From: a virus
DNA: 64,000 bases
Strand: one strand, 5' to 3'
IMG/VR virus record: IMGVR_UViG_3300021168_000003
Span: 1 to 64,000 of that record
Below the pieces are notes generated by a model. It saw only the letters and a list, made by a program, of their open reading frames with translations. It was not told the origin of the DNA and made no database searches. Made by a program: the position numbers and the translations under genes. Numbering within the stretch: position 1 is the stretch's first letter; the number at the start of each line of letters is the position of its first letter. This document shows positions 1 through 64,000 of the stretch, one piece after another.

Positions 1-125
1 ACTACGACGCCAAGCGCGCGCCGCTGCAGGCTGACTACGACGCCAAGCGCGCGGCGCTGCAGGCTGACTACGACGCCAAGCGCGCGGCGCTGCAGGCTGA
101 CTACGACGCCAAGCGCGCGCCGCTG
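1..125 (+). repeat. 33-bp tandem repeat, ~3.8 copies
   Basis: A 33-bp unit beginning ACTACGACGCCAAGCGCGC is repeated head to tail with only C/G changes at one position (Pro versus Ala codon). It is coding and in frame, giving the 11-residue protein repeat. More copies probably continue upstream of the window. Confidence 0.9.
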
Positions 126-152
126 TTTGGTGTGCTAGCTGAACAAGTCTAA
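1..152 (+). CDS. 3' end of a coiled-coil repeat protein (5' truncated)
   Basis: Frame 3 is open from the window edge to TAA at 150-152. It encodes almost four copies of an 11-residue unit, YDAKRAxLQAD, followed by a short unrelated tail ending in GVLAEQV. The alternating charged and hydrophobic pattern with regular Ala/Leu suggests a long alpha helix or coiled coil. The start lies outside the window, so length and function are unknown. It precedes a cluster of short accessory genes on the same strand. Confidence 0.6.
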   Translation, partial: YDAKRAPLQADYDAKRAALQADYDAKRAALQADYDAKRAPLFGVLAEQV

Positions 153-175
153 AAAACAACAAAGGGACTAGGAAC

Positions 176-724
176 ATGTCAAAAGATCCGACACTCGCAA
201 TGCGGGAGACTACAAACCGCCGCATCTATGCCAAGGGCGGTCTGCACTACCTGAAAGGCAACAGTGCGCCCTACTTCTCGCTCACTGGCGAGACGTACAT
301 TAAGACCGGAAACGGCCGCTGGCGCGACGACAGCTGCGGCTCGATCCACGATGAACTACACAAGTTCTTTCCGCAGCTCGATGACCTAGCAGCGTTGCAC
401 CTGAGCGACATCGACGGCGTGCCGATGCACGCTCTCGAGAATGGCTTTTATCATCTCGGGGGGACGCACTGGCAGACGCCAAACTTCAAGCACGCAGCCG
501 AGCATTTCCGCATCACTGAGGACGAGGCGCTAGCCTTAACGCGTGATCTGTTCGGCCCTGGCTTCAGTGAGAACGGCGGCTTCCTGTCCAAGGGTTACGC
601 CAACGAGGCCAAGCTGCGGCTCGGCGCGTGGATCGACACACAGCTCCCTCGCTGGAAGGCCGAGGCGGACGCTTGCATCGCGAAGCACGGCCTAGTTGTG
701 TACGGCGACGAGTGGAGGTCGTGA
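176..724 (+). CDS. Hypothetical phage protein, 182 aa
   Basis: The ATG at 176 lies in the context AAAGGGACTAGGAACATGTC, a start signal shared with genes at 2367, 63549 and 63867. The product is soluble, with no signal or membrane segment and many aromatic and charged residues. I recognise no family. Its stop overlaps the ATG of the next gene (TGATG), so the following small genes are probably co-translated. Confidence 0.75.
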   Translation: MSKDPTLAMRETTNRRIYAKGGLHYLKGNSAPYFSLTGETYIKTGNGRWRDDSCGSIHDELHKFFPQLDDLAALHLSDIDGVPMHALENGFYHLGGTHWQTPNFKHAAEHFRITEDEALALTRDLFGPGFSENGGFLSKGYANEAKLRLGAWIDTQLPRWKAEADACIAKHGLVVYGDEWRS

Positions 725-918
725 TGGCCAAGCTCGAAATCGACGTCAACGACCAGGGGTCGCTCGTCATTCTCAACCCGCTGACCGATCGCGCCGACAC
801 GTGGCTCGCCGAGAACCTCGACCCGGACGGGATGAAGTGGTGCGGTGGCTATGTCTGCGAGCCGCGCTACGTCGGCGCGATCCTTGAGGGCGCAATTGAA
901 GAGGGGCTGGTGTCATGA
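724..918 (+). CDS. Small hypothetical protein, 64 aa
   Basis: The start ATG overlaps the previous stop (TGATG) and the end overlaps the next start by four bases (ATGA). The product is acidic with one CGGYVC segment. No family is recognised. Tight coupling on both sides is the main support for it being real. Confidence 0.7.
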   Translation: MAKLEIDVNDQGSLVILNPLTDRADTWLAENLDPDGMKWCGGYVCEPRYVGAILEGAIEEGLVS

Positions 919-1181
919 CCCTTCGTCGCGCCCTTCTCGCAGGCTTCATCGCCTTGCAAGTCCTGGACTGCGTCAGCACGAACCGCGTGCTCGCAGCTGG
1001 TGGATGGGAGGCCAACCCAGTCGAAGTGGCCTCCCAGGTCGCCCTTGGCGCGTACTGGTGGGCTCCCAAGCTCATCGTCATGTGCGGTTGCGCGTTCGTC
1101 ATGCGCCGCTGGCACTGGGTCTACATTGCGATGGCCGTCCTCTTGATGGCCGTCGTTGTCTTCAACAATTACATGCAGTGA
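915..1181 (+). CDS. Small membrane protein, DUF5658-like
   Basis: The 88-residue product has a hydrophobic N-terminal helix containing LQVLDCVSTNRVL, a middle segment rich in Trp/Ala, and a strongly hydrophobic C-terminal helix. The pattern of an Asp inside the first helix followed by a small-residue loop resembles the DUF5658 membrane family, judged from memory. It overlaps the preceding gene by four bases. Its role is unknown. Confidence 0.65.
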   Translation: MTLRRALLAGFIALQVLDCVSTNRVLAAGGWEANPVEVASQVALGAYWWAPKLIVMCGCAFVMRRWHWVYIAMAVLLMAVVVFNNYMQ

Positions 1182-1184
1182 AGG

Positions 1185-1208
1185 CCCTTCGACGGGCTCA
1201 GGATGAGG
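1185..1208. repeat. Extragenic repeat of bacterial type
   Basis: The sequence CCCTTCGACGGGCTCAGGAT plus GAGG lies between two genes. Near-identical copies occur at 60562 and 60623. Motifs of the form CCTTCGACnnGCTCAGGATGAG are, as I recall, common intergenic palindromic elements in several bacterial groups including sphingomonads. Confidence 0.6.
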
Positions 1209-1217
1209 AGTGAAAAA

Positions 1218-1436
1218 ATGTCGAAACACTACAACGACCCTCCAGGCTTTCAGCCTGGACGCATCAGGATACCGCAGAACGGCTTGACCGTGCCGCGCAC
1301 GCCTGATGGCAAGTACCCCGTCTATGGGCTGCCGAGCGCCCAGTCCGCCGTGTTGACCAAGTACGACACTGGCGAGACGCGTACACAGAAGCGCCGCCGC
1401 CAACGCAAGGCTCTATCGAAGGGGAGGGGCGAGTGA
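1218..1436 (+). CDS. Small basic hypothetical protein, 72 aa
   Basis: The start is ATG 1218 with a strong GAGGAG ribosome site six to eight bases upstream. The product is Pro-rich with a very basic C-terminal tail (RTQKRRRQRK), which could bind nucleic acid. Its stop overlaps the GTG start of the next gene (GTGA). Confidence 0.7.
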   Translation: MSKHYNDPPGFQPGRIRIPQNGLTVPRTPDGKYPVYGLPSAQSAVLTKYDTGETRTQKRRRQRKALSKGRGE

Positions 1437-1648
1437 TCATCATCGGCTGGAAAACGCACGACTATCGTGGCCCGAGGACATGGGCCGCGCTGTGGGCGCA
1501 CGAGGACACTGAAGGCAACGTTGAGGCTGCGCTGCGGCACAACGCCAAGCAAGGCCACGAGCCTTCCATCGTCCGCACCTTCCCGGACTTCATGTCGCTG
1601 GCCGACGCCAAGCGACGCGTTCGCGACGAACTCAATAGGAGCAAGTGA
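1433..1648 (+). CDS. Small hypothetical protein, 71 aa
   Basis: GTG start overlapping the previous stop by four bases. The product begins MIIIGWKTHDYRG, an alpha/beta-looking fold without cysteines or membrane segments. It is part of the chain of short accessory genes. No family is recognised. Confidence 0.65.
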   Translation: MIIIGWKTHDYRGPRTWAALWAHEDTEGNVEAALRHNAKQGHEPSIVRTFPDFMSLADAKRRVRDELNRSK

Positions 1649-1649
1649 A

Positions 1650-1835
1650 ATGTCGAAGCGGTATAAAGTCATTGAACGTCAGATTGTCGATGTTGTCTAC
1701 TACATTGACGCTGACAGCGAAGAAATGGCTGCCGAGCATGTCGGCATGCTCAGAGCTGACGAATACGACAGCGTCAAGGACGTTATCAACACGGAGATAC
1801 TTGAGGTTACGGAGGTCACTGATGAGCAAGACTAA
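1650..1835 (+). CDS. Small acidic hypothetical protein, 61 aa
   Basis: ATG 1650 has GGAG ten bases upstream. The product is strongly acidic, with VVYYIDADSEEMAAEHV in the middle and a VTEVTDEQD tail. Small acidic phage proteins often act as inhibitors or DNA mimics, but nothing here proves that. It overlaps the next gene by 14 bases. Confidence 0.65.
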   Translation: MSKRYKVIERQIVDVVYYIDADSEEMAAEHVGMLRADEYDSVKDVINTEILEVTEVTDEQD

Positions 1836-2028
1836 ACGCGCCCGGCCGACCTTCGGCCGCTCGCCACCCCTCAAGCCATTCTCAGAAATGAGCGCGGCCG
1901 AGAAGATCCGCGAGGCGCGCAACGCCATTGAGCGACTGCGCCATCCGCACAACACACACTCACAGGCGATCTACCCTGCGATCGCACGGTGGGAGGCAAC
2001 CTTGCGTGGGTTAGGAGTGGAGCCGTGA
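1822..2028 (+). CDS. Small basic hypothetical protein, 68 aa
   Basis: ATG 1822 follows GGAGG at the usual distance and lies inside the previous gene. The N-terminus is basic (KTKRARP) and the rest is predicted helical (AAEKIREARNAIERL). It ends four bases into the next GTG start. The family is unknown. Confidence 0.65.
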   Translation: MSKTKRARPTFGRSPPLKPFSEMSAAEKIREARNAIERLRHPHNTHSQAIYPAIARWEATLRGLGVEP

Positions 2029-2216
2029 AAATAAAGATTGAATTTGACTGCGACAATGCAGCGTTTGAAGACGACATGACAGGCGAAATCTCATGCATAT
2101 TGCGTGAGATAGCTGACGATATTGACCGTAGCGAGTTACATGATCTTCATGGCGTTTATAGCCGTGTCAGCGACGTGAACGGAAACCAAATCGGGACAGT
2201 CCAGTTTTTCGCCTGA
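2025..2216 (+). CDS. Small acidic hypothetical protein, 63 aa
   Basis: GTG 2025 overlaps the preceding stop (GTGA) and has GGAG eight bases upstream. The product is acidic and is the last gene of this overlapping series. It is followed by a hairpin and a regulatory region. Confidence 0.65.
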   Translation: MKIKIEFDCDNAAFEDDMTGEISCILREIADDIDRSELHDLHGVYSRVSDVNGNQIGTVQFFA

Positions 2217-2223
2217 CGCAGAC

Positions 2224-2245
2224 CATACGCCTCACGGGGCGTATG
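2224..2245 (+). terminator. Hairpin after the first accessory operon
   Basis: CATACGCC and GGCGTATG form a perfect 8-bp stem with a six-base loop. No T-run follows, so it is either a Rho-assisted terminator or an mRNA 3' protective hairpin. A comparable hairpin at 63779-63804 sits before the equivalent regulatory region there. Confidence 0.5.
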
Positions 2246-2263
2246 TGCGGCATCAGCCGACCC

Positions 2264-2280
2264 AGTAACACCCAGTTACT
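2264..2280 (+). promoter_or_regulatory. Inverted repeat AGTAAC-N5-GTTACT, copy A
   Basis: Perfect 17-bp operator-like inverted repeat placed six bases upstream of the -35 box at 2287. Identical arms with the same 5-bp spacing recur at 61284, 62534, 63504 and 63826. The binding protein is unknown. Confidence 0.75.
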
Positions 2281-2286
2281 AGGGAC

Positions 2287-2323
2287 TTGACACAAGGACA
2301 CTGACATGCTATGGTGTCAGTGT
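2287..2323 (+). promoter_or_regulatory. Promoter with CACTGACA/TGTCAGTG operator
   Basis: TTGACA (2287-2292), a 17-bp spacer and TATGGT (2310-2315) form a near-consensus sigma70 promoter. A perfect inverted repeat, ACACTGACA (2298-2306) and TGTCAGTGT (2315-2323), straddles the -10 box, a position that would occlude RNA polymerase. It drives the GP88-like gene. Confidence 0.8.
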
Positions 2324-2366
2324 AATGAAGAAACGCGGCAACGACCGCAACAAAGGGACCAGGAAC

Positions 2367-3149
2367 ATGTCACATGTCTTCGGACAATTCTTTTCGCTTG
2401 ACAGTACTAAAGCGATAAAAGCACGCAAATATGGTTACCTCAACGCCATCAATTACATGGCCCCACACACGATGGCGGGCGACGGCAACGTCTGCGGCGA
2501 CGCCAGCGCCGGTTGCATTGCACTGTGCCTCGGTTGGTTCAGTGGACATGTTAGCAGGGTGAAGAAAGGCCAGGGCAAGCGCCCGTCCAACGCCGTGCGC
2601 AAGTCGCGCATCACCAAGGTCAAGATGTTCATGCATGAGCGAGCCGCGTTCATGAAGGAAATGGTTGCCGGCATCCTCCGCGCCGCGCGCAAGGCCATTC
2701 GCGAGGGGCTCAAGCTCTGCGTGCGGCCGAACGGTTCGTCCGATATCCCGTGGGAAAGCATCAAGGTCTCGCGCGAGATGCCCATCAGCGTCTTTGAACT
2801 GTTTCCCGATGTCCAGTTCGTCGACTATACCAAGTCGCTGAAGCGTGCGCTGAAGCACGCTCGCGGCGAGATGCCGGCGAACTATCACCTCACGTTCAGC
2901 CGGTCGGAGACCAACGAGGCGGACTGTGTCCGTGTCCTCGAGGCCGGTGGCAACGTGGCTGTAGTGGCCGCATACGACGCCCCCGACACCTATCTTGGCT
3001 ACCGCGTGATCGACGGCGACAAGCATGATCTGCGGTTCTTGGATGCCTTGGACGAGGACGGTAGCGGCCGCGGCGCGTGCGTCGTGTGGCTGTCGCCCAA
3101 GGGCGTCAAGGCTCGCCGCGACACCTCAGGCTTCGTGGTGCGGCTATGA
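2367..3149 (+). CDS. Gene product 88-like (GP88) protein
   Basis: A 260-residue product when read from ATG 2367, which carries the shared context AAAGGGACCAGGAACATGTCA. An in-frame ATG at 2325 would add 14 residues. An early cysteine cluster, VCGDASAGCIALCLG, followed by a basic stretch and alternating strands, resembles the GP88 family of phage proteins, whose biochemical role is not established to my knowledge. It has its own promoter with a CACTGACA operator and an upstream AGTAAC repeat, so it is probably expressed early or under lysogenic control. Confidence 0.7.
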   Translation: MSHVFGQFFSLDSTKAIKARKYGYLNAINYMAPHTMAGDGNVCGDASAGCIALCLGWFSGHVSRVKKGQGKRPSNAVRKSRITKVKMFMHERAAFMKEMVAGILRAARKAIREGLKLCVRPNGSSDIPWESIKVSREMPISVFELFPDVQFVDYTKSLKRALKHARGEMPANYHLTFSRSETNEADCVRVLEAGGNVAVVAAYDAPDTYLGYRVIDGDKHDLRFLDALDEDGSGRGACVVWLSPKGVKARRDTSGFVVRL

Positions 3150-3367
3150 GACAGCACCTGACCCCAAAGCAACCGCGTGGCACGTTCAACGAGCTCGCCT
3201 ACATCAAGCTCGAGCGCCTCGCGCGCGTCCTGGCGGGCGACATCGACCTGATGGTGGTCGCTCACCCTGAAGTGTGGGACCGTGCGCACAAGCGCTTTGA
3301 AGAGGCGCTTGACGAGTGGCTGCCGCTCAACCCGCAGCACGACAAGAGGATAGGAGGGCGCAAATGA
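3146..3367 (+). CDS. Small hypothetical protein, 73 aa
   Basis: ATG 3146 overlaps the GP88-like stop (ATGA). The product is helical and mixed-charge (LARVLAGDIDLMVV) with a basic tail. It overlaps the next gene by four bases. No family is recognised. Confidence 0.65.
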   Translation: MRQHLTPKQPRGTFNELAYIKLERLARVLAGDIDLMVVAHPEVWDRAHKRFEEALDEWLPLNPQHDKRIGGRK

Positions 3368-3573
3368 CTGAATATCGAACGCGGCTCGACAGCCGGCAAT
3401 GGCTGCCAAGCGCGGCCCCTTTACCACCCGCGATCTGGGACCCCATGATGAAGCTCGTTAAGGACGGTACATGGGCCAAGCTCGACCATCCGCTCACCAC
3501 GGCGGTGTGCCACGCTTGTTTGCTGCACTACGATCGGCAGACCATCCTCATGACCGGAGGGTTCAACGATTGA
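3364..3573 (+). CDS. Small hypothetical protein, 69 aa
   Basis: ATG 3364 overlaps the previous stop and has AGGAGG just upstream. It contains a single AVCHACLLHY segment (two Cys, two His), a possible but incomplete metal site. The end overlaps the next TTG start. Confidence 0.6.
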   Translation: MTEYRTRLDSRQWLPSAAPLPPAIWDPMMKLVKDGTWAKLDHPLTTAVCHACLLHYDRQTILMTGGFND

Positions 3574-3641
3574 CCCCCTGGTTCTGGTTCTGGGTGGCGA
3601 GCGTCGTCGTCTACGTGATCTTGCATTGGAGGATGACATGA
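3570..3641 (+). CDS. 23-residue membrane peptide
   Basis: TTG 3570 overlaps the preceding stop (TTGA) and the stop overlaps the following ATG (ATGA), so this ORF exactly fills the space between two genes. The peptide is MTPWFWFWVASVVVYVILHWRM-T, one Trp-rich hydrophobic helix. Precise tiling and hydrophobicity support it, but so short an ORF is not certain. Confidence 0.45.
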   Translation: MTPWFWFWVASVVVYVILHWRMT

Positions 3642-3799
3642 GGCGCGAACAGAAGATCCGCATCTTTTACGAGAATGGCCGGTGGTGCTTCGCATACGGG
3701 GATGATCCCCCGATGGGGTTATGGGGGTCCATCCACCCAATGGTGCGCCAGATGAAGCAATTCTACGACTGGCGCACCAGGATCGAGAAGCACCGATGA
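3638..3799 (+). CDS. Small hypothetical protein, 53 aa
   Basis: ATG 3638 has GGAGG six bases upstream and both ends overlap neighbouring genes by four bases. The product is basic and aromatic (IRIFYENGRWCFAYGDD). No family is recognised. Confidence 0.6.
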   Translation: MRREQKIRIFYENGRWCFAYGDDPPMGLWGSIHPMVRQMKQFYDWRTRIEKHR

Positions 3800-3957
3800 C
3801 CTGGCAACAGGCGTGCGACTGGGTCGACGACATCATCGACCGTCAGCCGGACCAGGACGACGCAGCGCCATACCCGGCGCTGCACTATCTCGATCGCGAG
3901 ATGCGCGAGGCCGAGCGGGAGCTCGACAACTACGAAGAACAGGAGTTAAATCAGTGA
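3796..3957 (+). CDS. Small acidic hypothetical protein, 53 aa
   Basis: ATG 3796 overlaps the previous stop. The product is strongly acidic and helical (DWVDDIIDRQPDQDD, then REMREAERELDNYEEQE). The longer frame upstream lacks a ribosome site, so this start is preferred. It could be a small inhibitor, but there is no specific evidence. Confidence 0.6.
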   Translation: MTWQQACDWVDDIIDRQPDQDDAAPYPALHYLDREMREAERELDNYEEQELNQ

Positions 3958-4127
3958 CTATGAACAAATGTCAAGTTAGAGAGGCTCTGCGTAAAGAGCG
4001 TGCTGTGGCGAAGCGGCTCGTTGAGCGACGCAGGCTAGCACAAGAAAACCTCATACTATCAACAAATCGCATAAGGGAGCTAGAGGACGCCCTCAAGGTC
4101 GCTCCTGAAGGTTGGAAGGGGTTTTGA
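3954..4127 (+). CDS. Small basic coiled-coil protein, 57 aa
   Basis: GTG 3954 overlaps the previous stop (GTGA) with GGAG eight bases upstream; ATG 3960 is an alternative. The product is a basic, continuous helix (REALRKERAVAKRLVERRRLAQ). It ends just before the triple-HTH gene. Confidence 0.55.
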   Translation: MTMNKCQVREALRKERAVAKRLVERRRLAQENLILSTNRIRELEDALKVAPEGWKGF

Positions 4128-4128
4128 A

Positions 4129-4683
4129 GTGACCATTGAAAGATTGAACCGCGCCGAGATTGTGCGGATGCACAAGGCAGGCAAGAGCCCCACCGAGATA
4201 GGTTTGCTGGTGCAAGCGCACCGCAGCACGATCTATTCCATCATCAACCCCAAGCCGTACACGAAGAAAGAGAAGCCGGTCGACCCGCGCCCGGCCGAGG
4301 TCGTGCGCCTGTGGCACGAGGGTCTTCTCGCCAGCGAGATCGCGCTCATGACTGGCATGCATAGGAACTCCGTCACGAGAACACTTCGTCAGCAGGGGCT
4401 CAAGCGTGAGCTCGTCGTGGAGGATGACCGTTGGGCCGAGGCCGAGCGCCTGTGGCGCGCCGGCAAACTGTCCGGCGAGATCGCGGCGACGATGCGTGAC
4501 ACCACGCGCAACGCCGTGATAGGGCACATGAAGCGCAGAATGATCTCGTGGGGCAACGCCCCGAAGCCTGTGACCCGCGAGACGGTGGCCCGCAAGCAGC
4601 GTGAGAGCCATAAGGACTGGACGAGCGCGTCAGCCGTGCGGCCCATCACACTGCCACGCGTTCGGTGGCTCGAAGCTGCGTAA
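4129..4683 (+). CDS. Triple helix-turn-helix regulator, GcrA-like C-terminus
   Basis: GTG start, 184 residues. Three consecutive HTH units are visible: residues ~5-37 (IVRMHKAGKSPTEIGLLV), ~53-90 (VVRLWHEGLLASEIALMTG) and ~98-137 (AERLWRAGKLSGEIAATM then RNAVIGHMKRR). The third closely follows the N-terminus of GcrA, the alphaproteobacterial cell-cycle regulator that works with GANTC methylation. The acidic/aromatic rest of GcrA is absent. It likely binds DNA, and its targets are unknown. It closes the accessory operon and precedes a separately promoted regulator gene. Confidence 0.7.
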   Translation: MTIERLNRAEIVRMHKAGKSPTEIGLLVQAHRSTIYSIINPKPYTKKEKPVDPRPAEVVRLWHEGLLASEIALMTGMHRNSVTRTLRQQGLKRELVVEDDRWAEAERLWRAGKLSGEIAATMRDTTRNAVIGHMKRRMISWGNAPKPVTRETVARKQRESHKDWTSASAVRPITLPRVRWLEAA

Positions 4684-4697
4684 CACTGTGAACCTAT

Positions 4698-4726
4698 TTG
4701 ACAAATCAGTTTCCCGACACTATGTA
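4698..4726 (+). promoter_or_regulatory. Sigma70-like promoter of the RHH gene
   Basis: TTGACA (4698-4703), 17-bp spacer, TATGTA (4721-4726). Unlike most promoters here it has no exact CACTGACA, only AATCAGT in the spacer. Transcription would begin near 4733, at the edge of the inverted repeat at 4737. Confidence 0.75.
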
Positions 4727-4736
4727 GGTCGGGCGA

Positions 4737-4759
4737 GGCCAGGGGATTAACCCCTGGCC
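4737..4759 (+). promoter_or_regulatory. Perfect 9-bp inverted repeat in the 5' leader
   Basis: GGCCAGGGG and CCCCTGGCC are separated by ATTAA just downstream of the transcription start and upstream of the RHH gene. It could be an autoregulatory operator (DNA) or an mRNA hairpin. Confidence 0.6.
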
Positions 4760-4781
4760 AGCAAAAGCGAGGAGTAGGACA

Positions 4782-5057
4782 GTGGAGCAAGAGGTCGGTA
4801 AGCGTCCGAAGTCCAAGTCTGTAAGGGCTATGGGTCTGCCGCGTGTCGAAGCCAAGATCATGGAGCGCTCTTACCAGCGCGCCGGGGTCGTGGCGGGTGG
4901 CACGCTGCTTAGTTCGGGTGCGCGTCAAGCAACAATCACTTTTAAGCCTGGAGTATTTCGACTGGTCGAGCTTGCCGCCGCGGATAACCGCGTCTCGTTT
5001 TCAGAGATGGTGAGGCAGCTCGTCGAGAGGGGACTACACACACCACCGCAGACCTAA
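4782..5057 (+). CDS. Ribbon-helix-helix DNA-binding protein, 91 aa
   Basis: GTG start with GGAG seven bases upstream. The first ~48 residues are basic and loosely ordered. Residues ~49-85 show a strand (QATITFKPGVF) followed by two helices (LVELAAADNRVS, FSEMVRQLVERG), the ribbon-helix-helix pattern of Arc/MetJ/CopG regulators. It is flanked by its own promoter, an inverted repeat and a strong terminator, so it is a single-gene unit. It is a candidate repressor or control protein for one of the repeated operators, but the link is inference. Confidence 0.7.
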   Translation: MEQEVGKRPKSKSVRAMGLPRVEAKIMERSYQRAGVVAGGTLLSSGARQATITFKPGVFRLVELAAADNRVSFSEMVRQLVERGLHTPPQT

Positions 5058-5063
5058 GACACT

Positions 5064-5099
5064 AACCCGCCGGGTGGAGGCACCGTCCGGCGGGGGTTT
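5064..5099 (+). terminator. Rho-independent-type terminator
   Basis: AACCCGCCGG and CCGGCGGGGGTT pair across a 13-base loop and end in GTTTA, immediately after the RHH stop. The T-run is short but the stem is long and GC-rich. Confidence 0.7.
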
Positions 5100-5116
5100 A
5101 CCCATCGAAGGAACGA

Positions 5117-5416
5117 ATGATGATCGAAGCCCCCATATCACTGGTCAGCGACGACACGCCGTACGGCCTCGTCGCCACGATTAAGGACCGCCGCGTCCAC
5201 CGCTACGAGCCTCCGCACCATGGCACGCTCGAGGAGGTGGTCAGGGAAGCCCTGAGCCACGCCCAGGACCTCGCCATCGTCCGGAGGCCTGACGGCTACC
5301 TGACGCTCAACCTCAGCCGCGTCGTCACGGTCCCGCTCTTCAAGATCAACCAGTGGTGGGTCAGCCTCAGCGGATCGGCTGCGATTGCGCAAGCAGTCTG
5401 GACCCTCAGGGATTGA
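5117..5416 (+). CDS. Hypothetical protein, 99 aa
   Basis: ATG 5117 (or 5120) follows GAAGGAACGA. The product appears alpha/beta with TLEEVVREALSHAQDLAIVRR in the middle. No family is recognised. It ends over the -35 box of the next promoter. Confidence 0.6.
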   Translation: MMIEAPISLVSDDTPYGLVATIKDRRVHRYEPPHHGTLEEVVREALSHAQDLAIVRRPDGYLTLNLSRVVTVPLFKINQWWVSLSGSAAIAQAVWTLRD

Positions 5417-5456
5417 CACCTGTGGGCTCAGGCCTATATCAGTGTGAACGCACTGA
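5413..5456 (+). promoter_or_regulatory. Promoter with TCAGTG-N6-CACTGA operator
   Basis: TTGACA (5413-5418), 16-bp spacer, TATATC (5435-5440). TCAGTG (5439-5444) and CACTGA (5451-5456) form an inverted repeat over the -10 and start point. The downstream arm continues as CACTGACATG. Confidence 0.7.
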
Positions 5457-5470
5457 CATGAGGCCGCCCG

Positions 5471-5740
5471 ATGGAACCCCGTTCGCTGATGGACTACGCC
5501 CGCGAGGCTGCCGAGCGAACCCGGCGCATCGAGACGCGCCTGACCAAGTGGCTGGTCTCCGAGGGTTTTGAGACGGGCAGCCAGCTGCCGGTGTGGTATG
5601 ATGACGGCGTCGTCGAGGTGCCGTCCCGCGCCACCAGCCTCACAGACATCCAGTCGGTGGTCCCGATCGACTGGGATCGCGACTACGAGATCACTGTCAT
5701 GTTTCGGGGGCATGTCCTGGGCGTCGTTCTGCGCCCCTGA
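5471..5740 (+). CDS. Hypothetical protein, 89 aa
   Basis: ATG 5471 has GAGG seven bases upstream. The product starts with a helix (SLMDYAREAAERTRRIETRLTKW) and then becomes strand-rich. It is the first gene after the operator-promoter at 5413. The family is unknown. Confidence 0.6.
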   Translation: MEPRSLMDYAREAAERTRRIETRLTKWLVSEGFETGSQLPVWYDDGVVEVPSRATSLTDIQSVVPIDWDRDYEITVMFRGHVLGVVLRP

Positions 5741-5751
5741 GGAGCACCCGC

Positions 5752-5928
5752 ATGGCCATCCCTTTTGATCTGCCCTCTTCGCTTGTCGCCCTGGTGCCGC
5801 CTGTGCGTGTACCGCCGAGTGAAGTGGTTAAGCTGATCACAGACGCCTACGCCGCCGGCAAGCGGGCGGGCCAAGCTGAGTTACTGAAGATAGCCGTTGA
5901 TGTAATTCAGCCTGTCCAGCGAAAATAA
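5752..5928 (+). CDS. Small hypothetical protein, 58 aa
   Basis: ATG 5752 with GGAG eight bases upstream. The product has a Pro/Val-rich first half and a helical second half containing AYAAGKRAGQAELLKIA. It follows the preceding gene by 11 bases and ends at TAA 5926-5928. No family is recognised. Confidence 0.55.
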   Translation: MAIPFDLPSSLVALVPPVRVPPSEVVKLITDAYAAGKRAGQAELLKIAVDVIQPVQRK

Positions 5929-6045
5929 ATATCGGATCGCCTACGTTTCGCCGTTGACATCGCTTACGCCGTCGTCCAAATGATGTCTTAACAGAGACAC
6001 AATAAGTCTACAAGAACCTACTGGCTTAACTGATGGGACTAGGGA
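5929..6045. other. Gap before the replication operon
   Basis: This 117-bp region is AT-richer than its surroundings. A TTGACA at 5954 has no acceptable -10 box at 16-18 bp. The last bases, GGGACTAGGGAATG, are a variant of the shared start context. Confidence 0.5.
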
Positions 6046-7137
6046 ATGCCTCACCAATGGGTGTGGGCGGATGACCGCGTCGTCTCGATGGATTTCGAGA
6101 CGAGTGGCCTCCAGCCCGAATTTGCGCTGCAGTCATGGAGAATACTGTCAGGCGAGGCTTGGGCCACGTCGATGGTGTGGGTGTGGCCGCAGGATGGCCG
6201 CGTCATGAACGGCGGCGGTCTTGTGCGTGACCGGCTTCACGCCAGGGGCATGATCAACGAGTTCATCACTCACGTTCTGCACTACGACATCCGTGTCTGC
6301 GGCTGGAACCTCGCCTTCGACATCGGTGTCTTGATTGCTTACGGCGCGCCGATTGAGAAGCTGCGCCGAGTGAAGTGGCTCGATGGCTACCTGCTATGGC
6401 GTCACCTCGACGTCGAGCCTGAGTACGACGACAAGGGCCCGCGCCGGTCATACTCACTGAAGACCTACGTCCGCCAGCGATGGCCGCTCCAGGCTGGCTA
6501 CGAGGCCGATGTCAACTTCCATGATGACAGCCTAGAGGCTCGCGTCAAGCTTCATAGATACAACATTCAGGACTGTGTCTTCACCTTGATGGGCTGCAAG
6601 ACCCTTTGGAATGCGCTGACGCCAGCGCAGCAGCGCGCCGCATCGATCGAGGCCGACTGCCTTGTCCATGTGGCCGAGGCCAACGTGCGGGGCATGCTGG
6701 TGGACACCATCCTGGCCCAGGACGTGGTCATCAAGCAGAGCACCATCGCCGCCGAGAGGCTCGCCTCGCTCGCACCGTTCGGCGTCACTGAGAAGATCGT
6801 CCGGTCACCGAAGCAGCTGGCCACGCTGTTCTTCGACACGTGGGGTCTGCCGGTCCAGAAGAACACGGCCACCGGCAACCGGTCGACCGACAAAGAGGTC
6901 ATGCACGAGCTCGCATTCATCGACCCGCGGGTGAAGGAAGTGAAGGAGTACCGCGAGGCGCTCAACAATGTCACCAAGTTCGCCATGAACCCGATCGCGG
7001 CGGCGCGCTACAACGGCGACGGCCGGGCCCGGCCGCAGGCCATTGTGTTCGGGACCTACACCGGGCGCATGACCTATGCGAGCAAGCAGACGAAGAAGAA
7101 CCCCGAGGAGGCTGAGGTTGCCGACGCTTCCGACTGA
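6046..7137 (+). CDS. DNA polymerase family A, N-terminal fragment (3'-5' exonuclease and thumb)
   Basis: A 363-residue product. All three exonuclease motifs of the DnaQ type are present: SMDFET (D16, E18), WNLAFDI, and YNIQD. The C-terminal part reaches the family A motif TGRMTYASKQ (the TxR segment before motif A) and then ends with an unrelated acidic tail. The palm motifs A, B and C are in the separate gene at 7293. A normal PolA would be continuous here. The two fragments presumably assemble into a replicative polymerase. The gene heads the replication operon. Confidence 0.88.
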   Translation: MPHQWVWADDRVVSMDFETSGLQPEFALQSWRILSGEAWATSMVWVWPQDGRVMNGGGLVRDRLHARGMINEFITHVLHYDIRVCGWNLAFDIGVLIAYGAPIEKLRRVKWLDGYLLWRHLDVEPEYDDKGPRRSYSLKTYVRQRWPLQAGYEADVNFHDDSLEARVKLHRYNIQDCVFTLMGCKTLWNALTPAQQRAASIEADCLVHVAEANVRGMLVDTILAQDVVIKQSTIAAERLASLAPFGVTEKIVRSPKQLATLFFDTWGLPVQKNTATGNRSTDKEVMHELAFIDPRVKEVKEYREALNNVTKFAMNPIAAARYNGDGRARPQAIVFGTYTGRMTYASKQTKKNPEEAEVADASD

Positions 7138-7306
7138 CGATCCCTTCGACTGGGAGCTGTTCGACGAGCAGCCCTTGTCAGTGCGCAAGGTGACCTGGGA
7201 GTTCAACGTGTTCCCAGACAAGTTGGTCGAGCCGAAGGACGCCGCGCGCGCCGCGCTGCTGATGATTGAGTATTGGGAGACGAAGGTAGGCGATGGCACC
7301 CCGTAA
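7118..7306 (+). CDS. Small ORF between the two polymerase genes, 62 aa
   Basis: TTG 7118 has GAGGAG seven bases upstream. It overlaps the end of the N-terminal polymerase gene by 20 bases and the start of the C-terminal gene by 14. The product is acidic and aromatic at the start (TDDPFDWELFDEQP) with a helical C-terminus. It shows no similarity to a PolA segment, an intein or a homing endonuclease that I can see. The three genes occupy three different frames. Confidence 0.6.
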   Translation: MPTLPTDDPFDWELFDEQPLSVRKVTWEFNVFPDKLVEPKDAARAALLMIEYWETKVGDGTP

Positions 7307-8153
7307 GACCACTGACTTCCAGATCGGCTGGGCAGTACACCAGATGAAGAGCGGCCCCGACTACCGCTCGATCATCGTGGCTCCGCACGGTCACTCGATC
7401 GTGGAGTTTGACGCGGCTGGGCAGGAGTTTCGGTTCATGGCCTTGATCAGTGGCGACACCACCATGCTGCACCTTTGCAGGCCCGGCGAAGACCCGCACT
7501 CGTTCATGGGCTCGAGGGCTGACACCCGGTATGAGTACCGTGAGCTGATCAAGCGGGTGGCTGAGGAGGACAAGGAGGCCAAGCGTATCCGCAAGGGCGG
7601 CAAGGTGCTGAACCTTAGTCTCCAATATAGAACTTCCCCTAAAACATTACGTACAAGGTCACGCGTCGATCACGGCATGGACATGACGCCAGAGCAGGCG
7701 CAGCACAACTATTACGTCTACCACCGGACCTACCCCGGCGTGAAGGTTTATCACAAGACTGCGATCGAGAAGACGCAGCAGTGCGGATATGCCGAGACGT
7801 TAGCTGGCCGTCGAGTACAGGTTATAGGTGACTGGGATAGATATGGCTGGCAGCTTGGGTCTACTGCCATAAATTACCCTGTCCAGGGCACCGGCGCTTG
7901 TCAGAAATACTTGGCTATTCGTGCGCTCAGCGAATTGTACACTGAGTTGGGTGCAAGATTTATGCTGGATCTTCACGACGGTCTTTTCAGCGTTGTGCCG
8001 GATCATTACGTCAGTGAGTTCTGCGACCGTGGCAAGAGAATACTTGACAACCTCCCATATGGTTCAGCCTGGGGTTACACACCGTCCATCCCGCTGCCGT
8101 GGGACGTGAAGGTGGGGAAGAGCTGGGGCGCGCTTCATGAGGTGAAGTTGTGA
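7293..8153 (+). CDS. DNA polymerase family A, C-terminal fragment (palm/fingers)
   Basis: A 286-residue product; ATG 7293 has GAAGG upstream. Motif A is VEFDAAGQEFRFMA (catalytic Asp, with Q and E of the steric gate), motif B is KVLNLSLQYRTS, and motif C is LDLHDGLF. Motif C keeps the catalytic Asp, but the usual HDE is HDG. The QIGWAVHQMK segment would normally follow the TGR motif found in the upstream gene, so the break lies between the TGR motif and motif A. It is replication-related and acts with the 6046 gene. Confidence 0.88.
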   Translation: MAPRKTTDFQIGWAVHQMKSGPDYRSIIVAPHGHSIVEFDAAGQEFRFMALISGDTTMLHLCRPGEDPHSFMGSRADTRYEYRELIKRVAEEDKEAKRIRKGGKVLNLSLQYRTSPKTLRTRSRVDHGMDMTPEQAQHNYYVYHRTYPGVKVYHKTAIEKTQQCGYAETLAGRRVQVIGDWDRYGWQLGSTAINYPVQGTGACQKYLAIRALSELYTELGARFMLDLHDGLFSVVPDHYVSEFCDRGKRILDNLPYGSAWGYTPSIPLPWDVKVGKSWGALHEVKL

Positions 8154-8224
8154 CGACTCAGTGTCTTGACGAACCCCGGGTGACACCCGATATGAGGGCC
8201 TCCACGAACGAGGCTCGCCAATGA
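8150..8224 (+). CDS. 24-residue ORF tiled between two genes
   Basis: GTG 8150 overlaps the polymerase stop (GTGA) and its TGA overlaps the next ATG (ATGA). It exactly fills the gap and could maintain translational coupling. The product has no recognisable features. Support is positional only. Confidence 0.35.
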   Translation: MTTQCLDEPRVTPDMRASTNEARQ

Positions 8225-8433
8225 ACCCCCTTCTCACTGACGCTGGCGCGGTCCACCTGCGCTCCACCCGCTCCAACGAGCTCTACCGTGTCCTGGCCTA
8301 CGACCCGGCCACGAAGCTTGCTACGCTGAAGGGGCAGCTTGGTCAGTGTACCGAGCCGTTCGAGCGCGCGAGGCTCGAGGAACTGGGCTACGTCCGCATC
8401 GACGGACCAGTGGAAGGCATGATCGAGGTTTGA
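8221..8433 (+). CDS. Small hypothetical protein, 70 aa
   Basis: ATG 8221 is reached by four-base overlap from the upstream tiny ORF. The product appears beta-rich at first (AVHLRSTRSNELYRVLAYD) then helical. No family is recognised. Confidence 0.6.
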   Translation: MNPLLTDAGAVHLRSTRSNELYRVLAYDPATKLATLKGQLGQCTEPFERARLEELGYVRIDGPVEGMIEV

Positions 8434-8437
8434 GATT

Positions 8438-8456
8438 AGCGTGCAGGGAGCACGCT
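8438..8456 (+). other. Hairpin, 7-bp stem
   Basis: AGCGTGC and GCACGCT pair across AGGGA directly after the 8221 gene. No T-run follows. The next ~35 bases also contain complementary CCGG segments around GGAGGGGGCTCC, so the 8434-8523 region may fold as an mRNA leader. An 11-codon ORF (8492-8527) overlaps the next ATG. Confidence 0.45.
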
Positions 8457-8523
8457 GAGACCGGTCTACTGGAGGGGGCTCCGGTAAACCGATGAAGACC
8501 AACGACCCTAGAAGTGATACAGA

Positions 8524-8775
8524 ATGAGAGGGCCTAAGAAAAACTATGAACACGCGCACCAACTCGCCAAGATGTTTGACGACGCCGTTTCGGCGTTCTT
8601 CCCCGACAACAATGTAGCTGTCGATGTAGTGGCTGGCGGTTGCGCCATCCTACTCTCGACCATCCTGGCGGCGATCCCCCCGATTGATCGTGCGCTGGTG
8701 CTGAATGAAACCGTCGAGGCCATCCTCGCCGGATATGCGGATAAACCTGACGCGGACTTGATACTCGAACACTAG
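8524..8775 (+). CDS. Small hypothetical protein, 83 aa
   Basis: ATG 8524 overlaps the stop of an 11-codon leader ORF (ATGA). The product is helical with a hydrophobic middle (AGGCAILLSTILAAIPP) that is only marginally long enough for a membrane helix. Unknown function. Confidence 0.55.
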   Translation: MRGPKKNYEHAHQLAKMFDDAVSAFFPDNNVAVDVVAGGCAILLSTILAAIPPIDRALVLNETVEAILAGYADKPDADLILEH

Positions 8776-8785
8776 GAACTGAACG

Positions 8786-8971
8786 ATGTCTGAACTGATC
8801 GACCGCGGCGCGAAGCGCGCTGCAGCCAAAGAGACGTGGCGGGCCCAGCCCCGCGGCGATCGGCTCAGCTTCAACGATTTCTGGCGTGAGCGGAATGACC
8901 CCGAGCGCAACGCGCGCCACGTCGACCAACAGAAGCGCTCGATGAAGCGGAGGCATGCTGATGCCGTATGA
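8786..8971 (+). CDS. Small basic hypothetical protein, 61 aa
   Basis: ATG 8786 is ten bases after the previous stop. The product is highly charged (KRAAAKETWR, FWRERNDPERNARH), with a basic C-terminus. It overlaps the next gene by 11 bases. Unknown. Confidence 0.5.
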   Translation: MSELIDRGAKRAAAKETWRAQPRGDRLSFNDFWRERNDPERNARHVDQQKRSMKRRHADAV

Positions 8972-9191
8972 GGGTCGCACCACTGGGCCTCGCAAGCGTG
9001 AGGCCGGCTACGACAAGACAAAGCCTTTCAGCATCAGGCTGAAGCAGTCTGTCTTCGACGAACTGCAGGCGCTGCTTGACGATACCGGCATCTCGATGAC
9101 CTGGGCGATTGACACCGCCTGCCGAGACTTCCTCAACGGCCGCAGGGCCGAGCAGATCAATGAAGCATTCCACAAGGAGCCGAGCCAATGA
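8961..9191 (+). CDS. Ribbon-helix-helix-like protein, 76 aa
   Basis: ATG 8961 has GGAGG seven bases upstream, a better start than ATG 8955. A strand, KPFSIRLKQSVF, followed by helices DELQALLDDTGIS and TWAIDTACRDFLNG matches the ribbon-helix-helix order. It is a second small regulator candidate, embedded in the replication operon and overlapping the exonuclease gene by four bases. Confidence 0.55.
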   Translation: MPYEGRTTGPRKREAGYDKTKPFSIRLKQSVFDELQALLDDTGISMTWAIDTACRDFLNGRRAEQINEAFHKEPSQ

Positions 9192-9730
9192 GCCACGTTA
9201 TGGTGGACCTCGAGACCATGGGCACCGGCAGCTACGCCGCCATCATCTCGATCGGGGCCGTCAAGTTCAGCCCCAACGATGGGCCGATCTCGATAGAGGA
9301 GCCGTACTACACTGCGGTCACCCTTGAGAGCTCGATGAAGGCCGGCCTCCGAGTCGACGCCAAGACCATCGAGTGGTGGTTCAGCGCCGACCGCACCGCC
9401 GCGCGCGAGCGCTGGCTCAGTGAGCCCAAGGTCGACATCGACGAGGCGCTCCTCGGCTTCTCCGCCTGGTACGGCGAGGACAAGACACTGCCGGTGTGGG
9501 GCAATGGGGCCACGTTCGACAACGTAATCCTCTCCAACGCGTATCTGACGACCGGCCTAGACAAGCCGTGGGGCTACACGGCCGACCGCTGCTTCAGGAC
9601 GTTCAAGAGCGCCCTCATCCCGGCGGTCAAGGGACCCAAGGTCACTGCACACCACGCCCTTGATGATGCGATCTCGCAGGCCGTATGGCTGCAGAAGATC
9701 GTCAAGAAGCACAAGCTGCAGGTGGCGTGA
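9188..9730 (+). CDS. DnaQ-like 3'-5' exonuclease (exoribonuclease-type family)
   Basis: A 180-residue product. The DEDD motifs are visible: VDLETMG near the start, NGATFDN in the middle and HHALDDA near the end (DEDDh type). The TIEWWFS segment is typical of the Rv2179c/exonuclease VIII-like branch (PF16473-type). It probably trims RNA or DNA 3' ends during replication or recombination. TGATG overlap with the next nuclease gene indicates co-translation. Confidence 0.8.
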   Translation: MSHVMVDLETMGTGSYAAIISIGAVKFSPNDGPISIEEPYYTAVTLESSMKAGLRVDAKTIEWWFSADRTAARERWLSEPKVDIDEALLGFSAWYGEDKTLPVWGNGATFDNVILSNAYLTTGLDKPWGYTADRCFRTFKSALIPAVKGPKVTAHHALDDAISQAVWLQKIVKKHKLQVA

Positions 9731-10449
9731 TGGGTAAGCCCCAAGCCTGGTCACACTCGAAGCTCGAGTGCCACGACAACTGCAACTGGCAGTTCCACGA
9801 GAAGTACGTGGCGAAGAACCTGCCGCCTGAGGAGAAGTCCGATCAGCAGCTATGGGGCATTCACGTCCACCAGCAGTTCGAGTGGCATGGCAGCCGCGTC
9901 GACTACCAGCTGCCGTTTGATCTGACCGTCCACGAACCGTTCCTCGCCAGGCTGAACGTCGAGGGCGAGACCGCCGACGTCGACCGGGTCGAGATGAAGG
10001 TGGCGCTCAACACCAAGTTCCAACCGTGCGCCTACTTCGACGACAAGAAGAACCTAAGCACCCCGCGGGTGTGGTGGCGCGGCGTCATCGACCGGCACCT
10101 TGTCTGGAAGTCCGAGGGCAGGTGCAAGATCGTCGACTACAAGACTGGCAAGAAGAAGGACGACTGGACCCAGCTCGCGGAGACCGCCGTCTACCTCTTC
10201 GTCCTCTACCCCGAGGTCAACCTGATCAACGCCCAGTTCTACTGGACCGAGGATCAGACGTTCACCAAGAAGGTGTGGGCCCGGTCGGAGATTGACACGC
10301 TTGTAGCCATGTATGCGCCGAAGCTAGCGGCCTACGCCTACAGCTTCAAGAACGACGCGTGGCCGAAGAAGCAGTCAGGGTTGTGCAAGGGTTGGTGCCC
10401 TGTGACGTCCTGCATGTTCTGGGAGGCCAAGAAGGAGAAGAAGTGGTGA
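9730..10449 (+). CDS. Cas4/RecB-like PD-(D/E)XK nuclease
   Basis: ATG 9730 overlaps the previous stop. The 239-residue product has the nuclease core GVIDRH (Asp) and KIVDYKTGK (DxK), and a QLAETAVYLF motif III. Cysteines near the N-terminus (ECHDNC) and a C-terminal CKGWCPVTSC cluster match the arrangement of the 4Fe-4S site in Cas4/AddB-type nucleases. It likely processes DNA ends in phage recombination. No CRISPR array or cas1/cas2 is nearby, so it is a phage recombination enzyme and not CRISPR-associated. Confidence 0.8.
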   Translation: MGKPQAWSHSKLECHDNCNWQFHEKYVAKNLPPEEKSDQQLWGIHVHQQFEWHGSRVDYQLPFDLTVHEPFLARLNVEGETADVDRVEMKVALNTKFQPCAYFDDKKNLSTPRVWWRGVIDRHLVWKSEGRCKIVDYKTGKKKDDWTQLAETAVYLFVLYPEVNLINAQFYWTEDQTFTKKVWARSEIDTLVAMYAPKLAAYAYSFKNDAWPKKQSGLCKGWCPVTSCMFWEAKKEKKW

Positions 10450-10916
10450 GGAAGTCCTTCATGGAGCGGGTCCGCGAGGCGGACGCTGCGTATTTGAAAG
10501 AGGAAGCTGATATGAGCGCACACGCGGCGGCGGCCTACGCCAACGGTTACGCAGACGGGGTCGCCGTCAGCCTCAACGGCCTAGCCGAAGAAATCCACCA
10601 CGATAACGCCCATTGGTGGACCAACCCCAAGACCGGCAAGCGCCTTAGTCGCAACAAGGGCGAGATGATCGCCCTCATGCACAGTGAGCTGAGCGAGGCC
10701 ATGGAGGCCGAGCGCAAGAGCCTGATGGACGACCACCTGCCTCACCGTCGAGGTGTCGAGGTAGAGCTGGCTGACCTGATCATCCGCGTGCTGGACTACT
10801 GCGGGGGCCACAGGCTCGACATCTCCGGCGCGGTCGCCGAGAAGCGCGCCTATAACAAGACCCGTCAGGACCATACGAACGAAGCCCGGCTCGCAGCCGG
10901 CGGAAAGAAATGGTGA
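10446..10916 (+). CDS. MazG-like nucleotide pyrophosphohydrolase
   Basis: GTG 10446 overlaps the previous stop (GTGA); ATG 10461 or ATG 10512 (with AGGAAG) are alternatives. The core KGEMIALMHSELSEAMEAER followed by VEVELADLIIRVLDYC carries the ExxE...ExxD metal-binding pattern of the all-alpha NTP pyrophosphatase family. It probably adjusts dNTP pools or degrades alarmones. It lies among replication genes. Confidence 0.75.
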   Translation: MRKSFMERVREADAAYLKEEADMSAHAAAAYANGYADGVAVSLNGLAEEIHHDNAHWWTNPKTGKRLSRNKGEMIALMHSELSEAMEAERKSLMDDHLPHRRGVEVELADLIIRVLDYCGGHRLDISGAVAEKRAYNKTRQDHTNEARLAAGGKKW

Positions 10917-11026
10917 TGGACCCCAACCTCGCTTTCGCGATCTTTGCCTTCGGTGTGCTCGCCCTACTCGGGTTCGGCCCGTTGCTGATCGTGAACCTAG
11001 TCGACTTTTTCTGGAGAAAACGATGA
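10916..11026 (+). CDS. 36-residue single-span membrane protein
   Basis: ATG 10916 overlaps the MazG-like stop (TGATG) and the stop overlaps the next ATG (ATGA). The peptide is one hydrophobic helix (FAIFAFGVLALLGFGPLLIV) with a basic WRKR tail, the usual topology of a small inner-membrane protein. Precise tiling between two well-supported genes makes it likely to be real. Function unknown. Confidence 0.6.
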   Translation: MDPNLAFAIFAFGVLALLGFGPLLIVNLVDFFWRKR

Positions 11027-11439
11027 GCTCGATGCCGAAGAAGCGCGCCGACAAGAACCTCGAGGCCGACGTCAAGAAGGACGTCCAAGAGGTGCTCGAG
11101 CGCCACGGCTGGTGGTGGTGGATGCCACCGTCGAGCCAGTACAGCAAGACTGGCATCAGTGACTTCCACGCCATCAAGAACCGTCTGTTTATGGCGATCG
11201 AGACCAAGCGCGGCGTCGGTGTGCCGAAGCCCACCGCCAACCAGGTCGCCTTCCTGCAGAAGGTCAAGGAGGGCGGCCACTTCGCTTTCGTGGTCAACGA
11301 CACCCGCGTGAAGCATCTCGATGCGTTCCTCGGCTCGTTCGAGATCGCGACCAAGGCCGCGCAGAAGAGCGAGAAGGTTCCCGACGAGCATGGGGCTCAG
11401 ATGATCAACTGCATGCGTGAATTGCAGCAGGAAATCTGA
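11023..11439 (+). CDS. VRR-NUC domain nuclease
   Basis: A 138-residue product. The region GISDFHAI followed by FMAIETKRGVGVPKPT and QVAFLQKVKEGG is the VRR-NUC signature (D...ExK, then Q). This PD-(D/E)XK family includes structure-specific nucleases that resolve branched DNA. It lies between the MazG-like and helicase genes, consistent with a role in replication forks or recombination. Confidence 0.85.
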   Translation: MSSMPKKRADKNLEADVKKDVQEVLERHGWWWWMPPSSQYSKTGISDFHAIKNRLFMAIETKRGVGVPKPTANQVAFLQKVKEGGHFAFVVNDTRVKHLDAFLGSFEIATKAAQKSEKVPDEHGAQMINCMRELQQEI

Positions 11440-11442
11440 TCC

Positions 11443-13050
11443 TTGTACGTCCACACGCCAACCCGCTCCCTGATCCTAAAGGTCAGGGACCCCTTAGCCA
11501 TTCGCTTGGCGCTGCCGGCCGCGAGCAAGACGCTCGCGCTGCCGGACGGGCATAACATCGCCGTGAAGTGGACGGTTGAGACCGCGCGCGTGCTCCGCAA
11601 CATGGGCATCTCTGCGCCGTCGCCGATCACAGCCTTCTACGACTGGCCAGGCCTGCACAAGCCGGCCGCCCACCAGGTAGAGATGGCGGCGTTCTGCACG
11701 CTGCACGACAAGCTCTTCAACCTCTCGGAGCCGCGGACGGGTAAGACCTATGCCACGCTGTGGGCGGCCGACTACCTGATGAAGGAGGGCCTCGTCCACC
11801 GCGCGCTGATCGCGACCACCGTGTCGACGATGCGGCCGACGTGGGCCCAGGACTGCTTCAAGATCCTGCCGCACCGCCAGTGCGTGACGCTGCACGGTGC
11901 GAACCAGAAGGCTAGGCTCAAGCACCTCAACAAGATGGTGGACTTCTACATCATCAACCACGACGGGATCGACCTCGAGACCGTGGCGCTGGCGCTCCGC
12001 CGCCGCCCCGACATCGACCTGGTGATTGTCGACGAGGCTGCCTTCTTCACCAACCCAGAGACCGACCGCTACCGCTTCCTCCACTGGATCATGGAGAAGA
12101 AGGTCAAGTTGTGGCAGCTGACTGGCAGCCCAACGCCTCAGTGTCCGTCGCAAGCTTGGGCGTTGGCGAACCTCGTCAAGCCGATGCCGATCTCGTTCTC
12201 GAAGTTCCGCGACAGCGTGACCACCATCGTGTCGGCGAGCAAGCGCAAGCCCTCGGCCGGCTCGACCGAGAAGGTGTTCGAGATCCTGCAGCCGGCGATC
12301 CGCTTCAAGAAGCGCGACGTCTGGAAGAACCTGCCGCCGCTTGTCGGCCCCCGCGACGTCCACGCGCCGCTGTCGAAGGAGCAGGTGGCTGCACTGAAGA
12401 CAATGCGGGTCGACATGCGCGCGGTCATCAACGACGTCAAGATCGGCGCGGTCAACGGGGCCGACAAGATCCTGAAGCTGCGGCAGATCCTGTGTGGCTC
12501 GGTGAAGGACCCCAACACGGGGGCCTACCAGCACATGGACTGCGATGGGCGCATCGACACACTGAGAGGCCTGATCGAGGAAGCTTCGGCAAAGGTCCTT
12601 GTCATCGCGCCGTTTAAGGGTATAGTCCGCCACCTCGCGGACCAACTACCGAAACCGTACAAGCGAGACGGGACCCGCCACGACGGGTTCAAGACACTGA
12701 TCCTCAACGGCGACGTCACCATGGCCAAGCGGCCAGCGGTCATCAAGCAGTTCAAAGAGGATTGTGACGTCAAGGCCATGGTCTGCCACCCCAAGGTGAT
12801 GGCGCACGGCCTGGATTTCGCCGAGGCCGACACCACTGTGTTCTTCGGGCCCATCTACTCAAACGACGAGTACACCCAGGTGATCGAGCGGTTCAGTGGC
12901 ATGGCGCAAAAAAATACGATGTACCTCTACAGGATGCTTGCGCATCCGATGGAGGCCACTATCTATAAGACCGTGGACGCCCGTGGCTCCATGCAGTCAG
13001 CCATCCTCGAGCTATACGAGGAGTTTGTGAACGGAGAGGACGAGCTATGA
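11443..13050 (+). CDS. SNF2-like superfamily 2 DNA helicase
   Basis: A 535-residue product from TTG 11443 with AGGA nine bases upstream. Walker A is EPRTGKT (~96-102), Walker B is VIVDEAA (~195), motif III is LTGSPT (~225), and a C-terminal RecA-like domain ends with VIERFSGMAQKN (motif VI region, ~483). The size and lack of extra domains fit the single-unit SNF2-type helicases common in phages. It overlaps the next gene by four bases. Confidence 0.85.
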   Translation: MYVHTPTRSLILKVRDPLAIRLALPAASKTLALPDGHNIAVKWTVETARVLRNMGISAPSPITAFYDWPGLHKPAAHQVEMAAFCTLHDKLFNLSEPRTGKTYATLWAADYLMKEGLVHRALIATTVSTMRPTWAQDCFKILPHRQCVTLHGANQKARLKHLNKMVDFYIINHDGIDLETVALALRRRPDIDLVIVDEAAFFTNPETDRYRFLHWIMEKKVKLWQLTGSPTPQCPSQAWALANLVKPMPISFSKFRDSVTTIVSASKRKPSAGSTEKVFEILQPAIRFKKRDVWKNLPPLVGPRDVHAPLSKEQVAALKTMRVDMRAVINDVKIGAVNGADKILKLRQILCGSVKDPNTGAYQHMDCDGRIDTLRGLIEEASAKVLVIAPFKGIVRHLADQLPKPYKRDGTRHDGFKTLILNGDVTMAKRPAVIKQFKEDCDVKAMVCHPKVMAHGLDFAEADTTVFFGPIYSNDEYTQVIERFSGMAQKNTMYLYRMLAHPMEATIYKTVDARGSMQSAILELYEEFVNGEDEL

Positions 13051-13676
13051 GATATTGGTTTCACACAGGCACTGACAAGGCGTTCGCGCTTGATACGCCG
13101 CCACCCGACGGCCAGGATATTCTCGAGCTTACCGTGGAGCAGTTCGCGGAGATCCAGGCGGCGATCGCCGCAGCCACCAACGGGGCCGGACAGTCAGTGG
13201 CCGTGACACCTCCGCCGCAGCCGCAAGGCATCGACATGGAGCGCTTCGCCCGCATCTGGCGGAAGATGGAAGCCAAGATGAAGGAGATCCAGGCTGCGGC
13301 GGACGCCGAGATCGAGCCGATCAAGAAGCAGCAGGACCAGGTCAGTGACCTGCTCATGCGCCAGATGAACCTGCTGCGGGCCGACAAGCTCGAGACCGAG
13401 GCGGGCGTCGTCTGCAAGGACGAGAGCATCCACGCCAACGCGGCGGACTGGGGAGCGATCTGGAGCTTCGTCGAGAAGCACGGGCAGCAGGGCATGATCC
13501 AGAAGCGGCTCAACACTAGCGACGTGCTGAGGTGGGCCAGGGCGCATGCAACGAAGGACGAGCGCGGCAACGAGGTGCTTGGGCTGCCGCCTGGTATGAA
13601 CCTGTTCACCAAGTACAAGCTCACTGTACGGAAACCGGGCGGCCAGAGGCCCCTCCCAACCGACGAAGGAAACTGA
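13047..13676 (+). CDS. Hypothetical protein with central coiled coil, 209 aa
   Basis: The product has a Pro-rich linker (TPPPQPQG) and then a long helix (IWRKMEAKMKEIQ through DLLMRQMNLL), with a C-terminal globular part. The gene lies directly before the putative single-strand-binding protein and may act with it. No family is confidently recognised. Confidence 0.6.
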   Translation: MRYWFHTGTDKAFALDTPPPDGQDILELTVEQFAEIQAAIAAATNGAGQSVAVTPPPQPQGIDMERFARIWRKMEAKMKEIQAAADAEIEPIKKQQDQVSDLLMRQMNLLRADKLETEAGVVCKDESIHANAADWGAIWSFVEKHGQQGMIQKRLNTSDVLRWARAHATKDERGNEVLGLPPGMNLFTKYKLTVRKPGGQRPLPTDEGN

Positions 13677-13679
13677 ACC

Positions 13680-15044
13680 ATGGGTAACGAAGTCAACGTT
13701 CAACAGACGGCGAAGGGTCTGTCCTTCGCGGTGCCTGCGCACATCGCCGCGATGATCAAGGCGAAGGGAGCGTCGAACATCCCCGATCGCGCCACGACCA
13801 ACCAGCTCACGTTTGCTGGCAAGGCGTGGACGATGCACGTCAACGGTGAGAGCAAGCCTGTCACGCGGCGGCTGCCGCTCCTCGACGACGAGAACCAGCC
13901 CACTGGTGAGTTCGGTGAGCCAGAGCCCGTGCCTGTGCTCGAGGTCATCATCGTCGGGTGGAACCAGATCAAAGAGCGCAAGCTTTACGAAGGTGTCTGG
14001 ACCGGCGTCTCCCGCCAGCCCGACTGCTGGTCGAACGACGGTCGCAAGCCGCACGTCTCGGTCGAGAACCCCCGCGGCGTCACCTGCGATACCTGCCCGA
14101 TGTCGCAGAAGGACAGCAAGATCAACGCCGACGGCACTGGCGCGGTAGCCTGCTCGCTTAGCCGCACGTTGGTCGTGGTGCCCTCGAAGAACCTCGACTA
14201 CTCGCTGCTCAAGATGAACCTCGCCGTCACGTCCGACTGGGACGCGAAGGATGACGAGAGCGTCGCCAACGGCTGGTACGCCTTCAAGAACTACGTCGAG
14301 TTCCTCAAGAACAACGGCCTGTCGCACTCCGGCGCGGTGGTCACCAAGATGCGCTTCGCCCCCGGCACGCCGCAGAAGCCCATCAACTATCCCAAGGTCC
14401 AGTTCAAGATGGCCGGCTTCTTGGACGAGGCGCAGTTCGACAAGGTGCTCGCCCGCGCCGGGTCGGAGGAGTGCGTGAAGCTCTTGGCCGGGTTCAACCC
14501 GTCAGCCAAGCCGCAAGGTAAGCCGCTGCCGAAGGACGAGGACGGCGAGGTCACGTCGAGCCCGGCTCCGACCGCTCAGACGCCCCGCCCCGATCCGGAA
14601 GTGATCAAGGCGGCGCAGGAGCTGCGCGCCCAGGAGGAGGCTGCGGCCAAGGCCACCGAGATCGCCAGGCTGGCCGAGCAGGAGACTGCCCGCAAGGCTG
14701 AGGAGCAGAGGGTTGCCGACCAGCGCGCCGCCAAGATCGCCGAGGCCAAGCGCCTGCTGGCGGAAGCCGAGGGCGAGGCCTTCGACGACGGGGCCAAGGC
14801 TCCGGTTGCCGACACCCCCACCCAGACCGAAGAGAAGGCCAAGCGCACCCGGCGCTCCAGGGCTGAGATGGAAGCTGCCCGCGCCGCGGAAGCTGCTGCT
14901 AAGGCTCCTGTACGCGCGGTTGAACACAAGGTCATCGACGCCGATCCGATCATCGAGAAAGGTCTGGCGGCCACTACAGCATCGACCGGCTCGCCGATGG
15001 AGATCCCGGCCGAGCTCGCCGCTGCTCTCCCGAACTGGGAATAA
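13680..15044 (+). CDS. Putative ssDNA-binding-like replication protein with a long charged tail
   Basis: A 454-residue product. The N-terminal ~270 residues look like an OB-type fold, with a cysteine set CDTCPMSQ and a later VACSLSR that could bind zinc. The C-terminal ~170 residues are Ala/Glu/Lys-rich helix (AAKATEIARLAEQE, KRTRRSRAEMEAA) ending with an acidic/aromatic ALPNWE tip, reminiscent of SSB C-terminal tails. The single-strand-binding role is inferred from position and layout. A terminator follows. Confidence 0.5.
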   Translation: MGNEVNVQQTAKGLSFAVPAHIAAMIKAKGASNIPDRATTNQLTFAGKAWTMHVNGESKPVTRRLPLLDDENQPTGEFGEPEPVPVLEVIIVGWNQIKERKLYEGVWTGVSRQPDCWSNDGRKPHVSVENPRGVTCDTCPMSQKDSKINADGTGAVACSLSRTLVVVPSKNLDYSLLKMNLAVTSDWDAKDDESVANGWYAFKNYVEFLKNNGLSHSGAVVTKMRFAPGTPQKPINYPKVQFKMAGFLDEAQFDKVLARAGSEECVKLLAGFNPSAKPQGKPLPKDEDGEVTSSPAPTAQTPRPDPEVIKAAQELRAQEEAAAKATEIARLAEQETARKAEEQRVADQRAAKIAEAKRLLAEAEGEAFDDGAKAPVADTPTQTEEKAKRTRRSRAEMEAARAAEAAAKAPVRAVEHKVIDADPIIEKGLAATTASTGSPMEIPAELAAALPNWE

Positions 15045-15070
15045 TCGTAGCCAGCCTACGACAACTCGAA

Positions 15071-15100
15071 CCCCCTGCTTTAACAGGCAGGGGGCTTTTC
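15071..15100 (+). terminator. Rho-independent terminator inside the replication operon
   Basis: CCCCCTGC and GCAGGGGG form a perfect 8-bp stem with an 8-base loop, followed by CTTTTC. It lies between the SSB-like and primase genes and would reduce downstream expression unless antiterminated. Confidence 0.8.
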
Positions 15101-15122
15101 CACGTCTGCTGAATTGGCCTCC

Positions 15123-18032
15123 ATGGACACGCTCGAATTTTTCAAAGCAGTCTGGCCGGCCAAGGGCAACTACACGCTCGCGATGCCGTTCCAGACCGAG
15201 GATATGTCCAAGGAGGCTTGGCACCATGTCCCTGTCAAGTCTATCGAGCAGGCTGTCGCGGTCACCAAGAAGTACACTGACAAGAACCTCTTTTTCGCGG
15301 TCCACACCACTGTCGTGCCGTTCACCGAGGACCCAGTCAAGAAGAACTATCGCGGCGACGGCCCCAAGAAATATTTCCGCGAGCACGACAACATGCTCGA
15401 GAGCAGGGCGTTCTTCTTCGACCTCGACGTCGGAGAGAGCGACCCCAAGCGACCCCCCAAGTATGCAACCAGACAGGAGGCCCTCGATGGGCTCACAAGA
15501 TTTCTCTTCGCCACTGGACTGCCCCGACCCCTCGTTACCTCATCCGGAGGGGGCTTTCACGTCTACTGGCTCCTATCAGATCCACTACCGTCCCTCGAGT
15601 GGCGAGGATGGGCAGCAGTCCTCCACCATGTGGCACGACGAGTGGGCCTCCGTGCCGACCCTGCCCGCACTACTGACCAGTCGTCCGTCCTGCGGGTCGT
15701 GGGCACACAAAACATCAAGCCAGGCCGGCCGTCTCGGCCGTGCTTGGCTGTTCAACCAGGAGCTACGACGGAGACAAAGGCGTTTCTGGCGGAGCTTCAG
15801 CGCCTCCTTGGCGACGATAAGATCGCTGATGAAGTCCGATACCCAAAGTCTTTCCAGCACCGAAGAGGCGTCAAAGGAAACCTCGACGTTCTATGGGATG
15901 GGCCTACCCCAACTCTTGGAGAAGTATCCGCTGTCTGCGAACACGTCCGACTGTACGCCGAAACCGGACACACCATAGGCAACGAGCCCACCAGCTACTA
16001 CGTCGGTGCTGGGACAGTGTCCTACACCGACGAAGGCTACGAGCACATGCAGCGCTTGGCAGCGACGCACCCGCGCTATGACCCTGACGCCACCCACGCG
16101 AAGTGGGAGCAGTGGAAAGAGCGCAGCAAAGGACCGGCATCATGCATCAGGATCGACGAAAAGTGCGGGGGTGGCGCGTGCGCGGGGTGCCCGTTCTTTA
16201 ACAAGGGCAAGAACCCCCTGATGATCGCGCTCGATCAGCGCAAGACAGTCGCGCCGCCGATCAGCGCCGACCCATCCGCCGAACCTGTCTGCTTGGTGGA
16301 GCCGGGGGAGCCCTACTACCGCAAGAACGGGTGGATCTACAAGACGGTGGAGATCAAGGCAACCAAAGACAGCCCAGCGAGCACTGAAGAACAGGTCATC
16401 TCCACCTACGACATGTTCCCGATCGACGAGTGTGAGCACACTGACCTGGAGCCAGCGTTCACCATCTGGGCGCTTAAGATCCCGCGGCAGGAGAAGCTGC
16501 AGCTCGTCAAGGTGCCCAACACAATCCTTCACGACCCGAAACAACTTCAAGTCGTCCTGTCCAACCGACGCTTGTACTTCACACCCCCTAACTTCCGGAA
16601 GGTCATGGACATGATGCTATTTTACGCCAAGACGCTGCAGGCCGCGAAGGCCGCTAACAAACAGTACGACCACCTCGGCTGGGTCAACCAGGACAAGGTC
16701 GAGTTCATCTTGCCAACCGAGGTCATCAAGACGGATGGCACCTCGACGCCCAGTAGGCTCAGCGCAGCGGCGCAAGCCGAGGTCGGGTTCATCCACACGA
16801 AGGGCACGCTCGCGGAGCAGGTCAAGCTGTTGGAGTTCTACAACGAGCCGCAATACCTGAAGCACCAGTTCATCATCATGGCGTGCCTGGGGTCAGTGCT
16901 GTTCCACGCATCCGGCCAGCCGGGCGTCGTCATCAACGCAAGCGGCAAGTCCGGCGGGTCGAAGTCGAGCGCGCTCTACGCTGGCGCGTCGCTGTGGGGC
17001 CGGCCCAAGTCCTACGTCATGAACGGCACCAACCAAGGCATGACGCCGCTCGCACGGCTCAACCTGGTCCACAGCCTCTGCCAGCTGCCGGCGCTCATGG
17101 ACGAGATCACCATGATCGAGCCTAAGAAGGCTCAGGAGTTCGTTTTCAACGCCACGCAGGAGACGCAGCGCATCCGCCTTAACCCGGACGGCTCCCAGAA
17201 GGCGACGCGCGGCGGCATCCGTTCGAACATGCTGATCACCTCGGCCAACACATCGCTGCACGATCTGCTGCAGCTCGAGAGCCGGGCCGGCACCGCGGGC
17301 GACATGCGCGTCTACGAAATCTTCTTTGACGCGGTCAGCGCGTCGGCAGCCAAAGCCAATGAGTTCCTCCACCAGATCCACGAGTGTCACTACGGCCACA
17401 TCGGGCCGGAGTTTCTGAAACGCTACATGCAGGATCGCGTTGGGTTCGACGATATCGTCCGCAAGAGCGTCGCCGAACTGGACGCCAAGTGGCGGCTGTT
17501 GGCACCAGAGCGGTACTGGTCAGCGGGCGCGGCAGTGCCATTGATCGCTGGCGAGCTTGCATTCCGCTGGGGGCTGCTGCCGTTCCATGTCGAGCCTGTG
17601 CGCGCGTGGGCCTACGGCCAACAGCTCAAGGAGATGCGCGGCACCGTCCACACCCTCGAGCTCGAGAGCGGCCCGCGGTCGCTCCTCGGGGCGTTCCTCA
17701 ACGACAAGGCGGGGGCTACCGTCGTGGTCAGTGGCACCATGATCGAAGGCAACGTCTTCGAGAACCCGCTGCGCGAGCCCAACAGCGCACTGGTGGCGCA
17801 CGAGGACCGGCGCTTACGCATCATCGTGGTCCGCAAGGACGCCTTCCGAGCCTGGTGCGGCGACCACAATCACAACCCCACACGCACGCTGCTCGAGCTC
17901 GAGCGCGACGGCCTTGTCAAGGACGTCGACAAGCGGTTCGTCCTCGGCAAGGGCACTAAGTACGCCGCCGCACCGGCGGTGTGCTTCACGATCGACCAAA
18001 CCCACCCCCTCGCTCAAGGCCTCACGGAGTAG
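15123..18032 (+). CDS. Primase-helicase: AEP primase fused to a DUF927-like ATPase
   Basis: A 969-residue product from ATG 15123; TTG 15114 is an alternative. An archaeo-eukaryotic primase core is visible: FFFDLDVGE (~97, catalytic DxD), SSGGGFHVYW (~142) and DQSSVLRVVGTQN. A cysteine cluster follows (CIRIDEKCGGGACAGCPF, ~340-358), likely a zinc element. The C-terminal half has ASGKSGGSKSSA (Walker A, ~605), ALMDEITM (Walker B) and SANTSL, matching DUF927-type helicase ATPases. It would both prime and unwind at the phage origin. Confidence 0.85.
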   Translation: MDTLEFFKAVWPAKGNYTLAMPFQTEDMSKEAWHHVPVKSIEQAVAVTKKYTDKNLFFAVHTTVVPFTEDPVKKNYRGDGPKKYFREHDNMLESRAFFFDLDVGESDPKRPPKYATRQEALDGLTRFLFATGLPRPLVTSSGGGFHVYWLLSDPLPSLEWRGWAAVLHHVARRVGLRADPARTTDQSSVLRVVGTQNIKPGRPSRPCLAVQPGATTETKAFLAELQRLLGDDKIADEVRYPKSFQHRRGVKGNLDVLWDGPTPTLGEVSAVCEHVRLYAETGHTIGNEPTSYYVGAGTVSYTDEGYEHMQRLAATHPRYDPDATHAKWEQWKERSKGPASCIRIDEKCGGGACAGCPFFNKGKNPLMIALDQRKTVAPPISADPSAEPVCLVEPGEPYYRKNGWIYKTVEIKATKDSPASTEEQVISTYDMFPIDECEHTDLEPAFTIWALKIPRQEKLQLVKVPNTILHDPKQLQVVLSNRRLYFTPPNFRKVMDMMLFYAKTLQAAKAANKQYDHLGWVNQDKVEFILPTEVIKTDGTSTPSRLSAAAQAEVGFIHTKGTLAEQVKLLEFYNEPQYLKHQFIIMACLGSVLFHASGQPGVVINASGKSGGSKSSALYAGASLWGRPKSYVMNGTNQGMTPLARLNLVHSLCQLPALMDEITMIEPKKAQEFVFNATQETQRIRLNPDGSQKATRGGIRSNMLITSANTSLHDLLQLESRAGTAGDMRVYEIFFDAVSASAAKANEFLHQIHECHYGHIGPEFLKRYMQDRVGFDDIVRKSVAELDAKWRLLAPERYWSAGAAVPLIAGELAFRWGLLPFHVEPVRAWAYGQQLKEMRGTVHTLELESGPRSLLGAFLNDKAGATVVVSGTMIEGNVFENPLREPNSALVAHEDRRLRIIVVRKDAFRAWCGDHNHNPTRTLLELERDGLVKDVDKRFVLGKGTKYAAAPAVCFTIDQTHPLAQGLTE

Positions 18033-18034
18033 CC

Positions 18035-18301
18035 ATGACACCTCAAGAAGAGAAGCAGGCCGTCCTCAGCCACCTCGCCGAGCTGACCCACGCCGATGGG
18101 GTCTACTGCACCTCGTTCGCGCCGATCGTGCGCAGTACAGGACTGACCCGCGAACGCGTGCGGTTTCTCTGCCGGCTGTTGAAGCGGCAAGGTCTTGCTC
18201 AGTTCCACAGTGGGCTGTGGAACGAGGACGGTGAGCCGGCAGGTGCCGGCTACTGCATCAGCCCGAAGGGGCTCGAACTGTACGACGGAGTTGACCTGTG
18301 A
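18035..18301 (+). CDS. Winged-helix-like protein, 88 aa
   Basis: ATG 18035 is two bases after the primase stop. The helices EEKQAVLSHLAEL, FAPIVRSTGLTRERVRFLCRLLKRQG and a following hairpin (LAQFHSGLWNEDG) suit a winged helix-turn-helix. It may regulate the integrase region or the replication operon. It overlaps the next gene by four bases. Confidence 0.6.
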   Translation: MTPQEEKQAVLSHLAELTHADGVYCTSFAPIVRSTGLTRERVRFLCRLLKRQGLAQFHSGLWNEDGEPAGAGYCISPKGLELYDGVDL

Positions 18302-18717
18302 CCCGCATTCTCGTCGTCGGGGCAGGCGACCCCAAGGATACCAAGTTCATCTGCGAGACGCTGGACGAGGTGAACAGCCTCTACGGCCCGGTCACATGTC
18401 TGATCCACGCCAACCATCAGCAGGCGCTCGGGTGGCAGCAGGCCATCTCACGCTCGCAGCGGACGCTGCATAAGCCGATCGTCGAGAACCAGCTTGACGG
18501 GATCGCAGCCGGCGAGCGGTGGCGGACCCGACTGTTCGACGAGGGCAGGCCCGACTTCGTCGTGGTGTTCGACTGCCTCGACGGGCCCAAGACGCGCATC
18601 CCGAAGAAGAAGATCGAGAAGATCGTCTTCATGGCGCAGCGCCGGAGCATCCAGGTGCTGGTCTACTCCAAGGCCAAGAAGGCGCAGGCCAAGGCTGAAG
18701 CAGCGGCGACGGCATGA
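18298..18717 (+). CDS. SLOG/DUF2493-like nucleotide-binding protein
   Basis: GTG start overlapping the previous stop. The 139 residues show the Rossmann-like order of the YspA/DUF2493 group: TRILVVGAGDPKD, LIHANHQQALGW, then RPDFVVVFDCLDG and RRSIQVLVYSK. The family is linked to binding nucleotide-derived ligands, and phage copies have no settled function. It overlaps the excisionase-like gene by four bases. Confidence 0.65.
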   Translation: MTRILVVGAGDPKDTKFICETLDEVNSLYGPVTCLIHANHQQALGWQQAISRSQRTLHKPIVENQLDGIAAGERWRTRLFDEGRPDFVVVFDCLDGPKTRIPKKKIEKIVFMAQRRSIQVLVYSKAKKAQAKAEAAATA

Positions 18718-19148
18718 CCGACCGCAACGCACCCCTCAGGCTCAAGGTCGCCGCCGAGATCGCCTTCCCGCATGGTGGGATAACGGCGGCGGGACTGCGC
18801 AAGGAAGCCGCGCGCGGAAAGTTGACGCTTGAACGGATCGCTGGAAAGGACTACGTCACCCTCGCGGCAATTGAAGACATGAGGGACCGATGTCGAACCC
18901 GAGCAAGGGTGCCAGGCTATGGCTCAAGCCAGCCACCGCTACCCGCAAAGCCATGTGGATCATCCGAGATGGTGAGCACCAGCGTGGCACTGGATGCAGC
19001 GCTGAGAACCGTGCAGAAGCTGAACGCCGGCTCGGCTGGTACCTTGGGGCAAAACACACTCCCACCAGGGCATCGCATACTGACCCATCGTCAATCAAGA
19101 TTGCCGACGTCGTCAACATCTACACCGCCGACCGCGGCGCGCAGATAG
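18714..19148 (+). CDS. Excisionase-like protein overlapping the integrase
   Basis: A 144-residue product. Residues 1-60 (RLKVAAEIAFPHGGITAAG, LRKEAARGKLTLERI, KDYVTLAAIEDM) have the MerR/Xis-like layout in which a short HTH is followed by a DNA-contacting wing, as in excisionase genes placed just before integrases in rhizobial prophages. Codons from 18890 are shared in another frame with the integrase N-terminus over 259 bases, so the Ser/Thr-rich C-terminal half may be poorly constrained. It likely controls excision. Confidence 0.65.
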   Translation: MTDRNAPLRLKVAAEIAFPHGGITAAGLRKEAARGKLTLERIAGKDYVTLAAIEDMRDRCRTRARVPGYGSSQPPLPAKPCGSSEMVSTSVALDAALRTVQKLNAGSAGTLGQNTLPPGHRILTHRQSRLPTSSTSTPPTAARR

Positions 19149-20023
19149 CTCGGCCGGACCAGCTAGCCTCCAGGCTGCGCTTCCTCCTCGGTCTCCTCGG
19201 CGACAAGACCTTAGCCGACATCACGCCCGCAGCCTGCCGCGACTACGTCGCGCGGCGAGGCTCGGTGCAGGCCGCCAAGCGCGAGCTCGAGGATCTCCGA
19301 GCCGCGATCCGCCATCACTGGAAGGCGGGCTACTGCGACCGCGAGACGCGCGTCACGCTCCCTGCGAAGTCACTACCGCGCGAGCGCTGGCTCACCCGGG
19401 ACGAGGCGGCCAAGCTGCTTCGCGCGGCGTGGCGCGAGCCGCAACGACACCATGTCGCCCGGTTCATCCTAGTGGGGTTGTACACCGGGACCCGCGCCGC
19501 GGCGATCTGCTCCGCGTCGTTCCAGCCGGTAGGAGGCCGGGGGCTGGTCGACGTTGATCGCGGCGTCTTTTATAGACTCCCCCAAGGCAAGCAGCAAACG
19601 AAAAAGCGGCAGCCCACCATCCGCCTCCCTCCGCGGCTGCTAGCGCACATGCGCCGCTGGCGCGCGATGGGTGCTCAGTCGGTGGTGGAGTACGAGGGTC
19701 GGCCGGTCGACGATGTCAGCCGGGCGTTCACGCGCGCCGCGCGCGCCGCTGGTCTAGGAGGGGTGATGCAGCACACGCTGCGCCACACCGCCATCACCTG
19801 GGCGATGCAGAACGGTGCCGGCATGTACGAGGCTGCGGGGTACTTCGGGGTCTCGGCGCGGATCATCGAGCAGACCTACGGTCACCACCACCCCGACTAC
19901 CAAGAGAGCGTCGGAGCTGCGGTCACGGCGCGGCCGTCCCAGGTTCGTCCCAGGTTGGCGGGAACGAACGGTGTAGATAACAGGCGTTCGGCCCAAACGC
20001 AGTCAATTATTTCAGATACTTAG
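18890..20023 (+). CDS. int: Tyrosine integrase
   Basis: A 377-residue product. An N-terminal arm-type region is followed by a SAM-like core-binding region (~65-150) and the catalytic domain. Catalytic residues seen are Arg in YTGTRAAAI (~200), HTLRH (~295-299, HxxR) and the nucleophile Tyr in QTYGHHHP (~328). The very C-terminal codons contain two GTCCCAGGTT boxes. It would insert the phage at an attachment site, probably in a tRNA-like target. A stable hairpin follows. Confidence 0.92.
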   Translation: MSNPSKGARLWLKPATATRKAMWIIRDGEHQRGTGCSAENRAEAERRLGWYLGAKHTPTRASHTDPSSIKIADVVNIYTADRGAQIARPDQLASRLRFLLGLLGDKTLADITPAACRDYVARRGSVQAAKRELEDLRAAIRHHWKAGYCDRETRVTLPAKSLPRERWLTRDEAAKLLRAAWREPQRHHVARFILVGLYTGTRAAAICSASFQPVGGRGLVDVDRGVFYRLPQGKQQTKKRQPTIRLPPRLLAHMRRWRAMGAQSVVEYEGRPVDDVSRAFTRAARAAGLGGVMQHTLRHTAITWAMQNGAGMYEAAGYFGVSARIIEQTYGHHHPDYQESVGAAVTARPSQVRPRLAGTNGVDNRRSAQTQSIISDT

Positions 20024-20108
20024 CCTAAACCCTCTCGTGGATGACGAGAGGGTACGGCTATATCAATCAAGGACTTAACCAGGTTTAGTCCCAGGTTGGT
20101 CCCAGGTT
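19936..20108. other. Candidate attP region with GTCCCAGGTT boxes
   Basis: Two tandem GTCCCAGGTT boxes with 11-bp period lie at 19936-19945 and 19947-19956. Two more lie at 20088-20097 and 20099-20108, with a degenerate fifth at 20076. Between them sits a perfect inverted repeat. Paired arm-type integrase sites on either side of a core are characteristic of lambda-like attP. The same ten bases, plus CG, occur in the T-arm of the phage tRNA-Asn. Confidence 0.55.
20029..20053. terminator. Perfect 10-bp inverted repeat after int
   Basis: ACCCTCTCGT and ACGAGAGGGT are separated by GGATG. It lies between convergent transcription units (int and the 20107 gene), so it probably acts as a bidirectional terminator. 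It could also be part of the recombination core. Confidence 0.6.
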
Positions 20109-21084
20109 AGATCGCCGGCTGCACCGGCAGCGGGTTGCCTTGTGGAGGAGGCATGCCGGCCTGCTGCGGAGCGGGCATTCCTTTGGACTGCGACATCTGC
20201 TGAAGCAGTTGCAACGCTGCCTGCGGGTCGACCTTGGTCGGGGTCTTGGCGCTCTTGCCCTTGGGCTGGACGTTATGCGTCCCACCGGCGAGGTGCTTCA
20301 CAGGAGCTCCACCAGCGGCTGCCGCCTTCGGAGGGATCATTCCCTTCGCCGCAGGCTTCTTGCCAGCGGGTGCCTTCGCCTGTGGACCGTTTTGCGGCTG
20401 AGGCGCGTTCTGCCGCTGCAACTCGGCCATGTGGTTTCCGAGAGCGTTCGCCTGGGCGATCTTGTCCCTGCCAATGAGGTCGGCACCGTGGACGTTGAGG
20501 ACTGCCTCGTTGGGTGCGAGCATCGCCGGCACCTGATCGCTGGCCTGCGTGCCGACTTGACCGGCTGGTGTCGGCTTGCCTGGAACTTGGTTGGCTCCGC
20601 CTGCCGCGTGCAGCAGATGCTGATGGAGCTGGAGCAGCTCCTGGTCCGTCGCGGGGCGGTTCGGCACCGCGGCCGTGCCGGCGTGATAGTTGGCGTCATC
20701 GCTGAAGTTCGGGAGCGCTAGTGATGACTTGTTGAGATCCGACTGGGTGTCGGTGTACGCGTTCTGGTGCTGCCGTTGTTCACCAAGACTATCGGCGTTC
20801 GAGCGAGCGGCGTAGCCCTCGGCTCCATAGTAGCCACCCTGTGCGCCCTCGAGCGCACGCTTCGACGTGGCGTTGGCGGGGTTCTCATCGGCTTCCGACT
20901 TTGTGAGTCTGCCCTGCTGGTCTAGGAGGCTGCCTTGGTGCCCGCGCAGCCCTGCGAGCGACCCAGCGTTCTGGAGATCCGCCTGGCCGTGCATGGCCGC
21001 CGCCCCAGCCGCCGTGTTCGCAGCGTCGGCCTGCTGGCCGAGGATCGCGTATTTGGTGCCGAGCCACGCGGATGCGATGCCCAT
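20107..21084 (-). CDS. Virion-associated protein, Ala/Gln/Pro-rich, 325 aa
   Basis: ATG at 21084 has AGGAG seven bases upstream. The first ~150 residues are helical and low complexity. The middle contains AMLAPNEAVLNVHGADLIGRDK, a pattern common in phage tail and internal virion proteins. The C-terminus is Pro/Gln-rich and carries AKGMIPPKA and SKGMPAPQ, a motif shared with three other proteins of this phage. Probably structural or ejected; exact role unknown. Confidence 0.6.
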   Translation of the reverse strand: MGIASAWLGTKYAILGQQADAANTAAGAAAMHGQADLQNAGSLAGLRGHQGSLLDQQGRLTKSEADENPANATSKRALEGAQGGYYGAEGYAARSNADSLGEQRQHQNAYTDTQSDLNKSSLALPNFSDDANYHAGTAAVPNRPATDQELLQLHQHLLHAAGGANQVPGKPTPAGQVGTQASDQVPAMLAPNEAVLNVHGADLIGRDKIAQANALGNHMAELQRQNAPQPQNGPQAKAPAGKKPAAKGMIPPKAAAAGGAPVKHLAGGTHNVQPKGKSAKTPTKVDPQAALQLLQQMSQSKGMPAPQQAGMPPPQGNPLPVQPAI

Positions 21085-21096
21085 GATAATCTCCTG

Positions 21097-22995
21097 TTAG
21101 ACGGATGCAATCTGCTCGTCGATGCTGCTCGTGCTCGAGCTTGAACTCTGGCTCGTGCTCGTGCTCTGGCTCTGGCTCGTGCTCGTGCTTGTGCTGTCGC
21201 TCTCGCTCGTGCTTGCGCTCGTGCTCGTGCTGCTGTGCCAACTAATCGCGCCGATCGCCGCCGCGCCGAGCTGGGCGCTGACCTGCGCGCCGACCTTAGA
21301 CGCGTCGAGCGAGAGCCCCCGCGCCGCGATGTAGAGGTGGCCGTTGGCTTCGGCTGCCGCCACACCGATCTTAGCAACTTGTTCTTGCTCATCGATCACC
21401 GCCTGCCACTGCTTGGTCAGCGTGTCGTTGTAGCTGGCAAGCCCAGATATCTGAGCCCGGTAGACCTCAGCCGCGGCCGTGTTGTATTCGCTCGCCGCCT
21501 GCGCCTGTCCGACCATGCCCTTGATGGCGCTGTCGTAGCCCTGCAACTGCGCGGTGTAGGCGGCGATCAGCCCCTTGTAGGCTTCGACCTGGGCGGTGAT
21601 CTGCGCCACGCTGGCGTCAACTGTGGCCTTGTAGGCGTCCACCGATGTCTTGTAGGCGCTCTCGATCGTGGCCTGTGCCTCGATGGAGGCCTTATAACCC
21701 TCGACCTGCGCGGTGTAGGCGTTGATCTGGCCGACGAAGGCCTTGATCTCCTCGCCGTAGATCTCGACCTCGATCTTCTGAATGTTGGCCTGGATCTCGA
21801 TGGCGCTCAGTTGGGCCTTGTAGATGTCGACGACCGTCTGCTGCGCTTCTACCTCGGCCTTGTACTGGCCGACGATCGCCGTGTTGATGTTGGCCTTGGT
21901 CTGCTCGAACTCGATCTGGTTCTTGTTGACCTCGACTTGCGCCAGGAGACCCTTGATCTGCGTGTCGTAGATCTGGGCCATCGTGCGGTAGCCGTCGAGG
22001 GAGGCCTTATAGGCCTCGACCTGGGCGTTGTAGACCTGGATGGCGGCTTCGACGGCGTATTTGGCGGCTTCGAACGTACGCTGGGCGACCTCGTTGGCGT
22101 AGTCGATCAGCTTGCTCTCGAGCGCCGTGGCGTTCTCGCGGGCGTGGATCAGGTTGTCCAGCTGGGTCTTCATCTGCGTCGCGAAGATGTCGCGCGAGAT
22201 GCCGGCCATCGTGTAGTTAAGCTCGGTCTGCATCTTGTTGCGCGCGTCGAGGAACGACCCTGGCGGGTAGGCGTAGCCGAGGACTTCGCTATCCCGCTCG
22301 AGCGCGGCGAGGGCGTTGGCCAGTGTGCGGTACTCGCGCTCGTAGGCCGCGTCGAGAAGCGCCTGCTGCGCCTGGCTAGGGATGAACGTCCCGGTGCCGT
22401 TGGCGATCGCGTTCTGCAGATCGGTCTGGAGTTGGGTCAGCAGAGCTGAAGTGAAGAGGGTGCCTTCTTTGTAGTTGAAGACGCCGGGGGCGACCGCGGT
22501 GAGCCCCGGGACGTTGGCGGTGAAGGCTGGGATGGAGATGTTCGGGAACGACACCGTGTCGAGTGACAGCAGCGCCGGCACGCCCGGGAGCGCTGCCGTG
22601 AGCGTCGGGTAGGTGAAATTGAGGTTGACCGCTGGCGCGACGGGGGCCGTGCCAGAGAACGTCGCAGGGGCTGAGCCGAACGCAAGGGTCGGCGCGACGC
22701 CTGTAAACGGGCCAACGATGAGGCCGTTCAGGTTCAGCTGCCCGGTGAACGTGGTCGGCTCGGTCGGGATGTTCCACGTAACAGTCTGCAGTGCCGGCAA
22801 CGACGCGGTGATCGGCGTCGGTGCGGCGTTGAGCGTGGGGAAAGACGGGTTGACGACCGGCGCAGCGAGCTGCCCCGCCTGAGCACTTAGCTGAGACAAA
22901 TAGGACCCAGCCCCAGCAATGAGCTGCTGGGACACCGCGAACATCTCGTCCGGGTCGCCGATTATCCCGGGGATTGGGGTGCTGAAACCGCTCAC
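21097..22995 (-). CDS. Long coiled-coil virion protein with a Ser/Thr-repeat tail, 632 aa
   Basis: GTG start with AGGAG six to seven bases upstream and a promoter at 23019-23047. Residues ~1-190 are Pro/Thr-rich and strand-like. Residues ~200-590 are almost uninterrupted helix with recurring AQVEAYKA/AYTAQVEGYKAS units. The last ~50 residues are nearly pure Ser/Thr with few charges (STSTSQSQSTSTS). The layout suggests a fibre shaft or whisker. Placed with other virion genes. No enzyme motif is visible. Confidence 0.65.
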   Translation of the reverse strand: MSGFSTPIPGIIGDPDEMFAVSQQLIAGAGSYLSQLSAQAGQLAAPVVNPSFPTLNAAPTPITASLPALQTVTWNIPTEPTTFTGQLNLNGLIVGPFTGVAPTLAFGSAPATFSGTAPVAPAVNLNFTYPTLTAALPGVPALLSLDTVSFPNISIPAFTANVPGLTAVAPGVFNYKEGTLFTSALLTQLQTDLQNAIANGTGTFIPSQAQQALLDAAYEREYRTLANALAALERDSEVLGYAYPPGSFLDARNKMQTELNYTMAGISRDIFATQMKTQLDNLIHARENATALESKLIDYANEVAQRTFEAAKYAVEAAIQVYNAQVEAYKASLDGYRTMAQIYDTQIKGLLAQVEVNKNQIEFEQTKANINTAIVGQYKAEVEAQQTVVDIYKAQLSAIEIQANIQKIEVEIYGEEIKAFVGQINAYTAQVEGYKASIEAQATIESAYKTSVDAYKATVDASVAQITAQVEAYKGLIAAYTAQLQGYDSAIKGMVGQAQAASEYNTAAAEVYRAQISGLASYNDTLTKQWQAVIDEQEQVAKIGVAAAEANGHLYIAARGLSLDASKVGAQVSAQLGAAAIGAISWHSSTSTSASTSESDSTSTSTSQSQSTSTSQSSSSSTSSIDEQIASV

Positions 22996-23018
22996 TACAT
23001 GCTCCTAGAGATCGTGGG

Positions 23019-23047
23019 ACCTTACCAGCACACTGACATGGGCGCAA
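23019..23047 (-). promoter_or_regulatory. Promoter with TGTCAGTG operator, reading left
   Basis: On the minus strand: TTGCGC (23047-23042), 17-bp spacer containing ATGTCAGTGTG, TAAGGT (23024-23019). It would drive the coiled-coil gene at 22995. Confidence 0.6.
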
Positions 23048-24355
23048 TCACTTGCCCAACTTCGGGGCGGGGGTAAACGGCTTGATGGTGCCGGTCTTCT
23101 TCGTCTTGATCTTCGCTGAGCCCTGGTTCTTGCCGCCGATCCAATTGTCGCTAGCAGTGGTGAAGGCGATGTCAGGGACCTGGCCGAGGAGTTTTACAGG
23201 CGGAGCAGGCAACCGCGTGGGTACAGCGCCTGCGATGTCCAGCGGGGTTAGAGGGTTCACGGGAAGCTGTCTGGCGATCACTGGAGCCCCTTTCGCGTCG
23301 ATAAACGCGCGGCGGTTGGACTCCACCGATGTGTCGAGCGTGACCCCGGTGAACATCTGGAACTCAGCCATCTCGACCTTGAAGATGTTGTCCACCTGGT
23401 CGGGGGTCGACGGGATGCCCGCGGGGTTTTCGCTGAACGGGATGGGCGTAGGGGCGACGGTCGCGGTGGGGGCGATCTCCCCCAGCACGTTAAAATCAGG
23501 GACGGGTGGGATAGGCTGGATGGCATTGGGGTCCCAGACGAACGTCATCGTCGTCTCGTCGAAGACGTAAAGGCCCTTCTCCAGAGCAGCAGGCAAAGAA
23601 TATGGAGGAGCCCCTTTGGATGCCGTATCCATCGAGTCAACGGTTATAACAGCGTTGAGATCACCCCCTCCGACCCAGTAATCGAATGCGTCCATCCCGT
23701 TATAGTTAACATCGTCGATCGCCACGAATAATTCAGCAGACGAAATAACGCTATCCGGTGTAGTGTCGCTCGCCACACAAGAAACACCTTCTGATATATC
23801 GCACGAAATCAAAACATGATGCCACATGTCAACAAAGGCCGTAGGATCACCGAGGTTAACTGTGATGTTGAACGACTGAGGCCCGGTTATTACGGACTCC
23901 AGTTGGGCCGTCTGGATGTTGCCTGGATTGGTCCACGCGGCAGCGGTGACTTGGTAGGCGTTCTTGACGCACGTCGCAGTGGACTGAAACCTTGCGATGA
24001 ACGAGATGGACGTAGGAAAGTTGGCTACGTTGATCCCGATTACGCTCGGGTCGAGGTAGACATACTCAGACGCCACGGCGACGAAGGTAACCAGATCAGA
24101 GGGCGTATCCGGGTTCTGCGGAGGGCCGTCCAACTGCACTTCTTGGTTCGTGATGAATGGCTGCGTGAGTGGGCCACCGAAAGTGATCAGTGGGAGGATG
24201 CCCCACAATGATGCAGGCTGATCACCGCTAGAGATCCTCCCAACGTAATGATCATGACACGCCTGCAAGGATGCTTGTGGCACGCGGAACCATAGCGAGA
24301 TAACCGCCTTGGTGAAATCATTCGCCGAGGAGCTGTCTATATTAAGATAGCCCAT
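23048..24355 (-). CDS. LamG/concanavalin-like virion protein, 435 aa
   Basis: The first ~200 residues follow a jelly-roll lectin pattern: KAVISLWFRVP, MWHHVLISCDIS, AELFVAIDDVNYNG, later EMAEFQMFTG. The rest is Pro-rich with a basic end (KIKTKKTGTIKPF). Such domains on virions often bind glycans. Base composition in 23.6-24.3 kb is more AT-rich than neighbours, suggesting a recent exchange. It starts in a TAATG overlap with the upstream gene. Confidence 0.65.
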   Translation of the reverse strand: MGYLNIDSSSANDFTKAVISLWFRVPQASLQACHDHYVGRISSGDQPASLWGILPLITFGGPLTQPFITNQEVQLDGPPQNPDTPSDLVTFVAVASEYVYLDPSVIGINVANFPTSISFIARFQSTATCVKNAYQVTAAAWTNPGNIQTAQLESVITGPQSFNITVNLGDPTAFVDMWHHVLISCDISEGVSCVASDTTPDSVISSAELFVAIDDVNYNGMDAFDYWVGGGDLNAVITVDSMDTASKGAPPYSLPAALEKGLYVFDETTMTFVWDPNAIQPIPPVPDFNVLGEIAPTATVAPTPIPFSENPAGIPSTPDQVDNIFKVEMAEFQMFTGVTLDTSVESNRRAFIDAKGAPVIARQLPVNPLTPLDIAGAVPTRLPAPPVKLLGQVPDIAFTTASDNWIGGKNQGSAKIKTKKTGTIKPFTPAPKLGK

Positions 24356-24867
24356 TAAGTGTCTCCATCAAAGAAAACGACTGCGATCAGGCTGGAGAGA
24401 TAATCAGCTCTCCCACCATGCTGCAGCGGCTCTAGCCTAGGCAGCGGGGTCGGCGGTACGGTAGTCTCGTACCTGACCTTCTCCTGGCCAAACTGACTTT
24501 GGTAGAAGACGGTCAACCCGGGCAGCCCTAATGCTGCGTTGCGGATTTCGATGATGCCGTTATCAGTGTTGCGGCGCTGAGCCGCCATCCATGCGTTGAT
24601 CTCGCCCTCGTGGCTGCTGACCAGGGTCTGGCCGCCGATGCCTAGGTCTTGTCTCTTGGCCTCCGCTGTGTAGGCGATGGCCGCGGAGGACACCTTGGCT
24701 GCATCAGCGTCCGACAGCCCTGCATCAGGGATCGACGCGAGATAGGCAGCCAGATCCCGATCGCGGCTCTGGTCCGCCTGCTTAATCGAGGAACTATCGT
24801 CTACAAGCCTGGTGGGGCTAGATGGCTTGTCGAACGGCGTGTTGGTTTTAGGCCTGAAATTAGGCAC
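24355..24867 (-). CDS. Hypothetical virion-region protein, 170 aa
   Basis: GTG start two bases after the 24869 gene. The N-terminus is polar, and the central helix (RDRDLAAYLASIPD) contains SDADAAKVSSAAIAYT. The C-terminus is strand-rich. Co-transcribed with the flanking fibre genes. No family recognised. Confidence 0.6.
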   Translation of the reverse strand: MPNFRPKTNTPFDKPSSPTRLVDDSSSIKQADQSRDRDLAAYLASIPDAGLSDADAAKVSSAAIAYTAEAKRQDLGIGGQTLVSSHEGEINAWMAAQRRNTDNGIIEIRNAALGLPGLTVFYQSQFGQEKVRYETTVPPTPLPRLEPLQHGGRADYLSSLIAVVFFDGDT

Positions 24868-24868
24868 G

Positions 24869-26077
24869 TCACACCCGGCGATCGCTCAGCATCGGGATAA
24901 AGGTGAGCTCGTCCAGATCGAAGTCCTGGCCGGTGCTCGTCAGCTGGAACGCGATGTAGCGTGTGCGTAGGCCCTTGCCGACGTTAACCTTGGTGGTCAT
25001 GAGGCCGGGCTGGCCGATCGCCTGGTAGACGTATTCGCGCCCGTCGCCCTGGATGATCTTGATGAAGTACTGACCGCCACCGCGTACTGCGAGGTAGACG
25101 CCCTTCAGCCCGCTAAGTTTCGAGCCGTTCATCTGCATGAACGCGGAGATGATGTCCGACTGGATCGGCACACCGTTGTCGGTGTCGCCATCTAGTTCGA
25201 AGATGCCTGACGAATTGGCTGCCAGATACCGCAGCCCAAACTGTGCGAAGCTGTTGAAGTTGTAGTTCGTGTATTCGGTTACGGCATTCGTTCGAGTATT
25301 GACTGCCCATGTCGTGACGGTTCCCTGTGGATTTACATAGAGCCCGGTGATCATGATGCCGTCGAGCAGCGCGTCACCGTTGTAGATCATCAGTGGAAGC
25401 TGGTCGTCATCGACACCGATATTGCCGACGAGCTGCAGCACCAGGGTGTTGCCTAGCCCGGCATGCACCGTCAGCGCCTGCGAGATGACAGGGTTGGCGA
25501 CGTACTGCTTCGCCTGCGTAAAGTGGACCGACATGGCTTGGCTGAGCGCCAGGGCTAAGGCGCGCCCCAAAGCGTCGTGCATCAGCGTCGACTGCGCGAG
25601 CGCGAGATGGTAGTTGATCGCAGGGATGTGGGCCGGGGTCAGCCTAAGCTTCTGCAGGATGGTCAGCCGCCAGGCCACCAGTGCGGCTTGGTGGCAGGTC
25701 ATGGCCTGCGTCAGTGTGACCGGGTAGGCGCGCTGCAGCACCTGCGCCAGCTTGATCACGTCGGTGTGCGTTAGATGGTAGGTCGGTAGCGTGGCCTGCG
25801 CGAAGCCGATCTTAATGGCCTGCAGGATGACGCGGCCCCACTTCCACGCCTCTGCGGCGGTGGGGGCGCACGTCATGTTCTGGCTTAGTGTCTTGAAGAC
25901 GGTCTTGACGCGCAGGAGGAGCTCATGCGTGAGCATCTCCTCATCCATAGCGGCGTTGATGGTGACCTTCCGCAACCATCTCGAGATGGTTGCGATCGAC
26001 ACTGTCGGCTGCGCGGACTTGAACGCGTGCAGCGTCGAGGTGGTCGTCATCGACACTGTTTGATTGAAGGCGGTCAT
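24869..26077 (-). CDS. Repeat-containing tail protein, 402 aa
   Basis: ATG with AAGGGA eight bases upstream. The first ~220 residues consist of loose ~24-residue units with a hydrophobic-polar strand followed by Ala/Leu helix (for example VTLTQAMTCHQAALVAWRLT). The last ~170 residues form a beta-rich domain ending DELTFIPMLSDRRV, a tail typical of phage attachment proteins. Its repeats resemble those of the + strand fibre at 28959. Confidence 0.55.
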   Translation of the reverse strand: MTAFNQTVSMTTTSTLHAFKSAQPTVSIATISRWLRKVTINAAMDEEMLTHELLLRVKTVFKTLSQNMTCAPTAAEAWKWGRVILQAIKIGFAQATLPTYHLTHTDVIKLAQVLQRAYPVTLTQAMTCHQAALVAWRLTILQKLRLTPAHIPAINYHLALAQSTLMHDALGRALALALSQAMSVHFTQAKQYVANPVISQALTVHAGLGNTLVLQLVGNIGVDDDQLPLMIYNGDALLDGIMITGLYVNPQGTVTTWAVNTRTNAVTEYTNYNFNSFAQFGLRYLAANSSGIFELDGDTDNGVPIQSDIISAFMQMNGSKLSGLKGVYLAVRGGGQYFIKIIQGDGREYVYQAIGQPGLMTTKVNVGKGLRTRYIAFQLTSTGQDFDLDELTFIPMLSDRRV

Positions 26078-26106
26078 GGTCGCGGTCCCTTAGGCGGAGA
26101 GCCCAA

Positions 26107-26120
26107 GGTGCTGCAGCACC
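26107..26120. other. 14-bp perfect palindrome
   Basis: GGTGCTGCAGCACC lies between two tail genes. It could fold as a hairpin in the minus-strand mRNA or bind a dimeric protein. Confidence 0.4.
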
Positions 26121-26146
26121 CCAGGCCCTCCTAGCTCTTAGGCCGC

Positions 26147-26716
26147 TTACGCCGAGGCGGCGGTGTACGTGTAGGTCAGGTTCAGGATGTCGCCCGAGAC
26201 CACTGACTTCGAGGAGCCGAACTGCGCGCCTGAGAAGAGCGTGCCGCCCGTGCCGCTGATCGTGGCCGAGGAGATCAGGAACGCGCCGTAGAGGGTGACC
26301 GAACCGTTGAACGTGTAGGACGCCTGAGCGCTGGAGTTGGACGTGCTCTGGCCCGAGGGGGACGAGCTGTTCGGGGTCCAGGTCTGGCGCGCGCCGGCCA
26401 CGTAGGCCGTGACTTCCGTCGCCGCCGCGGCAATGCCGGAGGCCGTGTCGGACGCGAGGACAGTGTAGTTGCCGGAGAAGAGGCCGATGTACCAGGTGGT
26501 GATCTGCGAGCCGCCAGCAAGCGCCGCACCGAGCAGGTAGTTCAGCCCTTGGTTGACGACCAGGTTGTCGAAATCGAACTCGTCGATGACGACGCCGTCG
26601 CGGACGATCTCGCCGCGGTAGCTGCCGACGCCGAGGATCTTGTTGTCAGGGACGAGGAGGCCGGACGGGCGGGCCTTAAAGCCGGCCGGAAGAGCGGCCT
26701 CTAGCATCGGGTTCAT
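26147..26716 (-). CDS. Tail-fibre-associated structural protein, 189 aa
   Basis: The ATG at 26716 is chosen because AAGGAG lies six bases upstream and the promoter -10 (26754-26759) rules out the longer starts. The product has a strand-rich core with DNLVVNQGLNYLLGAAL and TWYIGLFSGNYTV, then Ser/Thr-rich strands. This family pattern (a ~110-residue beta domain ending in ILNLTYTYT) is frequent next to tail fibres. It resembles the 27028 protein on the other strand. Confidence 0.6.
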   Translation of the reverse strand: MNPMLEAALPAGFKARPSGLLVPDNKILGVGSYRGEIVRDGVVIDEFDFDNLVVNQGLNYLLGAALAGGSQITTWYIGLFSGNYTVLASDTASGIAAAATEVTAYVAGARQTWTPNSSSPSGQSTSNSSAQASYTFNGSVTLYGAFLISSATISGTGGTLFSGAQFGSSKSVVSGDILNLTYTYTAASA

Positions 26717-26753
26717 GTGGCGCTCCTTGGCCAGTGCATGGAGAATGTCCTTC

Positions 26754-26782
26754 TCCATACCACCCGTGCAGGACACTGACAA
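26754..26782 (-). promoter_or_regulatory. Promoter with overlapping TGTCAGTG operator, reading left
   Basis: Minus strand: TTGTCA (26782-26777), 17-bp spacer, TATGGA (26759-26754). The octamer TGTCAGTG overlaps the -35 box and a second copy lies 16 bp upstream (26790-26797). Confidence 0.7.
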
Positions 26783-26801
26783 GACAGTCCACTGACATGG
26801 C

Positions 26802-26830
26802 TTGCGCCCCGGATTATCGCGTGGTAAGCC
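26802..26830 (+). promoter_or_regulatory. Possible divergent promoter of the + strand fibre cassette
   Basis: TTGCGC (26802-26807), 17-bp spacer, TAAGCC (26825-26830). The -10 match is weak, but spacing and -35 equal those of the leftward promoter at 23019. The two CACTGACA copies lie between this and the opposing promoter. Confidence 0.4.
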
Positions 26831-26858
26831 GGTGGCTCAACCACTCAGCGAGGCAGTC

Positions 26859-27026
26859 ATGGGTCAAGTCAGTGCTAAGACAGTCTCTTCCAGCTCCGTC
26901 ACTGCGGTCATCACCCGCGCCGACGGCTCGGTCGAGAAGCTCGGTCTGATCTCCTACTACTCTCGCAACCCAATACGGCGCTGGGGTTATGCGCTGGGCA
27001 AATTCCTAGGCATCTGGAGACGGTAA
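26859..27026 (+). CDS. Small hypothetical protein, 55 aa
   Basis: ATG 26859 with GAGG six bases upstream. It contains KTVSSSSVTAVITRADGSVEKLG and an aromatic-basic end (RRWGYALGKFLGIWRR). It heads the reversed fibre cassette and abuts the next GTG start. Confidence 0.55.
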   Translation: MGQVSAKTVSSSSVTAVITRADGSVEKLGLISYYSRNPIRRWGYALGKFLGIWRR

Positions 27027-27027
27027 C

Positions 27028-27405
27028 GTGACCGCACAAACACAGAACGCGGGCCTGGCCCGGATGACTTCCCTGATCGCCGCTGCCAGCTTCTGGCTGC
27101 AGTGGGGCACCGGCACGGGCGCAGTGGCGTCCGCCAACGTCGTGACCACGACCACGACAACCGAGGCTCGCGTCTCCGCGACGACGTCGCAGCAGACGAC
27201 GAGCGTCACCAACGACACCCTGCAGCTCACCGGCACCATCACGGCGGCTGGCTCGCGGGCCATCACTGAGGTCGGCACGTTCGACGCGGCTGGCTCCGGC
27301 TCACCCCCGACCGGCGGCAACATGGACCATTACGGATCGTTCTCGGTCATCAACCTGAACACGTCGGACTCGATCGCCTTCACGATCAAGGTCACCTACA
27401 CCTGA
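27028..27405 (+). CDS. Tail-fibre-associated beta protein, 125 aa
   Basis: GTG start. The product is Thr-rich and strand-forming, with ARMTSLIAAASFWLQWGTG near the start and SINLNTSDSIAFTIKVTYT-like strands at the end. It is similar in layout to the minus-strand 26147 protein, suggesting both belong to one fibre-base family. Confidence 0.55.
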   Translation: MTAQTQNAGLARMTSLIAAASFWLQWGTGTGAVASANVVTTTTTTEARVSATTSQQTTSVTNDTLQLTGTITAAGSRAITEVGTFDAAGSGSPPTGGNMDHYGSFSVINLNTSDSIAFTIKVTYT

Positions 27406-27433
27406 GCCCAAGGCTCTCCCTTAGGAGGGTCCT

Positions 27434-28957
27434 ATGACTGCGTCTACCTGGTATGTCAGCTCGGTCGCTTACACAGCAATTACGCAGTTCGCGATCAGCC
27501 ATGCTTACAGCATCGGCGACATCGTCCGCTCGCTGGCTGCCCCTGCCAACAACAGCAAGGGCGTCTTCCGCTGCACGACAGCCGGAACCTCAGGCGGCTC
27601 CGAGAGCGCGTGGCAACAGTCGAACGGCAGCACCACCACACAGGGCGGCGCGGTCTTCACGACGGTCACAGGTAGTTCGACCTACCACTGGTCAGCTGCG
27701 GCTGGTGACCTAGGCAGCGCAACTGGCACGACGAACAACGGTTTCGCAGCTGCCGGCGACACGGTTTACGTGTCGAGCGATCATAGTGAGAGCTTCTCCA
27801 ACCCGACTTACTTCAACAACATATCCGGCAGCTGGAACGTAACTACTTTCGTTATTAGCGTGAACCGCGGCGGCTCAGTACCGCCAGTAGCAGCTGACAT
27901 CACATCAGGTGCAACGCTAACCGCTAGCGCCAGCAACCTAAATATTGATCCTGCATTCCCAATCTATTTTAACGGCGTGACGATTGCCGCGACCGCCGGT
28001 AATATCACATTCAACGGCAGTTTCTATAGGGCAACGTATTTCAAGAATTGCGCTCTCCAGCTCAACTCAAGCAGTGCCGCATCCCTTATCAATTGCAACA
28101 ACCCAGCCAGAATAACACTGGATAATACGACAGTATCGTTCGGCAAAGCGACGCAAGGTTTCTCCTCGGCTTCCTACTCGTTCGACATTACATGGATAAA
28201 CACCGCGTCTGCACTGCTGGGGACGATGCCGACCAATCTGTTTATCCCAGGGGCTCCAGGTCTATACGTCACCTGCCGGGGTGTGGACTTAAGTGCTACG
28301 ACCGGGACACTGGTGCAATCATCTGCCAGTAACGAGGGAGTCAAAGCTCTATTTGACAGCTGTAAAATAGCGTCCTCAGTCACTCGCTTCGGTACAACGT
28401 CTGCTGGGTCGAATGATGCTGTTGAGCTGGTAAACTGCTACGACGGGACCAACACTATTAACGAGTATTACAGTTCAGCTGGAAAAGTCCTGACCGAGCG
28501 GACCATCGTCGTGACGGGCGGAGCTACCGACGATATCGGCACGTTCAGCCTGAAGATGGTGTCTGCCTCTACCGGCCTCAGCAAGTGGGGCTACGGGCTC
28601 GACACCTTCTGGTTCGACGTCGAGAACACCGCGACGGGTTCTAGCAAGACCGCTACGGTGGAGATCAACTCCAGCGCGGCGCTGAATAACGACGACATTT
28701 TCCTCACGCTGGAATACCAGGGCACGTCCAGCTCCCCGGTCGCCAGCTTCGCGACATCCCTGCCGACTACGCTGCTGACCGCCAACGCCGCGATCACGAC
28801 CTCGAGCCAGACGTGGACCAGCTCGCCCGCGACGCCTGCGCCGCAGAAGATCCAGATCACCTTCACGCCCCAGGTGGCCGGGCGCGTGCGCGGCAAGATC
28901 ACCCTCGGCAAGATCAGCACCACGGTGTACGTCAATCCCGTAATCACGATCACCTAA
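27434..28957 (+). CDS. Tail fibre/spike with N-terminal binding module and beta-helix, 507 aa
   Basis: ATG with GGAGG upstream. Residues ~1-80 (WYVSSVAYTAITQFAI, YSIGDIVRS, GVFRCTTAGTSGG) look like a small carbohydrate-binding module seen at fibre N-termini. Residues ~90-350 form repeated short strands with Asn/Ser turns, typical of a right-handed beta-helix. The C-terminus is an immunoglobulin-like fold. The middle is distinctly AT-richer than the ends, consistent with receptor-domain exchange. Confidence 0.7.
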   Translation: MTASTWYVSSVAYTAITQFAISHAYSIGDIVRSLAAPANNSKGVFRCTTAGTSGGSESAWQQSNGSTTTQGGAVFTTVTGSSTYHWSAAAGDLGSATGTTNNGFAAAGDTVYVSSDHSESFSNPTYFNNISGSWNVTTFVISVNRGGSVPPVAADITSGATLTASASNLNIDPAFPIYFNGVTIAATAGNITFNGSFYRATYFKNCALQLNSSSAASLINCNNPARITLDNTTVSFGKATQGFSSASYSFDITWINTASALLGTMPTNLFIPGAPGLYVTCRGVDLSATTGTLVQSSASNEGVKALFDSCKIASSVTRFGTTSAGSNDAVELVNCYDGTNTINEYYSSAGKVLTERTIVVTGGATDDIGTFSLKMVSASTGLSKWGYGLDTFWFDVENTATGSSKTATVEINSSAALNNDDIFLTLEYQGTSSSPVASFATSLPTTLLTANAAITTSSQTWTSSPATPAPQKIQITFTPQVAGRVRGKITLGKISTTVYVNPVITIT

Positions 28958-28958
28958 A

Positions 28959-30596
28959 ATGGGCTCGTACTTCCACTCAGGAACACGGCCAGGGTCCTCG
29001 TCCGTCATCTCAGGCGGCAGCGGTGCGTATGCGATCCCAGGCGTCGGCATCGTCTCGGACCAATCCGCAGTCGCCTACACTCAGATTGTAGCCTACACAG
29101 GCACCAGCTCGGTCACCACAGCCAAGGCCGTCACCGCAATAAGGTCATGGTCTACGACCAGTGCGCTGACCGCCTTAAAATCTGCTGCTAAGTTCCTGTC
29201 GTGGACCACGGTGTCCGCCGTCACAGCGGCAGCGAACAAGATTTGGGCTAAGACGGTTTCGCTCACCACGACATCCGCCGTGACTACCGCTGAAGCGGTG
29301 ACCCGCGTGAAGACGGTTTCGCTCGCTACGGTGTCTGCCTTGTCCGCTTTGAAGTCCGCCGGCAAGATCGCGTCGTGGACCACGACCAGCGCCGTGTCCG
29401 CGGCGGCGAAGAAGTCCGCCGGGGCGATCATCTCGATCACGACCACCTCCTCGGTGTCCGCTTTGAAGTCCGCTTCGAAGTTGCTGTCGTGGACGACCAC
29501 GTCTGCGGTGTCGGTGCTGAAGGGCAACGTCGCCCAGATCATCACCTTCACCACGACCAGCGCGGTGGCCGTCACCAAGTCCGCCGGCAAGATCCCCGCA
29601 TGGGGCACCGCGAGCGCGGTATCACTGGTCGAGGGCATCATCCGGGGGCGCTCGGTCGCGTTCACGACGGTCAGCGCCCTGTCCATCCTGCGCCCGGTCC
29701 TCCGGGTCCGCGCCGTTGCAATCACCACTCATGGCGCGCTTACGATGCAACGCGCGATCAGCGCCACCCGATCGATCGCCAGCCACAGCGCAATCACGAT
29801 GCGTCGGGCGATGGCTCATGGGGTCACGCTCGTCACCCACGGCGCAGGTTCGGTGACCAAGCGCGTCGCCCACGGCCCGATCCTGATCGCAACCACGAGC
29901 TCGGTGTCGGTCGTCCTTAACGGCATCCAGCACGCGCTGGTGGCCATCACGACCCACAGCACGCTCTCCATGCAGCGCGCGATCGGCAAGATCGTGAAGT
30001 GGACATCGGCGACCCACATTAACAAACTGATTAAGAAGGTGTTCTCGACACAGCTCATCGCCACGGTGAGCGCGGTGACCTTGCCTGGGTCGCTGCTAGG
30101 CCACGCCTACCTGCAGGCCGTCGCCATCGCGACTTCGAGCGCGGTGGTCTTGCGCAAGCTGGTCAACCTTAAACACCTGAATGGTGCGCTGTTCTTCCGC
30201 ACCCACGGCGCGCTGACGATGCGCAAGCAGCCGGCCCCGACCGTCCTAATCCACACCCTCACTGCTGGGCCTGGGACTGTGGTGAGAAAGCTAGTCAGCA
30301 TCACCAGGCTGATCCAGACAATTAGCGTGATGGCCCCCGGCCCTCTCAAGGCCACGATCGTGACTGTCGTGATCAACACCACGTCCGCACTCAGCTTCTT
30401 CCCTGGCTACATCGTCGGGATCACGGTCTTCATCTCCACCACGTCGAACGTGGCGGTCTCGCTGTTCCTGTCCTTCGGTAAGAAGGTCGGCCTCACCCTG
30501 TACGGCTACGCGTATGGCATGCTATTGTCGGCCCGCCAGAGCCATCTGCCTGCCGACGGGCAGCAAAGCCGGCTTAAGATCGACGACGAGGACTAG
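28959..30596 (+). CDS. Fibre protein built from ~23-residue repeats, 545 aa
   Basis: After a short glycine-rich lead, roughly 18-20 units of ~23 residues follow, each with a strand of the form SWTTTSAV followed by a basic helix such as SALKSAGKI. Later units change to HGALTMQRAI. The C-terminal ~60 residues are unrelated and end in an acidic KIDDED. I recognise no named repeat family. The periodic strand-helix units suggest a solenoid or fibrous stack. It lies inside the reversed fibre cassette. Confidence 0.65.
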   Translation: MGSYFHSGTRPGSSSVISGGSGAYAIPGVGIVSDQSAVAYTQIVAYTGTSSVTTAKAVTAIRSWSTTSALTALKSAAKFLSWTTVSAVTAAANKIWAKTVSLTTTSAVTTAEAVTRVKTVSLATVSALSALKSAGKIASWTTTSAVSAAAKKSAGAIISITTTSSVSALKSASKLLSWTTTSAVSVLKGNVAQIITFTTTSAVAVTKSAGKIPAWGTASAVSLVEGIIRGRSVAFTTVSALSILRPVLRVRAVAITTHGALTMQRAISATRSIASHSAITMRRAMAHGVTLVTHGAGSVTKRVAHGPILIATTSSVSVVLNGIQHALVAITTHSTLSMQRAIGKIVKWTSATHINKLIKKVFSTQLIATVSAVTLPGSLLGHAYLQAVAIATSSAVVLRKLVNLKHLNGALFFRTHGALTMRKQPAPTVLIHTLTAGPGTVVRKLVSITRLIQTISVMAPGPLKATIVTVVINTTSALSFFPGYIVGITVFISTTSNVAVSLFLSFGKKVGLTLYGYAYGMLLSARQSHLPADGQQSRLKIDDED

Positions 30597-30599
30597 GCG

Positions 30600-30956
30600 A
30601 TGAGCGTCACCATCAACGGGAAATTCCACCTCGGCGAGAGCTGGATCATCAACGGCGTCGCGCGCGACCCGAATGGCAAGATCCTCGACCTGACCAACGC
30701 ACAGGTGAACCTGCGCATCGTCTCGAGGAACCCGAACGTGGTCCAGCTGGATCTAGCGACACCCGGTGATGGACAGATCGCAACGCCTGGCACACTCGGT
30801 CAGTACCAGTTCATCATCCCGCCGGCTGAGCAGGCCAGCATGACCTACAACAGCTACGATTATGAAGTGCGGATTACGCTAGGCAATGGCGAGCTCTCTG
30901 TGCAGAACACTGGTGAAATTGTGGTCCTGCCGTCGCTCTTCGTGAATTTTCCGTAA
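30600..30956 (+). CDS. Immunoglobulin-like small tail protein, 118 aa
   Basis: ATG three bases after the previous stop. The product is all-beta: VTINGKFHLGESW, AQVNLRIVSRNP, YDYEVRITLGNGEL, then VVLPSLFV. It resembles the N-terminal Ig-like domain of baseplate/receptor-binding accessory proteins. It ends the + strand cassette, with no clear terminator before the convergent minus-strand gene 23 bases away. Confidence 0.55.
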   Translation: MSVTINGKFHLGESWIINGVARDPNGKILDLTNAQVNLRIVSRNPNVVQLDLATPGDGQIATPGTLGQYQFIIPPAEQASMTYNSYDYEVRITLGNGELSVQNTGEIVVLPSLFVNFP

Positions 30957-30979
30957 CTAGTCCTGAAAAATCGTTCTGG

Positions 30980-32092
30980 CTACTCGTTCGGCCCGACGAA
31001 CGGGTTCAGCTGCTCGGCGGCCCGAATGATCGTGGCCTCGAGATAATCCCCGATCGCCGCGTTGTTCTGCGGGTCGCCGCCGCTCTGTAGCGACGCGATA
31101 TACTGGTTCATGCCATCCTGCCGTCGGTAGAAACTGGCTGCGGACTGGGCCTGCGGGAAGAACACCTTACTCTCAGTGACGTTGACCGTCCGGCCGCTGT
31201 CGGACGCCACGCAGACGCCGTTGGCCGACATGAACATGATGGACACCTCGAGCGGTGTGTCCGCGCCGGGCGGCACCTGCGGAGGATTACCGAGCTCGCC
31301 TGGGACGTATGTCATTGATCCAGGCAGCACCGCGCTGTCCATGACCCTGTCCTTCTTCCACTTGTCGTAGCCGTCGCCGCTGAGGAAATAGAGCCCCTCG
31401 GTCGTGCCGACGTAGACGCCGTCGCCGACCGCGCCGATCATGGTGATCGTGCCCTCGAACGTCTTATGCCCTGCCGTCTTGTCGACGAAGTTATACAGGT
31501 ACGGCTTGGTAGCCCACAGGACGTTATCGACCGCGAGCAGGATACGACCGCGGTAATAGGCGATGACCGTGGCGTTCGGAGGCTTACCTAGGAGCTGCCC
31601 GGCGACCGCTGGCAAGGTTGCCGTCGGGTTGACCACCGGAGACAGCCAGTAGTCGGCCTCGTTGCCCCACGGGGCTGCCGTGAGCTCGATCAGGTCGACG
31701 ACCCCGCTCTCGCTATCCGAGGTGAAGTAAGCCGAGACGCCGACCTGAGCCCACTGAAGACCGGAGAGCCCCTGGCTGGGGTCACTGATGATGCCGGTCT
31801 GGATGACCGTGAAAGTGGTGTCCGGGTTCAGGATGCCTAGCGAACCGTTAAGGACGGCGAGCACTAGACCGGTGGACGTGGAAAAGAGGCTGTGAGCGTT
31901 GCCGGGGACCAGCTTAGTGAAGCCGCGGCGGCGCGAGATCTGGCCGCTGTCGTCGAGTGTGACGTCCCGCGCGCGAACCAGTTCCTTGGGCCCGAGGCGC
32001 TCGGGCAGGACAGTGTTCTTGATGCCGCTGAATGTGTCGAAGACGACGGGTGCGCCGGGCAGCGGCGCATTCGGATCAATCTGTGCCATCAT
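30980..32092 (-). CDS. Tail beta-propeller (nozzle/tubular-type) protein, 370 aa
   Basis: Near the N-terminus is a marker typical of podovirus tail-tube or stopper propellers: VRARDVTLDDSGQISRRRGF. Repeated short strands with GVYVGTTEGLYFL and RILLAVDNVLWAT follow. It overlaps the upstream gene by 17 bases. Probably part of the tail tube closing the head. Assignment is from pattern only. Confidence 0.6.
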   Translation of the reverse strand: MMAQIDPNAPLPGAPVVFDTFSGIKNTVLPERLGPKELVRARDVTLDDSGQISRRRGFTKLVPGNAHSLFSTSTGLVLAVLNGSLGILNPDTTFTVIQTGIISDPSQGLSGLQWAQVGVSAYFTSDSESGVVDLIELTAAPWGNEADYWLSPVVNPTATLPAVAGQLLGKPPNATVIAYYRGRILLAVDNVLWATKPYLYNFVDKTAGHKTFEGTITMIGAVGDGVYVGTTEGLYFLSGDGYDKWKKDRVMDSAVLPGSMTYVPGELGNPPQVPPGADTPLEVSIMFMSANGVCVASDSGRTVNVTESKVFFPQAQSAASFYRRQDGMNQYIASLQSGGDPQNNAAIGDYLEATIIRAAEQLNPFVGPNE

Positions 32093-32429
32093 GACCCCTG
32101 AAGTGCGGGCACTGCCGGCAGATCGTCCGCTGGTGGGCCAACTCTTCTTTAAGCGCCTCGACGGTCGAGCGCAACGCCTCTACCTCGTCAGTGAGGTCCT
32201 TGACCCGGTTGGCGTAGCCGTCCATCAGCAGCCTGAACCTGGCGGTCAGATCTTCTGCAGTGTGGTTGCTGTGGTCGACCCGCTCCTTGCGGTCGTCGTC
32301 AGCGCGCTTTACGGACGCGATCTTCTCGTTTGAGCGGGCCATCCGCTGGGCGGCGATCCAGCTCGCAAGGGCCGCCACCAGTGCGGGCAGGATGGTGGGC
32401 AGATAGGGAATGGTCGTAATGTCGAACAC
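32076..32429 (-). CDS. Membrane-anchored coiled-coil protein (spanin-like topology), 117 aa
   Basis: GTG start with GGGAG eight bases upstream. One N-terminal membrane helix (LPTILPALVAALASWIA) is followed by a basic stretch and a long coiled coil (DLTDEVEALRSTVEALKEEL) ending with CRQCPHF. This is the topology of an inner-membrane spanin, and the gene lies within 4 kb of holin and endolysin. The two cysteines might pair with a partner. The role is inferred from topology only. Confidence 0.5.
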   Translation of the reverse strand: MFDITTIPYLPTILPALVAALASWIAAQRMARSNEKIASVKRADDDRKERVDHSNHTAEDLTARFRLLMDGYANRVKDLTDEVEALRSTVEALKEELAHQRTICRQCPHFRGHDGTD

Positions 32430-32468
32430 GGTAAGGGCTCCCGCCGCAAGGAGGTGAACAGTGTCCTC

Positions 32469-32497
32469 AGCTTACCAAGCAGGTCAGTGTCACGCAA
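32469..32497 (-). promoter_or_regulatory. Promoter with GACACTGACC in the spacer, reading left
   Basis: Minus strand: TTGCGT (32497-32492), 17-bp spacer beginning GACACTGACC, TAAGCT (32474-32469). It would drive the 32076 and 30980 genes. Confidence 0.6.
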
Positions 32498-32942
32498 CCA
32501 CTTGGGGGTGCCTTGATGCCCACCGCTCAATTTTAGGGTCGATCGGCAGACCCTTCATCCTGTCCTTGAGGATCTCCTCCCAGACGTATCGTTTTGCTGA
32601 CTGGGTGGCGTAGCGCGGTACACTGAAGCCGCACTCGCGGAGCGCCTTGTGGGCGAACATCTCCGCTTCGTACTCATCGACGTGCGTAGGGTTCTTCGAG
32701 AAGCGATGCAGTTTGGCGTGGCCGACCTCGTGCAGGAAGACATAGAGGCTGAACGTGTCGCAGACGTAGGGGACGTAGATCGTCTTCTCACAGTACTCGC
32801 AAAGGCCTGATGCACCCCCTTGGTGGACGCCGCCCTGGACGACCTTCCACTTCCTTGGTGTGTAGGCGTGCATGATCTGCCGGGCCCGCACCGAACTGAC
32901 GAGGCTGACCCTCTCAGTGGTGACGTGCGAGCCCGTGGCCAT
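32490..32942 (-). CDS. Zinc-metallopeptidase-like protein, 150 aa
   Basis: ATG at 32942 overlaps the end region of the small lipoprotein gene; an upstream GTG at 32975 is possible. The motif FLHEVGHAKLH is an HExxH zinc site, and YEAEMFAHKALRE supplies a likely third ligand Glu downstream. A CEYCEKTIYVPYVC cysteine set precedes it. It resembles small gluzincins of the ImmA/SprT size. The substrate is unknown. Confidence 0.65.
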   Translation of the reverse strand: MATGSHVTTERVSLVSSVRARQIMHAYTPRKWKVVQGGVHQGGASGLCEYCEKTIYVPYVCDTFSLYVFLHEVGHAKLHRFSKNPTHVDEYEAEMFAHKALRECGFSVPRYATQSAKRYVWEEILKDRMKGLPIDPKIERWASRHPQVVA

Positions 32943-32943
32943 G

Positions 32944-33057
32944 TCAGTTGAAGGCGGAGGTGTTAACCCCAGCACAGCCGGTTAGGATTGCGATGCCGAC
33001 AACAGCCACGATCGCGATGACGACGAGGATCACGTAGTTGCGTGTGGGGGCGTCCAT
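32944..33057 (-). CDS. 37-residue lipobox peptide
   Basis: ATG at 33057 is one base after the stop of the 33059 gene, and its TGA immediately precedes the next ATG. The peptide has a hydrophobic helix ending AILTGC-AG (lipobox, Cys28) and an 8-residue mature end. It could be an outer-membrane spanin partner for the 32076 protein or an entericidin-like lipoprotein. The N-terminus has only one Arg, so export is not certain. Confidence 0.5.
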   Translation of the reverse strand: MDAPTRNYVILVVIAIVAVVGIAILTGCAGVNTSAFN

Positions 33058-33058
33058 A

Positions 33059-33535
33059 TCAGACCTTCTCAGTGCAATCCTGCCTGGCGAGATCGTCAGT
33101 GCCGATCCCACGCATCTCGAACGACATCAAAGCTAGCGCATTCCAGGCCACCAGCGCAAGGTGGTGACACCCTGTGCCAGGCTGGCCACTGTCGTCAGTG
33201 ATGTCGAGCTCCTCGCCACGCCGCCATTTGTTCAGGTGGCGCATGAGTGGGCCGAGGACTTTGGAGTAGTCCATGCCCTTCTCCCAGTTACGAGGCTCGT
33301 ACTTATTCGCTCCAGCCGTCAGAATTTTGCCTAGCTCGAGATCCCACTCCGGGGGCATGAGGTCCATGCGGACCTTGCCAGTGTCGTAGCGGAGGCCCTT
33401 GTTCGCATCAGTGCACGCCTCAACCATCTCTTTTGCGTTGGCCCACGCGATGCCGGCCGCTTTTTTGGCTTCCATCTCCAAGTAATCCCTGAACTTCGGC
33501 GTCTGGGGCTCGTCAGTCCAATCTCCGATCCTCAC
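33059..33535 (-). CDS. dATP/dGTP diphosphohydrolase-like protein (PF18909 type)
   Basis: A 158-residue product. The core KGLRYDTGKVRMDLMPPEW, LTAGANKYEPRNWEKG, LMRHLNKWRRGEE, and TGCHHLALVAWNALAL matches the N-terminal dATP/dGTP diphosphohydrolase family that includes MazZ of Z-genome phages. No PurZ is visible, so it probably adjusts nucleotide pools without base replacement. It overlaps the next gene by four bases. Confidence 0.7.
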   Translation of the reverse strand: MRIGDWTDEPQTPKFRDYLEMEAKKAAGIAWANAKEMVEACTDANKGLRYDTGKVRMDLMPPEWDLELGKILTAGANKYEPRNWEKGMDYSKVLGPLMRHLNKWRRGEELDITDDSGQPGTGCHHLALVAWNALALMSFEMRGIGTDDLARQDCTEKV

Positions 33536-33840
33536 AGGAACGCCTCCACGTCGCCAGTGTCGATGCCGATCGCTAGGGCGGTGGCGAACTCGGCCTGCGC
33601 GCCTCGGCTACCCCTCCAGCCTGGGAGGAGTGCTAACGCCTCGGCGTGCTCGCATATCCACGCGAGATCGACGGTGAGCGCCTCGCGGCGCGTGACGTCC
33701 TCCGAAGGCTTGCCGAAGTTCGTCTCGGCGGGGTTGAACACTTCGTGACCAGCCAAGCGCAACTGCATGGCGGCCTCGTCGAACGCTGGAAAGTTTAGGT
33801 CGGCCCAGCCTGTCATCGGCCCGGCGAGGTAGATTTTCAT
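33532..33840 (-). CDS. DUF4406 / deoxyribosyltransferase-like protein, 102 aa
   Basis: The start MKIYLAGPMTGWADLNFPAFDEAA, then GHEVFNPAE, matches the DUF4406 branch of nucleoside 2-deoxyribosyltransferase-like folds. A LPGWRGSRGAQAEFATA segment supplies the ligand loop. It probably acts on nucleosides or nucleotides with the 33059 product. Confidence 0.75.
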   Translation of the reverse strand: MKIYLAGPMTGWADLNFPAFDEAAMQLRLAGHEVFNPAETNFGKPSEDVTRREALTVDLAWICEHAEALALLPGWRGSRGAQAEFATALAIGIDTGDVEAFL

Positions 33841-33856
33841 CGGTTCACTCCGTTGA

Positions 33857-35032
33857 TCAGACTGGGACGTATTGACGATGGCGCTGGCCAGTCTCCGCGC
33901 TGTAGGTGATCGAGGTCAGTTCGTGTCCTGAGCGCCACCCCCCGGTGTGTGCGTAGTTGTCCCCCGGTGTCGGGGTCCTGAGCGTCTCCCAGCGGCAGCG
34001 CAACGCCTCGCCGGAGCGCTCCTTGTGGATGTGACCTGAGAACGCATACCTATGCTCGGTGCGGCCCCAGACGTCCCTGTGGTCAGCCGCCATGAGCCCC
34101 GGCAAGCTGTCCGGCTTGACCTTGTGCCCGTGGTTGGCGAACAGGAACACCTTGCCGAACTCGTAGTGCCAGAAGTCACCTGGATCGATGTCGATGTCGA
34201 CGCGCGGGTTGTTCTCGAAGAACTCCGACAGCGCGATCGAGAGCCACATCTGCGCCTCCGGATCGTGGTTGCCGCGGAGCCCTCGGTAGATGACTTTCTC
34301 GTGGCGCTGGAGCGCGAGCTCGATCATCGCCTTGCGGATCTTGACGGCGGCCTTGATGACCTTCGGGAAGCGCCCGTCCACGTCCAGCCGGTGCTTGTGC
34401 ATCGGTGTGGCATTGGTCTGGTCGTTCATATGGAACTGGTCGCCGAGGTCCAGCAGGATCGCGGTGTGAGTGGGCGGCGTAAGTTGGATCAGCTCCGCCG
34501 TGGCGGTGAGCAGTTCACGTTGAGCGATGGCGAGATCCCAGTCGCGCTCGCTGTCTCGACGCCAAGCCAGGAGACCCAAGTGGAGATCTGCGGTGGGGTA
34601 GAGAGCCAGTCTAGTGGCGTCGCAGCCGGTAGGTGATACGAGGATCTCAGATTGCCCTCGCCAGTCAGCGACCATCTCAAGGACGGCTTCGCGGGCGAGT
34701 TGGGTGCCAGGGGACAGCTTGGTCTTGTACCAGCTGTCTCCGATCTTGAGGGAGGTGCGCTCAAGGATGTGCCCTTCCGGAAGTTCTAGTTCTGCCTCAG
34801 GTTGTTCAGGCCGCGTGGTGATATATCCATCATCGGTCTTTGTTGTGATCTTGGTGATCTCGAAACCGGGGAGGACTGGCTTGAAGCCTAGGTCACCGCC
34901 TCGGGCTGCGCCTTTGAGATGCGCGTTGACCGTGGACGCCGAAATGCCCAGCTCGTGCGCGATCGCGGGTTGGGTCATGCCCTCCTGACGGAGCGAGATG
35001 ATCTTGGATATAGTGGCCGCGTCGAGTGCCAT
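33857..35032 (-). CDS. HTH-fused metallophosphoesterase, 391 aa
   Basis: ATG at 35032 is chosen because AGGAGG lies five bases upstream. Residues ~8-45 form an HTH (LRQEGMTQPAIAHELGISAST). From ~145 a calcineurin-like fold carries all metal motifs: DLHLG, LDLGDQF, RGNHD, ANHGH and GHIH. The HTH may act as a processivity or DNA-docking module for a nuclease/phosphatase. It sits directly behind the holin gene. Confidence 0.8.
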   Translation of the reverse strand: MALDAATISKIISLRQEGMTQPAIAHELGISASTVNAHLKGAARGGDLGFKPVLPGFEITKITTKTDDGYITTRPEQPEAELELPEGHILERTSLKIGDSWYKTKLSPGTQLAREAVLEMVADWRGQSEILVSPTGCDATRLALYPTADLHLGLLAWRRDSERDWDLAIAQRELLTATAELIQLTPPTHTAILLDLGDQFHMNDQTNATPMHKHRLDVDGRFPKVIKAAVKIRKAMIELALQRHEKVIYRGLRGNHDPEAQMWLSIALSEFFENNPRVDIDIDPGDFWHYEFGKVFLFANHGHKVKPDSLPGLMAADHRDVWGRTEHRYAFSGHIHKERSGEALRCRWETLRTPTPGDNYAHTGGWRSGHELTSITYSAETGQRHRQYVPV

Positions 35033-35046
35033 CGTAGCCTCCTGGG

Positions 35047-35493
35047 TTACGCGGCCGACTTGAGCCACTTCGTCAAGTTACCTGTCCCTTGTCCGACAGT
35101 GTGGACGAGGAAGAAACTGGCAATTATGTACCACTCGAACTGGTCGTACGGCTGTGGCAGCTTCGGGACGCCGAGCACAGAGTGTCCGAACAGGAACGCC
35201 GACGCGAAGATCGTGTCGAGCGTAATGAGGGTAAAGTGTAGGGCAGTAGGTAGACCGACGAATAGGGTGATGACCCTGTAGGTGAACGAGCCATAAACTT
35301 GAACCTTAAGTGCATCTATTTGAACCTCTGAGGTGGCCATCGAGACGAAGGCCTTGGTGTCTTCCTGCATGGCGACCGCAGCTCCGGCTTCCTTCGAGGA
35401 GGCCAGCGCGGTCTTGTAGGTCAGCCACTGCTTGAAGAAGCTCTGCAGGACGCCGCCGAAGAGCCAGTTGATGATAGGCATCAGGAACGGCAT
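35047..35493 (-). CDS. Holin-like membrane protein, 148 aa
   Basis: A hydrophobic N-terminal segment (LMPIINWLFGGVLQSFF) and two later membrane helices (VITLFVGLPTALHFTLITL and WYIIASFFLVHTV) flank a polar central helix. The start abuts the endolysin stop. Three-segment layout and position suggest a holin of the GTA/3-TM type, though the middle helix is long and polar. Confidence 0.65.
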   Translation of the reverse strand: MPFLMPIINWLFGGVLQSFFKQWLTYKTALASSKEAGAAVAMQEDTKAFVSMATSEVQIDALKVQVYGSFTYRVITLFVGLPTALHFTLITLDTIFASAFLFGHSVLGVPKLPQPYDQFEWYIIASFFLVHTVGQGTGNLTKWLKSAA

Positions 35494-36423
35494 TTACGCA
35501 GCCTTCGGCATGAGGACGTTGACGGCCGGCGGGGCGGCGTCGTTGACGACGACCTGCGGATGACCGGCGTCCGCGTCGATGTTCACTGCTGCGGTAGAGG
35601 AGCCGGACATCGCGGCAGCGCGGGCGTCGGCGATCACCTTGACCGTTAGGCTGGCGACTGCACTGACAGCAGCCAAGCCGCCGAGGACGTACCCGAAATA
35701 CTTGAAGTGCGGGAGCGCGGTCTGGACCGGCGCGAGGTTGGCGGAGGCGCTGGTGGCGATCGCGCCGGCCGAGGAGGCGGCCGTCGTCGCATGCGTAGCA
35801 ACGAGGCTGAGCTTCGAGACCTTGACGTCAGTGACCGGGGCCTTGCGGTGGCCGCCGGCCGCCGACACGTCTACCGGATGCGGGGCGGGTGCCCCGGCCG
35901 CCCAGGCGTCACCCGTCTTCATGACGTTGGCGATGCGGGCGTTCCAGCCGTTGCCGAACTCGGACCAGGTCCTGAGGGAGTGGAGGGTGGCCAGTCGGCG
36001 CGCGCAATAGGCTCCAATCAGAGCCTCGACATCGCCGAAATCCTCAATCGCTTGAAGGGTCTTGGAGCCGATGATACCGTCGATTGCCCCTGGAAACTTG
36101 GTCCCGAGAGCATGCTGCAGCCACTTGCCTGACTGGCCTGGGCCGGAGTTCACGCCGCCGTCGAAGACGCACAGATCGAGGCCGGCCGGCAGGTCGTCGC
36201 CACGCACGGCGTCCCAGTACTTGAGCTTGTAGATAGTGCTGACTTCGTCGAGGGTGATCGAGTAGACGTCGGCCGCAGACATGCCGTTCTCACGCAGATA
36301 GGCGTTGAACGTGATCTGGGTGACGCCCTTGTTCGTGCGCCCGCCCGGGTCGCGGGGGTTGTCGACCTTGCCACCTTCGTAGACGAGGATGCGGGGGAGC
36401 GCCTTGGCGAAATCGGCCTGCAT
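35494..36423 (-). CDS. Endolysin: GH108 muramidase with C-terminal membrane segment
   Basis: A 309-residue product. Residues ~1-90 contain the GH108 active site RILVYEGGKVDNPRDPGG (Glu in VYEGG) and a GVTQITFNAYL stretch. Residues ~95-165 match the peptidoglycan-binding partner domain (LDLCVFDGGVNSG, DGIIGSKTLQAI). After a linker an uncommon hydrophobic helix (YFGYVLGGLAAVSAVASL) precedes a polar tail. Membrane tethering would be an atypical way to hold the enzyme before release. Driven by the promoter at 36455. Confidence 0.85.
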   Translation of the reverse strand: MQADFAKALPRILVYEGGKVDNPRDPGGRTNKGVTQITFNAYLRENGMSAADVYSITLDEVSTIYKLKYWDAVRGDDLPAGLDLCVFDGGVNSGPGQSGKWLQHALGTKFPGAIDGIIGSKTLQAIEDFGDVEALIGAYCARRLATLHSLRTWSEFGNGWNARIANVMKTGDAWAAGAPAPHPVDVSAAGGHRKAPVTDVKVSKLSLVATHATTAASSAGAIATSASANLAPVQTALPHFKYFGYVLGGLAAVSAVASLTVKVIADARAAAMSGSSTAAVNIDADAGHPQVVVNDAAPPAVNVLMPKAA

Positions 36424-36454
36424 GGTTCATTGTCCCTGTCGGTACACTGACAGG

Positions 36455-36483
36455 GAGATAGCACTGACATCCCAGGTTTACAA
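36455..36483 (-). promoter_or_regulatory. Endolysin promoter with two TGTCAGTG copies, reading left
   Basis: Minus strand: TTGTAA (36483-36478), 17-bp spacer containing ATGTCAGTGC, TATCTC (36460-36455). A second exact octamer lies just downstream at 36452-36445, 17 bp from the first. Confidence 0.7.
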
Positions 36484-36494
36484 GGGGTGCGCGG

Positions 36495-36824
36495 TCACCT
36501 GTAGTAGGAGACGTTCACAATCGGAGAGCCTGAAACCAAAATGAAGCGGATCGCTGTGAGGTCGCCGGCATAGAGGAACGGGGTGAGCGCAGCCGGCTGG
36601 ATCATGCCGATCGTCGCCGTTGGTGCGGTACCATCGTCACGCCACGACACGGCCGCTGTCTGGACTGAGATCCGCGCATAGCGCGCGCCCACCGGGATCG
36701 CCTGGAGGCCATAGGAAGCCGCGAGGTTGGCGGCGCTGAGCGACTCAAAGCCGAGCGGCAGCTCGAGATACGGGCTACCGAGTGGGCTGGGGGTCGATCC
36801 GAGAGGTTGTTTTGCGACGGTCAT
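36495..36824 (-). CDS. Small virion protein, 109 aa
   Basis: ATG with AGGAG upstream. The product has strand-rich pattern (ARYARISVQTAAVSWRDDG, TAIRFILVSGSPIVNVSYYR), like small phage proteins of the tail or head decoration. It precedes the lysis genes. Confidence 0.6.
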   Translation of the reverse strand: MTVAKQPLGSTPSPLGSPYLELPLGFESLSAANLAASYGLQAIPVGARYARISVQTAAVSWRDDGTAPTATIGMIQPAALTPFLYAGDLTAIRFILVSGSPIVNVSYYR

Positions 36825-36845
36825 GAGGGGCTCCTGTCAGGAACT

Positions 36846-36874
36846 TGTCTACACTGATCTGACTACGGCTGCAA
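36846..36874 (-). promoter_or_regulatory. Promoter with ATCAGTG next to the -10, reading left
   Basis: Minus strand: TTGCAG (36874-36869), 17-bp spacer ending GATCAGTG, TAGACA (36851-36846). It drives the 36495 gene. The -35 lies in the last codons of the giant gene. Confidence 0.55.
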
Positions 36875-39800
36875 CATGCCGCCGCTGAAGAACTTGCGTT
36901 CGGTGACGTTGTTAGGCCGGATGCCCATCGGCGCGCCGAGCGCCTTGGCCTCCGCGGCCTCGCGTAGATGCGTGTCGAGGTAGCGCCCCAGATCGGCGAT
37001 CGGCGGCTTCATGCCGGGCCACTCGTGCTGGTAGTCAGTGGACTGCTGCTCCCAGTACTTCATGGCGGCAGGATCGTGCAGCTGCTCGGCCTTGGCCAGA
37101 TGCTGTGTGATGTTCTGCGACTGGTACTGCCGGCGAGCTTCCAACCCACTGAGAACGTTCTTGTTCATCTGCATGGTGGCGACCTTGGTCGGGTCGAACC
37201 CCATCGCCTCGAGGGCCAGATCGATGCCCCTCGGCGTGATGCCTAGCGGCGTGCCGCCCTTGTCGCGGTAGCCGTAGAGCTTGTCGCGCAGGGCCTCGAT
37301 CGGACCCTTGAGAGCTTCGGGGGCCATCTTGACCGCGCCGTTGACGTAGTCGCCGTTGGCCATGTCGCGGGCACCCAGGCCCCAGTTCATAGCGAGGCCA
37401 ACCGAGGAGCCTGCCAGGTTCTTCAGCCAATCCTTCTCGGCGTCTTCGAACTTGCGCTTCTCCGACCACATCATGAGCAGGTCACTGCCGGGTGCGATCT
37501 TCTGGTCGCCGAGGTGGGACAGGTCGACGCCCAGCGCCGCGGGTATCCCGCGCGCCATGGCGATGCCTGCCGTCTTGCCGTAGGTCAACGCCAGGTAGTG
37601 GCGGAAGGAGCCCATGATGTCGTGGGTGGGTGAGCCTGTGAGCTCGTCAGCCATCTTGTCATAGACGGACGCGAACACGGCGGCCATCGGCATGCCCATC
37701 GCGCCGGCCAGCACCGTTGTCGCGGCAAGGTGAGCGGCGAGGAACTTGCCCGCCTCGACCTTGTCCTGCGCGGTCTCACCGGCGAACATCTGGTGGAACT
37801 CGCGGATGAGCTTCTCTGTGGCCTTCGTCCGGTAGGACATGAACTGGTTGATCAGCGGCGAGAAGTCGCCGAACATGCCCGAGCGGGTGAGTTGGCGCGG
37901 GGCGTTCTCCGCGGAATAGTCGAACTGAGCGCCCTTGATCTTCTTGGCGGCGAAATCGAGCAGCGGGCCGTCCTTGGCCTCACCGCGCCACAGCGCTCGG
38001 GCGGCGAGCGCCAGCTTGATGCGGGGCTGCACTTCGGCGTAGCGCCCCATGGCGGTCGACATGTTGGCGATCTTCGCGCGGAGGCCTTCGCCTTCTTCGC
38101 TGAACATGGACTGCGTCAGCGCGCCGTGCGTCATCGCCCCCATGTTGTCGAGGGCGGTCAGGTATTCTGCATCCTTCTCGGACACTCCACCTTTCTCTAG
38201 GGTGCTCTTGCGCATGCCTGCGAACGACCAGTCAGGGTCCTTCGTCATCGCGCGCATGACCTTGATCGACGGCAGTTCGGCCTTGGCCAGCTCTCGCGCC
38301 GACGCGGCCATGCCGTGTGTCTTGCCAAGCTCGCCCCAGCTGTAGGTCCAGTCCTGAGCGTGCAGCGTGACGAAGTAGGCCGGGTTGAAGCCGATCTCGG
38401 ACGCGCGGGTAATCCACGTCAGCGCGTTGACGAGTCCGTTCGGCTTGGTCGTCGGGCGGCGCGTCTCGCGGTTCATCAGCTCGGTGACCGCGTCCTGCGC
38501 GGTTTTCCTGTCGGCGGGTGTCACCGCCTCGTTCTCATTGAGCGACCGCATGTCATCGCGCATGCCAGAGATGGCCGCGCCCTTATCGTCCGCGGTGCCT
38601 TGGCGAGCCAGCATCGCCGACACGTTGGCGTCGGTGTCGCGGGCTTGGCGGCCGACATCCATGGCCATGCCCTGAACGTCTTTGCGCTCAGCGTTGATCT
38701 TGGTAGGCGAGCTGTCCGAGAGCATGTCCATCAGGTCACGCGTCATGTCCTGAGCGCTCTTATTCCAAGCTGCCATGAACTCTGCCTTAGCAGTAGGGTC
38801 CATGTCGTCCGGCAGCGTGGGCTTGTTGGCCTCGATCGTCGAGATGACGTCCTGCATAAACTTGGGCGCGACACCGTGGTGGACCGCTTGTTCTGCTGAG
38901 CCGGAACTAACCGGATCGTCTGCGCTGAGGTGACCTTGCTTCTGCAAGTCACGGAACGCAGCTTCCAGCCGCTGAACTTTATCGAGACTATCAGTCTTAA
39001 TGTACATCTTGTTGTTGCCGTTGGCGCGGTCGATGATGCTATCGCCGAAGCCGTCCTTCTCCAGACGTGCGTTAATCGCGGCGACTGCGGCGGCCTTGGG
39101 CAAGCCAGTCTCGTCAGGGGCGATCGTGCCGGCGGCGAAGAAGTTGCCGTTGCCACGGCCGGCGCGGAAGTAGGGCACCCCGTCGAAACTCTTCTTGAGT
39201 GCGTCAGCACCGTCCACCCAGCGCTCGAGGCTCTCGACCTTGTCGCGCGCCGCCTGGCTGGCCTTCGTCATGTCGCCGCCAGGAGCCATCACTTTTTCGG
39301 CGTTGGCCGCGGCGCTCACGGTGGCCATGCGCTTGTCGATCTCGTCGGTCCAGAATTTCTTCGATAGCGCGGGGGCGTCGTGCGCCTCCATGCCAGCCTT
39401 GGACATCTGGTAGTCGCGCGCGGGGTTGTTCTCGAACCCGGCGGTCAGTTCTGGGTGCAGGAACTTCATGGTCCTGTCTAGGGCCATCGCGAAGCTGGCG
39501 GCCTTGCTCGCCTGGTTCGTGTCAACGCGCATCTGGAACGCAGCCTTGGCGGCGGGGCTCAGGCCGTTGTAGGTGCGGTACGCGTCGTTGGCCGCGCGCA
39601 GAAGTTCCGGCGCGTTGGGCTGGCGCATGAGCTCGGGGTTCATCTGCGCGGGCGGCTTGCGTGGGTCGATGCCGAAATAGGTCGCAGCCGCGGCTGCATC
39701 GTGCCCGGCGCGCTCGGCTCCAGTCAGCGCCATGTAGGCGTTGTGCGCCACGGCGCGCGACTTGTTCCAAGCGTTCTTCTGATTACTCTCGGTCTCGACA

Positions 39801-42800
39801 GCGTTGAACCATCGGGCAGCGCTCGGGACCTGCTTGGCGACGCCGGCTACGATCTCGGAGGGGCTCCGCATGCCTAGCACGGCCTTCTGGCCGGCGACGC
39901 CTGTGGACGCGGCGCGGGAGGCTACGGCTTCCTTGGCCTGGTCGCTGGCTCCGAACATCTGCTTCAGCTTGTCGATCGGGCCGTAGAGCGGGTCGGAAGG
40001 CGACGCGGGTGCGGCGCGGTTCTCCGTCATCACACGGTTACTGGTCTCCATCACCTGGTCTAGCATCGTGCGCTGGCCGCCCGCTGGCGCGCCGACGAGG
40101 CGGGCTACGATGTTCTTGAAGGCTTGCCACATAGACGTGGGCTTGCCTGGCATGGACGGGTCCGCCGGCATCGACCGGAGGGTCTCGCGGAAATCTGGGT
40201 TGGAATGGGCCTCGGCGAGGAACTCGTGAACGTTCTGCAGGCCGTAGGCGTCGCCGTCAGGCGTCTTCGCCTTGACCGCCTCGTAAAGCTTGTTCATGTC
40301 CTGGGCGGCCTGGCCGCCGGCCTCTAGCGCCTTGGCGCTGGCTGCGTGGACGGCTTCGTGCGCCAGGAGCTGGCCTGTCGCCTCACCGGGGCGCACGGTG
40401 ATCGTGTTCGTCTTGGGGTCGTACATGGCCCCCCTGTCAAACGGGAGGCCTTGATCGGAGACAACCACGTTGGCGTCCACGCCGTTACGCGACAGCAGCC
40501 GCGACACCGTCTTGACCGTGCCGTTCTCGCCGTTGGTCTGAAGGTAGTCGAGCTGGTGCTTAAGTGTTCCACCGTTGTTCGCAATGTGTTCTAGGTCCAC
40601 CCCGGTCTGGGTTGTAGGTGCTGGCGCGGCGCGCGGGCCGTAGAGACCTTTGGCAGTCGCATCTGCGACAAGGTTGCCGTGGGCCTCGAGTGCGGCCTGT
40701 GCCTCAGGGCTGAATTTGTCTAGGTGGTCGTCCCACAGAGCCGTGCCGGTGGGGTCATGCTGCAGGCCCACTTGCCATAGCTCGTTGAGGTTGGCTGCAC
40801 GCTTTGGCGTCACGCCCGGCTTGGCGACATCCGTCATCGCCCGCAGGCGGCTGAGCGACTGCTGGACTGGATCTGTAGGGGCCTTGGCTACCGCTTCCGG
40901 CGACGGGGTGCCGTCGACAGGCTTCGCGGGGGCCACGGGTTGTGGTGCGGGGGGCTCGCCGGTGACGTCCGCTCGCGCGGTTGAGACCGTGGCGGCCTCT
41001 TTGACCTTCGCCAAGACCTCTGGGACGTCCGCAGCACCCGGGTTCGTCTGAACCTTGTCCAGCACCTCGGTCAGCGCCTTGTCGCCGGCTACCGCCGGCC
41101 TAAGCTCTTGTGCTGCGTCCCAGTTGGCCTTCTCGGCCTTGGTGTCGAAAGCGTCGCGCGGGATCGCGTTCTCGGCGGTCTCTGGGATGATCTTGCCCTT
41201 ATCCGTCGGGATGTCGAGCGCCTTCGTGCCGCGAAGTTGTGCGTTCGACAACAGCGCATCACCGTTCTTTGCGGCGTCCGGCAACTTATTCAGGAACGAG
41301 GCGCGTTGCGTGTCCTTGTTCGTGTGGTCAAGTTGGTCGTAGAGCTTTTTGCCGATCGCTTGCGTCAGATCCTTAGCAGCCACCGCAGGCTCGGGTCCGC
41401 GACCTTCGAAGTCCTCGGCAGTCGGCAGGGGTGTGAGATCGTGCAGGCCTTGAACCTGTTCCGGCGCGGCGTTGGCAGCGTGGGCGTTGATCAGCGCCAC
41501 ATCTTCAGGACGTGGCTGCGGGACACCTTCGCGGCCGGCCACGACCGGCTCAGCGGCGTGCGGCGTGGTCAGGTCGGCCTCGGTAGGCGCACGGCCAATT
41601 GGCTGCGAGAGGTTACGCTCGTCCGGCGCGACGTTGTTGACATGGGCCATGGCCAGGTCGACCAGGTCCGGGGACGGCTGGGGAGTCCCTGTATCGATGG
41701 GTGCGGCTTGGCCTGCAAGGACCGGCTCGCCCCTGGTCTGGGGCTGTGGTGCGGCAGCGCGTAGCGCTTGTTCGTTCTCAACGTGGCCAGCGAGCTGCTG
41801 CTCGAACATGTTCGGCTGCTCGAGGCCTTTGAAGTGCGCGCTGAGCTGGTCAAGCCGCGCTTGCGGCGTCGCCTGGTACGGGCGGTTGGGGTTGTTCGGC
41901 TGCTCGAGCGGGAGCGGTAGTTGCGCGCCGCCTTCGGTCGATGGGCCTCGGCCTAGCGCGGCGTCGACACCGGCAGCGATATCTGCATTCGGCGCACCTT
42001 GTTCAGTTGGGGCTACCTTCGCAAGCGCGTGGAGGCCGCCGCCCATCACTACGCCGGTCGCGCCTCCGGTCAGCGCAGACGTGATCATCTCGTCCATGCG
42101 GAACGGGATGGATCGGTTGTTCATTTGCTGGGCGATAATATCTTGGCCTGCGCCGGTCACACCGCCGACGAATGCCTGGGACGCCGCGGCGCGCGCGGCC
42201 GACTTGGCGACGATACCACCGGCGAGGGTCGCTGCAGCGCGGCCTCCAGACCACGCACCAAGCGCAGCCTCCGGCACACCGAGGGCGATCGCCTTAGCGG
42301 CCTGGCCGCGGGTCAGCGGGCCGTTGGAGTCCTCTGACGTCTCGACGTTGCCGCCGATCATCTGGGGGAGCGAAGCGATGCCTGCACCGACCGCGGGGCC
42401 GACAGCCTCCGGGGCGACTACAGCAGCACCGAGTGTGGCCAGTGCGCCAGGCGCGCCCTTCAGCACCTGATAGCCGATGTTCGACGGGCTCCAAGGATGG
42501 TCTTGTGCGTTCTGCTCAAGCTCAGGGCTCTGGAAGCCTGCGGCGGTGCCGCGGAGGCGCTGGGCCCAGTCGGCCGCGGTGTTCGCAATGGTGTCAGCGC
42601 CGACGAGCTTAGCGGCGGCCTGACCGGACTGGACGACGTTGGCCGCCGTGCCGAGAGCGCCCGCGACCGGAGCTTCGACGTAGCCCATGAGACCGTTGTC
42701 GCCCGTTGACTTGGGCGGAGGCATGCCTCTGCCAGGCGCTGGACCAGCCGGCGCGGTAGGGGGTGGTGCGTAAGCCTGTGAGAGGATGTCGTCGTAGATC

Positions 42801-42805
42801 GACAT
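36863..42805 (-). CDS. Giant ejected-type virion protein with zincin domain, 1980 aa
   Basis: The N-terminal ~450 residues are Pro/Ala/Gln-rich, with PGRGMPPPKS near residue 28. Around residues 770-880 a metallopeptidase-like domain has GQLLAHEAVHAAS (HExxH, ~815) and NVHEFLAEA further on, like the zincin domains of phage polyvalent proteins. Long helical regions follow, and the C-terminal third (GMFGDFSPLINQFMSY, GAMGMPMAAVFASVY) is amphipathic and membrane-interacting in character. The length and position before the adaptor fit an internal protein injected with DNA, perhaps carrying cell-wall or host-protein cleaving activity. Confidence 0.75.
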   Translation of the reverse strand: MSIYDDILSQAYAPPPTAPAGPAPGRGMPPPKSTGDNGLMGYVEAPVAGALGTAANVVQSGQAAAKLVGADTIANTAADWAQRLRGTAAGFQSPELEQNAQDHPWSPSNIGYQVLKGAPGALATLGAAVVAPEAVGPAVGAGIASLPQMIGGNVETSEDSNGPLTRGQAAKAIALGVPEAALGAWSGGRAAATLAGGIVAKSAARAAASQAFVGGVTGAGQDIIAQQMNNRSIPFRMDEMITSALTGGATGVVMGGGLHALAKVAPTEQGAPNADIAAGVDAALGRGPSTEGGAQLPLPLEQPNNPNRPYQATPQARLDQLSAHFKGLEQPNMFEQQLAGHVENEQALRAAAPQPQTRGEPVLAGQAAPIDTGTPQPSPDLVDLAMAHVNNVAPDERNLSQPIGRAPTEADLTTPHAAEPVVAGREGVPQPRPEDVALINAHAANAAPEQVQGLHDLTPLPTAEDFEGRGPEPAVAAKDLTQAIGKKLYDQLDHTNKDTQRASFLNKLPDAAKNGDALLSNAQLRGTKALDIPTDKGKIIPETAENAIPRDAFDTKAEKANWDAAQELRPAVAGDKALTEVLDKVQTNPGAADVPEVLAKVKEAATVSTARADVTGEPPAPQPVAPAKPVDGTPSPEAVAKAPTDPVQQSLSRLRAMTDVAKPGVTPKRAANLNELWQVGLQHDPTGTALWDDHLDKFSPEAQAALEAHGNLVADATAKGLYGPRAAPAPTTQTGVDLEHIANNGGTLKHQLDYLQTNGENGTVKTVSRLLSRNGVDANVVVSDQGLPFDRGAMYDPKTNTITVRPGEATGQLLAHEAVHAASAKALEAGGQAAQDMNKLYEAVKAKTPDGDAYGLQNVHEFLAEAHSNPDFRETLRSMPADPSMPGKPTSMWQAFKNIVARLVGAPAGGQRTMLDQVMETSNRVMTENRAAPASPSDPLYGPIDKLKQMFGASDQAKEAVASRAASTGVAGQKAVLGMRSPSEIVAGVAKQVPSAARWFNAVETESNQKNAWNKSRAVAHNAYMALTGAERAGHDAAAAATYFGIDPRKPPAQMNPELMRQPNAPELLRAANDAYRTYNGLSPAAKAAFQMRVDTNQASKAASFAMALDRTMKFLHPELTAGFENNPARDYQMSKAGMEAHDAPALSKKFWTDEIDKRMATVSAAANAEKVMAPGGDMTKASQAARDKVESLERWVDGADALKKSFDGVPYFRAGRGNGNFFAAGTIAPDETGLPKAAAVAAINARLEKDGFGDSIIDRANGNNKMYIKTDSLDKVQRLEAAFRDLQKQGHLSADDPVSSGSAEQAVHHGVAPKFMQDVISTIEANKPTLPDDMDPTAKAEFMAAWNKSAQDMTRDLMDMLSDSSPTKINAERKDVQGMAMDVGRQARDTDANVSAMLARQGTADDKGAAISGMRDDMRSLNENEAVTPADRKTAQDAVTELMNRETRRPTTKPNGLVNALTWITRASEIGFNPAYFVTLHAQDWTYSWGELGKTHGMAASARELAKAELPSIKVMRAMTKDPDWSFAGMRKSTLEKGGVSEKDAEYLTALDNMGAMTHGALTQSMFSEEGEGLRAKIANMSTAMGRYAEVQPRIKLALAARALWRGEAKDGPLLDFAAKKIKGAQFDYSAENAPRQLTRSGMFGDFSPLINQFMSYRTKATEKLIREFHQMFAGETAQDKVEAGKFLAAHLAATTVLAGAMGMPMAAVFASVYDKMADELTGSPTHDIMGSFRHYLALTYGKTAGIAMARGIPAALGVDLSHLGDQKIAPGSDLLMMWSEKRKFEDAEKDWLKNLAGSSVGLAMNWGLGARDMANGDYVNGAVKMAPEALKGPIEALRDKLYGYRDKGGTPLGITPRGIDLALEAMGFDPTKVATMQMNKNVLSGLEARRQYQSQNITQHLAKAEQLHDPAAMKYWEQQSTDYQHEWPGMKPPIADLGRYLDTHLREAAEAKALGAPMGIRPNNVTERKFFSGGMLQP

Positions 42806-42807
42806 CG

Positions 42808-44079
42808 TTATTGGACCGGGTTGCCGTTTTCGTCCGTCTGATCGGTCGTTCCGTCATTGTACGTCTTGACGTAGGGTGCGGACCCGCTGAACGTCTGCAT
42901 CTCGCGTTCGAGCTCGATCAGCGCGGCATTACGCGCGTCACCCTTCGGCATCCCGGCGAGCCGGCCGCCCTGCTGGCCGATCAGCGCGTTGAACACGGCC
43001 GTCTTCGGATCGTAATGCTGCATGCCCCACATCATCTGCATCTGGTGCAGGTTCATGCCGCGGGTCGCCTTGACGAACTCGTCAGGCAGATACGCGCTGG
43101 GCGCGCCGATCGCGTGCTGTTGCGCGGGCGAGAGCTGGTGCTGGCTCGCCGCGTGGGGCGCGTGGCGGGGCTGCGCGGCGACCGGGCCCTCATCGGTCAC
43201 GGTGGCCTGATCCTGCGCAGTCGGGACCGGAACGGGTTGGCCTGGGGCAGGCATACCACGGCCACCGGCAGGTAGGCCTGCGGCGTGATTTAGGATGTCG
43301 TGACGAGCCTGTGACAGATCGAAGCCGCCAGCTTGGGGGCTGGTCTGCATCCTAGCAGCAAGGCTTTCAGGTAGCGCCGCAACTTGCTCAGGAGCGACGG
43401 CGTCGTGGGGGAGTGCGCTAGGTGCGGCTGTCGGAGCCGCGGCGGCAGGGGCTGCGGCGGCAGGGGCTGCGGCGGCAGGGGCTGCCGTAGCGGGTGCGGG
43501 GGCCGCAGGGCCTCCGAATACCGCGGACGAGAGGTAGTCGCGGGCGTTGTGAAGCATCGCGCCGATGCCCCCACCGGTGCCGGCCTCTGCGGCTGGCGTA
43601 AACCGCTGAGCGGTGACCGGTGTGCCGGCGTTCTTCACCGCGTTAATAGCGTTGGAAATAGTAGCGCCCTCGTTCTGAGGTGCGAACCGGTTGGTGTCGG
43701 CGGCGGGTGGCGCAACGTAATTCGGGTCGAGGATGCGGGTCGGAGCGCCAATGCGCACGCCTGGGTCGCCCGGCTGAACAGTGCCCCCTTCTGCGAAATG
43801 CTGCACCGGTTTAGCGGTGGCATCATTCATGGCCTTGTCGAATAGGCTGGAGAACCCACTGACCGCAACACCCTGAGGGGTCACTGAGTTGATGGCGTCG
43901 ATAATCTTCGAGTTGCCGGACGGCTGCACGGTGGTGGTGCCTTCGGCGAAGTGGGCAGGCTTTTTCGGCGGCACCATGCCGCGCGCGGATGTCTGGGTGT
44001 GGCTCGGGGGCGCGACGGGGTACGCCGGCAGCGGAGCCGGCTTGGTCTCTTGCGGCTTGATTGCGGGTGCGATAGCCAT
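42808..44079 (-). CDS. Ala/Pro-rich internal virion protein, 423 aa
   Basis: It lies between the adaptor and the giant protein. The N-terminal part contains ARGMVPPKKPAHFAEG, QHFAEGGTVQPGDPG and a PAAAAPAAAAP run encoded by a DNA repeat. The C-terminal ~120 residues are helical with MQMMWGMQHYDPKTAVFNAL. Probably an internal or connector-associated virion protein. It shares the GMxPPK motif with three other gene products. Confidence 0.6.
   Translation of the reverse strand: MAIAPAIKPQETKPAPLPAYPVAPPSHTQTSARGMVPPKKPAHFAEGTTTVQPSGNSKIIDAINSVTPQGVAVSGFSSLFDKAMNDATAKPVQHFAEGGTVQPGDPGVRIGAPTRILDPNYVAPPAADTNRFAPQNEGATISNAINAVKNAGTPVTAQRFTPAAEAGTGGGIGAMLHNARDYLSSAVFGGPAAPAPATAAPAAAAPAAAAPAAAAPTAAPSALPHDAVAPEQVAALPESLAARMQTSPQAGGFDLSQARHDILNHAAGLPAGGRGMPAPGQPVPVPTAQDQATVTDEGPVAAQPRHAPHAASQHQLSPAQQHAIGAPSAYLPDEFVKATRGMNLHQMQMMWGMQHYDPKTAVFNALIGQQGGRLAGMPKGDARNAALIELEREMQTFSGSAPYVKTYNDGTTDQTDENGNPVQ
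43436..43495. repeat. Short tandem GCTGCGGCGGCAGGG repeat
   Basis: About three to four copies of a 15-bp unit encode the PAAAA run. The number of copies could vary by slippage without breaking the frame. Confidence 0.7.
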
Positions 44080-44080
44080 C

Positions 44081-44908
44081 TCAACTTTCCCAAGTCCAGC
44101 CGTTGTTGCCGAAGCCCCACTGCAGAGGTGTGAAGAACTTCCGCAGCGCTATGCGGCGCGCTTTGTCGACATTCGCCAAGAACTTCTTCTCGAAGTTCTC
44201 TGCGCGCTCGACGGCGTTGGCCCCCGCCACGTCAGTGTCCACGTTCGAGAGCGCAAGATACGCTGCGTGATCAAGTATGTCTAGGTGGTTGGCGGCCGGG
44301 ATTTCGGGGTAAGCGTTGAGGTTCTTGATGGTGAGATCGTCGATCGGCTCGCGGCACACGCGCAGCTGCACGACGTTGCCGTCGTAGGGCGCGGCGCAGA
44401 TCGGGTAGAGCCGCAGGCTCATGGCCCCGAAACTACCATTGGCGTCAGCAACGACGCCCTCGTCAGTGGCGAATGCGCGAGGCTTGCCGGGCGGCAGGTT
44501 CTCGAGCTGGTTGACGTCGAACAGCATCAGGTCTGGAGTGTGGTAGGTGTCGAACCCGTCGTGCCCCGCCTTCACTAGATCTTGGAAGTCGGGTGGGTTC
44601 GTCACGGTCGGCTGAACCACGGACACGCCGCCGAGCTGGCGTGCGGAAATCACCGCCACGATGCTGGGATCAAGCGGGTAGAACTCTTGGCTGTCGACGG
44701 TGGTGACCCTGGTGATCGTCGAGGTGTAGTCGCGGATGCAGAGGCTCTCGCGCGCGAACTTGCGCGCGGCCTCGTTGATATAGCGAACGAGCTGGTCGTC
44801 ATCCCACAGATAGTCAGTGGACGCGCCACTTACCTGGTCTGACACGTCGTGGAGCCGGCCCTTGCGCAACTCTTTGAGCAGGGCACCTAGTTTCCAGCCG
44901 GCAGCCAT
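44081..44908 (-). CDS. Head-tail adaptor (SU10-like), 275 aa
   Basis: ATG at 44908 follows AGGAG at eight bases; GTG 44917 is too close to the ribosome site. The N-terminus, LWDDDQLVRYINEAARKFARESL, and the C-terminal DHAAYLALSNVDTD then ENFEKKFLANVDKARR match the podovirus adaptor family that sits below the portal (SU10-type). This supports a short-tailed virion. Confidence 0.7.
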   Translation of the reverse strand: MAAGWKLGALLKELRKGRLHDVSDQVSGASTDYLWDDDQLVRYINEAARKFARESLCIRDYTSTITRVTTVDSQEFYPLDPSIVAVISARQLGGVSVVQPTVTNPPDFQDLVKAGHDGFDTYHTPDLMLFDVNQLENLPPGKPRAFATDEGVVADANGSFGAMSLRLYPICAAPYDGNVVQLRVCREPIDDLTIKNLNAYPEIPAANHLDILDHAAYLALSNVDTDVAGANAVERAENFEKKFLANVDKARRIALRKFFTPLQWGFGNNGWTWES

Positions 44909-44922
44909 GGGGCGCACTCCTG

Positions 44923-45387
44923 TTAGGCGACAGGGGCCGCCACGATCGAGTACGGGAACCGTAGTCGCTGACGATACCCTACTACCTGCAGTGTGTCCGG
45001 GTCAACGTCAGGAATGTCTTCGACCGCGGCCTCCAGGACATCGACGATGCCTTGCGGCACGAACGCCTTCTTGCCCGGCTTGAGCAGGAACCCTGCGCCG
45101 TTGATGCCGAAGAACTGGCCTTGGCCCCGCATGATATGAGGGCTTTCCTGGAGCACGATCCAGACGCGGTTCTGGAGGACGTTCGGCGCGGCGTTGACCT
45201 TGGCGACGATGCCCGGCTCAACCGCTGCGATCGCGGCGGCGGCGTTGGCTGCAGCCGCCTCTGGCGTCGCACTCATTTCGGCCATGAGCTCCGCGCGGAG
45301 CTGGGCTTTAAGGGCTGCCAAGATTTCGGTCTGGGACCTGCGCTTGCGCTTGATGGGGGTATTCTTGGTCTCGAGTTCTTCGGTCAT
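44923..45387 (-). CDS. Small virion protein, 154 aa
   Basis: ATG at 45387 with AGGAG upstream. A basic N-terminus (KRKRRSQTEILAALK) and an Ala-rich helix precede a strand-rich C-terminal half (RVWIVLQESPHI, GKKAFVPQGIVDV). Located between decoration proteins and adaptor. Possibly head completion. No family is recognised. Confidence 0.6.
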   Translation of the reverse strand: MTEELETKNTPIKRKRRSQTEILAALKAQLRAELMAEMSATPEAAAANAAAAIAAVEPGIVAKVNAAPNVLQNRVWIVLQESPHIMRGQGQFFGINGAGFLLKPGKKAFVPQGIVDVLEAAVEDIPDVDPDTLQVVGYRQRLRFPYSIVAAPVA

Positions 45388-45551
45388 GTTAAGTCTCCTG
45401 TGTTGAGTAACGTCCAGCCTTGGGTGGTGATCCACCTAAGGAAGTCTTCAGCGATCTGCTCATCAGTTGCGCCAGCATTGTGAACTGCGGCAAAGCCGCC
45501 TGAGTTCGCCCAGGCGACGATCATCTGCTTCGCAGCCTCATCGACCGGCAC
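45384..45551 (-). CDS. Small protein, 55 aa
   Basis: GTG 45551 sits in the context GAGGACACTGACGTG, and the TGA overlaps the next ATG (ATGA). The product is helical (VDEAAKQMIVAWANSGG, EQIAEDFLRWITTQG). The CACTGAC motif here coincides with the translation start. Confidence 0.55.
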   Translation of the reverse strand: MPVDEAAKQMIVAWANSGGFAAVHNAGATDEQIAEDFLRWITTQGWTLLNTGDLT

Positions 45552-45561
45552 GTCAGTGTCC

Positions 45562-46215
45562 TCAGGCCTTAAGGATGGCGAACCCGATCTTGATGGCGGC
45601 GTTCAGCGCGACCGAAGCGTCCACGTTCTTGACGATGACCGTCAGTGTGTTGGACGTGCATTTCGCAGACAAGAGCTGCGGGGTGCCGGCGGTGCCGTTG
45701 CTGTCGATCGAGACAAGGGCCAAGTCGCCTGCGGCGACCGTGCTGTTTGTCAGGGTCAAGGTGTAGGACGACCCGGCCGCCGTAGAAAGAGCTTCAGACG
45801 TGACGATACCGGCCGACTTGTTGAGGGTGGCTGCGCCGGCCGTGGCCGTGGCGGTCTTGGTGCCTGTGTCGAGTTTGAGGCTCTGCACCGTCGCGAGGCC
45901 CGACGTAACGATGGTCGTCACAGCGGTGACCGCGCCGCTGATAGCAGCCGAGGCAGCGGTGACCGCGCCGGTGATGGCCGCGGAGGCCGCCGAGATCGCG
46001 CCGGTCAGCGTGGCCGCGCCCGTGAGCGCAGTCGTGCCGGTGACTGACAAGTTACCGCCGACCGAGAGGTCGGAGCCGGAGTTGATCGACGTCGCGGATG
46101 CGCCGACGATGAGCGCCTTGAAGGCGGTCTTGCTGGCGTCGGCCTCGATCGGCCGCGCATCAGCCTGGAACGCCACGATGTTGCCGTAGGCGTCAGTGGC
46201 TACGATGGTGCTCAT
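45562..46215 (-). CDS. Virion decoration protein with collagen/adhesin-head-like repeats, 217 aa
   Basis: ATG at 46215 with GAGG upstream. Residues ~50-110 have short repeats (NLSVTGTTALTGAATLTG, AITGAVTAASAAISG), like trimeric adhesin heads. The last ~85 residues (SEALSTAAGSSYTLTLTN to NAAIKIGFAIL) are clearly paralogous to the C-terminus of the neighbouring 46223 protein. Likely a capsid surface protein. Confidence 0.6.
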   Translation of the reverse strand: MSTIVATDAYGNIVAFQADARPIEADASKTAFKALIVGASATSINSGSDLSVGGNLSVTGTTALTGAATLTGAISAASAAITGAVTAASAAISGAVTAVTTIVTSGLATVQSLKLDTGTKTATATAGAATLNKSAGIVTSEALSTAAGSSYTLTLTNSTVAAGDLALVSIDSNGTAGTPQLLSAKCTSNTLTVIVKNVDASVALNAAIKIGFAILKA

Positions 46216-46222
46216 GGCAACC

Positions 46223-46603
46223 TCAGTTGAAAACGACGAACTGGATCTTGATCGCCGCGTTGAAAGCCGCCGAGGCGTGGATGTTCTGGATGATGATGAC
46301 CACCGAGCCGGCCGCAGGCTTGACCGAGGCAACCGTCGGCGTGCCGCCAGTGCCTGCGCCGAGGTTGACCGAAACCATCACGAGCGAGCTCGCGAGGATC
46401 TTGTTGTTCGTCAGCGTCAGCGTGTACGTCGACCCAGCGGTCGTCGTCAGGGCTTCCGACGTGATGTTGCCGAAACCGGCATTGAGCGTGGCAGCGTTCG
46501 AAGCAGCCGTGGCGACTTCATTGCCGACCGGAGTCGTGCTCTGGTCATCGACCTGGATCGAGATGCGGTCGCCGCCGCCGGTGCGGATGGAATGGGCCTT
46601 CAT
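46223..46603 (-). CDS. Virion decoration protein, paralogue of 45562, 126 aa
   Basis: ATG with AAGGAG upstream. The C-terminal ~85 residues (SEALTTTAGSTYTLTLTN, HASAAFNAAIKIQFVVF) match those of the adjacent gene, indicating tandem duplication. The N-terminus is different. Probably a trimer on the capsid. Confidence 0.6.
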   Translation of the reverse strand: MKAHSIRTGGGDRISIQVDDQSTTPVGNEVATAASNAATLNAGFGNITSEALTTTAGSTYTLTLTNNKILASSLVMVSVNLGAGTGGTPTVASVKPAAGSVVIIIQNIHASAAFNAAIKIQFVVFN

Positions 46604-46620
46604 GGGAGTTGCTCCTTAGT

Positions 46621-46646
46621 AAAACGGGGGGCGCGATGGCCCCCCG
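46621..46646 (-). terminator. Terminator between virion genes, reading left
   Basis: CGGGGGGC and GCCCCCCG form a perfect 8-bp stem with a six-base loop, and on the minus strand TTTT follows. It would end or reduce transcripts from the capsid gene side. Confidence 0.75.
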
Positions 46647-46681
46647 CATAGACGTGCCCTGCGAGGGTCCGTCTGGATGGA

Positions 46682-47212
46682 TTACGCCAGGATGCGGAAC
46701 GTGCAGACCTGGGAAGCGACGACCAGGGCGGCCGGGAACTTGACGTAGCAGACGTTGCCGTCGCCGCCGTCCGAGTCCGCGAACACCGCCATGGCTCCCG
46801 AGGTCAGCTCGGCTTCGTCGGCTCCGACGAGCGAGGAGATCTCGTATGCGCCCATGCCGTGCATCCACTGGTAGAAGCCGACTTCCGTGGTCGTGAGACC
46901 AACGTTCAGTTCGATCTTCGTCGGGTAGAAGCCAACCGGTATGAAGACGGCCACGGCCGAACCAGCCTGCGTGAACCCGCCAGCGATGCCGTCGTTGCCT
47001 TCGCCGCCGACTTGGCGGCAGTTGGCGGCGATCAGCGTGTAGGTGTCGCTGCCCGAGGCGGAGATGGGGGCGGCGGCGTTCTGATTGACCGAGCCGGTGG
47101 TGCTGCCAGCAGTGGCAGAAACGCCCATGTTCTGGAGGTTACCCGGAGCGACGTAGGTCGAGGGGAACGACGTGCCATGGATGGCCGGGTCGATGATGCC
47201 GTAAGCGGTCAT
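46682..47212 (-). CDS. Virion structural protein, 176 aa
   Basis: ATG 47212 is directly downstream of the capsid gene. The product is Ala/Gly/Thr-rich, with GSDTYTLIAANCRQVGGEG and a YPTKIELNVGLTTTEVGFYQW segment. Abundant small residues and strands suggest a capsid decoration or fibre-base protein. Confidence 0.6.
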   Translation of the reverse strand: MTAYGIIDPAIHGTSFPSTYVAPGNLQNMGVSATAGSTTGSVNQNAAAPISASGSDTYTLIAANCRQVGGEGNDGIAGGFTQAGSAVAVFIPVGFYPTKIELNVGLTTTEVGFYQWMHGMGAYEISSLVGADEAELTSGAMAVFADSDGGDGNVCYVKFPAALVVASQVCTFRILA

Positions 47213-47240
47213 TGGAGCTCTCCTGAGCTGAAAGGGTTGA

Positions 47241-47259
47241 CGGGGGCACTAGGCCCCCG
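47241..47259 (-). other. Hairpin after the capsid gene
   Basis: CGGGGGC and GCCCCCG pair across five bases. No T-run follows, so it may stabilise the capsid mRNA or act as a partial terminator. Confidence 0.5.
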
Positions 47260-47267
47260 CGTTTGGA

Positions 47268-48329
47268 TTACGCCGTCGCGCCAACTTCGAGGCGAGCCAT
47301 GAAGGCGTCCTGAAGGATGACCGTGCCGGTCCAGAGCTTCCACCCGACCGTCCCGCGCTGCCCGAGGGGGTCGCCCGCGGCCGGCTTGGGGTTCACGACC
47401 ATGGGGGCCATCGAGCTCTTGCCCTTGAGGGGCACGATCCCGAACGCATCTCTTCCGAACACGAGGATCGGATAGATGTCGGCGGAGGTGCCGGTCGTCG
47501 AGCGCAAGCTGCCCTTCGCCCCACCAGCGTCGGCAACCGGAGCCGCAATCGTCGTCAGGATGTAGCGGACCTGCTCGACCGACCCGATTTCGCCCTCGAA
47601 GGGGGACGTGTGCGGGCCGTACTTCGCGACCGGCACGAAGCCAGTCATGTTGCGGATGTCGCTCTCGAGATCCGGGTGGCCAACCGCCATGTAAGCGGCT
47701 TCGACCGAGGTCGTGTTGAAGGCAGGCGTGCTCGCGACAACCTTGGTTATTTTCTTCGCGTTCTGCCTGTTCAGGCCCGTCGTCACCCGGCGCTGATCGG
47801 CGAGGGCGACCGCAGTCACGACCGACGAGCGGCCAGAGACGTTGTTGCCGTACCAGACGTTCGTGCCGGCCTTGAGGACGTTCCAGCGGAGCGTCTCGAC
47901 GGTCACCGCGGCGTTCTCGCCGAGGATTTCCGTCATCTGCGCCAGGACAGGGTCCGTGTGCGTGTCCAGGATCACGTCAGTGATCGTGGCGAAATTTCCG
48001 TATTGGAACAGCTGGACCGTGTAGTCCGTGTTGGTCAGCGTCGCGCCGGAGGGCGTCACGCCTTCCGTCAACGGCGTCGTGGCCGTCGGGATGCTGAACG
48101 CCGTGCCAGCGCCGTTCGTGCCTGCACCGTTGTCCGGGCCGGCCGCGCCGCCAGCGCCCGTCAGGTAGTAACGACGGAACTTGGCAGTCTGCGTGGACTG
48201 GGTCGGGAGGGGATAGGTCTGGCCGAATTTCTCTAGAACGAGCAAGGGCATAGCCCGCTCGAGCATTTTGACGACACTGTACGCGGCTACTGCCGGCGAA
48301 ATGTCACCATAACTCGTGATCGCAACCAT
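47268..48329 (-). CDS. Major capsid protein, N4-gp56 type
   Basis: A 353-residue product. The opening MLERAMPLLVLEKFGQTYPLP then TAKFRRYYL is the mark of the N4-gp56 capsid family, as is TDYTVQLFQYGNFATITD followed by EILGENAAVTVETLRWNVL. It will form the icosahedral shell with an HK97-like fold. Gene order scaffold-capsid is normal. Confidence 0.88.
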   Translation of the reverse strand: MVAITSYGDISPAVAAYSVVKMLERAMPLLVLEKFGQTYPLPTQSTQTAKFRRYYLTGAGGAAGPDNGAGTNGAGTAFSIPTATTPLTEGVTPSGATLTNTDYTVQLFQYGNFATITDVILDTHTDPVLAQMTEILGENAAVTVETLRWNVLKAGTNVWYGNNVSGRSSVVTAVALADQRRVTTGLNRQNAKKITKVVASTPAFNTTSVEAAYMAVGHPDLESDIRNMTGFVPVAKYGPHTSPFEGEIGSVEQVRYILTTIAAPVADAGGAKGSLRSTTGTSADIYPILVFGRDAFGIVPLKGKSSMAPMVVNPKPAAGDPLGQRGTVGWKLWTGTVILQDAFMARLEVGATA

Positions 48330-48389
48330 CGTGGGGCTCCATTAGCCAAAGGGTTTCGGGCCTTGGCAGTGGAGCGCCGCGCGGTTCGC

Positions 48390-49301
48390 TTACTTCGTGT
48401 TGGCGAACTTGTCCCAGGCGTCGTCAAACGTCACAGGGTCAGCGGAAGTCACAACTGCCGTTGCTCTGGAAACGACTGGGGCCAGAGAGCGCGCCGCTTG
48501 TTTGGCCGCCTCGGACAGCTCATGTCCTGTGGGCTTCGCTACCGGGGTCTGCGTCGGTGACACTGACGTCCCAGTGGCCTTGCGCCACTCGTCGACTAGC
48601 CATTTGACATCGCCGACTTCTCCCGTGTCTATAACGCCCTTGTACGCGGCGCGCAAGGGGGCTGGGATACTTCGGTCAGTGGCGACCCACTTGGTCACCG
48701 GATCGTAGACAGCGTCGTAGTCAGGGACGGCGCGATGGAGCGTGTCCATGTGGTGATCTTGTTGAACTGTCTGCATATTTTCGATAGCAGGGGCGACGTA
48801 GTCGTTGACCTGGCGCATGATGTAGGCGTTGTTCTGCACTGTCGTGCCGCGCATCGCCAGCTGAAACGCCTTCATAAGGTCAGGGTAGTCCTTCTCAGCG
48901 GCCTGCAGTGTGGCGATCTCCTCGTCAGTGTAGAGACGGGGGGCTGGCTGCGGCTGGCCGCGCGCGGGTGCGGGCGGCGGCGCGCGGCGGTCTAGGACGT
49001 CTGCGAGACGCTCAAGGATGCCAGCTTCGTCCGATCGTACTGAAGCTGCGGGAGTGGCAGGAACAACAACGGGTGCCACGACCGGATCGGTGGACACTGC
49101 ATCGGGATCTGCAACGACCACGGGGTCAGTGGCTCCAGCGTCGGCCACGGCGGGCTCAACGGCAACGGCTGCGGGGGTGGCTGCGACGGTAACATCAGTG
49201 GCTCCAAAATCAGATGGGACCGGCTTCTTGTTGGCGGCCAGGTCACCAAGGTTGTCGAAGAATTTGCCGAAGTCATCTTCGGCGGTGGTTTCCGTGCTCA
49301 T
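48390..49301 (-). CDS. Putative scaffold protein, 303 aa
   Basis: ATG follows AAGGAG. An acidic, Ala/Pro/Val-rich N-terminus is followed by mainly helical sequence (ETLQAAEKDYPDLM-like, AYIMRQVNDYVAPAIENMQ) and an acidic C-terminus. The position between portal and capsid, together with these features, fits a scaffolding protein, without sequence proof. Confidence 0.6.
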   Translation of the reverse strand: MSTETTAEDDFGKFFDNLGDLAANKKPVPSDFGATDVTVAATPAAVAVEPAVADAGATDPVVVADPDAVSTDPVVAPVVVPATPAASVRSDEAGILERLADVLDRRAPPPAPARGQPQPAPRLYTDEEIATLQAAEKDYPDLMKAFQLAMRGTTVQNNAYIMRQVNDYVAPAIENMQTVQQDHHMDTLHRAVPDYDAVYDPVTKWVATDRSIPAPLRAAYKGVIDTGEVGDVKWLVDEWRKATGTSVSPTQTPVAKPTGHELSEAAKQAARSLAPVVSRATAVVTSADPVTFDDAWDKFANTK

Positions 49302-49594
49302 GTGTAAGTCTCCTTTGAGGGCAACGGGGGTGGGTTAACAGTGAGTTCGTGGATCAGCCTGCGCAGGCCTAGCGCCATGCCTCTGAACCCTTGAATGTCA
49401 GTGTCGTCGCAGCTGACTAAAGTTTCCTTGGTCTCTTCATACCTGAGGGCTAGGAGCTGCAGGAGGGCCATTATCGCCGGGCTGCGGTCCCGCTCCCTGC
49501 GGATCACCTCCGCCAAGGCTGCCATCTGGGCCTTGCGGGTTGGCGGTGCCGTCGATTGTGGGTCCTGGGAGTTGTGGCTGGGGGACTGCACCAT
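49298..49594 (-). CDS. Small protein overlapping the portal end, 98 aa
   Basis: ATG 49594 has GAGGAG nine bases upstream; ATG 49525 with AAGG five bases upstream is an alternative. The last ~157 bases of the portal gene are used in another frame. The helix LAEVIRRERDRSPAIMALLQLLALRYEE dominates. The stop overlaps the scaffold start by four bases. Confidence 0.5.
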   Translation of the reverse strand: MVQSPSHNSQDPQSTAPPTRKAQMAALAEVIRRERDRSPAIMALLQLLALRYEETKETLVSCDDTDIQGFRGMALGLRRLIHELTVNPPPLPSKETYT

Positions 49595-51731
49595 GGATCA
49601 TAGCTCCTCTTTCAAGTATGTCGATAAATGCGGAGATAGTTGTCGCGTCGCCGCTGGCAATATTCTTCTGTCCAGCAGCGATGTTCTTGAACCCATCCGT
49701 AAGCAACTTGCGCAACTGCGCCTGGAACATCTGGTCCGTCTGATCGTCCTTCTTCTGGTCGTCCTGATCCTGTGCGGCCTGGCGACGAGCGGCTTCGCTG
49801 TCACTGACCATAATGTCGTCCATGTCGCGCGAGCGCAGGCGATAGTTCAGCAGCTTCTTGCTGTCGACGTAGATCTTCTCTTCCGGCGTCAGTGTCTGAG
49901 CCAGTTGGTCGGCTTGCTCGCCCTTGATCTCTTTCTGGATCAAGCTCGTCGCGCCGCGGGCGATCACGTTATAGTCGCCGTTGTGATCCTTAGTCGGGTT
50001 GAAGACCTTGTTGAAGGCCAGCATCGACTGGATCACTGACTGTGTGAAGCTGTCGTAGCCCCTCACCATGTCCTTGAACGGCAGCGCGGCGTTGCCGCGG
50101 AGCGCGCTTGCGCCGGACGCGGTGCGCATCGGCTCGCTCGGCAGCTCGGACGGGTCCGCGCCGTTGGCCGCGGTGACGAAGGTCTCAGTGTCGGCGAACT
50201 TCATGCCGAGCGTGATGATCTCCGTCAGCTCTTTCATGTGGCTATCGATCTGGACGTTGCGCACGGCCGGCCACTGGGCCGTCACGTCGTTATCATCGCG
50301 ATACCACATACGGTAAGACCGCAGGCTTGTCAGATCCTGGTCCGCGCGCAGGAGCGCGGTGTTGAGCTCCAGGTTCGGGCCGCAGGTCACTGATGCGTTG
50401 TCGAGCAGCATGCGCGTCGCCGCGCTGACCATCATCTGGCTGTCGCGGATGGCGTTCGGCAGGCCGAAACCAATCGGCGAAGTATCGTCCTTATCATACA
50501 GGAACCAATGAAGCATATTCACGTCGACCTTGAGCTTGGCCCACGGATCGAGTTTGCAACAGATGATAAAATCGTCGAGGAACCAGACTTCGGCGTCGAG
50601 TTCGTCGTTCATCTTGTCGTCGTCGACTTCGCAGCCGCACAACTCTAGCATCCGGCCGTCAAGTTTGCCGACCCAAACCTTGACCTCATACTTCTGGTTG
50701 TCAGGCTTCTGGTCGTTGACGTTGGACCGCACGCCCATGACGCGCAGCTCCCACTCATATTCAAGTGGCTTATAGTTGCCAGTCGGATGCGCATCTAGGT
50801 ACGCATCGATCTGGGTCGGGAAGAAGTCCAAGCGCTTCTTCAGCTTGATCAGCCCCGACTTGGATAGAACCTTGCGGAGAAAATAGCCGTCCATGCTACC
50901 GAAGGTCTTGGCCGTCAGGTCTGGGTAAAAATCCCACACGCTCACGAACTCAAACATCGGCTTGTAGGAACTCTTGGCCTTCGGCATCGGGACATCCTGC
51001 CCCTCTTCCATCGACCACTCGACCGTCTTGCACTCGACGGCGAACGGGCCGCGGAGCAGCCCCAGGCCGTACTGAACACCGCTCTGGATGACTTCGCGGT
51101 TCAGGGCGATGTAGTCGTAGCTCTGATCGCCGCCGAGCTCCTCGAGCTGGTCATCGATGACGCAGCTTAGCTTCTCGGCGCGGTCAGTGAGCATCTCGTG
51201 AACCGCAGACATGGCATAGTCGGCGTCAACCGGGCGCGGCTGGATGCCGGCGGCCTGGTCCGCAGCCTGTTGCTCGGCGATCGCCTGCTTGACGTCGCCC
51301 ATCGTGATGTTGGACGGCGGGCCCGGCTTAAGCTCCCAATTCCGCTCATTGCCTGGGAACATCAAATTCATGAGGTGTGAGACGACGGTGATGCACTTGA
51401 CGCGGGTAATCTTGGGGTAGGCTTTGGACCGGTTAGGGTTCATTGCCTGTTCGATTTCTGGGTCGTACACGCCCAAATATTGCCTCTGGTTGCGTAGCCA
51501 CCGCAGCTCAGCGATGCGCCGCTCCATCCTGTACTGGTCCCACAGCGATATGAGGCGGAGCGCCAGCATCGTCAGGTTGGCACCAGAAATCTCTTTGACC
51601 GGCGCGTCAGCGCTCGCGCCAGGTACAGTGACCGACGGCGGTGCGTTCTCGATGATGGCGGGGAGGTTGTCGGCCAAGTCAGTGCTCTCACAGGTCGGCA
51701 GGAGTGTGTTTCGTACCACAGTCAGGGACAC
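49437..51731 (-). CDS. Portal protein, ~764 aa
   Basis: The product has the wing-and-stem pattern of podovirus portals: RSKAYPKITRVKCITVVSHL, LMFPGNERNWELKPG near the start, then ISPIGFGLPNAIRDS-like and NPTKDHNGDYNVIARGATSLI later. The length equals that of the N4-type portal (~760). The start is uncertain: GTG 51731 lies within a promoter-like -10, so a GTG at 51719 or a downstream TTG may be used. Confidence 0.8.
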   Translation of the reverse strand: MSLTVVRNTLLPTCESTDLADNLPAIIENAPPSVTVPGASADAPVKEISGANLTMLALRLISLWDQYRMERRIAELRWLRNQRQYLGVYDPEIEQAMNPNRSKAYPKITRVKCITVVSHLMNLMFPGNERNWELKPGPPSNITMGDVKQAIAEQQAADQAAGIQPRPVDADYAMSAVHEMLTDRAEKLSCVIDDQLEELGGDQSYDYIALNREVIQSGVQYGLGLLRGPFAVECKTVEWSMEEGQDVPMPKAKSSYKPMFEFVSVWDFYPDLTAKTFGSMDGYFLRKVLSKSGLIKLKKRLDFFPTQIDAYLDAHPTGNYKPLEYEWELRVMGVRSNVNDQKPDNQKYEVKVWVGKLDGRMLELCGCEVDDDKMNDELDAEVWFLDDFIICCKLDPWAKLKVDVNMLHWFLYDKDDTSPIGFGLPNAIRDSQMMVSAATRMLLDNASVTCGPNLELNTALLRADQDLTSLRSYRMWYRDDNDVTAQWPAVRNVQIDSHMKELTEIITLGMKFADTETFVTAANGADPSELPSEPMRTASGASALRGNAALPFKDMVRGYDSFTQSVIQSMLAFNKVFNPTKDHNGDYNVIARGATSLIQKEIKGEQADQLAQTLTPEEKIYVDSKKLLNYRLRSRDMDDIMVSDSEAARRQAAQDQDDQKKDDQTDQMFQAQLRKLLTDGFKNIAAGQKNIASGDATTISAFIDILERGAMIHGAVPQPQLPGPTIDGTANPQGPDGSLGGGDPQGAGPQPGDNGPPAAPSPQV

Positions 51732-52215
51732 TGAGATAGGCCTCTACGCGATCGCGTATCAAACGGAGATGCTCGTATCCACCTAGTGCGGTGTTGCAGC
51801 GATGACATAATATCCCACGCACTTTGCCCGTCGAATGGTCGTGGTCAGTGTGCCAATTCCTGCCGGTGGTCGTCGTAGATAGACAAATCGCACACCTACC
51901 TCCCTGTGCCGAAAACAATTTACCCCACTCAACTATAGTAAGGCCGTAAGTTTGTTTTAACTTACAGGCTCGTATCGTTTCAGGGTTACGTGCGGTATAG
52001 GCCCTAGCTTTCGCATTCACCATATCTCGATTACGTACGCGATAGTCTTTGACTTTAGCGTTCACCTCTGCGCGGTTCCGGTCCACATAGTCGGCTCGCC
52101 GCTTGAGATAGCACGGCTTACAGTCCGGGTGATACCTCTCTTTAGCTGTGCCCTTGTGGACACAGTAAAACATATCAAACGACTTCTCATCTTTGCATTT
52201 AGTACAGGTTTTCAT
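51688..52215 (-). CDS. Endonuclease VII-type HNH nuclease, 175 aa
   Basis: ATG 52215 gives the usual family opening MKTCTKCKDEKSFDMFY, whose cysteines bind zinc. The C-terminal domain has YGLTIVEWGKLFSAQGGRCAIC, WHTDHDHSTGKVRGILC and CNTALGG, the endonuclease VII core. It is distinctly AT-richer than its neighbours and sits between terminase and portal, as homing endonucleases often do. It may serve packaging (branch removal) or simply be mobile. Confidence 0.8.
   Translation of the reverse strand: MKTCTKCKDEKSFDMFYCVHKGTAKERYHPDCKPCYLKRRADYVDRNRAEVNAKVKDYRVRNRDMVNAKARAYTARNPETIRACKLKQTYGLTIVEWGKLFSAQGGRCAICLSTTTTGRNWHTDHDHSTGKVRGILCHRCNTALGGYEHLRLIRDRVEAYLSVPDCGTKHTPADL
51733..51762 (-). 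promoter_or_regulatory. Possible portal promoter, TATCTCAGTG
   Basis: Minus strand: TTGATA (51762-51757), 18-bp spacer, TATCTC (51738-51733) directly followed by AGTGTCCCTGAC. The same TATCTCAGTG junction is at 58692. Confidence 0.5.
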
Positions 52216-52219
52216 TCCC

Positions 52220-53782
52220 TCACCGGCCATGATATTCGTTAACGTTATATTTTTCTGGTGTGAACAGCCTCCTGCCGCCAGCCTCCTGGAGCACAACCCC
52301 TTTGTGAAAGAAACGAAGGCCATACCCTCCAGCATCGCCAACGTGGGTCCATTGATTATCTTCTGGGCTTGCACCTTTTATTTCGTCCTTACGGACGTCA
52401 ATACCAAATCGCCAGCCACCTTTTAGCGCTCTAATAAGATTAGGACATTGACCACCGTCAATTTGAAGTTTTTGGCCCCCCTCAACTTGGTTCGTGAGGT
52501 AGTGATCGTAAGCATTGATGCGCAGCGGCATCCTGTTATTCGTCTCGGTCCAAGTACCGTGCGGGTAATATTTCTTGAAAGTCATCCGTACGCGTTTCTC
52601 ATCATTATCGTTGCGGATCATCGACGCAGGATCGAGCGAAAACATCAGGCGCGCGCCTGGAAACCGTTCGGCGACGTACGGCTGGACGCGTTCCTTGATC
52701 AGCCGCTCTGCGCCCATGCCTCGCTGTACGAGTTCGCCTAGGATGTTGACGCGGCCGTTCCACGCTTGCTGCATGAAGACGAAGGCAGAGCCCCCAAGAC
52801 CGGGGTCAGTGCCAACCACTAGGGTCTTACGCCGGTCGAACGGTAATGGAGTCAGCGAGACATGCTTGTCCGCGTAAAACGTGCCGATGACAGGCGTTCC
52901 TGCAGCTGAAAAGCCCCATTCGGCGTCGATATATTGCTTGACCCAGCCCAACGATTTGCCTTTGGCAAGGTTGGTGTAGTAGGAGCGTTTGCCTGGCAGG
53001 TTCTCTAGGTTCTCCGCGTCCTTCGAAAAGCCTGATGGCTGGATATAATACCACGCGTTATTGACGTGCGTGACGTTGCCATCTTCGTCGGTCTTAGTCG
53101 CGGTGTCCTTAGCGAAGCCTAATAGCCTTTGGCAGGCTTCTTGAGCCGCATCATCGTGCGGGAACGTGACCGGGATGCACCCTACGCGCTCGCCAGTCTC
53201 GTTATCGACTGTGCTGTGCAAGTAATCATACCACCAAAGGTCTTCTGTACCTGGGTTAGACTGTCCCCACATCCCCCAGTTGGTGACTGCGACGCCGCCG
53301 GGGGGCTTGTAGCGGCCGAGACGGCCTGACAGACCCTCCACGATCGCCTTAGGCACCTCGCGGAACTCGTCGATGATGGCGAAGGTGACCTCGAGGCCGA
53401 GCACGCGGACCACGTCGGCTGGGGTATCAAGAGGCCTGAAGAGGACTTCGCAGCAGACGTCACCGAAGCGCAGGGTGAACCGCTTGTCTGAGGCGTGCCA
53501 CTCGCCGAACTCGCCGTCCTTGAACCAGTAATTCCAGCTAACCAACGTGCTGTCGGTGAGCTGTGGGTTGGTGTTACGGACGACGACGGCGCGGGTGTAG
53601 CGAATGCCGTCTGGCGACGGCTCCTGCATGGACGCCATGTAGCATAGCTTGAAGAATGCCGCGGTGGTCTTCGCGGAACCGAAGGGGCCGACGATCCAGT
53701 CGTAGAAGAGCTCACCCTTGAGGTGGCGCTTCATGAAGGCTTTGGCTATGGGAGGGGGTGTGTAGTCGATTACTGAAGGCAT
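52220..53782 (-). CDS. terL: Terminase large subunit
   Basis: ATG 53782 is chosen for the GGAAGG six bases upstream. The ATPase shows IVGPFGSAKTTAAF (Walker A-like, ~30) and VTFAIIDEFRE (Walker B and catalytic Glu, ~135). The nuclease domain shows TDPGLGGSAFVF and FSLDPASM. It powers DNA packaging with the portal. Confidence 0.9.
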   Translation of the reverse strand: MPSVIDYTPPPIAKAFMKRHLKGELFYDWIVGPFGSAKTTAAFFKLCYMASMQEPSPDGIRYTRAVVVRNTNPQLTDSTLVSWNYWFKDGEFGEWHASDKRFTLRFGDVCCEVLFRPLDTPADVVRVLGLEVTFAIIDEFREVPKAIVEGLSGRLGRYKPPGGVAVTNWGMWGQSNPGTEDLWWYDYLHSTVDNETGERVGCIPVTFPHDDAAQEACQRLLGFAKDTATKTDEDGNVTHVNNAWYYIQPSGFSKDAENLENLPGKRSYYTNLAKGKSLGWVKQYIDAEWGFSAAGTPVIGTFYADKHVSLTPLPFDRRKTLVVGTDPGLGGSAFVFMQQAWNGRVNILGELVQRGMGAERLIKERVQPYVAERFPGARLMFSLDPASMIRNDNDEKRVRMTFKKYYPHGTWTETNNRMPLRINAYDHYLTNQVEGGQKLQIDGGQCPNLIRALKGGWRFGIDVRKDEIKGASPEDNQWTHVGDAGGYGLRFFHKGVVLQEAGGRRLFTPEKYNVNEYHGR

Positions 53783-53982
53783 ATCAAGCCTTCCGGGATG
53801 ATCTGCCACCCATACTTACGCCCAGGCGCACCAGGTGGTGCGTAGGTCCACACCAGGATGTGACCGGCTGGCAACACTGGCAGACCACTGGCCTTCGCTC
53901 CGAACTCAGACAGGAGCGGGCGCGCGCCGAGGAACCGGGCGACGTCTTCCGAGCATCGGATCATGACAGGGAGAAGGGTCAC
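53770..53982 (-). CDS. Small hypothetical protein, 70 aa
   Basis: GTG 53982 overlaps the previous stop (GTGA), and an in-frame GTG at 53988 also exists. The end overlaps the terminase start. The product has SEDVARFLGARPLL and a hydrophobic HILVWTYAPPG stretch. An exact CACTGACA lies on its start. Unknown role. Confidence 0.55.
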   Translation of the reverse strand: MTLLPVMIRCSEDVARFLGARPLLSEFGAKASGLPVLPAGHILVWTYAPPGAPGRKYGWQIIPEGLICLQ

Positions 53983-54227
53983 TGACACACATCCAGATAA
54001 TCGAGGATCGCCTTCGTGGGGTCGATCTGATCGTCTGTGTGATCACCTAGTGCTAACTCACCCTCCATCCGCACCAGCGCTCGCTGCATGTGTTTGATGC
54101 TGTGCTCAGCACACGAGATCGCACCTTGCAGATGCTTGATGGCCTTGCGGCGGTTATACTGCGACGGGTTAGGCTCCCCGCTATCAGGGGTGGGGTCATC
54201 TGGCCCTGGCCGGAGTTTGTAGCTCAT
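53979..54227 (-). CDS. Small hypothetical protein, 82 aa
   Basis: The product has a polar start and helical rest (KAIKHLQGAISCAEHSIKHMQRALVRMEGELALG). It is chained by short overlaps to both neighbours. No family is recognised. Confidence 0.6.
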   Translation of the reverse strand: MSYKLRPGPDDPTPDSGEPNPSQYNRRKAIKHLQGAISCAEHSIKHMQRALVRMEGELALGDHTDDQIDPTKAILDYLDVCQ

Positions 54228-54427
54228 ACGTCAGCATCTGGTTTGAAACGTAGGCCACGGTCGTCGAGGATGATGTCGACGTGGCGACCGTCAGGTGCGT
54301 GCCAAGCCACGAACTCGATGAAGCGGAGGAACAAGTCCCACGCCTCGTCGCGGAAGATCGTGATGTCATCACACTCGCAGAGCTGATCCCTCAGTTCGGG
54401 GGTGACTACGGCTGTGGCGATGCCCAT
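54224..54427 (-). CDS. Small hypothetical protein, 67 aa
   Basis: ATG 54427 overlaps the stop of the protease gene (TGATG). The product is acidic with two cysteines (QLCECDD) and a helix with aromatic residues (AWDLFLRFIEFVAWH). Unknown. Confidence 0.6.
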   Translation of the reverse strand: MGIATAVVTPELRDQLCECDDITIFRDEAWDLFLRFIEFVAWHAPDGRHVDIILDDRGLRFKPDADV

Positions 54428-55065
54428 CAGAAGTGGTGGCCGGAACGGCACGCCTCTTGGCCGGAGACCATGAAATTCACTGCGCCACGGGCTTGCTTGT
54501 TCGTGGACTCAGTGATGATACCGAGGATGCGCCCATAGGCGTCGTAGACCGGCCCACCGGAGTTGCCTGGGGTGATCACGGCGCTGATCGGCACCTCATC
54601 GGCGTCGTCGGTCGTGCGTCCGACACCCGCGACCACGCCAGTGGTGTGGACGAACGTGAACCCGTAGGGGTTGCCGACGACCTCGATCGGCTCACCGATC
54701 TGTGGGGCGCGACAGGACAGTGTAGCACTCTGCGCGTTGATCTCACCAGTCAGGTGGTAGGCTGCGATGTCGGCCGTCGGTGACTGCCACTCCAAAAATG
54801 CGTCGATCGCCGGGCCCGGCTTGCCGTGCTGATCCAGTACGACCCGGGCGTTTTTGAACTCGTCGCCGGTGCAGTGCTTCGCCGTCAGGACCGTACCGTG
54901 GCCGATGTAGACGCCGCTGCAAATTCCGGGGGAGCCGTCCTCGGTCGTCAAAAGGATCTCAACGTCCGAGGAGGGTAGGCGACTGTTGACGTGCCTGTCA
55001 ACGAAGGCCCCTCCTAGAAGTGTGCCTGCCAATAGAGTGGCTAGGATACCAACAACCCTGCTCAT
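54427..55065 (-). CDS. Exported trypsin-like serine protease, 212 aa
   Basis: An N-terminal hydrophobic signal or anchor (VVGILATLLAGTLLGGAFV) is followed by a chymotrypsin-fold protease. The triad is visible: His64 in LTAKHC, Asp99 in TADIAAY and Ser169 in TPGNSGGP. Cysteines at 49, 65 and 118 could form a disulfide. Exported proteases are unusual in tailed phages. It may act in the periplasm of a lysogen or during lysis. Confidence 0.82.
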   Translation of the reverse strand: MSRVVGILATLLAGTLLGGAFVDRHVNSRLPSSDVEILLTTEDGSPGICSGVYIGHGTVLTAKHCTGDEFKNARVVLDQHGKPGPAIDAFLEWQSPTADIAAYHLTGEINAQSATLSCRAPQIGEPIEVVGNPYGFTFVHTTGVVAGVGRTTDDADEVPISAVITPGNSGGPVYDAYGRILGIITESTNKQARGAVNFMVSGQEACRSGHHF

Positions 55066-55074
55066 TTAAGTCAC

Positions 55075-55257
55075 TCACTTCTTCGGTGGTACCATGCCTT
55101 TACCGGGCTTGGCGGCGGGAAACTTCTTGCCTTCAGCTTTGTCCGCGGACACGAACTCCTGACCCACTGACTGTGGGATGCCCACTTTCTTGGCAAACGC
55201 TGGATTGTGTTTCACAGCCTGCATCAGATGCTCCTGGGCTGGTGACTTGTCCGGCAT
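55075..55257 (-). CDS. Small protein ending in GKGMVPPKK, 60 aa
   Basis: ATG 55257 has GGGAG seven bases upstream. The product is basic, with MPDKSPAQEHLMQAVKHNP and the C-terminus PAAKPGKGMVPPKK. The same GMxPPK motif appears in the 20107, 42808 and 36863 products, suggesting a shared binding partner. Confidence 0.6.
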   Translation of the reverse strand: MPDKSPAQEHLMQAVKHNPAFAKKVGIPQSVGQEFVSADKAEGKKFPAAKPGKGMVPPKK

Positions 55258-55363
55258 TGCAAAGCTCCCACCAACCAATGCCCACCATGGCCCACACGAA
55301 ACACCAGAGAAGCCAGGCGACCAGCAGCGACTGGCTCTGGAGCATCTTCTCCTGGTCCGTCAA
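55133..55363 (-). CDS. Small membrane protein overlapping 55075, 76 aa
   Basis: TTG 55363 overlaps the previous stop (TTGA). Residues ~8-35 are one membrane helix (LLVAWLLWCFVWAMVGIGWW). The second half is low-complexity, coinciding with the 55075 gene in another frame, and is probably dispensable. The hydrophobic first half argues for a real gene. Confidence 0.45.
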   Translation of the reverse strand: MTDQEKMLQSQSLLVAWLLWCFVWAMVGIGWWELCNAGQVTSPGASDAGCETQSSVCQESGHPTVSGSGVRVRGQS

Positions 55364-55455
55364 AGCAGCGACTTCTCGATCTGGACGAGTACGACAAGCA
55401 TCAGTCCAACGCCGACACAGATGCCGGCGAGGAAGTAGGCGGCGTGCGCTATCAC
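55360..55455 (-). CDS. 31-residue membrane peptide
   Basis: GTG 55455 overlaps the 55452 gene stop (GTGA), and its TGA overlaps the next TTG (TTGA). The peptide is a single membrane helix (AAYFLAGICVGVGLMLVVLV) with a charged IEKS end. It exactly fills the gap between neighbours. Confidence 0.5.
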   Translation of the reverse strand: MIAHAAYFLAGICVGVGLMLVVLVQIEKSLL

Positions 55456-55712
55456 AACTTCTTCTCGATGGCGGCGATCGCCGCGAGAGCCTCGGCTCCT
55501 AGGCCCTTAGCCGCGGACGCACCGATCTTGGCTGCGTCGACCATGGCCTGCTGCTCAACTGGTGCAGCCTGGGCCTTAAGCTCGGCGACCGTGTGCGGCA
55601 GAGCGACCCTGGCTCGCGCGAGGAGGTACCTGCCGATGCACCCGCCGCTAACAAACGCGATGGCGTGCGTGCCAACAGTGCTGGTGAGCAGCGAGAAAAT
55701 GAACGAGAGCAT
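55452..55712 (-). CDS. Small membrane-anchored helical protein, 86 aa
   Basis: ATG 55712 has GGAGA upstream. A short N-terminal hydrophobic segment (MLSFIFSLLTSTVGTHAIAF) is followed by an Ala-rich helix (VDAAKIGASAAKGLGAEALAAIAAIE). Its promoter lies at 55744. Topology resembles small lysis or exclusion proteins, without further evidence. Confidence 0.6.
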   Translation of the reverse strand: MLSFIFSLLTSTVGTHAIAFVSGGCIGRYLLARARVALPHTVAELKAQAAPVEQQAMVDAAKIGASAAKGLGAEALAAIAAIEKKL

Positions 55713-55743
55713 GCGAGTTCTCCAGTCAGTGAAGACCTGACCC

Positions 55744-55772
55744 CATATAGCGCAGAGGTCAGTGTCCTGCAA
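55744..55772 (-). promoter_or_regulatory. Promoter with GACACTGACC in the spacer, reading left
   Basis: Minus strand: TTGCAG (55772-55767), 17-bp spacer starting GACACTGACC, TATATG (55749-55744). It has the same arrangement as the promoter at 32469. Confidence 0.7.
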
Positions 55773-55775
55773 GGG

Positions 55776-55961
55776 TCAATAGTCCAAGATCTCCAGCCCA
55801 AGAGCCAGCATCTTGTCCTTGGTCGCGGCGTTGAACGATGTCACTGACGCGAGAGCCTTGGACCAATCGGAGAAGGTCACGCAGACGACGCCCCTGAACG
55901 TGGTGACGCGGACCAGCCGGTCCTCATCTCGCTCGGCCTCCGACCGTTCGATCTTGATCAC
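55776..55961 (-). CDS. Small hypothetical protein, 61 aa
   Basis: GTG 55961 overlaps the previous stop (GTGA). The product is mixed-charge, with RVTTFRGVVCVTFSDW and a helical end. Unknown. Confidence 0.55.
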   Translation of the reverse strand: MIKIERSEAERDEDRLVRVTTFRGVVCVTFSDWSKALASVTSFNAATKDKMLALGLEILDY

Positions 55962-56071
55962 ACGAAACCCCAGAATTGCTGAACCAGTAGGCCACAGTAG
56001 ATGGCGTAGTCGGACGGTGTGAGCCAGACGACAGTGTCGTTGGGCAGCGTGATCGGGTAGTAGCCGATCAT
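55958..56071 (-). CDS. Small protein, 37 aa
   Basis: ATG 56071 is preceded by AAAGGACACTGAA, so the CACTGA motif lies between the ribosome site and the start. The product is MIGYYPITLPNDTVVWLTPS and a short aromatic end. It overlaps the next gene by four bases. Confidence 0.5.
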   Translation of the reverse strand: MIGYYPITLPNDTVVWLTPSDYAIYCGLLVQQFWGFV

Positions 56072-56094
56072 TTCAGTGTCCTTTCGTGAAAATC

Positions 56095-56133
56095 GGGGGC
56101 CGGGGCTGCGCGAAGCACGTGTACCCGACCCCC
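56095..56133 (-). terminator. GC-rich hairpin terminator, reading left
   Basis: GGGGGTCGGG and CCCCGGCCCCC (minus strand) form a stem followed by GATTTTC. A smaller palindrome, CTGACC-GGC-GGTCAG, lies just upstream at 56141-56155. Confidence 0.6.
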
Positions 56134-56198
56134 TAAAACCCTGACCGGCGGTCAGAACTCCCGTATTGGAAAGAACTCGCGGAGTTGCCGCGGCGGGT

Positions 56199-56348
56199 TT
56201 ATTGCAGTGTCGCCCCTGTGATCTGGCGCTCTAGCAGCGCCATCCTGGCCTCGGCGTCCTGGGTCAGCGACCAAATCAAGAACTCGACGACGGGGCTGGA
56301 CGGTGGCAGCGGCAGAGGCAGCTCCATCTGCTCGGGCTCATCGGTCAC
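56199..56348 (-). CDS. Small protein, 49 aa
   Basis: GTG 56348 overlaps the previous stop (GTGA). The product has a Pro/Leu-rich start (ELPLPLPPSSP) and a helical end (DAEARMALLERQ). Unknown. Confidence 0.5.
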   Translation of the reverse strand: MTDEPEQMELPLPLPPSSPVVEFLIWSLTQDAEARMALLERQITGATLQ

Positions 56349-56482
56349 TTGCGGCCTCCCTTGCCCATCTTGCCAGCCTTGCTGAGACGCTGGGCCTCGG
56401 CCTGCTGCGCCGCTGCCTTACCCTTGGGCTTCCAGGCTTGGATCAGTTTGCGCCGCTTGGCGCGGGTCTGTGCGACGCTCAT
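56345..56482 (-). CDS. Small very basic protein, 45 aa
   Basis: ATG 56482. The product is Lys/Arg/Gln-rich (TRAKRRKLIQAWKPKGKAA, KAGKMGKGGRK) and may bind nucleic acid. It is chained by a four-base overlap to the next gene. Confidence 0.5.
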   Translation of the reverse strand: MSVAQTRAKRRKLIQAWKPKGKAAAQQAEAQRLSKAGKMGKGGRK

Positions 56483-56483
56483 G

Positions 56484-56672
56484 TCAATCCTCCAGAAAGC
56501 CGTGGCGGGTGCCTGTCATGCCGTGGAAGTCAGTGTGGTCGCCGGGCGGCGTCGGGATGAGGGAGAGCTGGTGGCGGATCTCGCGCAGCATCTCCTTGCT
56601 GACCGGGATGGGCCAGGCCTCCGGCGCGCTGTCGATGGCGAGCATGTTGTCGATCATTGGGATCAGGTTCAT
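56484..56672 (-). CDS. Small hypothetical protein, 62 aa
   Basis: ATG 56672 overlaps the previous stop (ATGA). The helix SKEMLREIRHQLSLI is its main feature. Unknown. Confidence 0.55.
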   Translation of the reverse strand: MNLIPMIDNMLAIDSAPEAWPIPVSKEMLREIRHQLSLIPTPPGDHTDFHGMTGTRHGFLED

Positions 56673-56818
56673 GGCGTCACCGGCATTCTGCCCTTCTGGG
56701 CGGCTAGGACGAGGTCCAGTGTCTTCTGGAGCTCGGCGTTCTGCTCCCTAAGACTTATGATCTCGGCGACGAGCTTACCGATCAGGCTCATCGTGGCCTT
56801 GGCGAGTTCAGGGTTCAC
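56669..56818 (-). CDS. Small coiled-coil protein, 49 aa
   Basis: GTG 56818 overlaps the lipoprotein stop, and its TGA overlaps the next ATG. The product is one coiled coil (AEIISLREQNAELQKTLDLVL). Unknown. Confidence 0.5.
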   Translation of the reverse strand: MNPELAKATMSLIGKLVAEIISLREQNAELQKTLDLVLAAQKGRMPVTP

Positions 56819-57513
56819 GGCGATGTGAACGAGTTGATGGTGAGGGTGCCGGTGCCGGTCTTGCAGTAGAGCCCGTGCCCGGCCGCGTTGCCGCCGCCGA
56901 GGACGAAGCCGACCTGGGCAAGGTTGGCGAGGGTGTCGACGAACTGCGCGTTGGTGCCTGGCGGCGGCCCCTGCACGTCGCTCCAGTGGGCGATCGTCAG
57001 CGGGACGGTGAGCGTGTGGGTGCCGGCCGTCATCGGCCCGCGGATGCTGGAGTACCAGCGGTAGGAAAAGACCGTTAGGGCGGCGTCGCCTGTGTGCTCC
57101 AGCAGGAGCGTCAGCTGCGGCGGGTCACCGGCTGTGTTGCCCATCTCAGTGTCGAAGCCCAGCACGCAGTCACCAGCCACCGTGTAGTTGACCGTGATCG
57201 ACATGTTGAGCGCTATGGGCGTGCGGGTCACGTAGTCGACGTGGTTGCACGGGCCGGGAGCGTTCGTCAGGTTGTTGGACACTGGCTGCGGACACGCGCC
57301 GCCCATCGGGAAGTTGATGGTGATGGCCCCGTCAGCGGCGATCGCCGGCTCGGCTGGCATGCCCGGGCTGTACCGGATGGTCCAGGGGTTGGCAGGCAGC
57401 GCCGGCTCGGTCGAGATGGGGAGTTCGACCGGGGCTGGTGTCGAGTTGTCTGAGTTGCACGCAGCGAGCGCGAGCAGTGGTGTGGCGGCGAGCAGTGTGT
57501 ATGCGATGCGCAT
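56815..57513 (-). CDS. Phage-encoded lipoprotein with a beta-sandwich domain, 232 aa
   Basis: A clear lipoprotein signal, MRIAYTLLAATPLLALAAC, has the lipobox LAAC (Cys19) followed by Asn, which favours outer-membrane sorting. The mature part is all-beta (IALNMSITVNYTVAG, LTLLLEHTGDAALTVFSYRW), with a lectin/LamG-like pattern. Lipoproteins made by temperate phages often block receptors or superinfection, but this is not shown here. Confidence 0.7.
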   Translation of the reverse strand: MRIAYTLLAATPLLALAACNSDNSTPAPVELPISTEPALPANPWTIRYSPGMPAEPAIAADGAITINFPMGGACPQPVSNNLTNAPGPCNHVDYVTRTPIALNMSITVNYTVAGDCVLGFDTEMGNTAGDPPQLTLLLEHTGDAALTVFSYRWYSSIRGPMTAGTHTLTVPLTIAHWSDVQGPPPGTNAQFVDTLANLAQVGFVLGGGNAAGHGLYCKTGTGTLTINSFTSP

Positions 57514-57516
57514 GGA

Positions 57517-57954
57517 TCACCCTAGGTTGATATTGATCACGGCTTGGACCGTGGATGAGCCAGCCTTGCCGGCGGCTGCGCCCTTCTGGTCGATCGAGGC
57601 GTCGAGGCCCGCGATGCGCACCACGAACTTGAGCAGGTCCGCTCGGACGTTCGAAGGGACCACGTTGGGGTTCTCCTCGGACGCCATGGTGTGGATGTCT
57701 TTGAGCAGCACCTCGGCCATCGTCTTGGCCTTCATCCGGAAGCTGCCGCCCTCGGACGCCGCCATGTCACGGGCTTCCTTGCAGGCCTGCAGGAAGACCC
57801 TGTTGTGCTTGAGGCGCTCCCAGTCGTCCTGAGCGAGGCCGTACTCCTCGAGGAGCTGCTTCGGCGTCCCATTGCCCAGCGCGAGCTCGACCGGGAGCAT
57901 GGGCGGGAAGCCCAAGTCGCTAGGGTCCTTGTCGACTAGGGCGGGCAAGTTCAT
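57517..57954 (-). CDS. Possible terminase small subunit, 145 aa
   Basis: The product is mostly helical: KQLLEEYGLAQDDWERLKHN gives an HTH-like pattern, followed by KAKTMAEVLLKDIHTMAS and LLKFVVRIAGLD. Layout and length resemble podovirus small terminases, but the gene lies ~4 kb from terL. It overlaps the upstream gene by one base (TGATG). Confidence 0.5.
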   Translation of the reverse strand: MNLPALVDKDPSDLGFPPMLPVELALGNGTPKQLLEEYGLAQDDWERLKHNRVFLQACKEARDMAASEGGSFRMKAKTMAEVLLKDIHTMASEENPNVVPSNVRADLLKFVVRIAGLDASIDQKGAAAGKAGSSTVQAVININLG

Positions 57955-58331
57955 CAGAGCTTGGAGAGCCCGAGGATCAGCTTGTCGAGGATGCGATCCT
58001 TGAGGGTGAGAGGGCGATCCTCAAGCCGGGCGATGCGGGAGTAGACGTCGCAGAGGTCGCGGTCGAGCGCGTTGAACTTGTCGTAAAGCTCAGTGGTGCG
58101 GTCCTGGGTAGTCTCCCAGATCTTCTCGCCGCGTTTGTGGCGCTCCCATAGGTCGTCGATGCGGCCCTTGATCTGATCGATGTGTCCTTGCCCCAGCGGA
58201 TTGCCCGGGCCTGGGATAAAGCCAAGCTCGACCTCGATCGCGTGGAGGCGCTTCAAGATGTCCACATCGAGGGAGCGGTGGAAGGCTGAGTCCGGGTGGG
58301 AGGGTGCCGTACACCCAGGATAGTCACACAT
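57954..58331 (-). CDS. Coiled-coil protein with an N-terminal cysteine/histidine element, 125 aa
   Basis: ATG 58331 has AAGGA five bases upstream. It opens MCDYPGCTAPSHPDSAFH (possible zinc element) and continues as a long coiled coil (IDDLWERHKRGEKIWETT, YSRIARLEDRPLTL). It is the second gene after the Acb2-like gene. Unknown. Confidence 0.55.
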   Translation of the reverse strand: MCDYPGCTAPSHPDSAFHRSLDVDILKRLHAIEVELGFIPGPGNPLGQGHIDQIKGRIDDLWERHKRGEKIWETTQDRTTELYDKFNALDRDLCDVYSRIARLEDRPLTLKDRILDKLILGLSKL

Positions 58332-58332
58332 G

Positions 58333-58569
58333 TCAGTCCTTCCAGGTGATCGCTTTGACGGCCCACATCTGCGCGGTCTGGGCCTCGGTGATGGCGATCG
58401 AGAAGAGGCGCGCGCGTTCCGGTGTGTCGTAACCGGCGAACGCCTGAGCGCGCTGTTCGTCGCAGAAGTCGATGATCTCGGCGTAGAGCCGCTTGACCCT
58501 GTCGACCGCGCTGTCATTCGATGGGTTGAACGAAAGGCCGACCGCCTTCTCTCCGTATGTCTGGGTCAT
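58333..58569 (-). CDS. Acb2/Tad1-hairpin-like protein, candidate anti-CBASS cyclic nucleotide sponge
   Basis: A 78-residue product. Residues ~21-40 (AVDRVKRLYAEIIDFCDEQ) and ~51-75 (ERARLFSIAITEAQTAQMWA then VKAIT) form two helices. The MWAVKA end and the xAIT helix are what I recall as typical of the Acb2/Tad1 hairpin family, small proteins that bind cyclic di- and trinucleotides to stop CBASS. It is the first gene after an operator-bearing promoter and a possible attenuator. Family assignment is from memory. Confidence 0.6.
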   Translation of the reverse strand: MTQTYGEKAVGLSFNPSNDSAVDRVKRLYAEIIDFCDEQRAQAFAGYDTPERARLFSIAITEAQTAQMWAVKAITWKD

Positions 58570-58593
58570 CTCAGTGTACCGTTTGAGTTGGGT

Positions 58594-58644
58594 AAAAAAG
58601 TGGGGGCTAGCGTCGACGCACTTAAGCGAGCGCGGCCAGCCCCC
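58594..58644 (-). terminator. Leader terminator/attenuator before the Acb2-like gene
   Basis: On the minus strand, GGGGGCT (58644-58638) pairs with AGCCCCC (58608-58602), with an inner GCGTCGACGC palindrome, followed by ACTTTTTTACC. It lies between the promoter at 58692 and the start codon at 58569, so it would control read-through. Confidence 0.55.
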
Positions 58645-58691
58645 AAGTCGGGGGGAGGAACAGCGCCGGGAGTCTAAGTCGGCGCAGCACT

Positions 58692-58720
58692 GAGATAGGA
58701 CGTCAGTGTCCTGACGTCAA
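58692..58720 (-). promoter_or_regulatory. Promoter with AGGACACTGAC operator, reading left
   Basis: Minus strand: TTGACG (58720-58715), spacer of 17 with AGGACACTGACGTCC, TATCTC (58697-58692) followed by AGTG. The order TTGACn-2 bp-AGGACACTGAC equals that of the + strand promoter at 2287. Confidence 0.75.
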
Positions 58721-58723
58721 GGG

Positions 58724-60226
58724 CTAGAGGACAAAGTTGGCCGCGGTGAGCACCGGGTTGCCAGCGAGCTTGAGCTGCATGTCAGGGTAGAAGCTGCCCG
58801 GCATGTAGACGCTGACCAGGGTGTAAGTCCCCAAGGTGGATAGGGCGACCTGGCTGCCGCCTGTCGGCGCGGCAGCGCCAATGAAGGTGAATGCGCCCAT
58901 GGCGCTGAGGTCGATCACGTCGGTCGCCACGTTGAACCCGGTGATCACGTCAGGCTGCTGCGGCTGGCTATCGCCGGGCGAGAGGTAGACGAAGACGCTG
59001 GGCTGGCCGGCCGCGGTGTTGATATACTGGCCGCCGAAGCCGCCGACGAAGGTGTTGGGCTTAGTCGTGACCCCGTAGAGGTGGGCCAGCGGAACGCCGC
59101 TGTAGAGGACGTTGGCCTTGTTGGGGTAGGCGCTCCACGCCGCCGCGGACCACTGAGGGTTGTGGTAGTCGACGACCGTGTTGGGCGTCATGGTGATGTT
59201 GGGGCCCGGGCTTGGGCTGGAGCTGAGCGGGTAGAACTCATAGCTGCTCCAGAAGCCGATGTAGTTGCCCGTGACGTTGATGTTGTTGATCTGGCCATAC
59301 TGGCCTTGCACCCCGGTGAAGGGTGCCACGAGGTAGCCGATCGTCGACTGCTGGATGTCGACCGTCGCCGCGCCGCCGAGCAGGATGTTGTTGGTCGCGG
59401 TGACGCCCATCACGTTGTCGCCGCCGTCGGTGCGGATGTAGAGCGCGGCGTTCATGTTGCCCAGGCCGCCCGTGGGGTAGTTGTACCAGCCCGCGACGTT
59501 CCAGTTTGTCCCGTCGATCGTGTTGCCGTTGATCGTGACCGGGCCGCAGGTGCAGGGCACTGAGATGGCATCGGCGTGCGTCAAGCTGACGTTGGCCAGG
59601 CCGTTGAAGAAGCACCCGGTGACCGAACCGGCCGCGAGGTGGATGGCGTGGCTGGGGATGTCCTGGAAGAGGCATCCCGAGATTGCGCACACGCCTGCAT
59701 TGCCTGAGATCGCCCCAAGGCCTGGGCCGTTGGGCGCGGGCGTGGCGAACGACCCGATAAAGGAGCAGCCCGTCACCGTCAGCGCGAGGACCCCCGTCTG
59801 GTTCTGGATGACGAACGTGGCCGGGCCGTTGAAGTCGAACAGGCAGTTGATGAAGCTGACGCCTTGGCCCCAGTTGACGATCGACCAGCCCCGGAAGTCG
59901 ACGTTGGCGAACGTCTGACCGTTGACGCCGGTGCCGATGTTGATGGTGTTGGCCTGCGTGGTGAGGATGGTCGTCAGCGCGGCGTTAGCGCCGGTGCGCA
60001 ACGGGATGATCGACGCCGGCAGGATCATCCCTCCAGGAGGCGAGACGCACCCGACCTTGGTGTCGATGCCTGTGATCTTGTAGCCGACCGGCAGGCACGC
60101 GCGCAGCATCGAGAGTTTGAGCGGGCTCAGCAGCGGCAAGGTCACGCCTGCGACGGGGGGCAGGGCCGCCGAGGCTGAGTACGAGAACCCATCCGCAGCC
60201 GCGAAGTTGACGGTGACCGAGCTCAT
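58724..60226 (-). CDS. Beta-helix tailspike-like protein with RTX-like end, 500 aa
   Basis: Residues ~85-330 contain regular right-handed beta-helix rungs (ANVDFRGWSIVNWGQGVSFI, VTGCSFIGSF, GCLFQDIPSHAIHLAAG). The C-terminus has DVITGFNVATDVIDLSAMG, the motif found after RTX calcium repeats and in some depolymerases. It might degrade or bind surface polysaccharide. It stands apart from the other tail genes, close to the tRNAs. Confidence 0.65.
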   Translation of the reverse strand: MSSVTVNFAAADGFSYSASAALPPVAGVTLPLLSPLKLSMLRACLPVGYKITGIDTKVGCVSPPGGMILPASIIPLRTGANAALTTILTTQANTINIGTGVNGQTFANVDFRGWSIVNWGQGVSFINCLFDFNGPATFVIQNQTGVLALTVTGCSFIGSFATPAPNGPGLGAISGNAGVCAISGCLFQDIPSHAIHLAAGSVTGCFFNGLANVSLTHADAISVPCTCGPVTINGNTIDGTNWNVAGWYNYPTGGLGNMNAALYIRTDGGDNVMGVTATNNILLGGAATVDIQQSTIGYLVAPFTGVQGQYGQINNINVTGNYIGFWSSYEFYPLSSSPSPGPNITMTPNTVVDYHNPQWSAAAWSAYPNKANVLYSGVPLAHLYGVTTKPNTFVGGFGGQYINTAAGQPSVFVYLSPGDSQPQQPDVITGFNVATDVIDLSAMGAFTFIGAAAPTGGSQVALSTLGTYTLVSVYMPGSFYPDMQLKLAGNPVLTAANFVL

Positions 60227-60230
60227 GGCA

Positions 60231-60545
60231 TCACGCCGTGGCTGTGGCGACGAGCGACCCGCTGCCAGCGGCTACCGTCCAGATGCGGCCGGAGCTGTCG
60301 GTCACTGAGGTGAGCGAGACGGACGGGCTCGAGACGATGGTCTGGCTGACCGGAGGCACTGGGAAGTTGACCGTGTTGGTTGACCCGTCGGCGGCGGTGA
60401 ACTTGATGCTGAGCGTCGCGGCGGGGAGGGTCGAGGTCACGCTCTCCGTGTCAGTGATCCCGGTGACCGTCATGGTCATGAGCTGGCCGACGACGTACGA
60501 GGCCTTGTCGAATGTGATGGTGGGGGCTGTCCAAACGTCGCTCAC
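60231..60545 (-). CDS. Small immunoglobulin-like protein, 104 aa
   Basis: GTG 60545 is chosen for the AGGAG six bases upstream; a longer frame would run into the tRNA genes. The product is all-beta: TFDKASYVVGQLMTMTVTG, LSIKFTAADGSTNTVNF, VSLTSVTDSSGRIWTV. It resembles a bacterial Ig domain and may be a module of the adjacent spike. Confidence 0.55.
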   Translation of the reverse strand: MSDVWTAPTITFDKASYVVGQLMTMTVTGITDTESVTSTLPAATLSIKFTAADGSTNTVNFPVPPVSQTIVSSPSVSLTSVTDSSGRIWTVAAGSGSLVATATA

Positions 60546-60561
60546 GGCGCGGTCTCCTCTG

Positions 60562-60588
60562 TCCTTCGACAAGCGCTCAGGATGAGGG
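60562..60588. repeat. Extragenic repeat, copy 2
   Basis: TCCTTCGACAAGCGCTCAGG and ATGAGG; same element as at 1185, with a small insertion. Confidence 0.55.
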
Positions 60589-60622
60589 GTCAGTGTACCA
60601 TGAGTGCGTCGGAAGGGAAGGG

Positions 60623-60645
60623 CCCTTCGACTGGGCTCAGGATGA
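60623..60645. repeat. Extragenic repeat, copy 3
   Basis: CCCTTCGACTGGGCTCAGG and ATGA, directly beside the tRNA-Thr 3' end. Such elements are usually chromosomal. Confidence 0.55.
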
Positions 60646-60647
60646 TG

Positions 60648-60723
60648 TGGTGCCGCGGCGAGGGATCGAACCCCGGACATCCTCGTTACGAATGAGGTGC
60701 TCTACCGACTGAGCTACCGCGGC
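60648..60723 (-). tRNA. tRNA-Thr (anticodon CGT)
   Basis: The acceptor arms GCCGCGG and CCGCGGC pair perfectly. The D arm is GCTC/GAGC, the anticodon loop TTCGTAA gives CGT, and the T arm contains GGTTCGATC. The discriminator is A and CCA is encoded. One A-C mismatch closes the anticodon stem. Confidence 0.9.
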
Positions 60724-60726
60724 ATG

Positions 60727-60802
60727 TGGCTTGAGAGCCAGGGCTCGAACCTGGGACATCTTCGTTAACAGCGAAGCGCTCTGCCGGCTGAGCTACTCTC
60801 AA
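60727..60802 (-). tRNA. tRNA-Asn (anticodon GTT)
   Basis: The acceptor arms TTGAGAG and CTCTCAA pair perfectly. The anticodon stem CTTCG/CGAAG holds loop CTGTTAA (GTT). The T arm reads GTCCCAGGTTCGAGCCCTGG without interruption. Discriminator G, CCA encoded. It lies three bases from tRNA-Thr. Confidence 0.92.
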
Positions 60803-61283
60803 ACAGTCCTAAGAATGTAGCACGGTTCGGACGTGCGTCAACGGTCGCGCGCTTGAGGAGATAGGCAGTTGGCAGAAACTAGCAGGAAATTGGCAGGCAA
60901 AAGCAGGACGCTGCCCGAAGGATGTAGCATGGTTCGGCCAAGAAAGAAAAAAGGACCGCAGCCCTCTGGTGCCGTTAGGCAGTTGTCCCCAGGGCTGCGG
61001 TCGAGTCTGGCCTAACTGCTAGGTGGGACCAGGAATGGTTTCCTAGCGGTACTGATATGGCAGCATTGTTGACGGGAAACAATAGGTGATTCTACGTAGT
61101 TTGTACGGAGTCTAAGCTGGTATTGGTTTGAGCAGAAGTACAACAGAAATGTTAGGGAGTTGCTTAAGTAAATTTGCTAAAAAATTTTCAAAAAGTTACG
61201 CGTGCTACGATGGAACCGCGCGACGCCATAGCAACTCTTTCCCCCCTTACACCCCTTCAAAAGCAAAGAATGCTTATTCGCCT
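60803..61283. other. Non-coding region with hairpins
   Basis: No convincing gene. A 12-bp perfect stem, GACCGCAGCCCT (60954-60965) with AGGGCTGCGGTC (60991-61002), is followed on the minus strand by CTTTTTTCTTTC, which makes a strong leftward terminator of an unknown transcript. At 61021-61037 the start-context motif GGGACCAGGA precedes ATGGTTTCCTAG, a three-codon ORF enclosed by ACTGCTAGG/CCTAGCGGT arms. From ~61090 the DNA becomes AT-rich. Confidence 0.6.
60942..61002 (-). terminator. Strong leftward terminator
   Basis: A perfect 12-bp stem with a 25-base loop followed by CTTTTTTCTTTC on the minus strand. It blocks transcription coming from the right before the tRNA genes, or marks the 3' end of a small RNA. 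Confidence 0.75.
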
Positions 61284-61300
61284 AGTAACGCGAAGTTACT
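61284..61300 (+). promoter_or_regulatory. Inverted repeat AGTAAC-N5-GTTACT, copy B
   Basis: Exact arms at 61284-61289 and 61295-61300, nine bases upstream of the -35 at 61310, as copy A is to its promoter. Confidence 0.7.
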
Positions 61301-61309
61301 GCGCCGCGT

Positions 61310-61337
61310 TTGACTTCTCTCGCGTTTGTGCTATTGT
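61310..61337 (+). promoter_or_regulatory. Sigma70-like promoter
   Basis: TTGACT (61310-61315), 16-bp spacer, TATTGT (61332-61337). It drives the 61380 gene. Confidence 0.65.
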
Positions 61338-61379
61338 TTGAGTGTGGCAATCACGTCACGCATCGAAAGGCCTAACACC

Positions 61380-62075
61380 ATGTCAAACATCTCCAACCAA
61401 GACGCAATGCGCGCAGCGGGCAAAGGCTCACAGCAGTCTTATGCATCGGCCATTGCTATCCTCACTGGCCAGACTGACGAAGCGTATATCGCTACATTGC
61501 GTCAGGACTATCTGATCGGCGCTTTGACTGGCGTCGACGGCGTCACGGTCGAACAAGCGATTGACTACCTTCCCGTTGCTGACGCCAAGCCTGGCACGAA
61601 GGGCAAATGGTCCGACTTCCCGGTCAACGATCCGTCAACGTTCGACGCGACCGTGCATCGGCCGCGCGACGTTCACAACGCCTACCGCTCCGGCCTCATG
61701 GGCTGGTCGCGCGTTCGCGCGTCAGCTGGCCTCCCGTCGCTCAAGGCCACGACTAAGCATGAGCCGCGCGCGCCCAAGTCCGCCGCCGAGACTGGCGTCG
61801 CTGTGGCCGTCGATACCTTCGTCGCGCCGTCGCATCTCGATACCGCCGCCGCGGTCCAGTTGGCGCATCACCTCGAGGATGTCCTGCGCCGCGTTCTCGG
61901 CTCAAAGGAAATTAAGGGTGACGCTGGCAAGGCGCTAAGGGATATGCACCGCGATATGACCGAATATCTTGCGGAGGCTGATAAGGCCTTAGCGCCGGCC
62001 ACCGAAACGCAGGACGAGATAATTAAGCGCCTAACGGCTGAACTAGCTAAGCGGCCGGTTAAGAAAGCCGCTTAA
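61380..62075 (+). CDS. Hypothetical early protein, 231 aa
   Basis: ATG 61380 with AGG upstream. The product starts MSNISNQDAMRAAGKGSQQ. The central part contains KGKWSDFPVNDPSTFDATVHRP, and the C-terminal half is helical and charged, ending KRPVKKAA. It lies between an AGTAAC repeat/promoter and a terminator, as a single-gene unit next to the AT-rich region. Regulatory or replication roles are possible but not shown. Confidence 0.65.
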   Translation: MSNISNQDAMRAAGKGSQQSYASAIAILTGQTDEAYIATLRQDYLIGALTGVDGVTVEQAIDYLPVADAKPGTKGKWSDFPVNDPSTFDATVHRPRDVHNAYRSGLMGWSRVRASAGLPSLKATTKHEPRAPKSAAETGVAVAVDTFVAPSHLDTAAAVQLAHHLEDVLRRVLGSKEIKGDAGKALRDMHRDMTEYLAEADKALAPATETQDEIIKRLTAELAKRPVKKAA

Positions 62076-62150
62076 GGCTTAACTCCTAGACCGATCGAAA
62101 CTCGGATACCGATCGTTCTTGGAAGTGTTCTGATTACCAGTTAAGATTAA

Positions 62151-62173
62151 GGGCCGCGCGAGCGGCCCTTTTT
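62151..62173 (+). terminator. Rho-independent terminator
   Basis: GGGCCGC and GCGGCCC form a perfect 7-bp stem with GCGA loop, then TTTTTG. A textbook terminator after the 61380 gene. Confidence 0.9.
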
Positions 62174-62373
62174 GTTTGTCCGGAGTTTTATTAGCGCTAA
62201 GCTAAAGTTAAGCGCTTAAGCGGCGTCATGCATACCGTAAGTCATTGATGTTCCAAAACACCATATATATATATATATCTATTATAGATTATTCGACGAA
62301 AGGACTCGTCTGAGAAGATTTTTCCGCTGCCTTACGGGCTTAACGGCTAAAATCTCGTTAAGCGCTTAAAACT

Positions 62374-62463
62374 CTAAACCACACGTACACGTCGTATAAA
62401 GTCCCCTTCTAGAAATTCTCTCTTTTCGTCGAATAACGCCCTCCAGTTTAATGTATAATCCAT
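62374..62463 (-). CDS. Possible 29-residue ORF in the AT-rich region
   Basis: ATG 62463 is preceded by AAAGGACACTGAC, the same arrangement as before the 56071 gene. The product MDYTLNWRALFDEKREFLEG and a basic end show no similarity. Low confidence. Confidence 0.3.
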   Translation of the reverse strand: MDYTLNWRALFDEKREFLEGDFIRRVRVV

Positions 62464-62530
62464 GTCAGTGTCCTTTCAGTGTGTTGCCCTATTGCGCTTT
62501 CACGCCTTAACGCTTATTTTAAGCTAAGAA

Positions 62531-62553
62531 GTCAGTAACAGGGTGTTACTGAC
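62531..62553 (+). promoter_or_regulatory. Inverted repeat AGTAAC-N5-GTTACT, copy C (extended)
   Basis: GTCAGTAACA and TGTTACTGAC form a perfect 10-bp inverted repeat with a three-base centre, 27 bases before the start of the 62581 gene. The outer GTCAG overlaps the CACTGAC theme. Confidence 0.75.
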
Positions 62554-62580
62554 ACCTTAAAACCCTTAAGAGACACTGAC

Positions 62581-63414
62581 ATGGGCCGTGAAACTCGCAA
62601 CAGAGCCACTTACATAGGCTACCCTCGCTTCGTAAGAGGTGACTTAGGTGATGGGAATAGCCGCGCCGTGATACCTGCGCCTTATCGTAAATTCGACGCT
62701 GGCCACGTTTACGAGAACGTCCAGGTCGTAAACCGTAAACGACGGCTAGGATTTAACGACATGGTGGAAGTGCTCCACCATGTTCCGTTTATAAAATGGA
62801 CGGTGGACGATCAGGCTGAGGCGGTTAAGCGCGGCTATTTCGTCGAACGCCATGCTCACGACAATCACGCGATCATCATCCCGCTGCCGCTGCACACATT
62901 CAAGAGCGATAGCGAAGTGATGTCCTCTGAAATGAAGCGTGCGAAAGACGGTGACAGGTGGACAATCGAACGCTTTTTGCCGTTCGTTGTCCAGCAGGAT
63001 CAGCGTGGCTGGACTGGAACATGGGACAAGGCAATCGAGACTTATAACGCCAAATTGATTTGGTATAGAACGCGCGTAGCTGCCACGCGAGCCGCCCGCG
63101 ACGCAGCAGCTGCATCGAAGCCTCGCGGCAGGCCGAAGGGTACGCCCTACGCCCGCGAGCTATTCGCCGAGCAACAGTTCAAGGCGTGGCCAGTGGCCAG
63201 CGGCGTGACATTCCACGATTGGTGCAAAACGCAACCATCGTTCGGTGAATGGTTGGAGCTCAATCCGGACGCCAACGTCCCACGCACATGGAAGCCGAAA
63301 GACTACAGCGTGCCGACGGCCAAAGAGCAGTATGAGGCCCGCATCCGCGAGGCTTACGGCAACGACGCGCTTAGCGATCCGGAGCACGCGTGGAGGCCCA
63401 AAAGCCGACAGTGA
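62581..63414 (+). CDS. AT-hook-containing hypothetical protein, 277 aa
   Basis: ATG 62581 lies in AGAGACACTGACATG. The N-terminal half is strand-rich with IPAPYRKFDAGHVYENVQVV. Around residues 179-187 the sequence SKPRGRPKGTP is a classical AT-hook (GRP core with basic flanks), which inserts into the minor groove of AT-rich DNA. The AT-rich region lies directly upstream. A DNA-organising or origin-binding role is inferred. Confidence 0.6.
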   Translation: MGRETRNRATYIGYPRFVRGDLGDGNSRAVIPAPYRKFDAGHVYENVQVVNRKRRLGFNDMVEVLHHVPFIKWTVDDQAEAVKRGYFVERHAHDNHAIIIPLPLHTFKSDSEVMSSEMKRAKDGDRWTIERFLPFVVQQDQRGWTGTWDKAIETYNAKLIWYRTRVAATRAARDAAAASKPRGRPKGTPYARELFAEQQFKAWPVASGVTFHDWCKTQPSFGEWLELNPDANVPRTWKPKDYSVPTAKEQYEARIREAYGNDALSDPEHAWRPKSRQ

Positions 63415-63418
63415 AAAC

Positions 63419-63447
63419 TTGACATAAGCTCACAGATGTGGTATGGT
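63419..63447 (+). promoter_or_regulatory. Sigma70-like promoter
   Basis: TTGACA (63419-63424), 17-bp spacer, TATGGT (63442-63447), identical in boxes and spacing to the promoter at 2287. A GTTACT half-site follows the -10 and CACTGACA is at 63476-63483. Confidence 0.8.
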
Positions 63448-63503
63448 GTTACTTCAGTTAGGAAAAGTGTCTGCCCACTGACAATTTTAATTGACACACG
63501 CCT

Positions 63504-63520
63504 AGTAACATGTCGTTACT
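63504..63520 (+). promoter_or_regulatory. Inverted repeat AGTAAC-N5-GTTACT, copy D
   Basis: Exact arms at 63504-63509 and 63515-63520, in the 5' leader 28 bases upstream of the 63549 start. On RNA it could form a small hairpin near the ribosome site. Confidence 0.75.
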
Positions 63521-63548
63521 GAGGCAAAAAAGAGAGGGGACCAGGAAC

Positions 63549-63770
63549 ATGTCACAACCGTATTTCTGCGAAGGCTCCGACGCCATGGTTGATTTAGAGA
63601 CCATGGTTGACCGCGTCGGCTTGAACAATGTGCTCTATGCGCTGGCTCACATATGCCGCGCCAAAGGCGAGCATCTCAGAGCGGCGTGGCAAGACGCTAC
63701 TACCGCCAATGTGTGGGACAAGAATGCTGTCGCATTGGACAGGGTCCAAGAGCGCTTGATCCGAACTTGA
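63549..63770 (+). CDS. Small early protein, 73 aa
   Basis: ATG 63549 in the context GGGGACCAGGAACATGTCA. The product has LETMVDRVGLNNVLYALAHIC and a helical second half, a composition typical of small phage accessory proteins. No family is firmly recognised. Confidence 0.65.
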   Translation: MSQPYFCEGSDAMVDLETMVDRVGLNNVLYALAHICRAKGEHLRAAWQDATTANVWDKNAVALDRVQERLIRT

Positions 63771-63778
63771 CCGCTTTC

Positions 63779-63804
63779 GATGCCGCTCCATTGCGTGCGG
63801 CATC
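63779..63804 (+). other. Hairpin after the 63549 gene
   Basis: GATGCCGC and GCGGCATC pair across ten bases, placed like the hairpin at 2224 just before an AGTAAC repeat. Confidence 0.5.
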
Positions 63805-63825
63805 ACTGGCGACCAACGCCAACCC

Positions 63826-63842
63826 AGTAACGATGTGTTACT
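63826..63842 (+). promoter_or_regulatory. Inverted repeat AGTAAC-N5-GTTACT, copy E
   Basis: Exact arms at 63826-63831 and 63837-63842, 24 bases before the start of the 63867 gene. Confidence 0.75.
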
Positions 63843-63866
63843 GAGGATAAAGAAGGGACCAGGAAC

Positions 63867-64000
63867 ATGTCAGAGATCGACATCACAGATTTCGTGTTGA
63901 ACGTCAACACGCACGACCTATCAGCCAGCGTCGCTGAAATGGGCCAGAATGCTGGTAAGATCACTTGGGCTAACGCCAAGAGCGAGGCCCAGACATATCA
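63867..64000 (+). CDS. Early protein, 3' truncated by the window
   Basis: ATG 63867 in GAAGGGACCAGGAACATGTCA. The visible 44 residues begin MSEIDITDFVLNVNTHDLSA. Full length is unknown. Confidence 0.6.
   Translation, partial: MSEIDITDFVLNVNTHDLSASVAEMGQNAGKITWANAKSEAQTY

Follow-up and report, generated by a model that had tools for sequence, protein, structure and literature searches.

The window, meaning the whole analyzed stretch of 64,000 nucleotides (positions 1 to 64,000 of IMG/VR virus record IMGVR_UViG_3300021168_000003), encodes its family-A DNA polymerase as two genes, designated A and C, with a small gene lying within the break. The features read from the sequence were as follows, and the basis of the assignments is given in parentheses.

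6046..7137, + strand: gene A, 363 aa, the N-terminal part of a family-A DNA polymerase with 3'-5' exonuclease, thumb and TGR motif (PF00476 positions 30-122; PHROG 17)
7060..7089, + strand: TGR motif TGRMTYASKQ, the final segment of gene A with a conserved counterpart in unsplit relatives (sequence, alignment)
7105..7111, + strand: GAGGAGG, ribosome-binding site of the small gene (sequence)
7118..7306, + strand: orphan gene of 62 aa, TTG start and TAA stop (codon statistics)
7282..7286, + strand: GAAGG, likely ribosome-binding site of gene C (sequence)
7293..8153, + strand: gene C, 286 aa, the C-terminal polymerase part with fingers and catalytic palm (PF00476 positions 136-380; start conserved in contig L004)
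7407..7433, + strand: motif A, FDAAGQEFR, including the catalytic Asp (alignment)
7590..7631, + strand: motif B, RKGGKVLNLSLQYR (alignment)
7974..7982, + strand: motif C, HDG (alignment)

Gene A terminates in TGRMTYASKQTKKNPEEAEVADASD, soon after the TGR motif. Gene C begins with MAPRKTTDFQIGWAVHQ, ahead of motif A, and contains motif A (EFDAAGQE), motif B, and motif C (LHDG). The elements TGR, EFDAAGQE, R...GK...LQYR, and HDG were all found to be conserved in the alignment with relatives. Both genes matched the Pfam family DNA_pol_A above its curated cut-off of 34.3 bits, gene A at profile positions 30-122 (E=4.5e-10, 39.5 bits) and gene C at positions 136-380 (E=1.3e-28, 100.4 bits). The two halves are complementary on the profile and jointly span positions 30-380 of 381, from which it was deduced that nothing large is missing. 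These matches, together with the broken polymerase of L004 described below, confirmed the initial annotation, which had placed the split between TGR and motif A. A second, intact polymerase was looked for in the phage's own record, and none was found. Motif C reads HDG rather than the usual HDE in every clade member looked at.

Two further observations were made at the locus. The third-position GC (0.69) and the coding score of gene C are clearly below those of its neighbours, and this gene may represent a recombined stretch. Downstream of the polymerase, positions 8221-8433 encode a 70-aa protein that has look-alikes at the equivalent place in many relatives; it gave no PHROGs match and is possibly a conserved accessory.

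The small gene overlaps gene A by 20 nt and gene C by 14 nt. The start positions of A, the small gene, and C are 1, 2, and 0 modulo 3, and the three genes therefore lie in three frames, as had been noted initially along with the good ribosome site. The TTG at 7118 sits six bases past GAGGAGG, which constitutes a strong site, and the 62 codons form the sole stop-free frame on the + strand of the gap. Their GC content by codon position (0.61/0.33/0.88) matches that of the phage's genes, and their coding log-odds of +0.40 per codon equals that of the best neighbouring genes. The frame is thus a well-supported gene, beyond what chance would produce. Relatives of its product were sought in phages, PHROGs, Pfam, viral contigs, NCBIfam, and plasmids, and none were found. 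HNH, GIY-YIG, and LAGLIDADG domains were absent from it, there being no Pfam, PHROGs, or NCBIfam match.

The break in related polymerases

The closest relative found was the IMG/VR contig L004, with identities of 62% in A and 70% in C. The break in its polymerase falls in the same loop, A ending in TGRMTYSSKQTKRNQVDE and C starting with MATARKTTDFQTGF, compared to MAPRKTTDFQIGW in the window; the C start MA.RKTTDFQ is common to both in the alignment. The gap of L004 is occupied by a gene for a 68-aa protein with a weak match to PHROG 8389 (E=3e-6), which is unrelated to the 62-aa protein of the window. The A and C genes of L004 share one frame (frame order 1, 2, 1), and the frame order of the window is therefore not conserved. 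The pN/pS ratios were 0.51 for A and 0.36 for C, a constraint the same as that obtained in comparison with an unsplit relative. The break is best explained as inherited and common to the window and L004.

Scans of viral contigs yielded about 50 polymerases of this clade, the relatives being metagenomic contigs throughout, and most are unsplit at this place. Comparison with the unsplit members, a check suggested by the initial annotation, located the break in the TGR-to-motif A loop of variable length; from TGR to HQ the loop comprises 20 to 40 residues, mostly 23. Intein-like inserts aside, the frame is interrupted within the connector in L004, L048, L091, and L035. The gap gene of L048 encodes 58 aa with four cysteines and a weak zinc-ribbon match (E=1.8e-4), and its overlaps with A and C are ATGCCTGA and TGATG. 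For L091, the break falls immediately ahead of motif A, and a 151-aa gap gene is joined to the halves by ATGA and GTGA overlaps. No gap gene is present in L035, where the halves meet in just a GTGA overlap; this contig was deemed weak evidence for a split because one indel would rejoin the frames. The polymerase frame of L009 (4880-5722 and 5245-6849) is broken near residue 235, outside the connector, by what looks like a single indel, either an error or a mutation.

A maximum-likelihood tree of 49 polymerases placed the window and L004 as sisters (100/100), with the unsplit L005 adjoining. L035 paired with the unsplit L082 (100/99), and L048 and L091 were placed elsewhere. The tree requires at least four changes between the split and unsplit states. 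An AU test of a single split origin for the window, L004, and L048 gave p=0.056, and these three splits may therefore share one origin. The tree also contains, as sisters, two contigs showing the reverse of a split: in L061 (5001-9005, on the same contig as L040) and L071 (4995-9035), the polymerase is fused in frame with a Prim-Pol primase, PriCT-2, and an AAA ATPase in one protein of 1334-1346 aa.

Position of the break in the fold

The unsplit relative L013 was modelled with a 31-row alignment (pLDDT 92). The model resembles Taq and Klenow fragments (Z of 33.9 to 8xk9 and 33.7 to 3ktq), which predicts a Klenow-like fold for this polymerase. Mapped on the model, the break of the window corresponds to L013 residues 358-366, a loop between secondary-structure elements, and the breaks of L091 and MEP401 (see below) fall later, ahead of the motif A strand. 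A profile alignment with E. coli Pol I puts the window's break in the corresponding TGR-to-motif A segment of that enzyme. These data are best explained by a variable connector in which the fold tolerates a break.

Split polymerases in named phages

For all 13 split polymerases compared, the break lies inside the connector between TGR and motif A; some of the cases were found starting from known splits, and the count therefore demonstrates recurrence, not frequency. The OM43 phages MEP401 and MEP402 have the same connector split around a 77-aa ORF. The authors who described these phages reported in 2023 two polymerase ORFs with a small unknown ORF between them, suspected an intron, and left the arrangement without explanation (PMC10580990). 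The likeness to the window extends to the two-ORF family-A polymerase, the break between TGR and motif A, and the small intervening ORF. The break is, however, about 20 residues later, just ahead of motif A, the phage lineage is another, and the gap protein, which for MEP401 matched MEP402 only, is unrelated to that of the window. In the literature searched, chiefly non-subscription papers, MEP401 and MEP402 were the only described family-A split with a small gap ORF.

Vibrio phage ICP2 (HQ641345) has the same connector broken, and an HNH-like ORF fills the gap and overlaps both halves, as the small gene does in the window; the match of this ORF to HNH_3 was below the cut-off (E=0.008). In ICP2_2013_A_Haiti and Saratov-12 (NC_024791 and MT066160), the A stop and C start are as in ICP2, but nine bases separate them and there is no gap gene. 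These phages differ from the window in having an HNH-like ORF or nothing in the gap and in being broken after PNLQNI. Unlike that of the window, the ICP2 polymerase gene is recorded as a two-piece join.

Alcaligenes phage QDWS535 likewise has a split polymerase, the gap gene being absent. In MW202697 (L102, 3642-4613) the gap gene is R67 DHFR-like (DHFR_2, E=2.7e-22), and the downstream polymerase half of this genome seems to have neither the motif A Asp nor a start codon of the normal kind. In the complete circular genome MW202796, the A half is followed by several genes, one of them for a DNA methyltransferase, before the C half appears 3.6 kb downstream.

A phage replicase encoded by two genes is also known from family B. 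The polymerase genes of T4-like phages are split by endonucleases, and the two proteins of the split PolB of Aeromonas phage 25 copurify and are polymerase-active (PMC2988022). The gp43A/gp43B pairs of Aeromonas phages 25 and 44RR differ from the window's pair in polymerase family and break point and in having an endonuclease gene or untranslated sequence, rather than a small orphan gene, in the gap (PMC2988022). Their parts copurify and are active.

Interpretation as a probable two-subunit polymerase

The split recurs, the gap genes are not conserved and in some phages are missing, and in one genome the halves are distant from each other. Since there are cultured split phages without a gap gene, and since the halves in MW202796 are 3.6 kb apart, the halves must generally act in trans. 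The absence of a gap gene from Haiti, Saratov-12, and QDWS535 further indicates that the halves do not generally need any small protein. On the basis of this action in trans without a dedicated partner, and of the PolB precedent (PMC2988022), A and C were taken to be a two-subunit polymerase and the 62-aa protein to be a passenger. We consider it probable that A and C are the two subunits of a functional family-A polymerase broken in its connector, with the 62-aa protein riding along; the latter most likely has its own, separate function.

According to the proposed mechanism, A and C would be made separately from the overlapping genes, probably with translational coupling, and would associate noncovalently into an active, Klenow-like enzyme. 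The fold would tolerate the chain break at the variable connector that links TGR to motif A, and the gap would be open to genes of unrelated kinds. The 62-aa gene may have been placed there by insertion or replacement, like the endonuclease-like gene at the ICP2 break.

A broader proposal, to which we assign slightly less than an even chance, is that the connector is a general break-and-insert site. Independent lineages would then have made two-subunit replicases, and the gap would serve as a port through which unrelated genes (endonuclease-like, R67 DHFR-like, zinc-ribbon-like, and orphan) are swapped, some of them maybe encoding accessory subunits.

Origin of the break and alternative explanations

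How the split arose is a separate matter. A homing endonuclease gene, either free-standing or intron-borne, may have split the connector and then been lost or replaced by the small gene. Such an origin is compatible with the two-subunit polymerase, and we hold it to be a reasonable possibility, though the balance tips somewhat against it. It is supported by the comparison of ICP2 with its two sisters: the HNH-like gene is present in ICP2 and absent from the sisters with the same break, making insertion and loss of a mobile element plausible. It is also consistent with the splitting of T4-like polymerase genes by endonucleases (PMC2988022) and with the intein-like inserts found close by in L012 and L026. 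On the other hand, the HNH_3 match of the ICP2 ORF is below the cut-off, the element in ICP2 could be either the maker of the break or a later arrival, and neither the window nor L004 retains a trace of an endonuclease, intron, or intein.

The inserts in L012 and L026 lie at FGTY|TGR, in the same polymerase clade and about 10 residues upstream of the window's break, and large in-frame intein-like inserts were also seen at the motif B site in nine relatives (L045-L050, L052, L056, and L076). Their identity as inteins was judged by eye from the end blocks, the single profile match being to an intein C terminus in L050 at E=0.16, below the cut-off. In contrast to the window's break, the L012, L026, and motif B inserts keep one open frame, occupy other exact sites, and have left no trace in the window. 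No intein splicing blocks were found at the ends of genes A and C in the window, and intron searches were negative, with no Rfam intron match in 6000-8300 up to E=1. These results agree with the initial annotation that neither intein nor homing nuclease remains. Its suggestion of an old intron or intein scar was borne out in part: a mobile-element scar is plausible from the ICP2 comparison, but no intron was found, and the break was concluded not to be an intein scar because the intein-like inserts are sited about 10 residues before it and intein remnants are absent from both halves.

The same annotation had proposed that the small protein might hold the halves together. A third subunit that bridges or stabilizes them would be encoded between them, overlap them at both ends, and, by virtue of its strong ribosome site, be made in step with A and C, all of which fits the 62-aa gene. 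That site and its good codon usage mark it as an expressed gene, and it could have been recruited to the polymerase. This role is nevertheless unlikely, as the gap genes of the split relatives are unrelated to one another (68 aa, zinc-ribbon-like 58 aa, 151 aa, R67 DHFR-like, 77 aa, and HNH-like), the sister L004 has a different protein in the gap, and in several split phages the gap is empty; as a general function it is unsupported.

The frames 1, 2, and 0 with overlaps at both junctions are also what two programmed +1 frameshifts would require to join A, the small frame, and C as a single protein, as had been suggested. This was considered very improbable. The frame order is 1, 2, 1 in L004 and different again in L048, L091, and L035, every gene is provided with a separate start and, in most cases, a separate ribosome site, and the halves of MW202796 are 3.6 kb apart. 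No known slippery sequence was seen at either junction of the window.

A decaying pseudogene or an error of sequencing or assembly, for which the metagenomic nature of the record and the single-indel case of L035 could be cited, is scarcely tenable: 155 nt of coding-like sequence separates A from C, the motifs are kept and both halves are under constraint, and the same break, followed by a conserved C start, is found in an independent contig (62-70% identity), a sequencing error (at 7080-7300, as entertained initially) being excluded because L004 is broken in the same loop yet has an unrelated 68-aa gene there.

Significance

A family-A split with a small gap ORF was already on record from MEP401 and MEP402, as were the replicases of T4-like phages split with endonucleases. 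As far as the searched literature shows, the new elements comprise another break point within this connector, the further cases, the interchangeable or missing gap genes, the comparison of filled and empty breaks in ICP2 and its sisters, and the genome with distant halves.

It is unexpected for a replicative polymerase to be broken beside its active site. Repeated breaks in one connector of roughly 50 residues would mean that family-A polymerases in two pieces occur naturally, and would map a point at which a break is tolerated. The finding bears on the oddity reported in 2023 for the OM43 phages, and it suggests a better reading of the ICP2 polymerase, annotated as a two-piece join, namely a split gene whose gap may or may not house an endonuclease-like gene.

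Follow-up and report, generated by a model that had tools for sequence, protein, structure and literature searches.

The window analysed here is the whole stretch of 64,000 bases taken from an IMG/VR virus record of 65,953 bases. On its minus strand, an ORF of 78 codons runs from 58569 to 58333 and encodes MTQTYGEKAVGLSFNPSNDSAVDRVKRLYAEIIDFCDEQRAQAFAGYDTPERARLFSIAITEAQTAQMWAVKAITWKD. The same bases are also open on the plus strand, and all homologues correspond to the minus-strand frame. The minus-strand ORF is coding: its relatives reach about 60-75% identity at the protein level, and many residues are near-invariant across roughly 100 of them. The features of the locus are collected in Table 1.

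Table 1. Features at and around the acb2-like gene
Feature	Position	Strand	Remarks
Terminase large subunit	52220..53809	-	phrog_979, 3e-05; 71 relatives
145-aa ORF	57517..57954	-	overlaps stop of 125-aa ORF; no family match
125-aa ORF	57954..58331	-	starts 1 nt after acb2-like stop
Acb2/Tad1-hairpin protein gene	58333..58569	-	78 aa, ATG start, TGA stop; PF24729, PHROG, relatives, AlphaFold model
MWAVKA codons (residues 68-73)	58351..58368	-	near end of second long helix; aligned with MWACRA of T4 Acb2
CACTGAGAT overlapping start codon	58568..58576	-	perfect pairing with 58688-58696 (ATCTCAGTG); possible long-range leader pairing
Intrinsic terminator-like hairpin	58590..58646	-	stem 58635-58645 / 58601-58611, then T6 58599-58594
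Perfect 8-bp inverted repeat GACGTCAG-N4-CTGACGTC	58699..58718	.	operator-like or hairpin, putative
500-aa probable tail/appendage protein, upstream of leader	58724..60226	-	PF08548 just over cut-off; role inferred

The 125-aa ORF that follows the gene has no family match, and no relative of it was found in IMG/VR. Judged by where it lies and how long it is, and by nothing else, the 145-aa ORF behind it is likely the terminase small subunit. Genes for the portal protein (head-tail adaptor family) and the major head protein lie further down the same strand. Early expression of the gene, as suggested in an earlier note on this DNA, finds no support, as the gene shares its strand with the packaging and structural genes. 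The opposite strand carries an integrase gene, and the phage is therefore probably temperate. The stretch between the acb2-like gene and the terminase is accessory and includes a trypsin-like protease that is probably secreted or membrane-anchored (54427-55065, minus strand; PF13365, 7e-19). Elsewhere in the window, the DNA polymerase gene is seemingly split into 6046-7137 and 7293-8153 on the plus strand (phrog_17 positions 668-979 and 993-1235).

The earlier note had assigned the protein to the Acb2/Tad1 hairpin family and had set a family-model search beforehand as a test that could refute the assignment. In this search, the protein matches PF24729 (Acb2/Tad1 hairpin) with 45.7 bits against a cut-off of 27, with residues 15-75 covering profile positions 3-57 of 58, and the assignment is correct. 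T4 Acb2 scores 71.4 bits against the same profile, and phrog_717 matches both proteins over the same C-terminal region. Moreover, remote homology between the branch to which the window protein belongs and Acb2 is well supported, because a profile-profile comparison by hhalign of about 100 branch members with 11 T4-like or canonical Acb2 sequences gives a probability of 95.6% (E 1.2e-8). Acb2 was not found when the PDB was searched with the single sequence of the window protein, and a 13-sequence profile reached T4 Vs.4 at E 0.25 only, in the MWA region. A search of NCBIfam with the window protein gave no match. The weak PADLOC match to HamA (E 0.041) and the PDB matches to de novo designed proteins and CasRx were rejected as helical chance matches.

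The predicted fold agrees with this assignment. An AlphaFold2 model of the single chain, built from 13 sequences (pLDDT 92.9), contains a short helix at residues 5-10 and two long helices at 20-45 and 50-75, which equals the published description of the Acb2 protomer as a short N-terminal helix and a two-helix hairpin (PMC10419184). Sequence and model thus bear out the claimed 78-aa two-helix protein with MWAVKA near its end. A Foldseek search of the viral models in BFVD returned two 'Acb2/Tad1 hairpin domain-containing' proteins as its first matches (probability 1.00; E 1.3e-3 and 2.5e-3). Against the PDB, where helical hairpins give little power, Foldseek found no Acb2 and nothing useful. 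As a control, we modelled a canonical Acb2 from a terminase relative of the window phage (L133). Although this model was of low confidence (pLDDT 67), its top three PDB matches were 8h2x, 8h2j and 7uq2. Because even a poor canonical model finds Acb2, the negative PDB result speaks for divergence rather than unrelatedness, and by these models the window protein appears measurably divergent from canonical Acb2. Tad1 (Thoeris anti-defence 1) has the PF24729 hairpin domain in common with the window protein, by Pfam definition. However, Tad1 carries an N-terminal antiparallel beta-sheet (b1-b4) ahead of its helices (PMC12043709), whereas the 78-aa model has no strands, and identity with Tad1 is thereby ruled out.

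Comparison with T4 Acb2/Vs.4 (7uq2) and Pseudomonas Acb2 p26 (8h2j, 8h2x, 8ixz) shows what has been kept and what has been replaced. In addition to PF24729 and phrog_717, these proteins have in common with the window protein the short N-terminal helix and two long antiparallel helices, an IK/VK lysine, an AxT motif and the MW(A)x(K/R)A signature, which is present as MWA-x-[KR]-A in the second long helix of the window protein. In the alignment of about 100 branch relatives, M68, V71 and K72 are invariant and W69 and A73 are conserved in at least 95%; K26 is also invariant and T61 is found in 91%. The hhalign register places K26 on T4 K23, the equivalent of K26 in the Pseudomonas Acb2 structure, and T61 on T4 T68, so the conserved lysine and threonine of Acb2 are both kept. 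The lysine presumably has a role in ligand binding. For the threonine, the T68M variant of T4 Acb2 has been reported to have lower binding affinity (PMC12657230).

By contrast, the window protein is without the GY(K/R) N-terminal motif and the xPxxF/Y tail, its inter-helix loop is shorter, and it has an additional TYGEKAVGLxFNPS segment. Residues Y8 and F82 of T4 Acb2 have been linked to cyclic dinucleotide binding, including an effect of Y8A (PMC12657218). No GY motif occurs at the matching distance from the lysine in the window protein, where the nearest aromatics are Y5 and F14. Similarly, F82 and the xPxxF/Y tail have no one-to-one counterpart in the branch alignment, which terminates in T75-W76-(K/R). 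The branch instead has its own conserved set, namely Y/F5, G6, V10, G11, F14, N15, P16, T75 and W/Y/F76. From the alignment, F14 and W76 would be the obvious candidates to stand in for Y8 and F82, respectively.

On the profile matches, we regard the window protein as a genuine member of the PF24729 hairpin superfamily. It is neither a canonical Acb2, by residue criteria, nor a Tad1; it belongs to a divergent, apparently uncharacterised branch, 'T(Y/F)GEKAVGLxFNPS...AQMWAVKAxTW'. An acb2-like gene is an expected kind of gene for a phage, and this one is a new member of a known family rather than a surprise.

We propose, with a probability of roughly 70%, that the window protein works as an Acb2-type phage nucleotide sponge. 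The protein would probably be expressed along with the packaging/late genes of a temperate phage and would assemble as a compact oligomer; characterised relatives form a hexamer. The conserved basic and polar residues of the hairpins, together with the branch-specific aromatics, may then bind second messengers of the nucleotide type, for example cyclic di- or trinucleotides. Holding these messengers without cleavage would keep CBASS-type (or similar) effectors inactive during phage replication. Ligand binding and anti-CBASS activity are thus predicted, and the specificity may differ from that of canonical Acb2, because Y8, F82 and the xPxxF/Y tail lack exact counterparts; with the canonical stacking residues replaced, a ligand other than 3',3'-cGAMP is possible.

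A tentative alternative, which overlaps with the sponge proposal, is that the branch has the same family and fold and sequesters another signal, which might be a gcADPR isomer, some other nucleotide or cyclic trinucleotides alone. The protein would then be a sponge whose main target is not cGAMP or CBASS. The replacement of the T4 stacking aromatics and tail by the near-invariants Y/F5, F14, N15, T75 and W76 in a branch that keeps the core hairpin positions would fit such a shift, as would the differing ligand range among published Tad1/Acb2 sponges (PMC12043709). However, F14 could replace Y8, given that the PF24729 match starts with N15 at profile position 3 in the window protein and with G7 at position 1 in T4 Acb2, and W76 could likewise replace F82. 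We think it unlikely that the TYGEKAVGLxFNPS / AQMWAVKAxTW branch constitutes a distinct sponge class whose replaced ligand contacts would direct it to a signal other than that of known Acb2, possibly one from a defence system without a known sponge.

The earlier note had further given the gene an operator-bearing promoter of its own and a leader terminator. The leader does contain a strong hairpin followed by T6, with an 11-pair stem (dG -30.2 kcal/mol) that is among the two strongest in the window; a shuffling control of 10 windows yielded 32 terminators, the best at -26.0 and all weaker than the leader hairpin. The other of these two, at 60952, and the leader terminator at 58599 bracket the tail-gene block 60680-58724 on the minus strand. 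The leader terminator is therefore most simply the end of this upstream tail-gene unit, and no attenuation is needed to account for it. The claimed promoter found no support, as no sigma-70-like site upstream of the gene passes the scan, and the best reading (TTGACG-17-TATCTC, 8/12) is commonplace, equally good sites occurring about 2.4 times per kb on the same strand. As for the operator, the perfect 8-bp palindrome GACGTCAG-N4-CTGACGTC exists and occurs once in the window, and its exact sequence was absent from IMG/VR. It is not special, because the window holds 30 perfect 8-bp inverted repeats with loops of 3-8 nt, against 9.75 after shuffling (about threefold, with nested matches counted), and an operator-bearing promoter is unsupported.

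In view of these results, we consider leader control of the gene quite improbable. In such a scheme, a promoter near 58720-58692 would be repressed through the palindrome, its operator, and the 58599 terminator would attenuate transcription of the gene. The strength of the hairpin, the location of the palindrome between two candidate promoter hexamers and the 9-bp repeat able to pair with the start codon would speak for such control. Against it stand the promoter scan, the single occurrence of the palindrome and the bracketing of the tail genes, and the leader was not recovered in relatives; L086-L088, the closest terminase relatives, have terminase and portal DNA in common with the window but not the leader region. 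The possible CACTGAGAT/ATCTCAGTG pairing would arise by chance with a probability of about 3%, by our own estimate. No Shine-Dalgarno sequence for the acb2-like start codon is present at 58570-58600 on the minus strand, whereas one is present in 65 of 80 relatives. The missing Shine-Dalgarno and the 9-mer able to pair with the start codon hint at a candidate translational control or coupling.

Most known Acb2-type sponges come from T4-like and Pseudomonas phages. The branch described here is widespread, being common in environmental phages and also found in phages and prophages of diverse bacteria. An IMG/VR scan gave 280 branch loci, tblastn found 158 phage records with the branch, and a genome collection held 39 branch loci on contigs of Bacteroidota, Pasteurellaceae, Burkholderiales, Saccharibacteria and others. 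Homologues with 44-63% identity over nearly the full length occur in Enterobacter phage EcP1, Pasteurella phage Pmp11, Phage DSL-LC05, Aaphi23 and Flavobacterium elemo phages, where they are annotated as hypothetical protein only and have differing neighbourhoods. In the literature searched, no papers testing the branch were found. The window gene alone is an ordinary accessory counter-defence candidate; the function of the branch bears on how far sponge activity reaches past the characterised ligand pocket. A SMODS nucleotidyltransferase was over the cut-off in only 5 of the 29 host genomes carrying the branch, a count that would speak against the sponge proposal but is uninformative without a matched background.

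The neighbourhoods also bear on whether the protein might instead be a small helical factor associated with terminase or portal, with a housekeeping role in packaging or in the lysis-to-packaging transition, other parts of the family having gained or lost nucleotide binding. In Pmp11 and Aaphi23, the terminase genes directly follow the branch gene, and large terminase subunit families are matched by at least 7 of the 96 neighbours that were scanned for loci outside the group with a shared neighbourhood. In Vibrio phage D182, a canonical relative directly follows the portal gene. Among 31 terminase-relative records searched, many of which are fragments, four carry a canonical, GYR-type PF24729 protein, and in three of these (L125, L133 and L138) its gene lies directly before the large terminase gene. 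Such frequent terminase adjacency and the high conservation among phages of great diversity could point to a role less shaped by an arms race. On the other hand, 35 of 80 viral loci of the branch lie in a different shared neighbourhood, the gene is away from the packaging genes in the N4-like genome of EcP1, it adjoins recombination genes outside the terminase region in a Flavobacterium elemo phage, and T4 acb2 sits among small accessory genes. Moreover, no acb2-like gene was found in the available stretches of L086-L088, many records being fragments in which absence is not proof. Given these varied neighbourhoods and the absence in L086-L088, the gene looks dispensable and mobile. Gain, loss and replacement of an accessory gene are more in keeping with counter-defence than with a component of the virion, and we regard the housekeeping role as very unlikely. 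The canonical Acb2-like loci (GYRQL...NEIK) of the terminase relatives lie at L133:5526-5810, L138:2-229 and L125:1423-2016, and the L125 copy carries an in-frame TAG in its C-terminal part.
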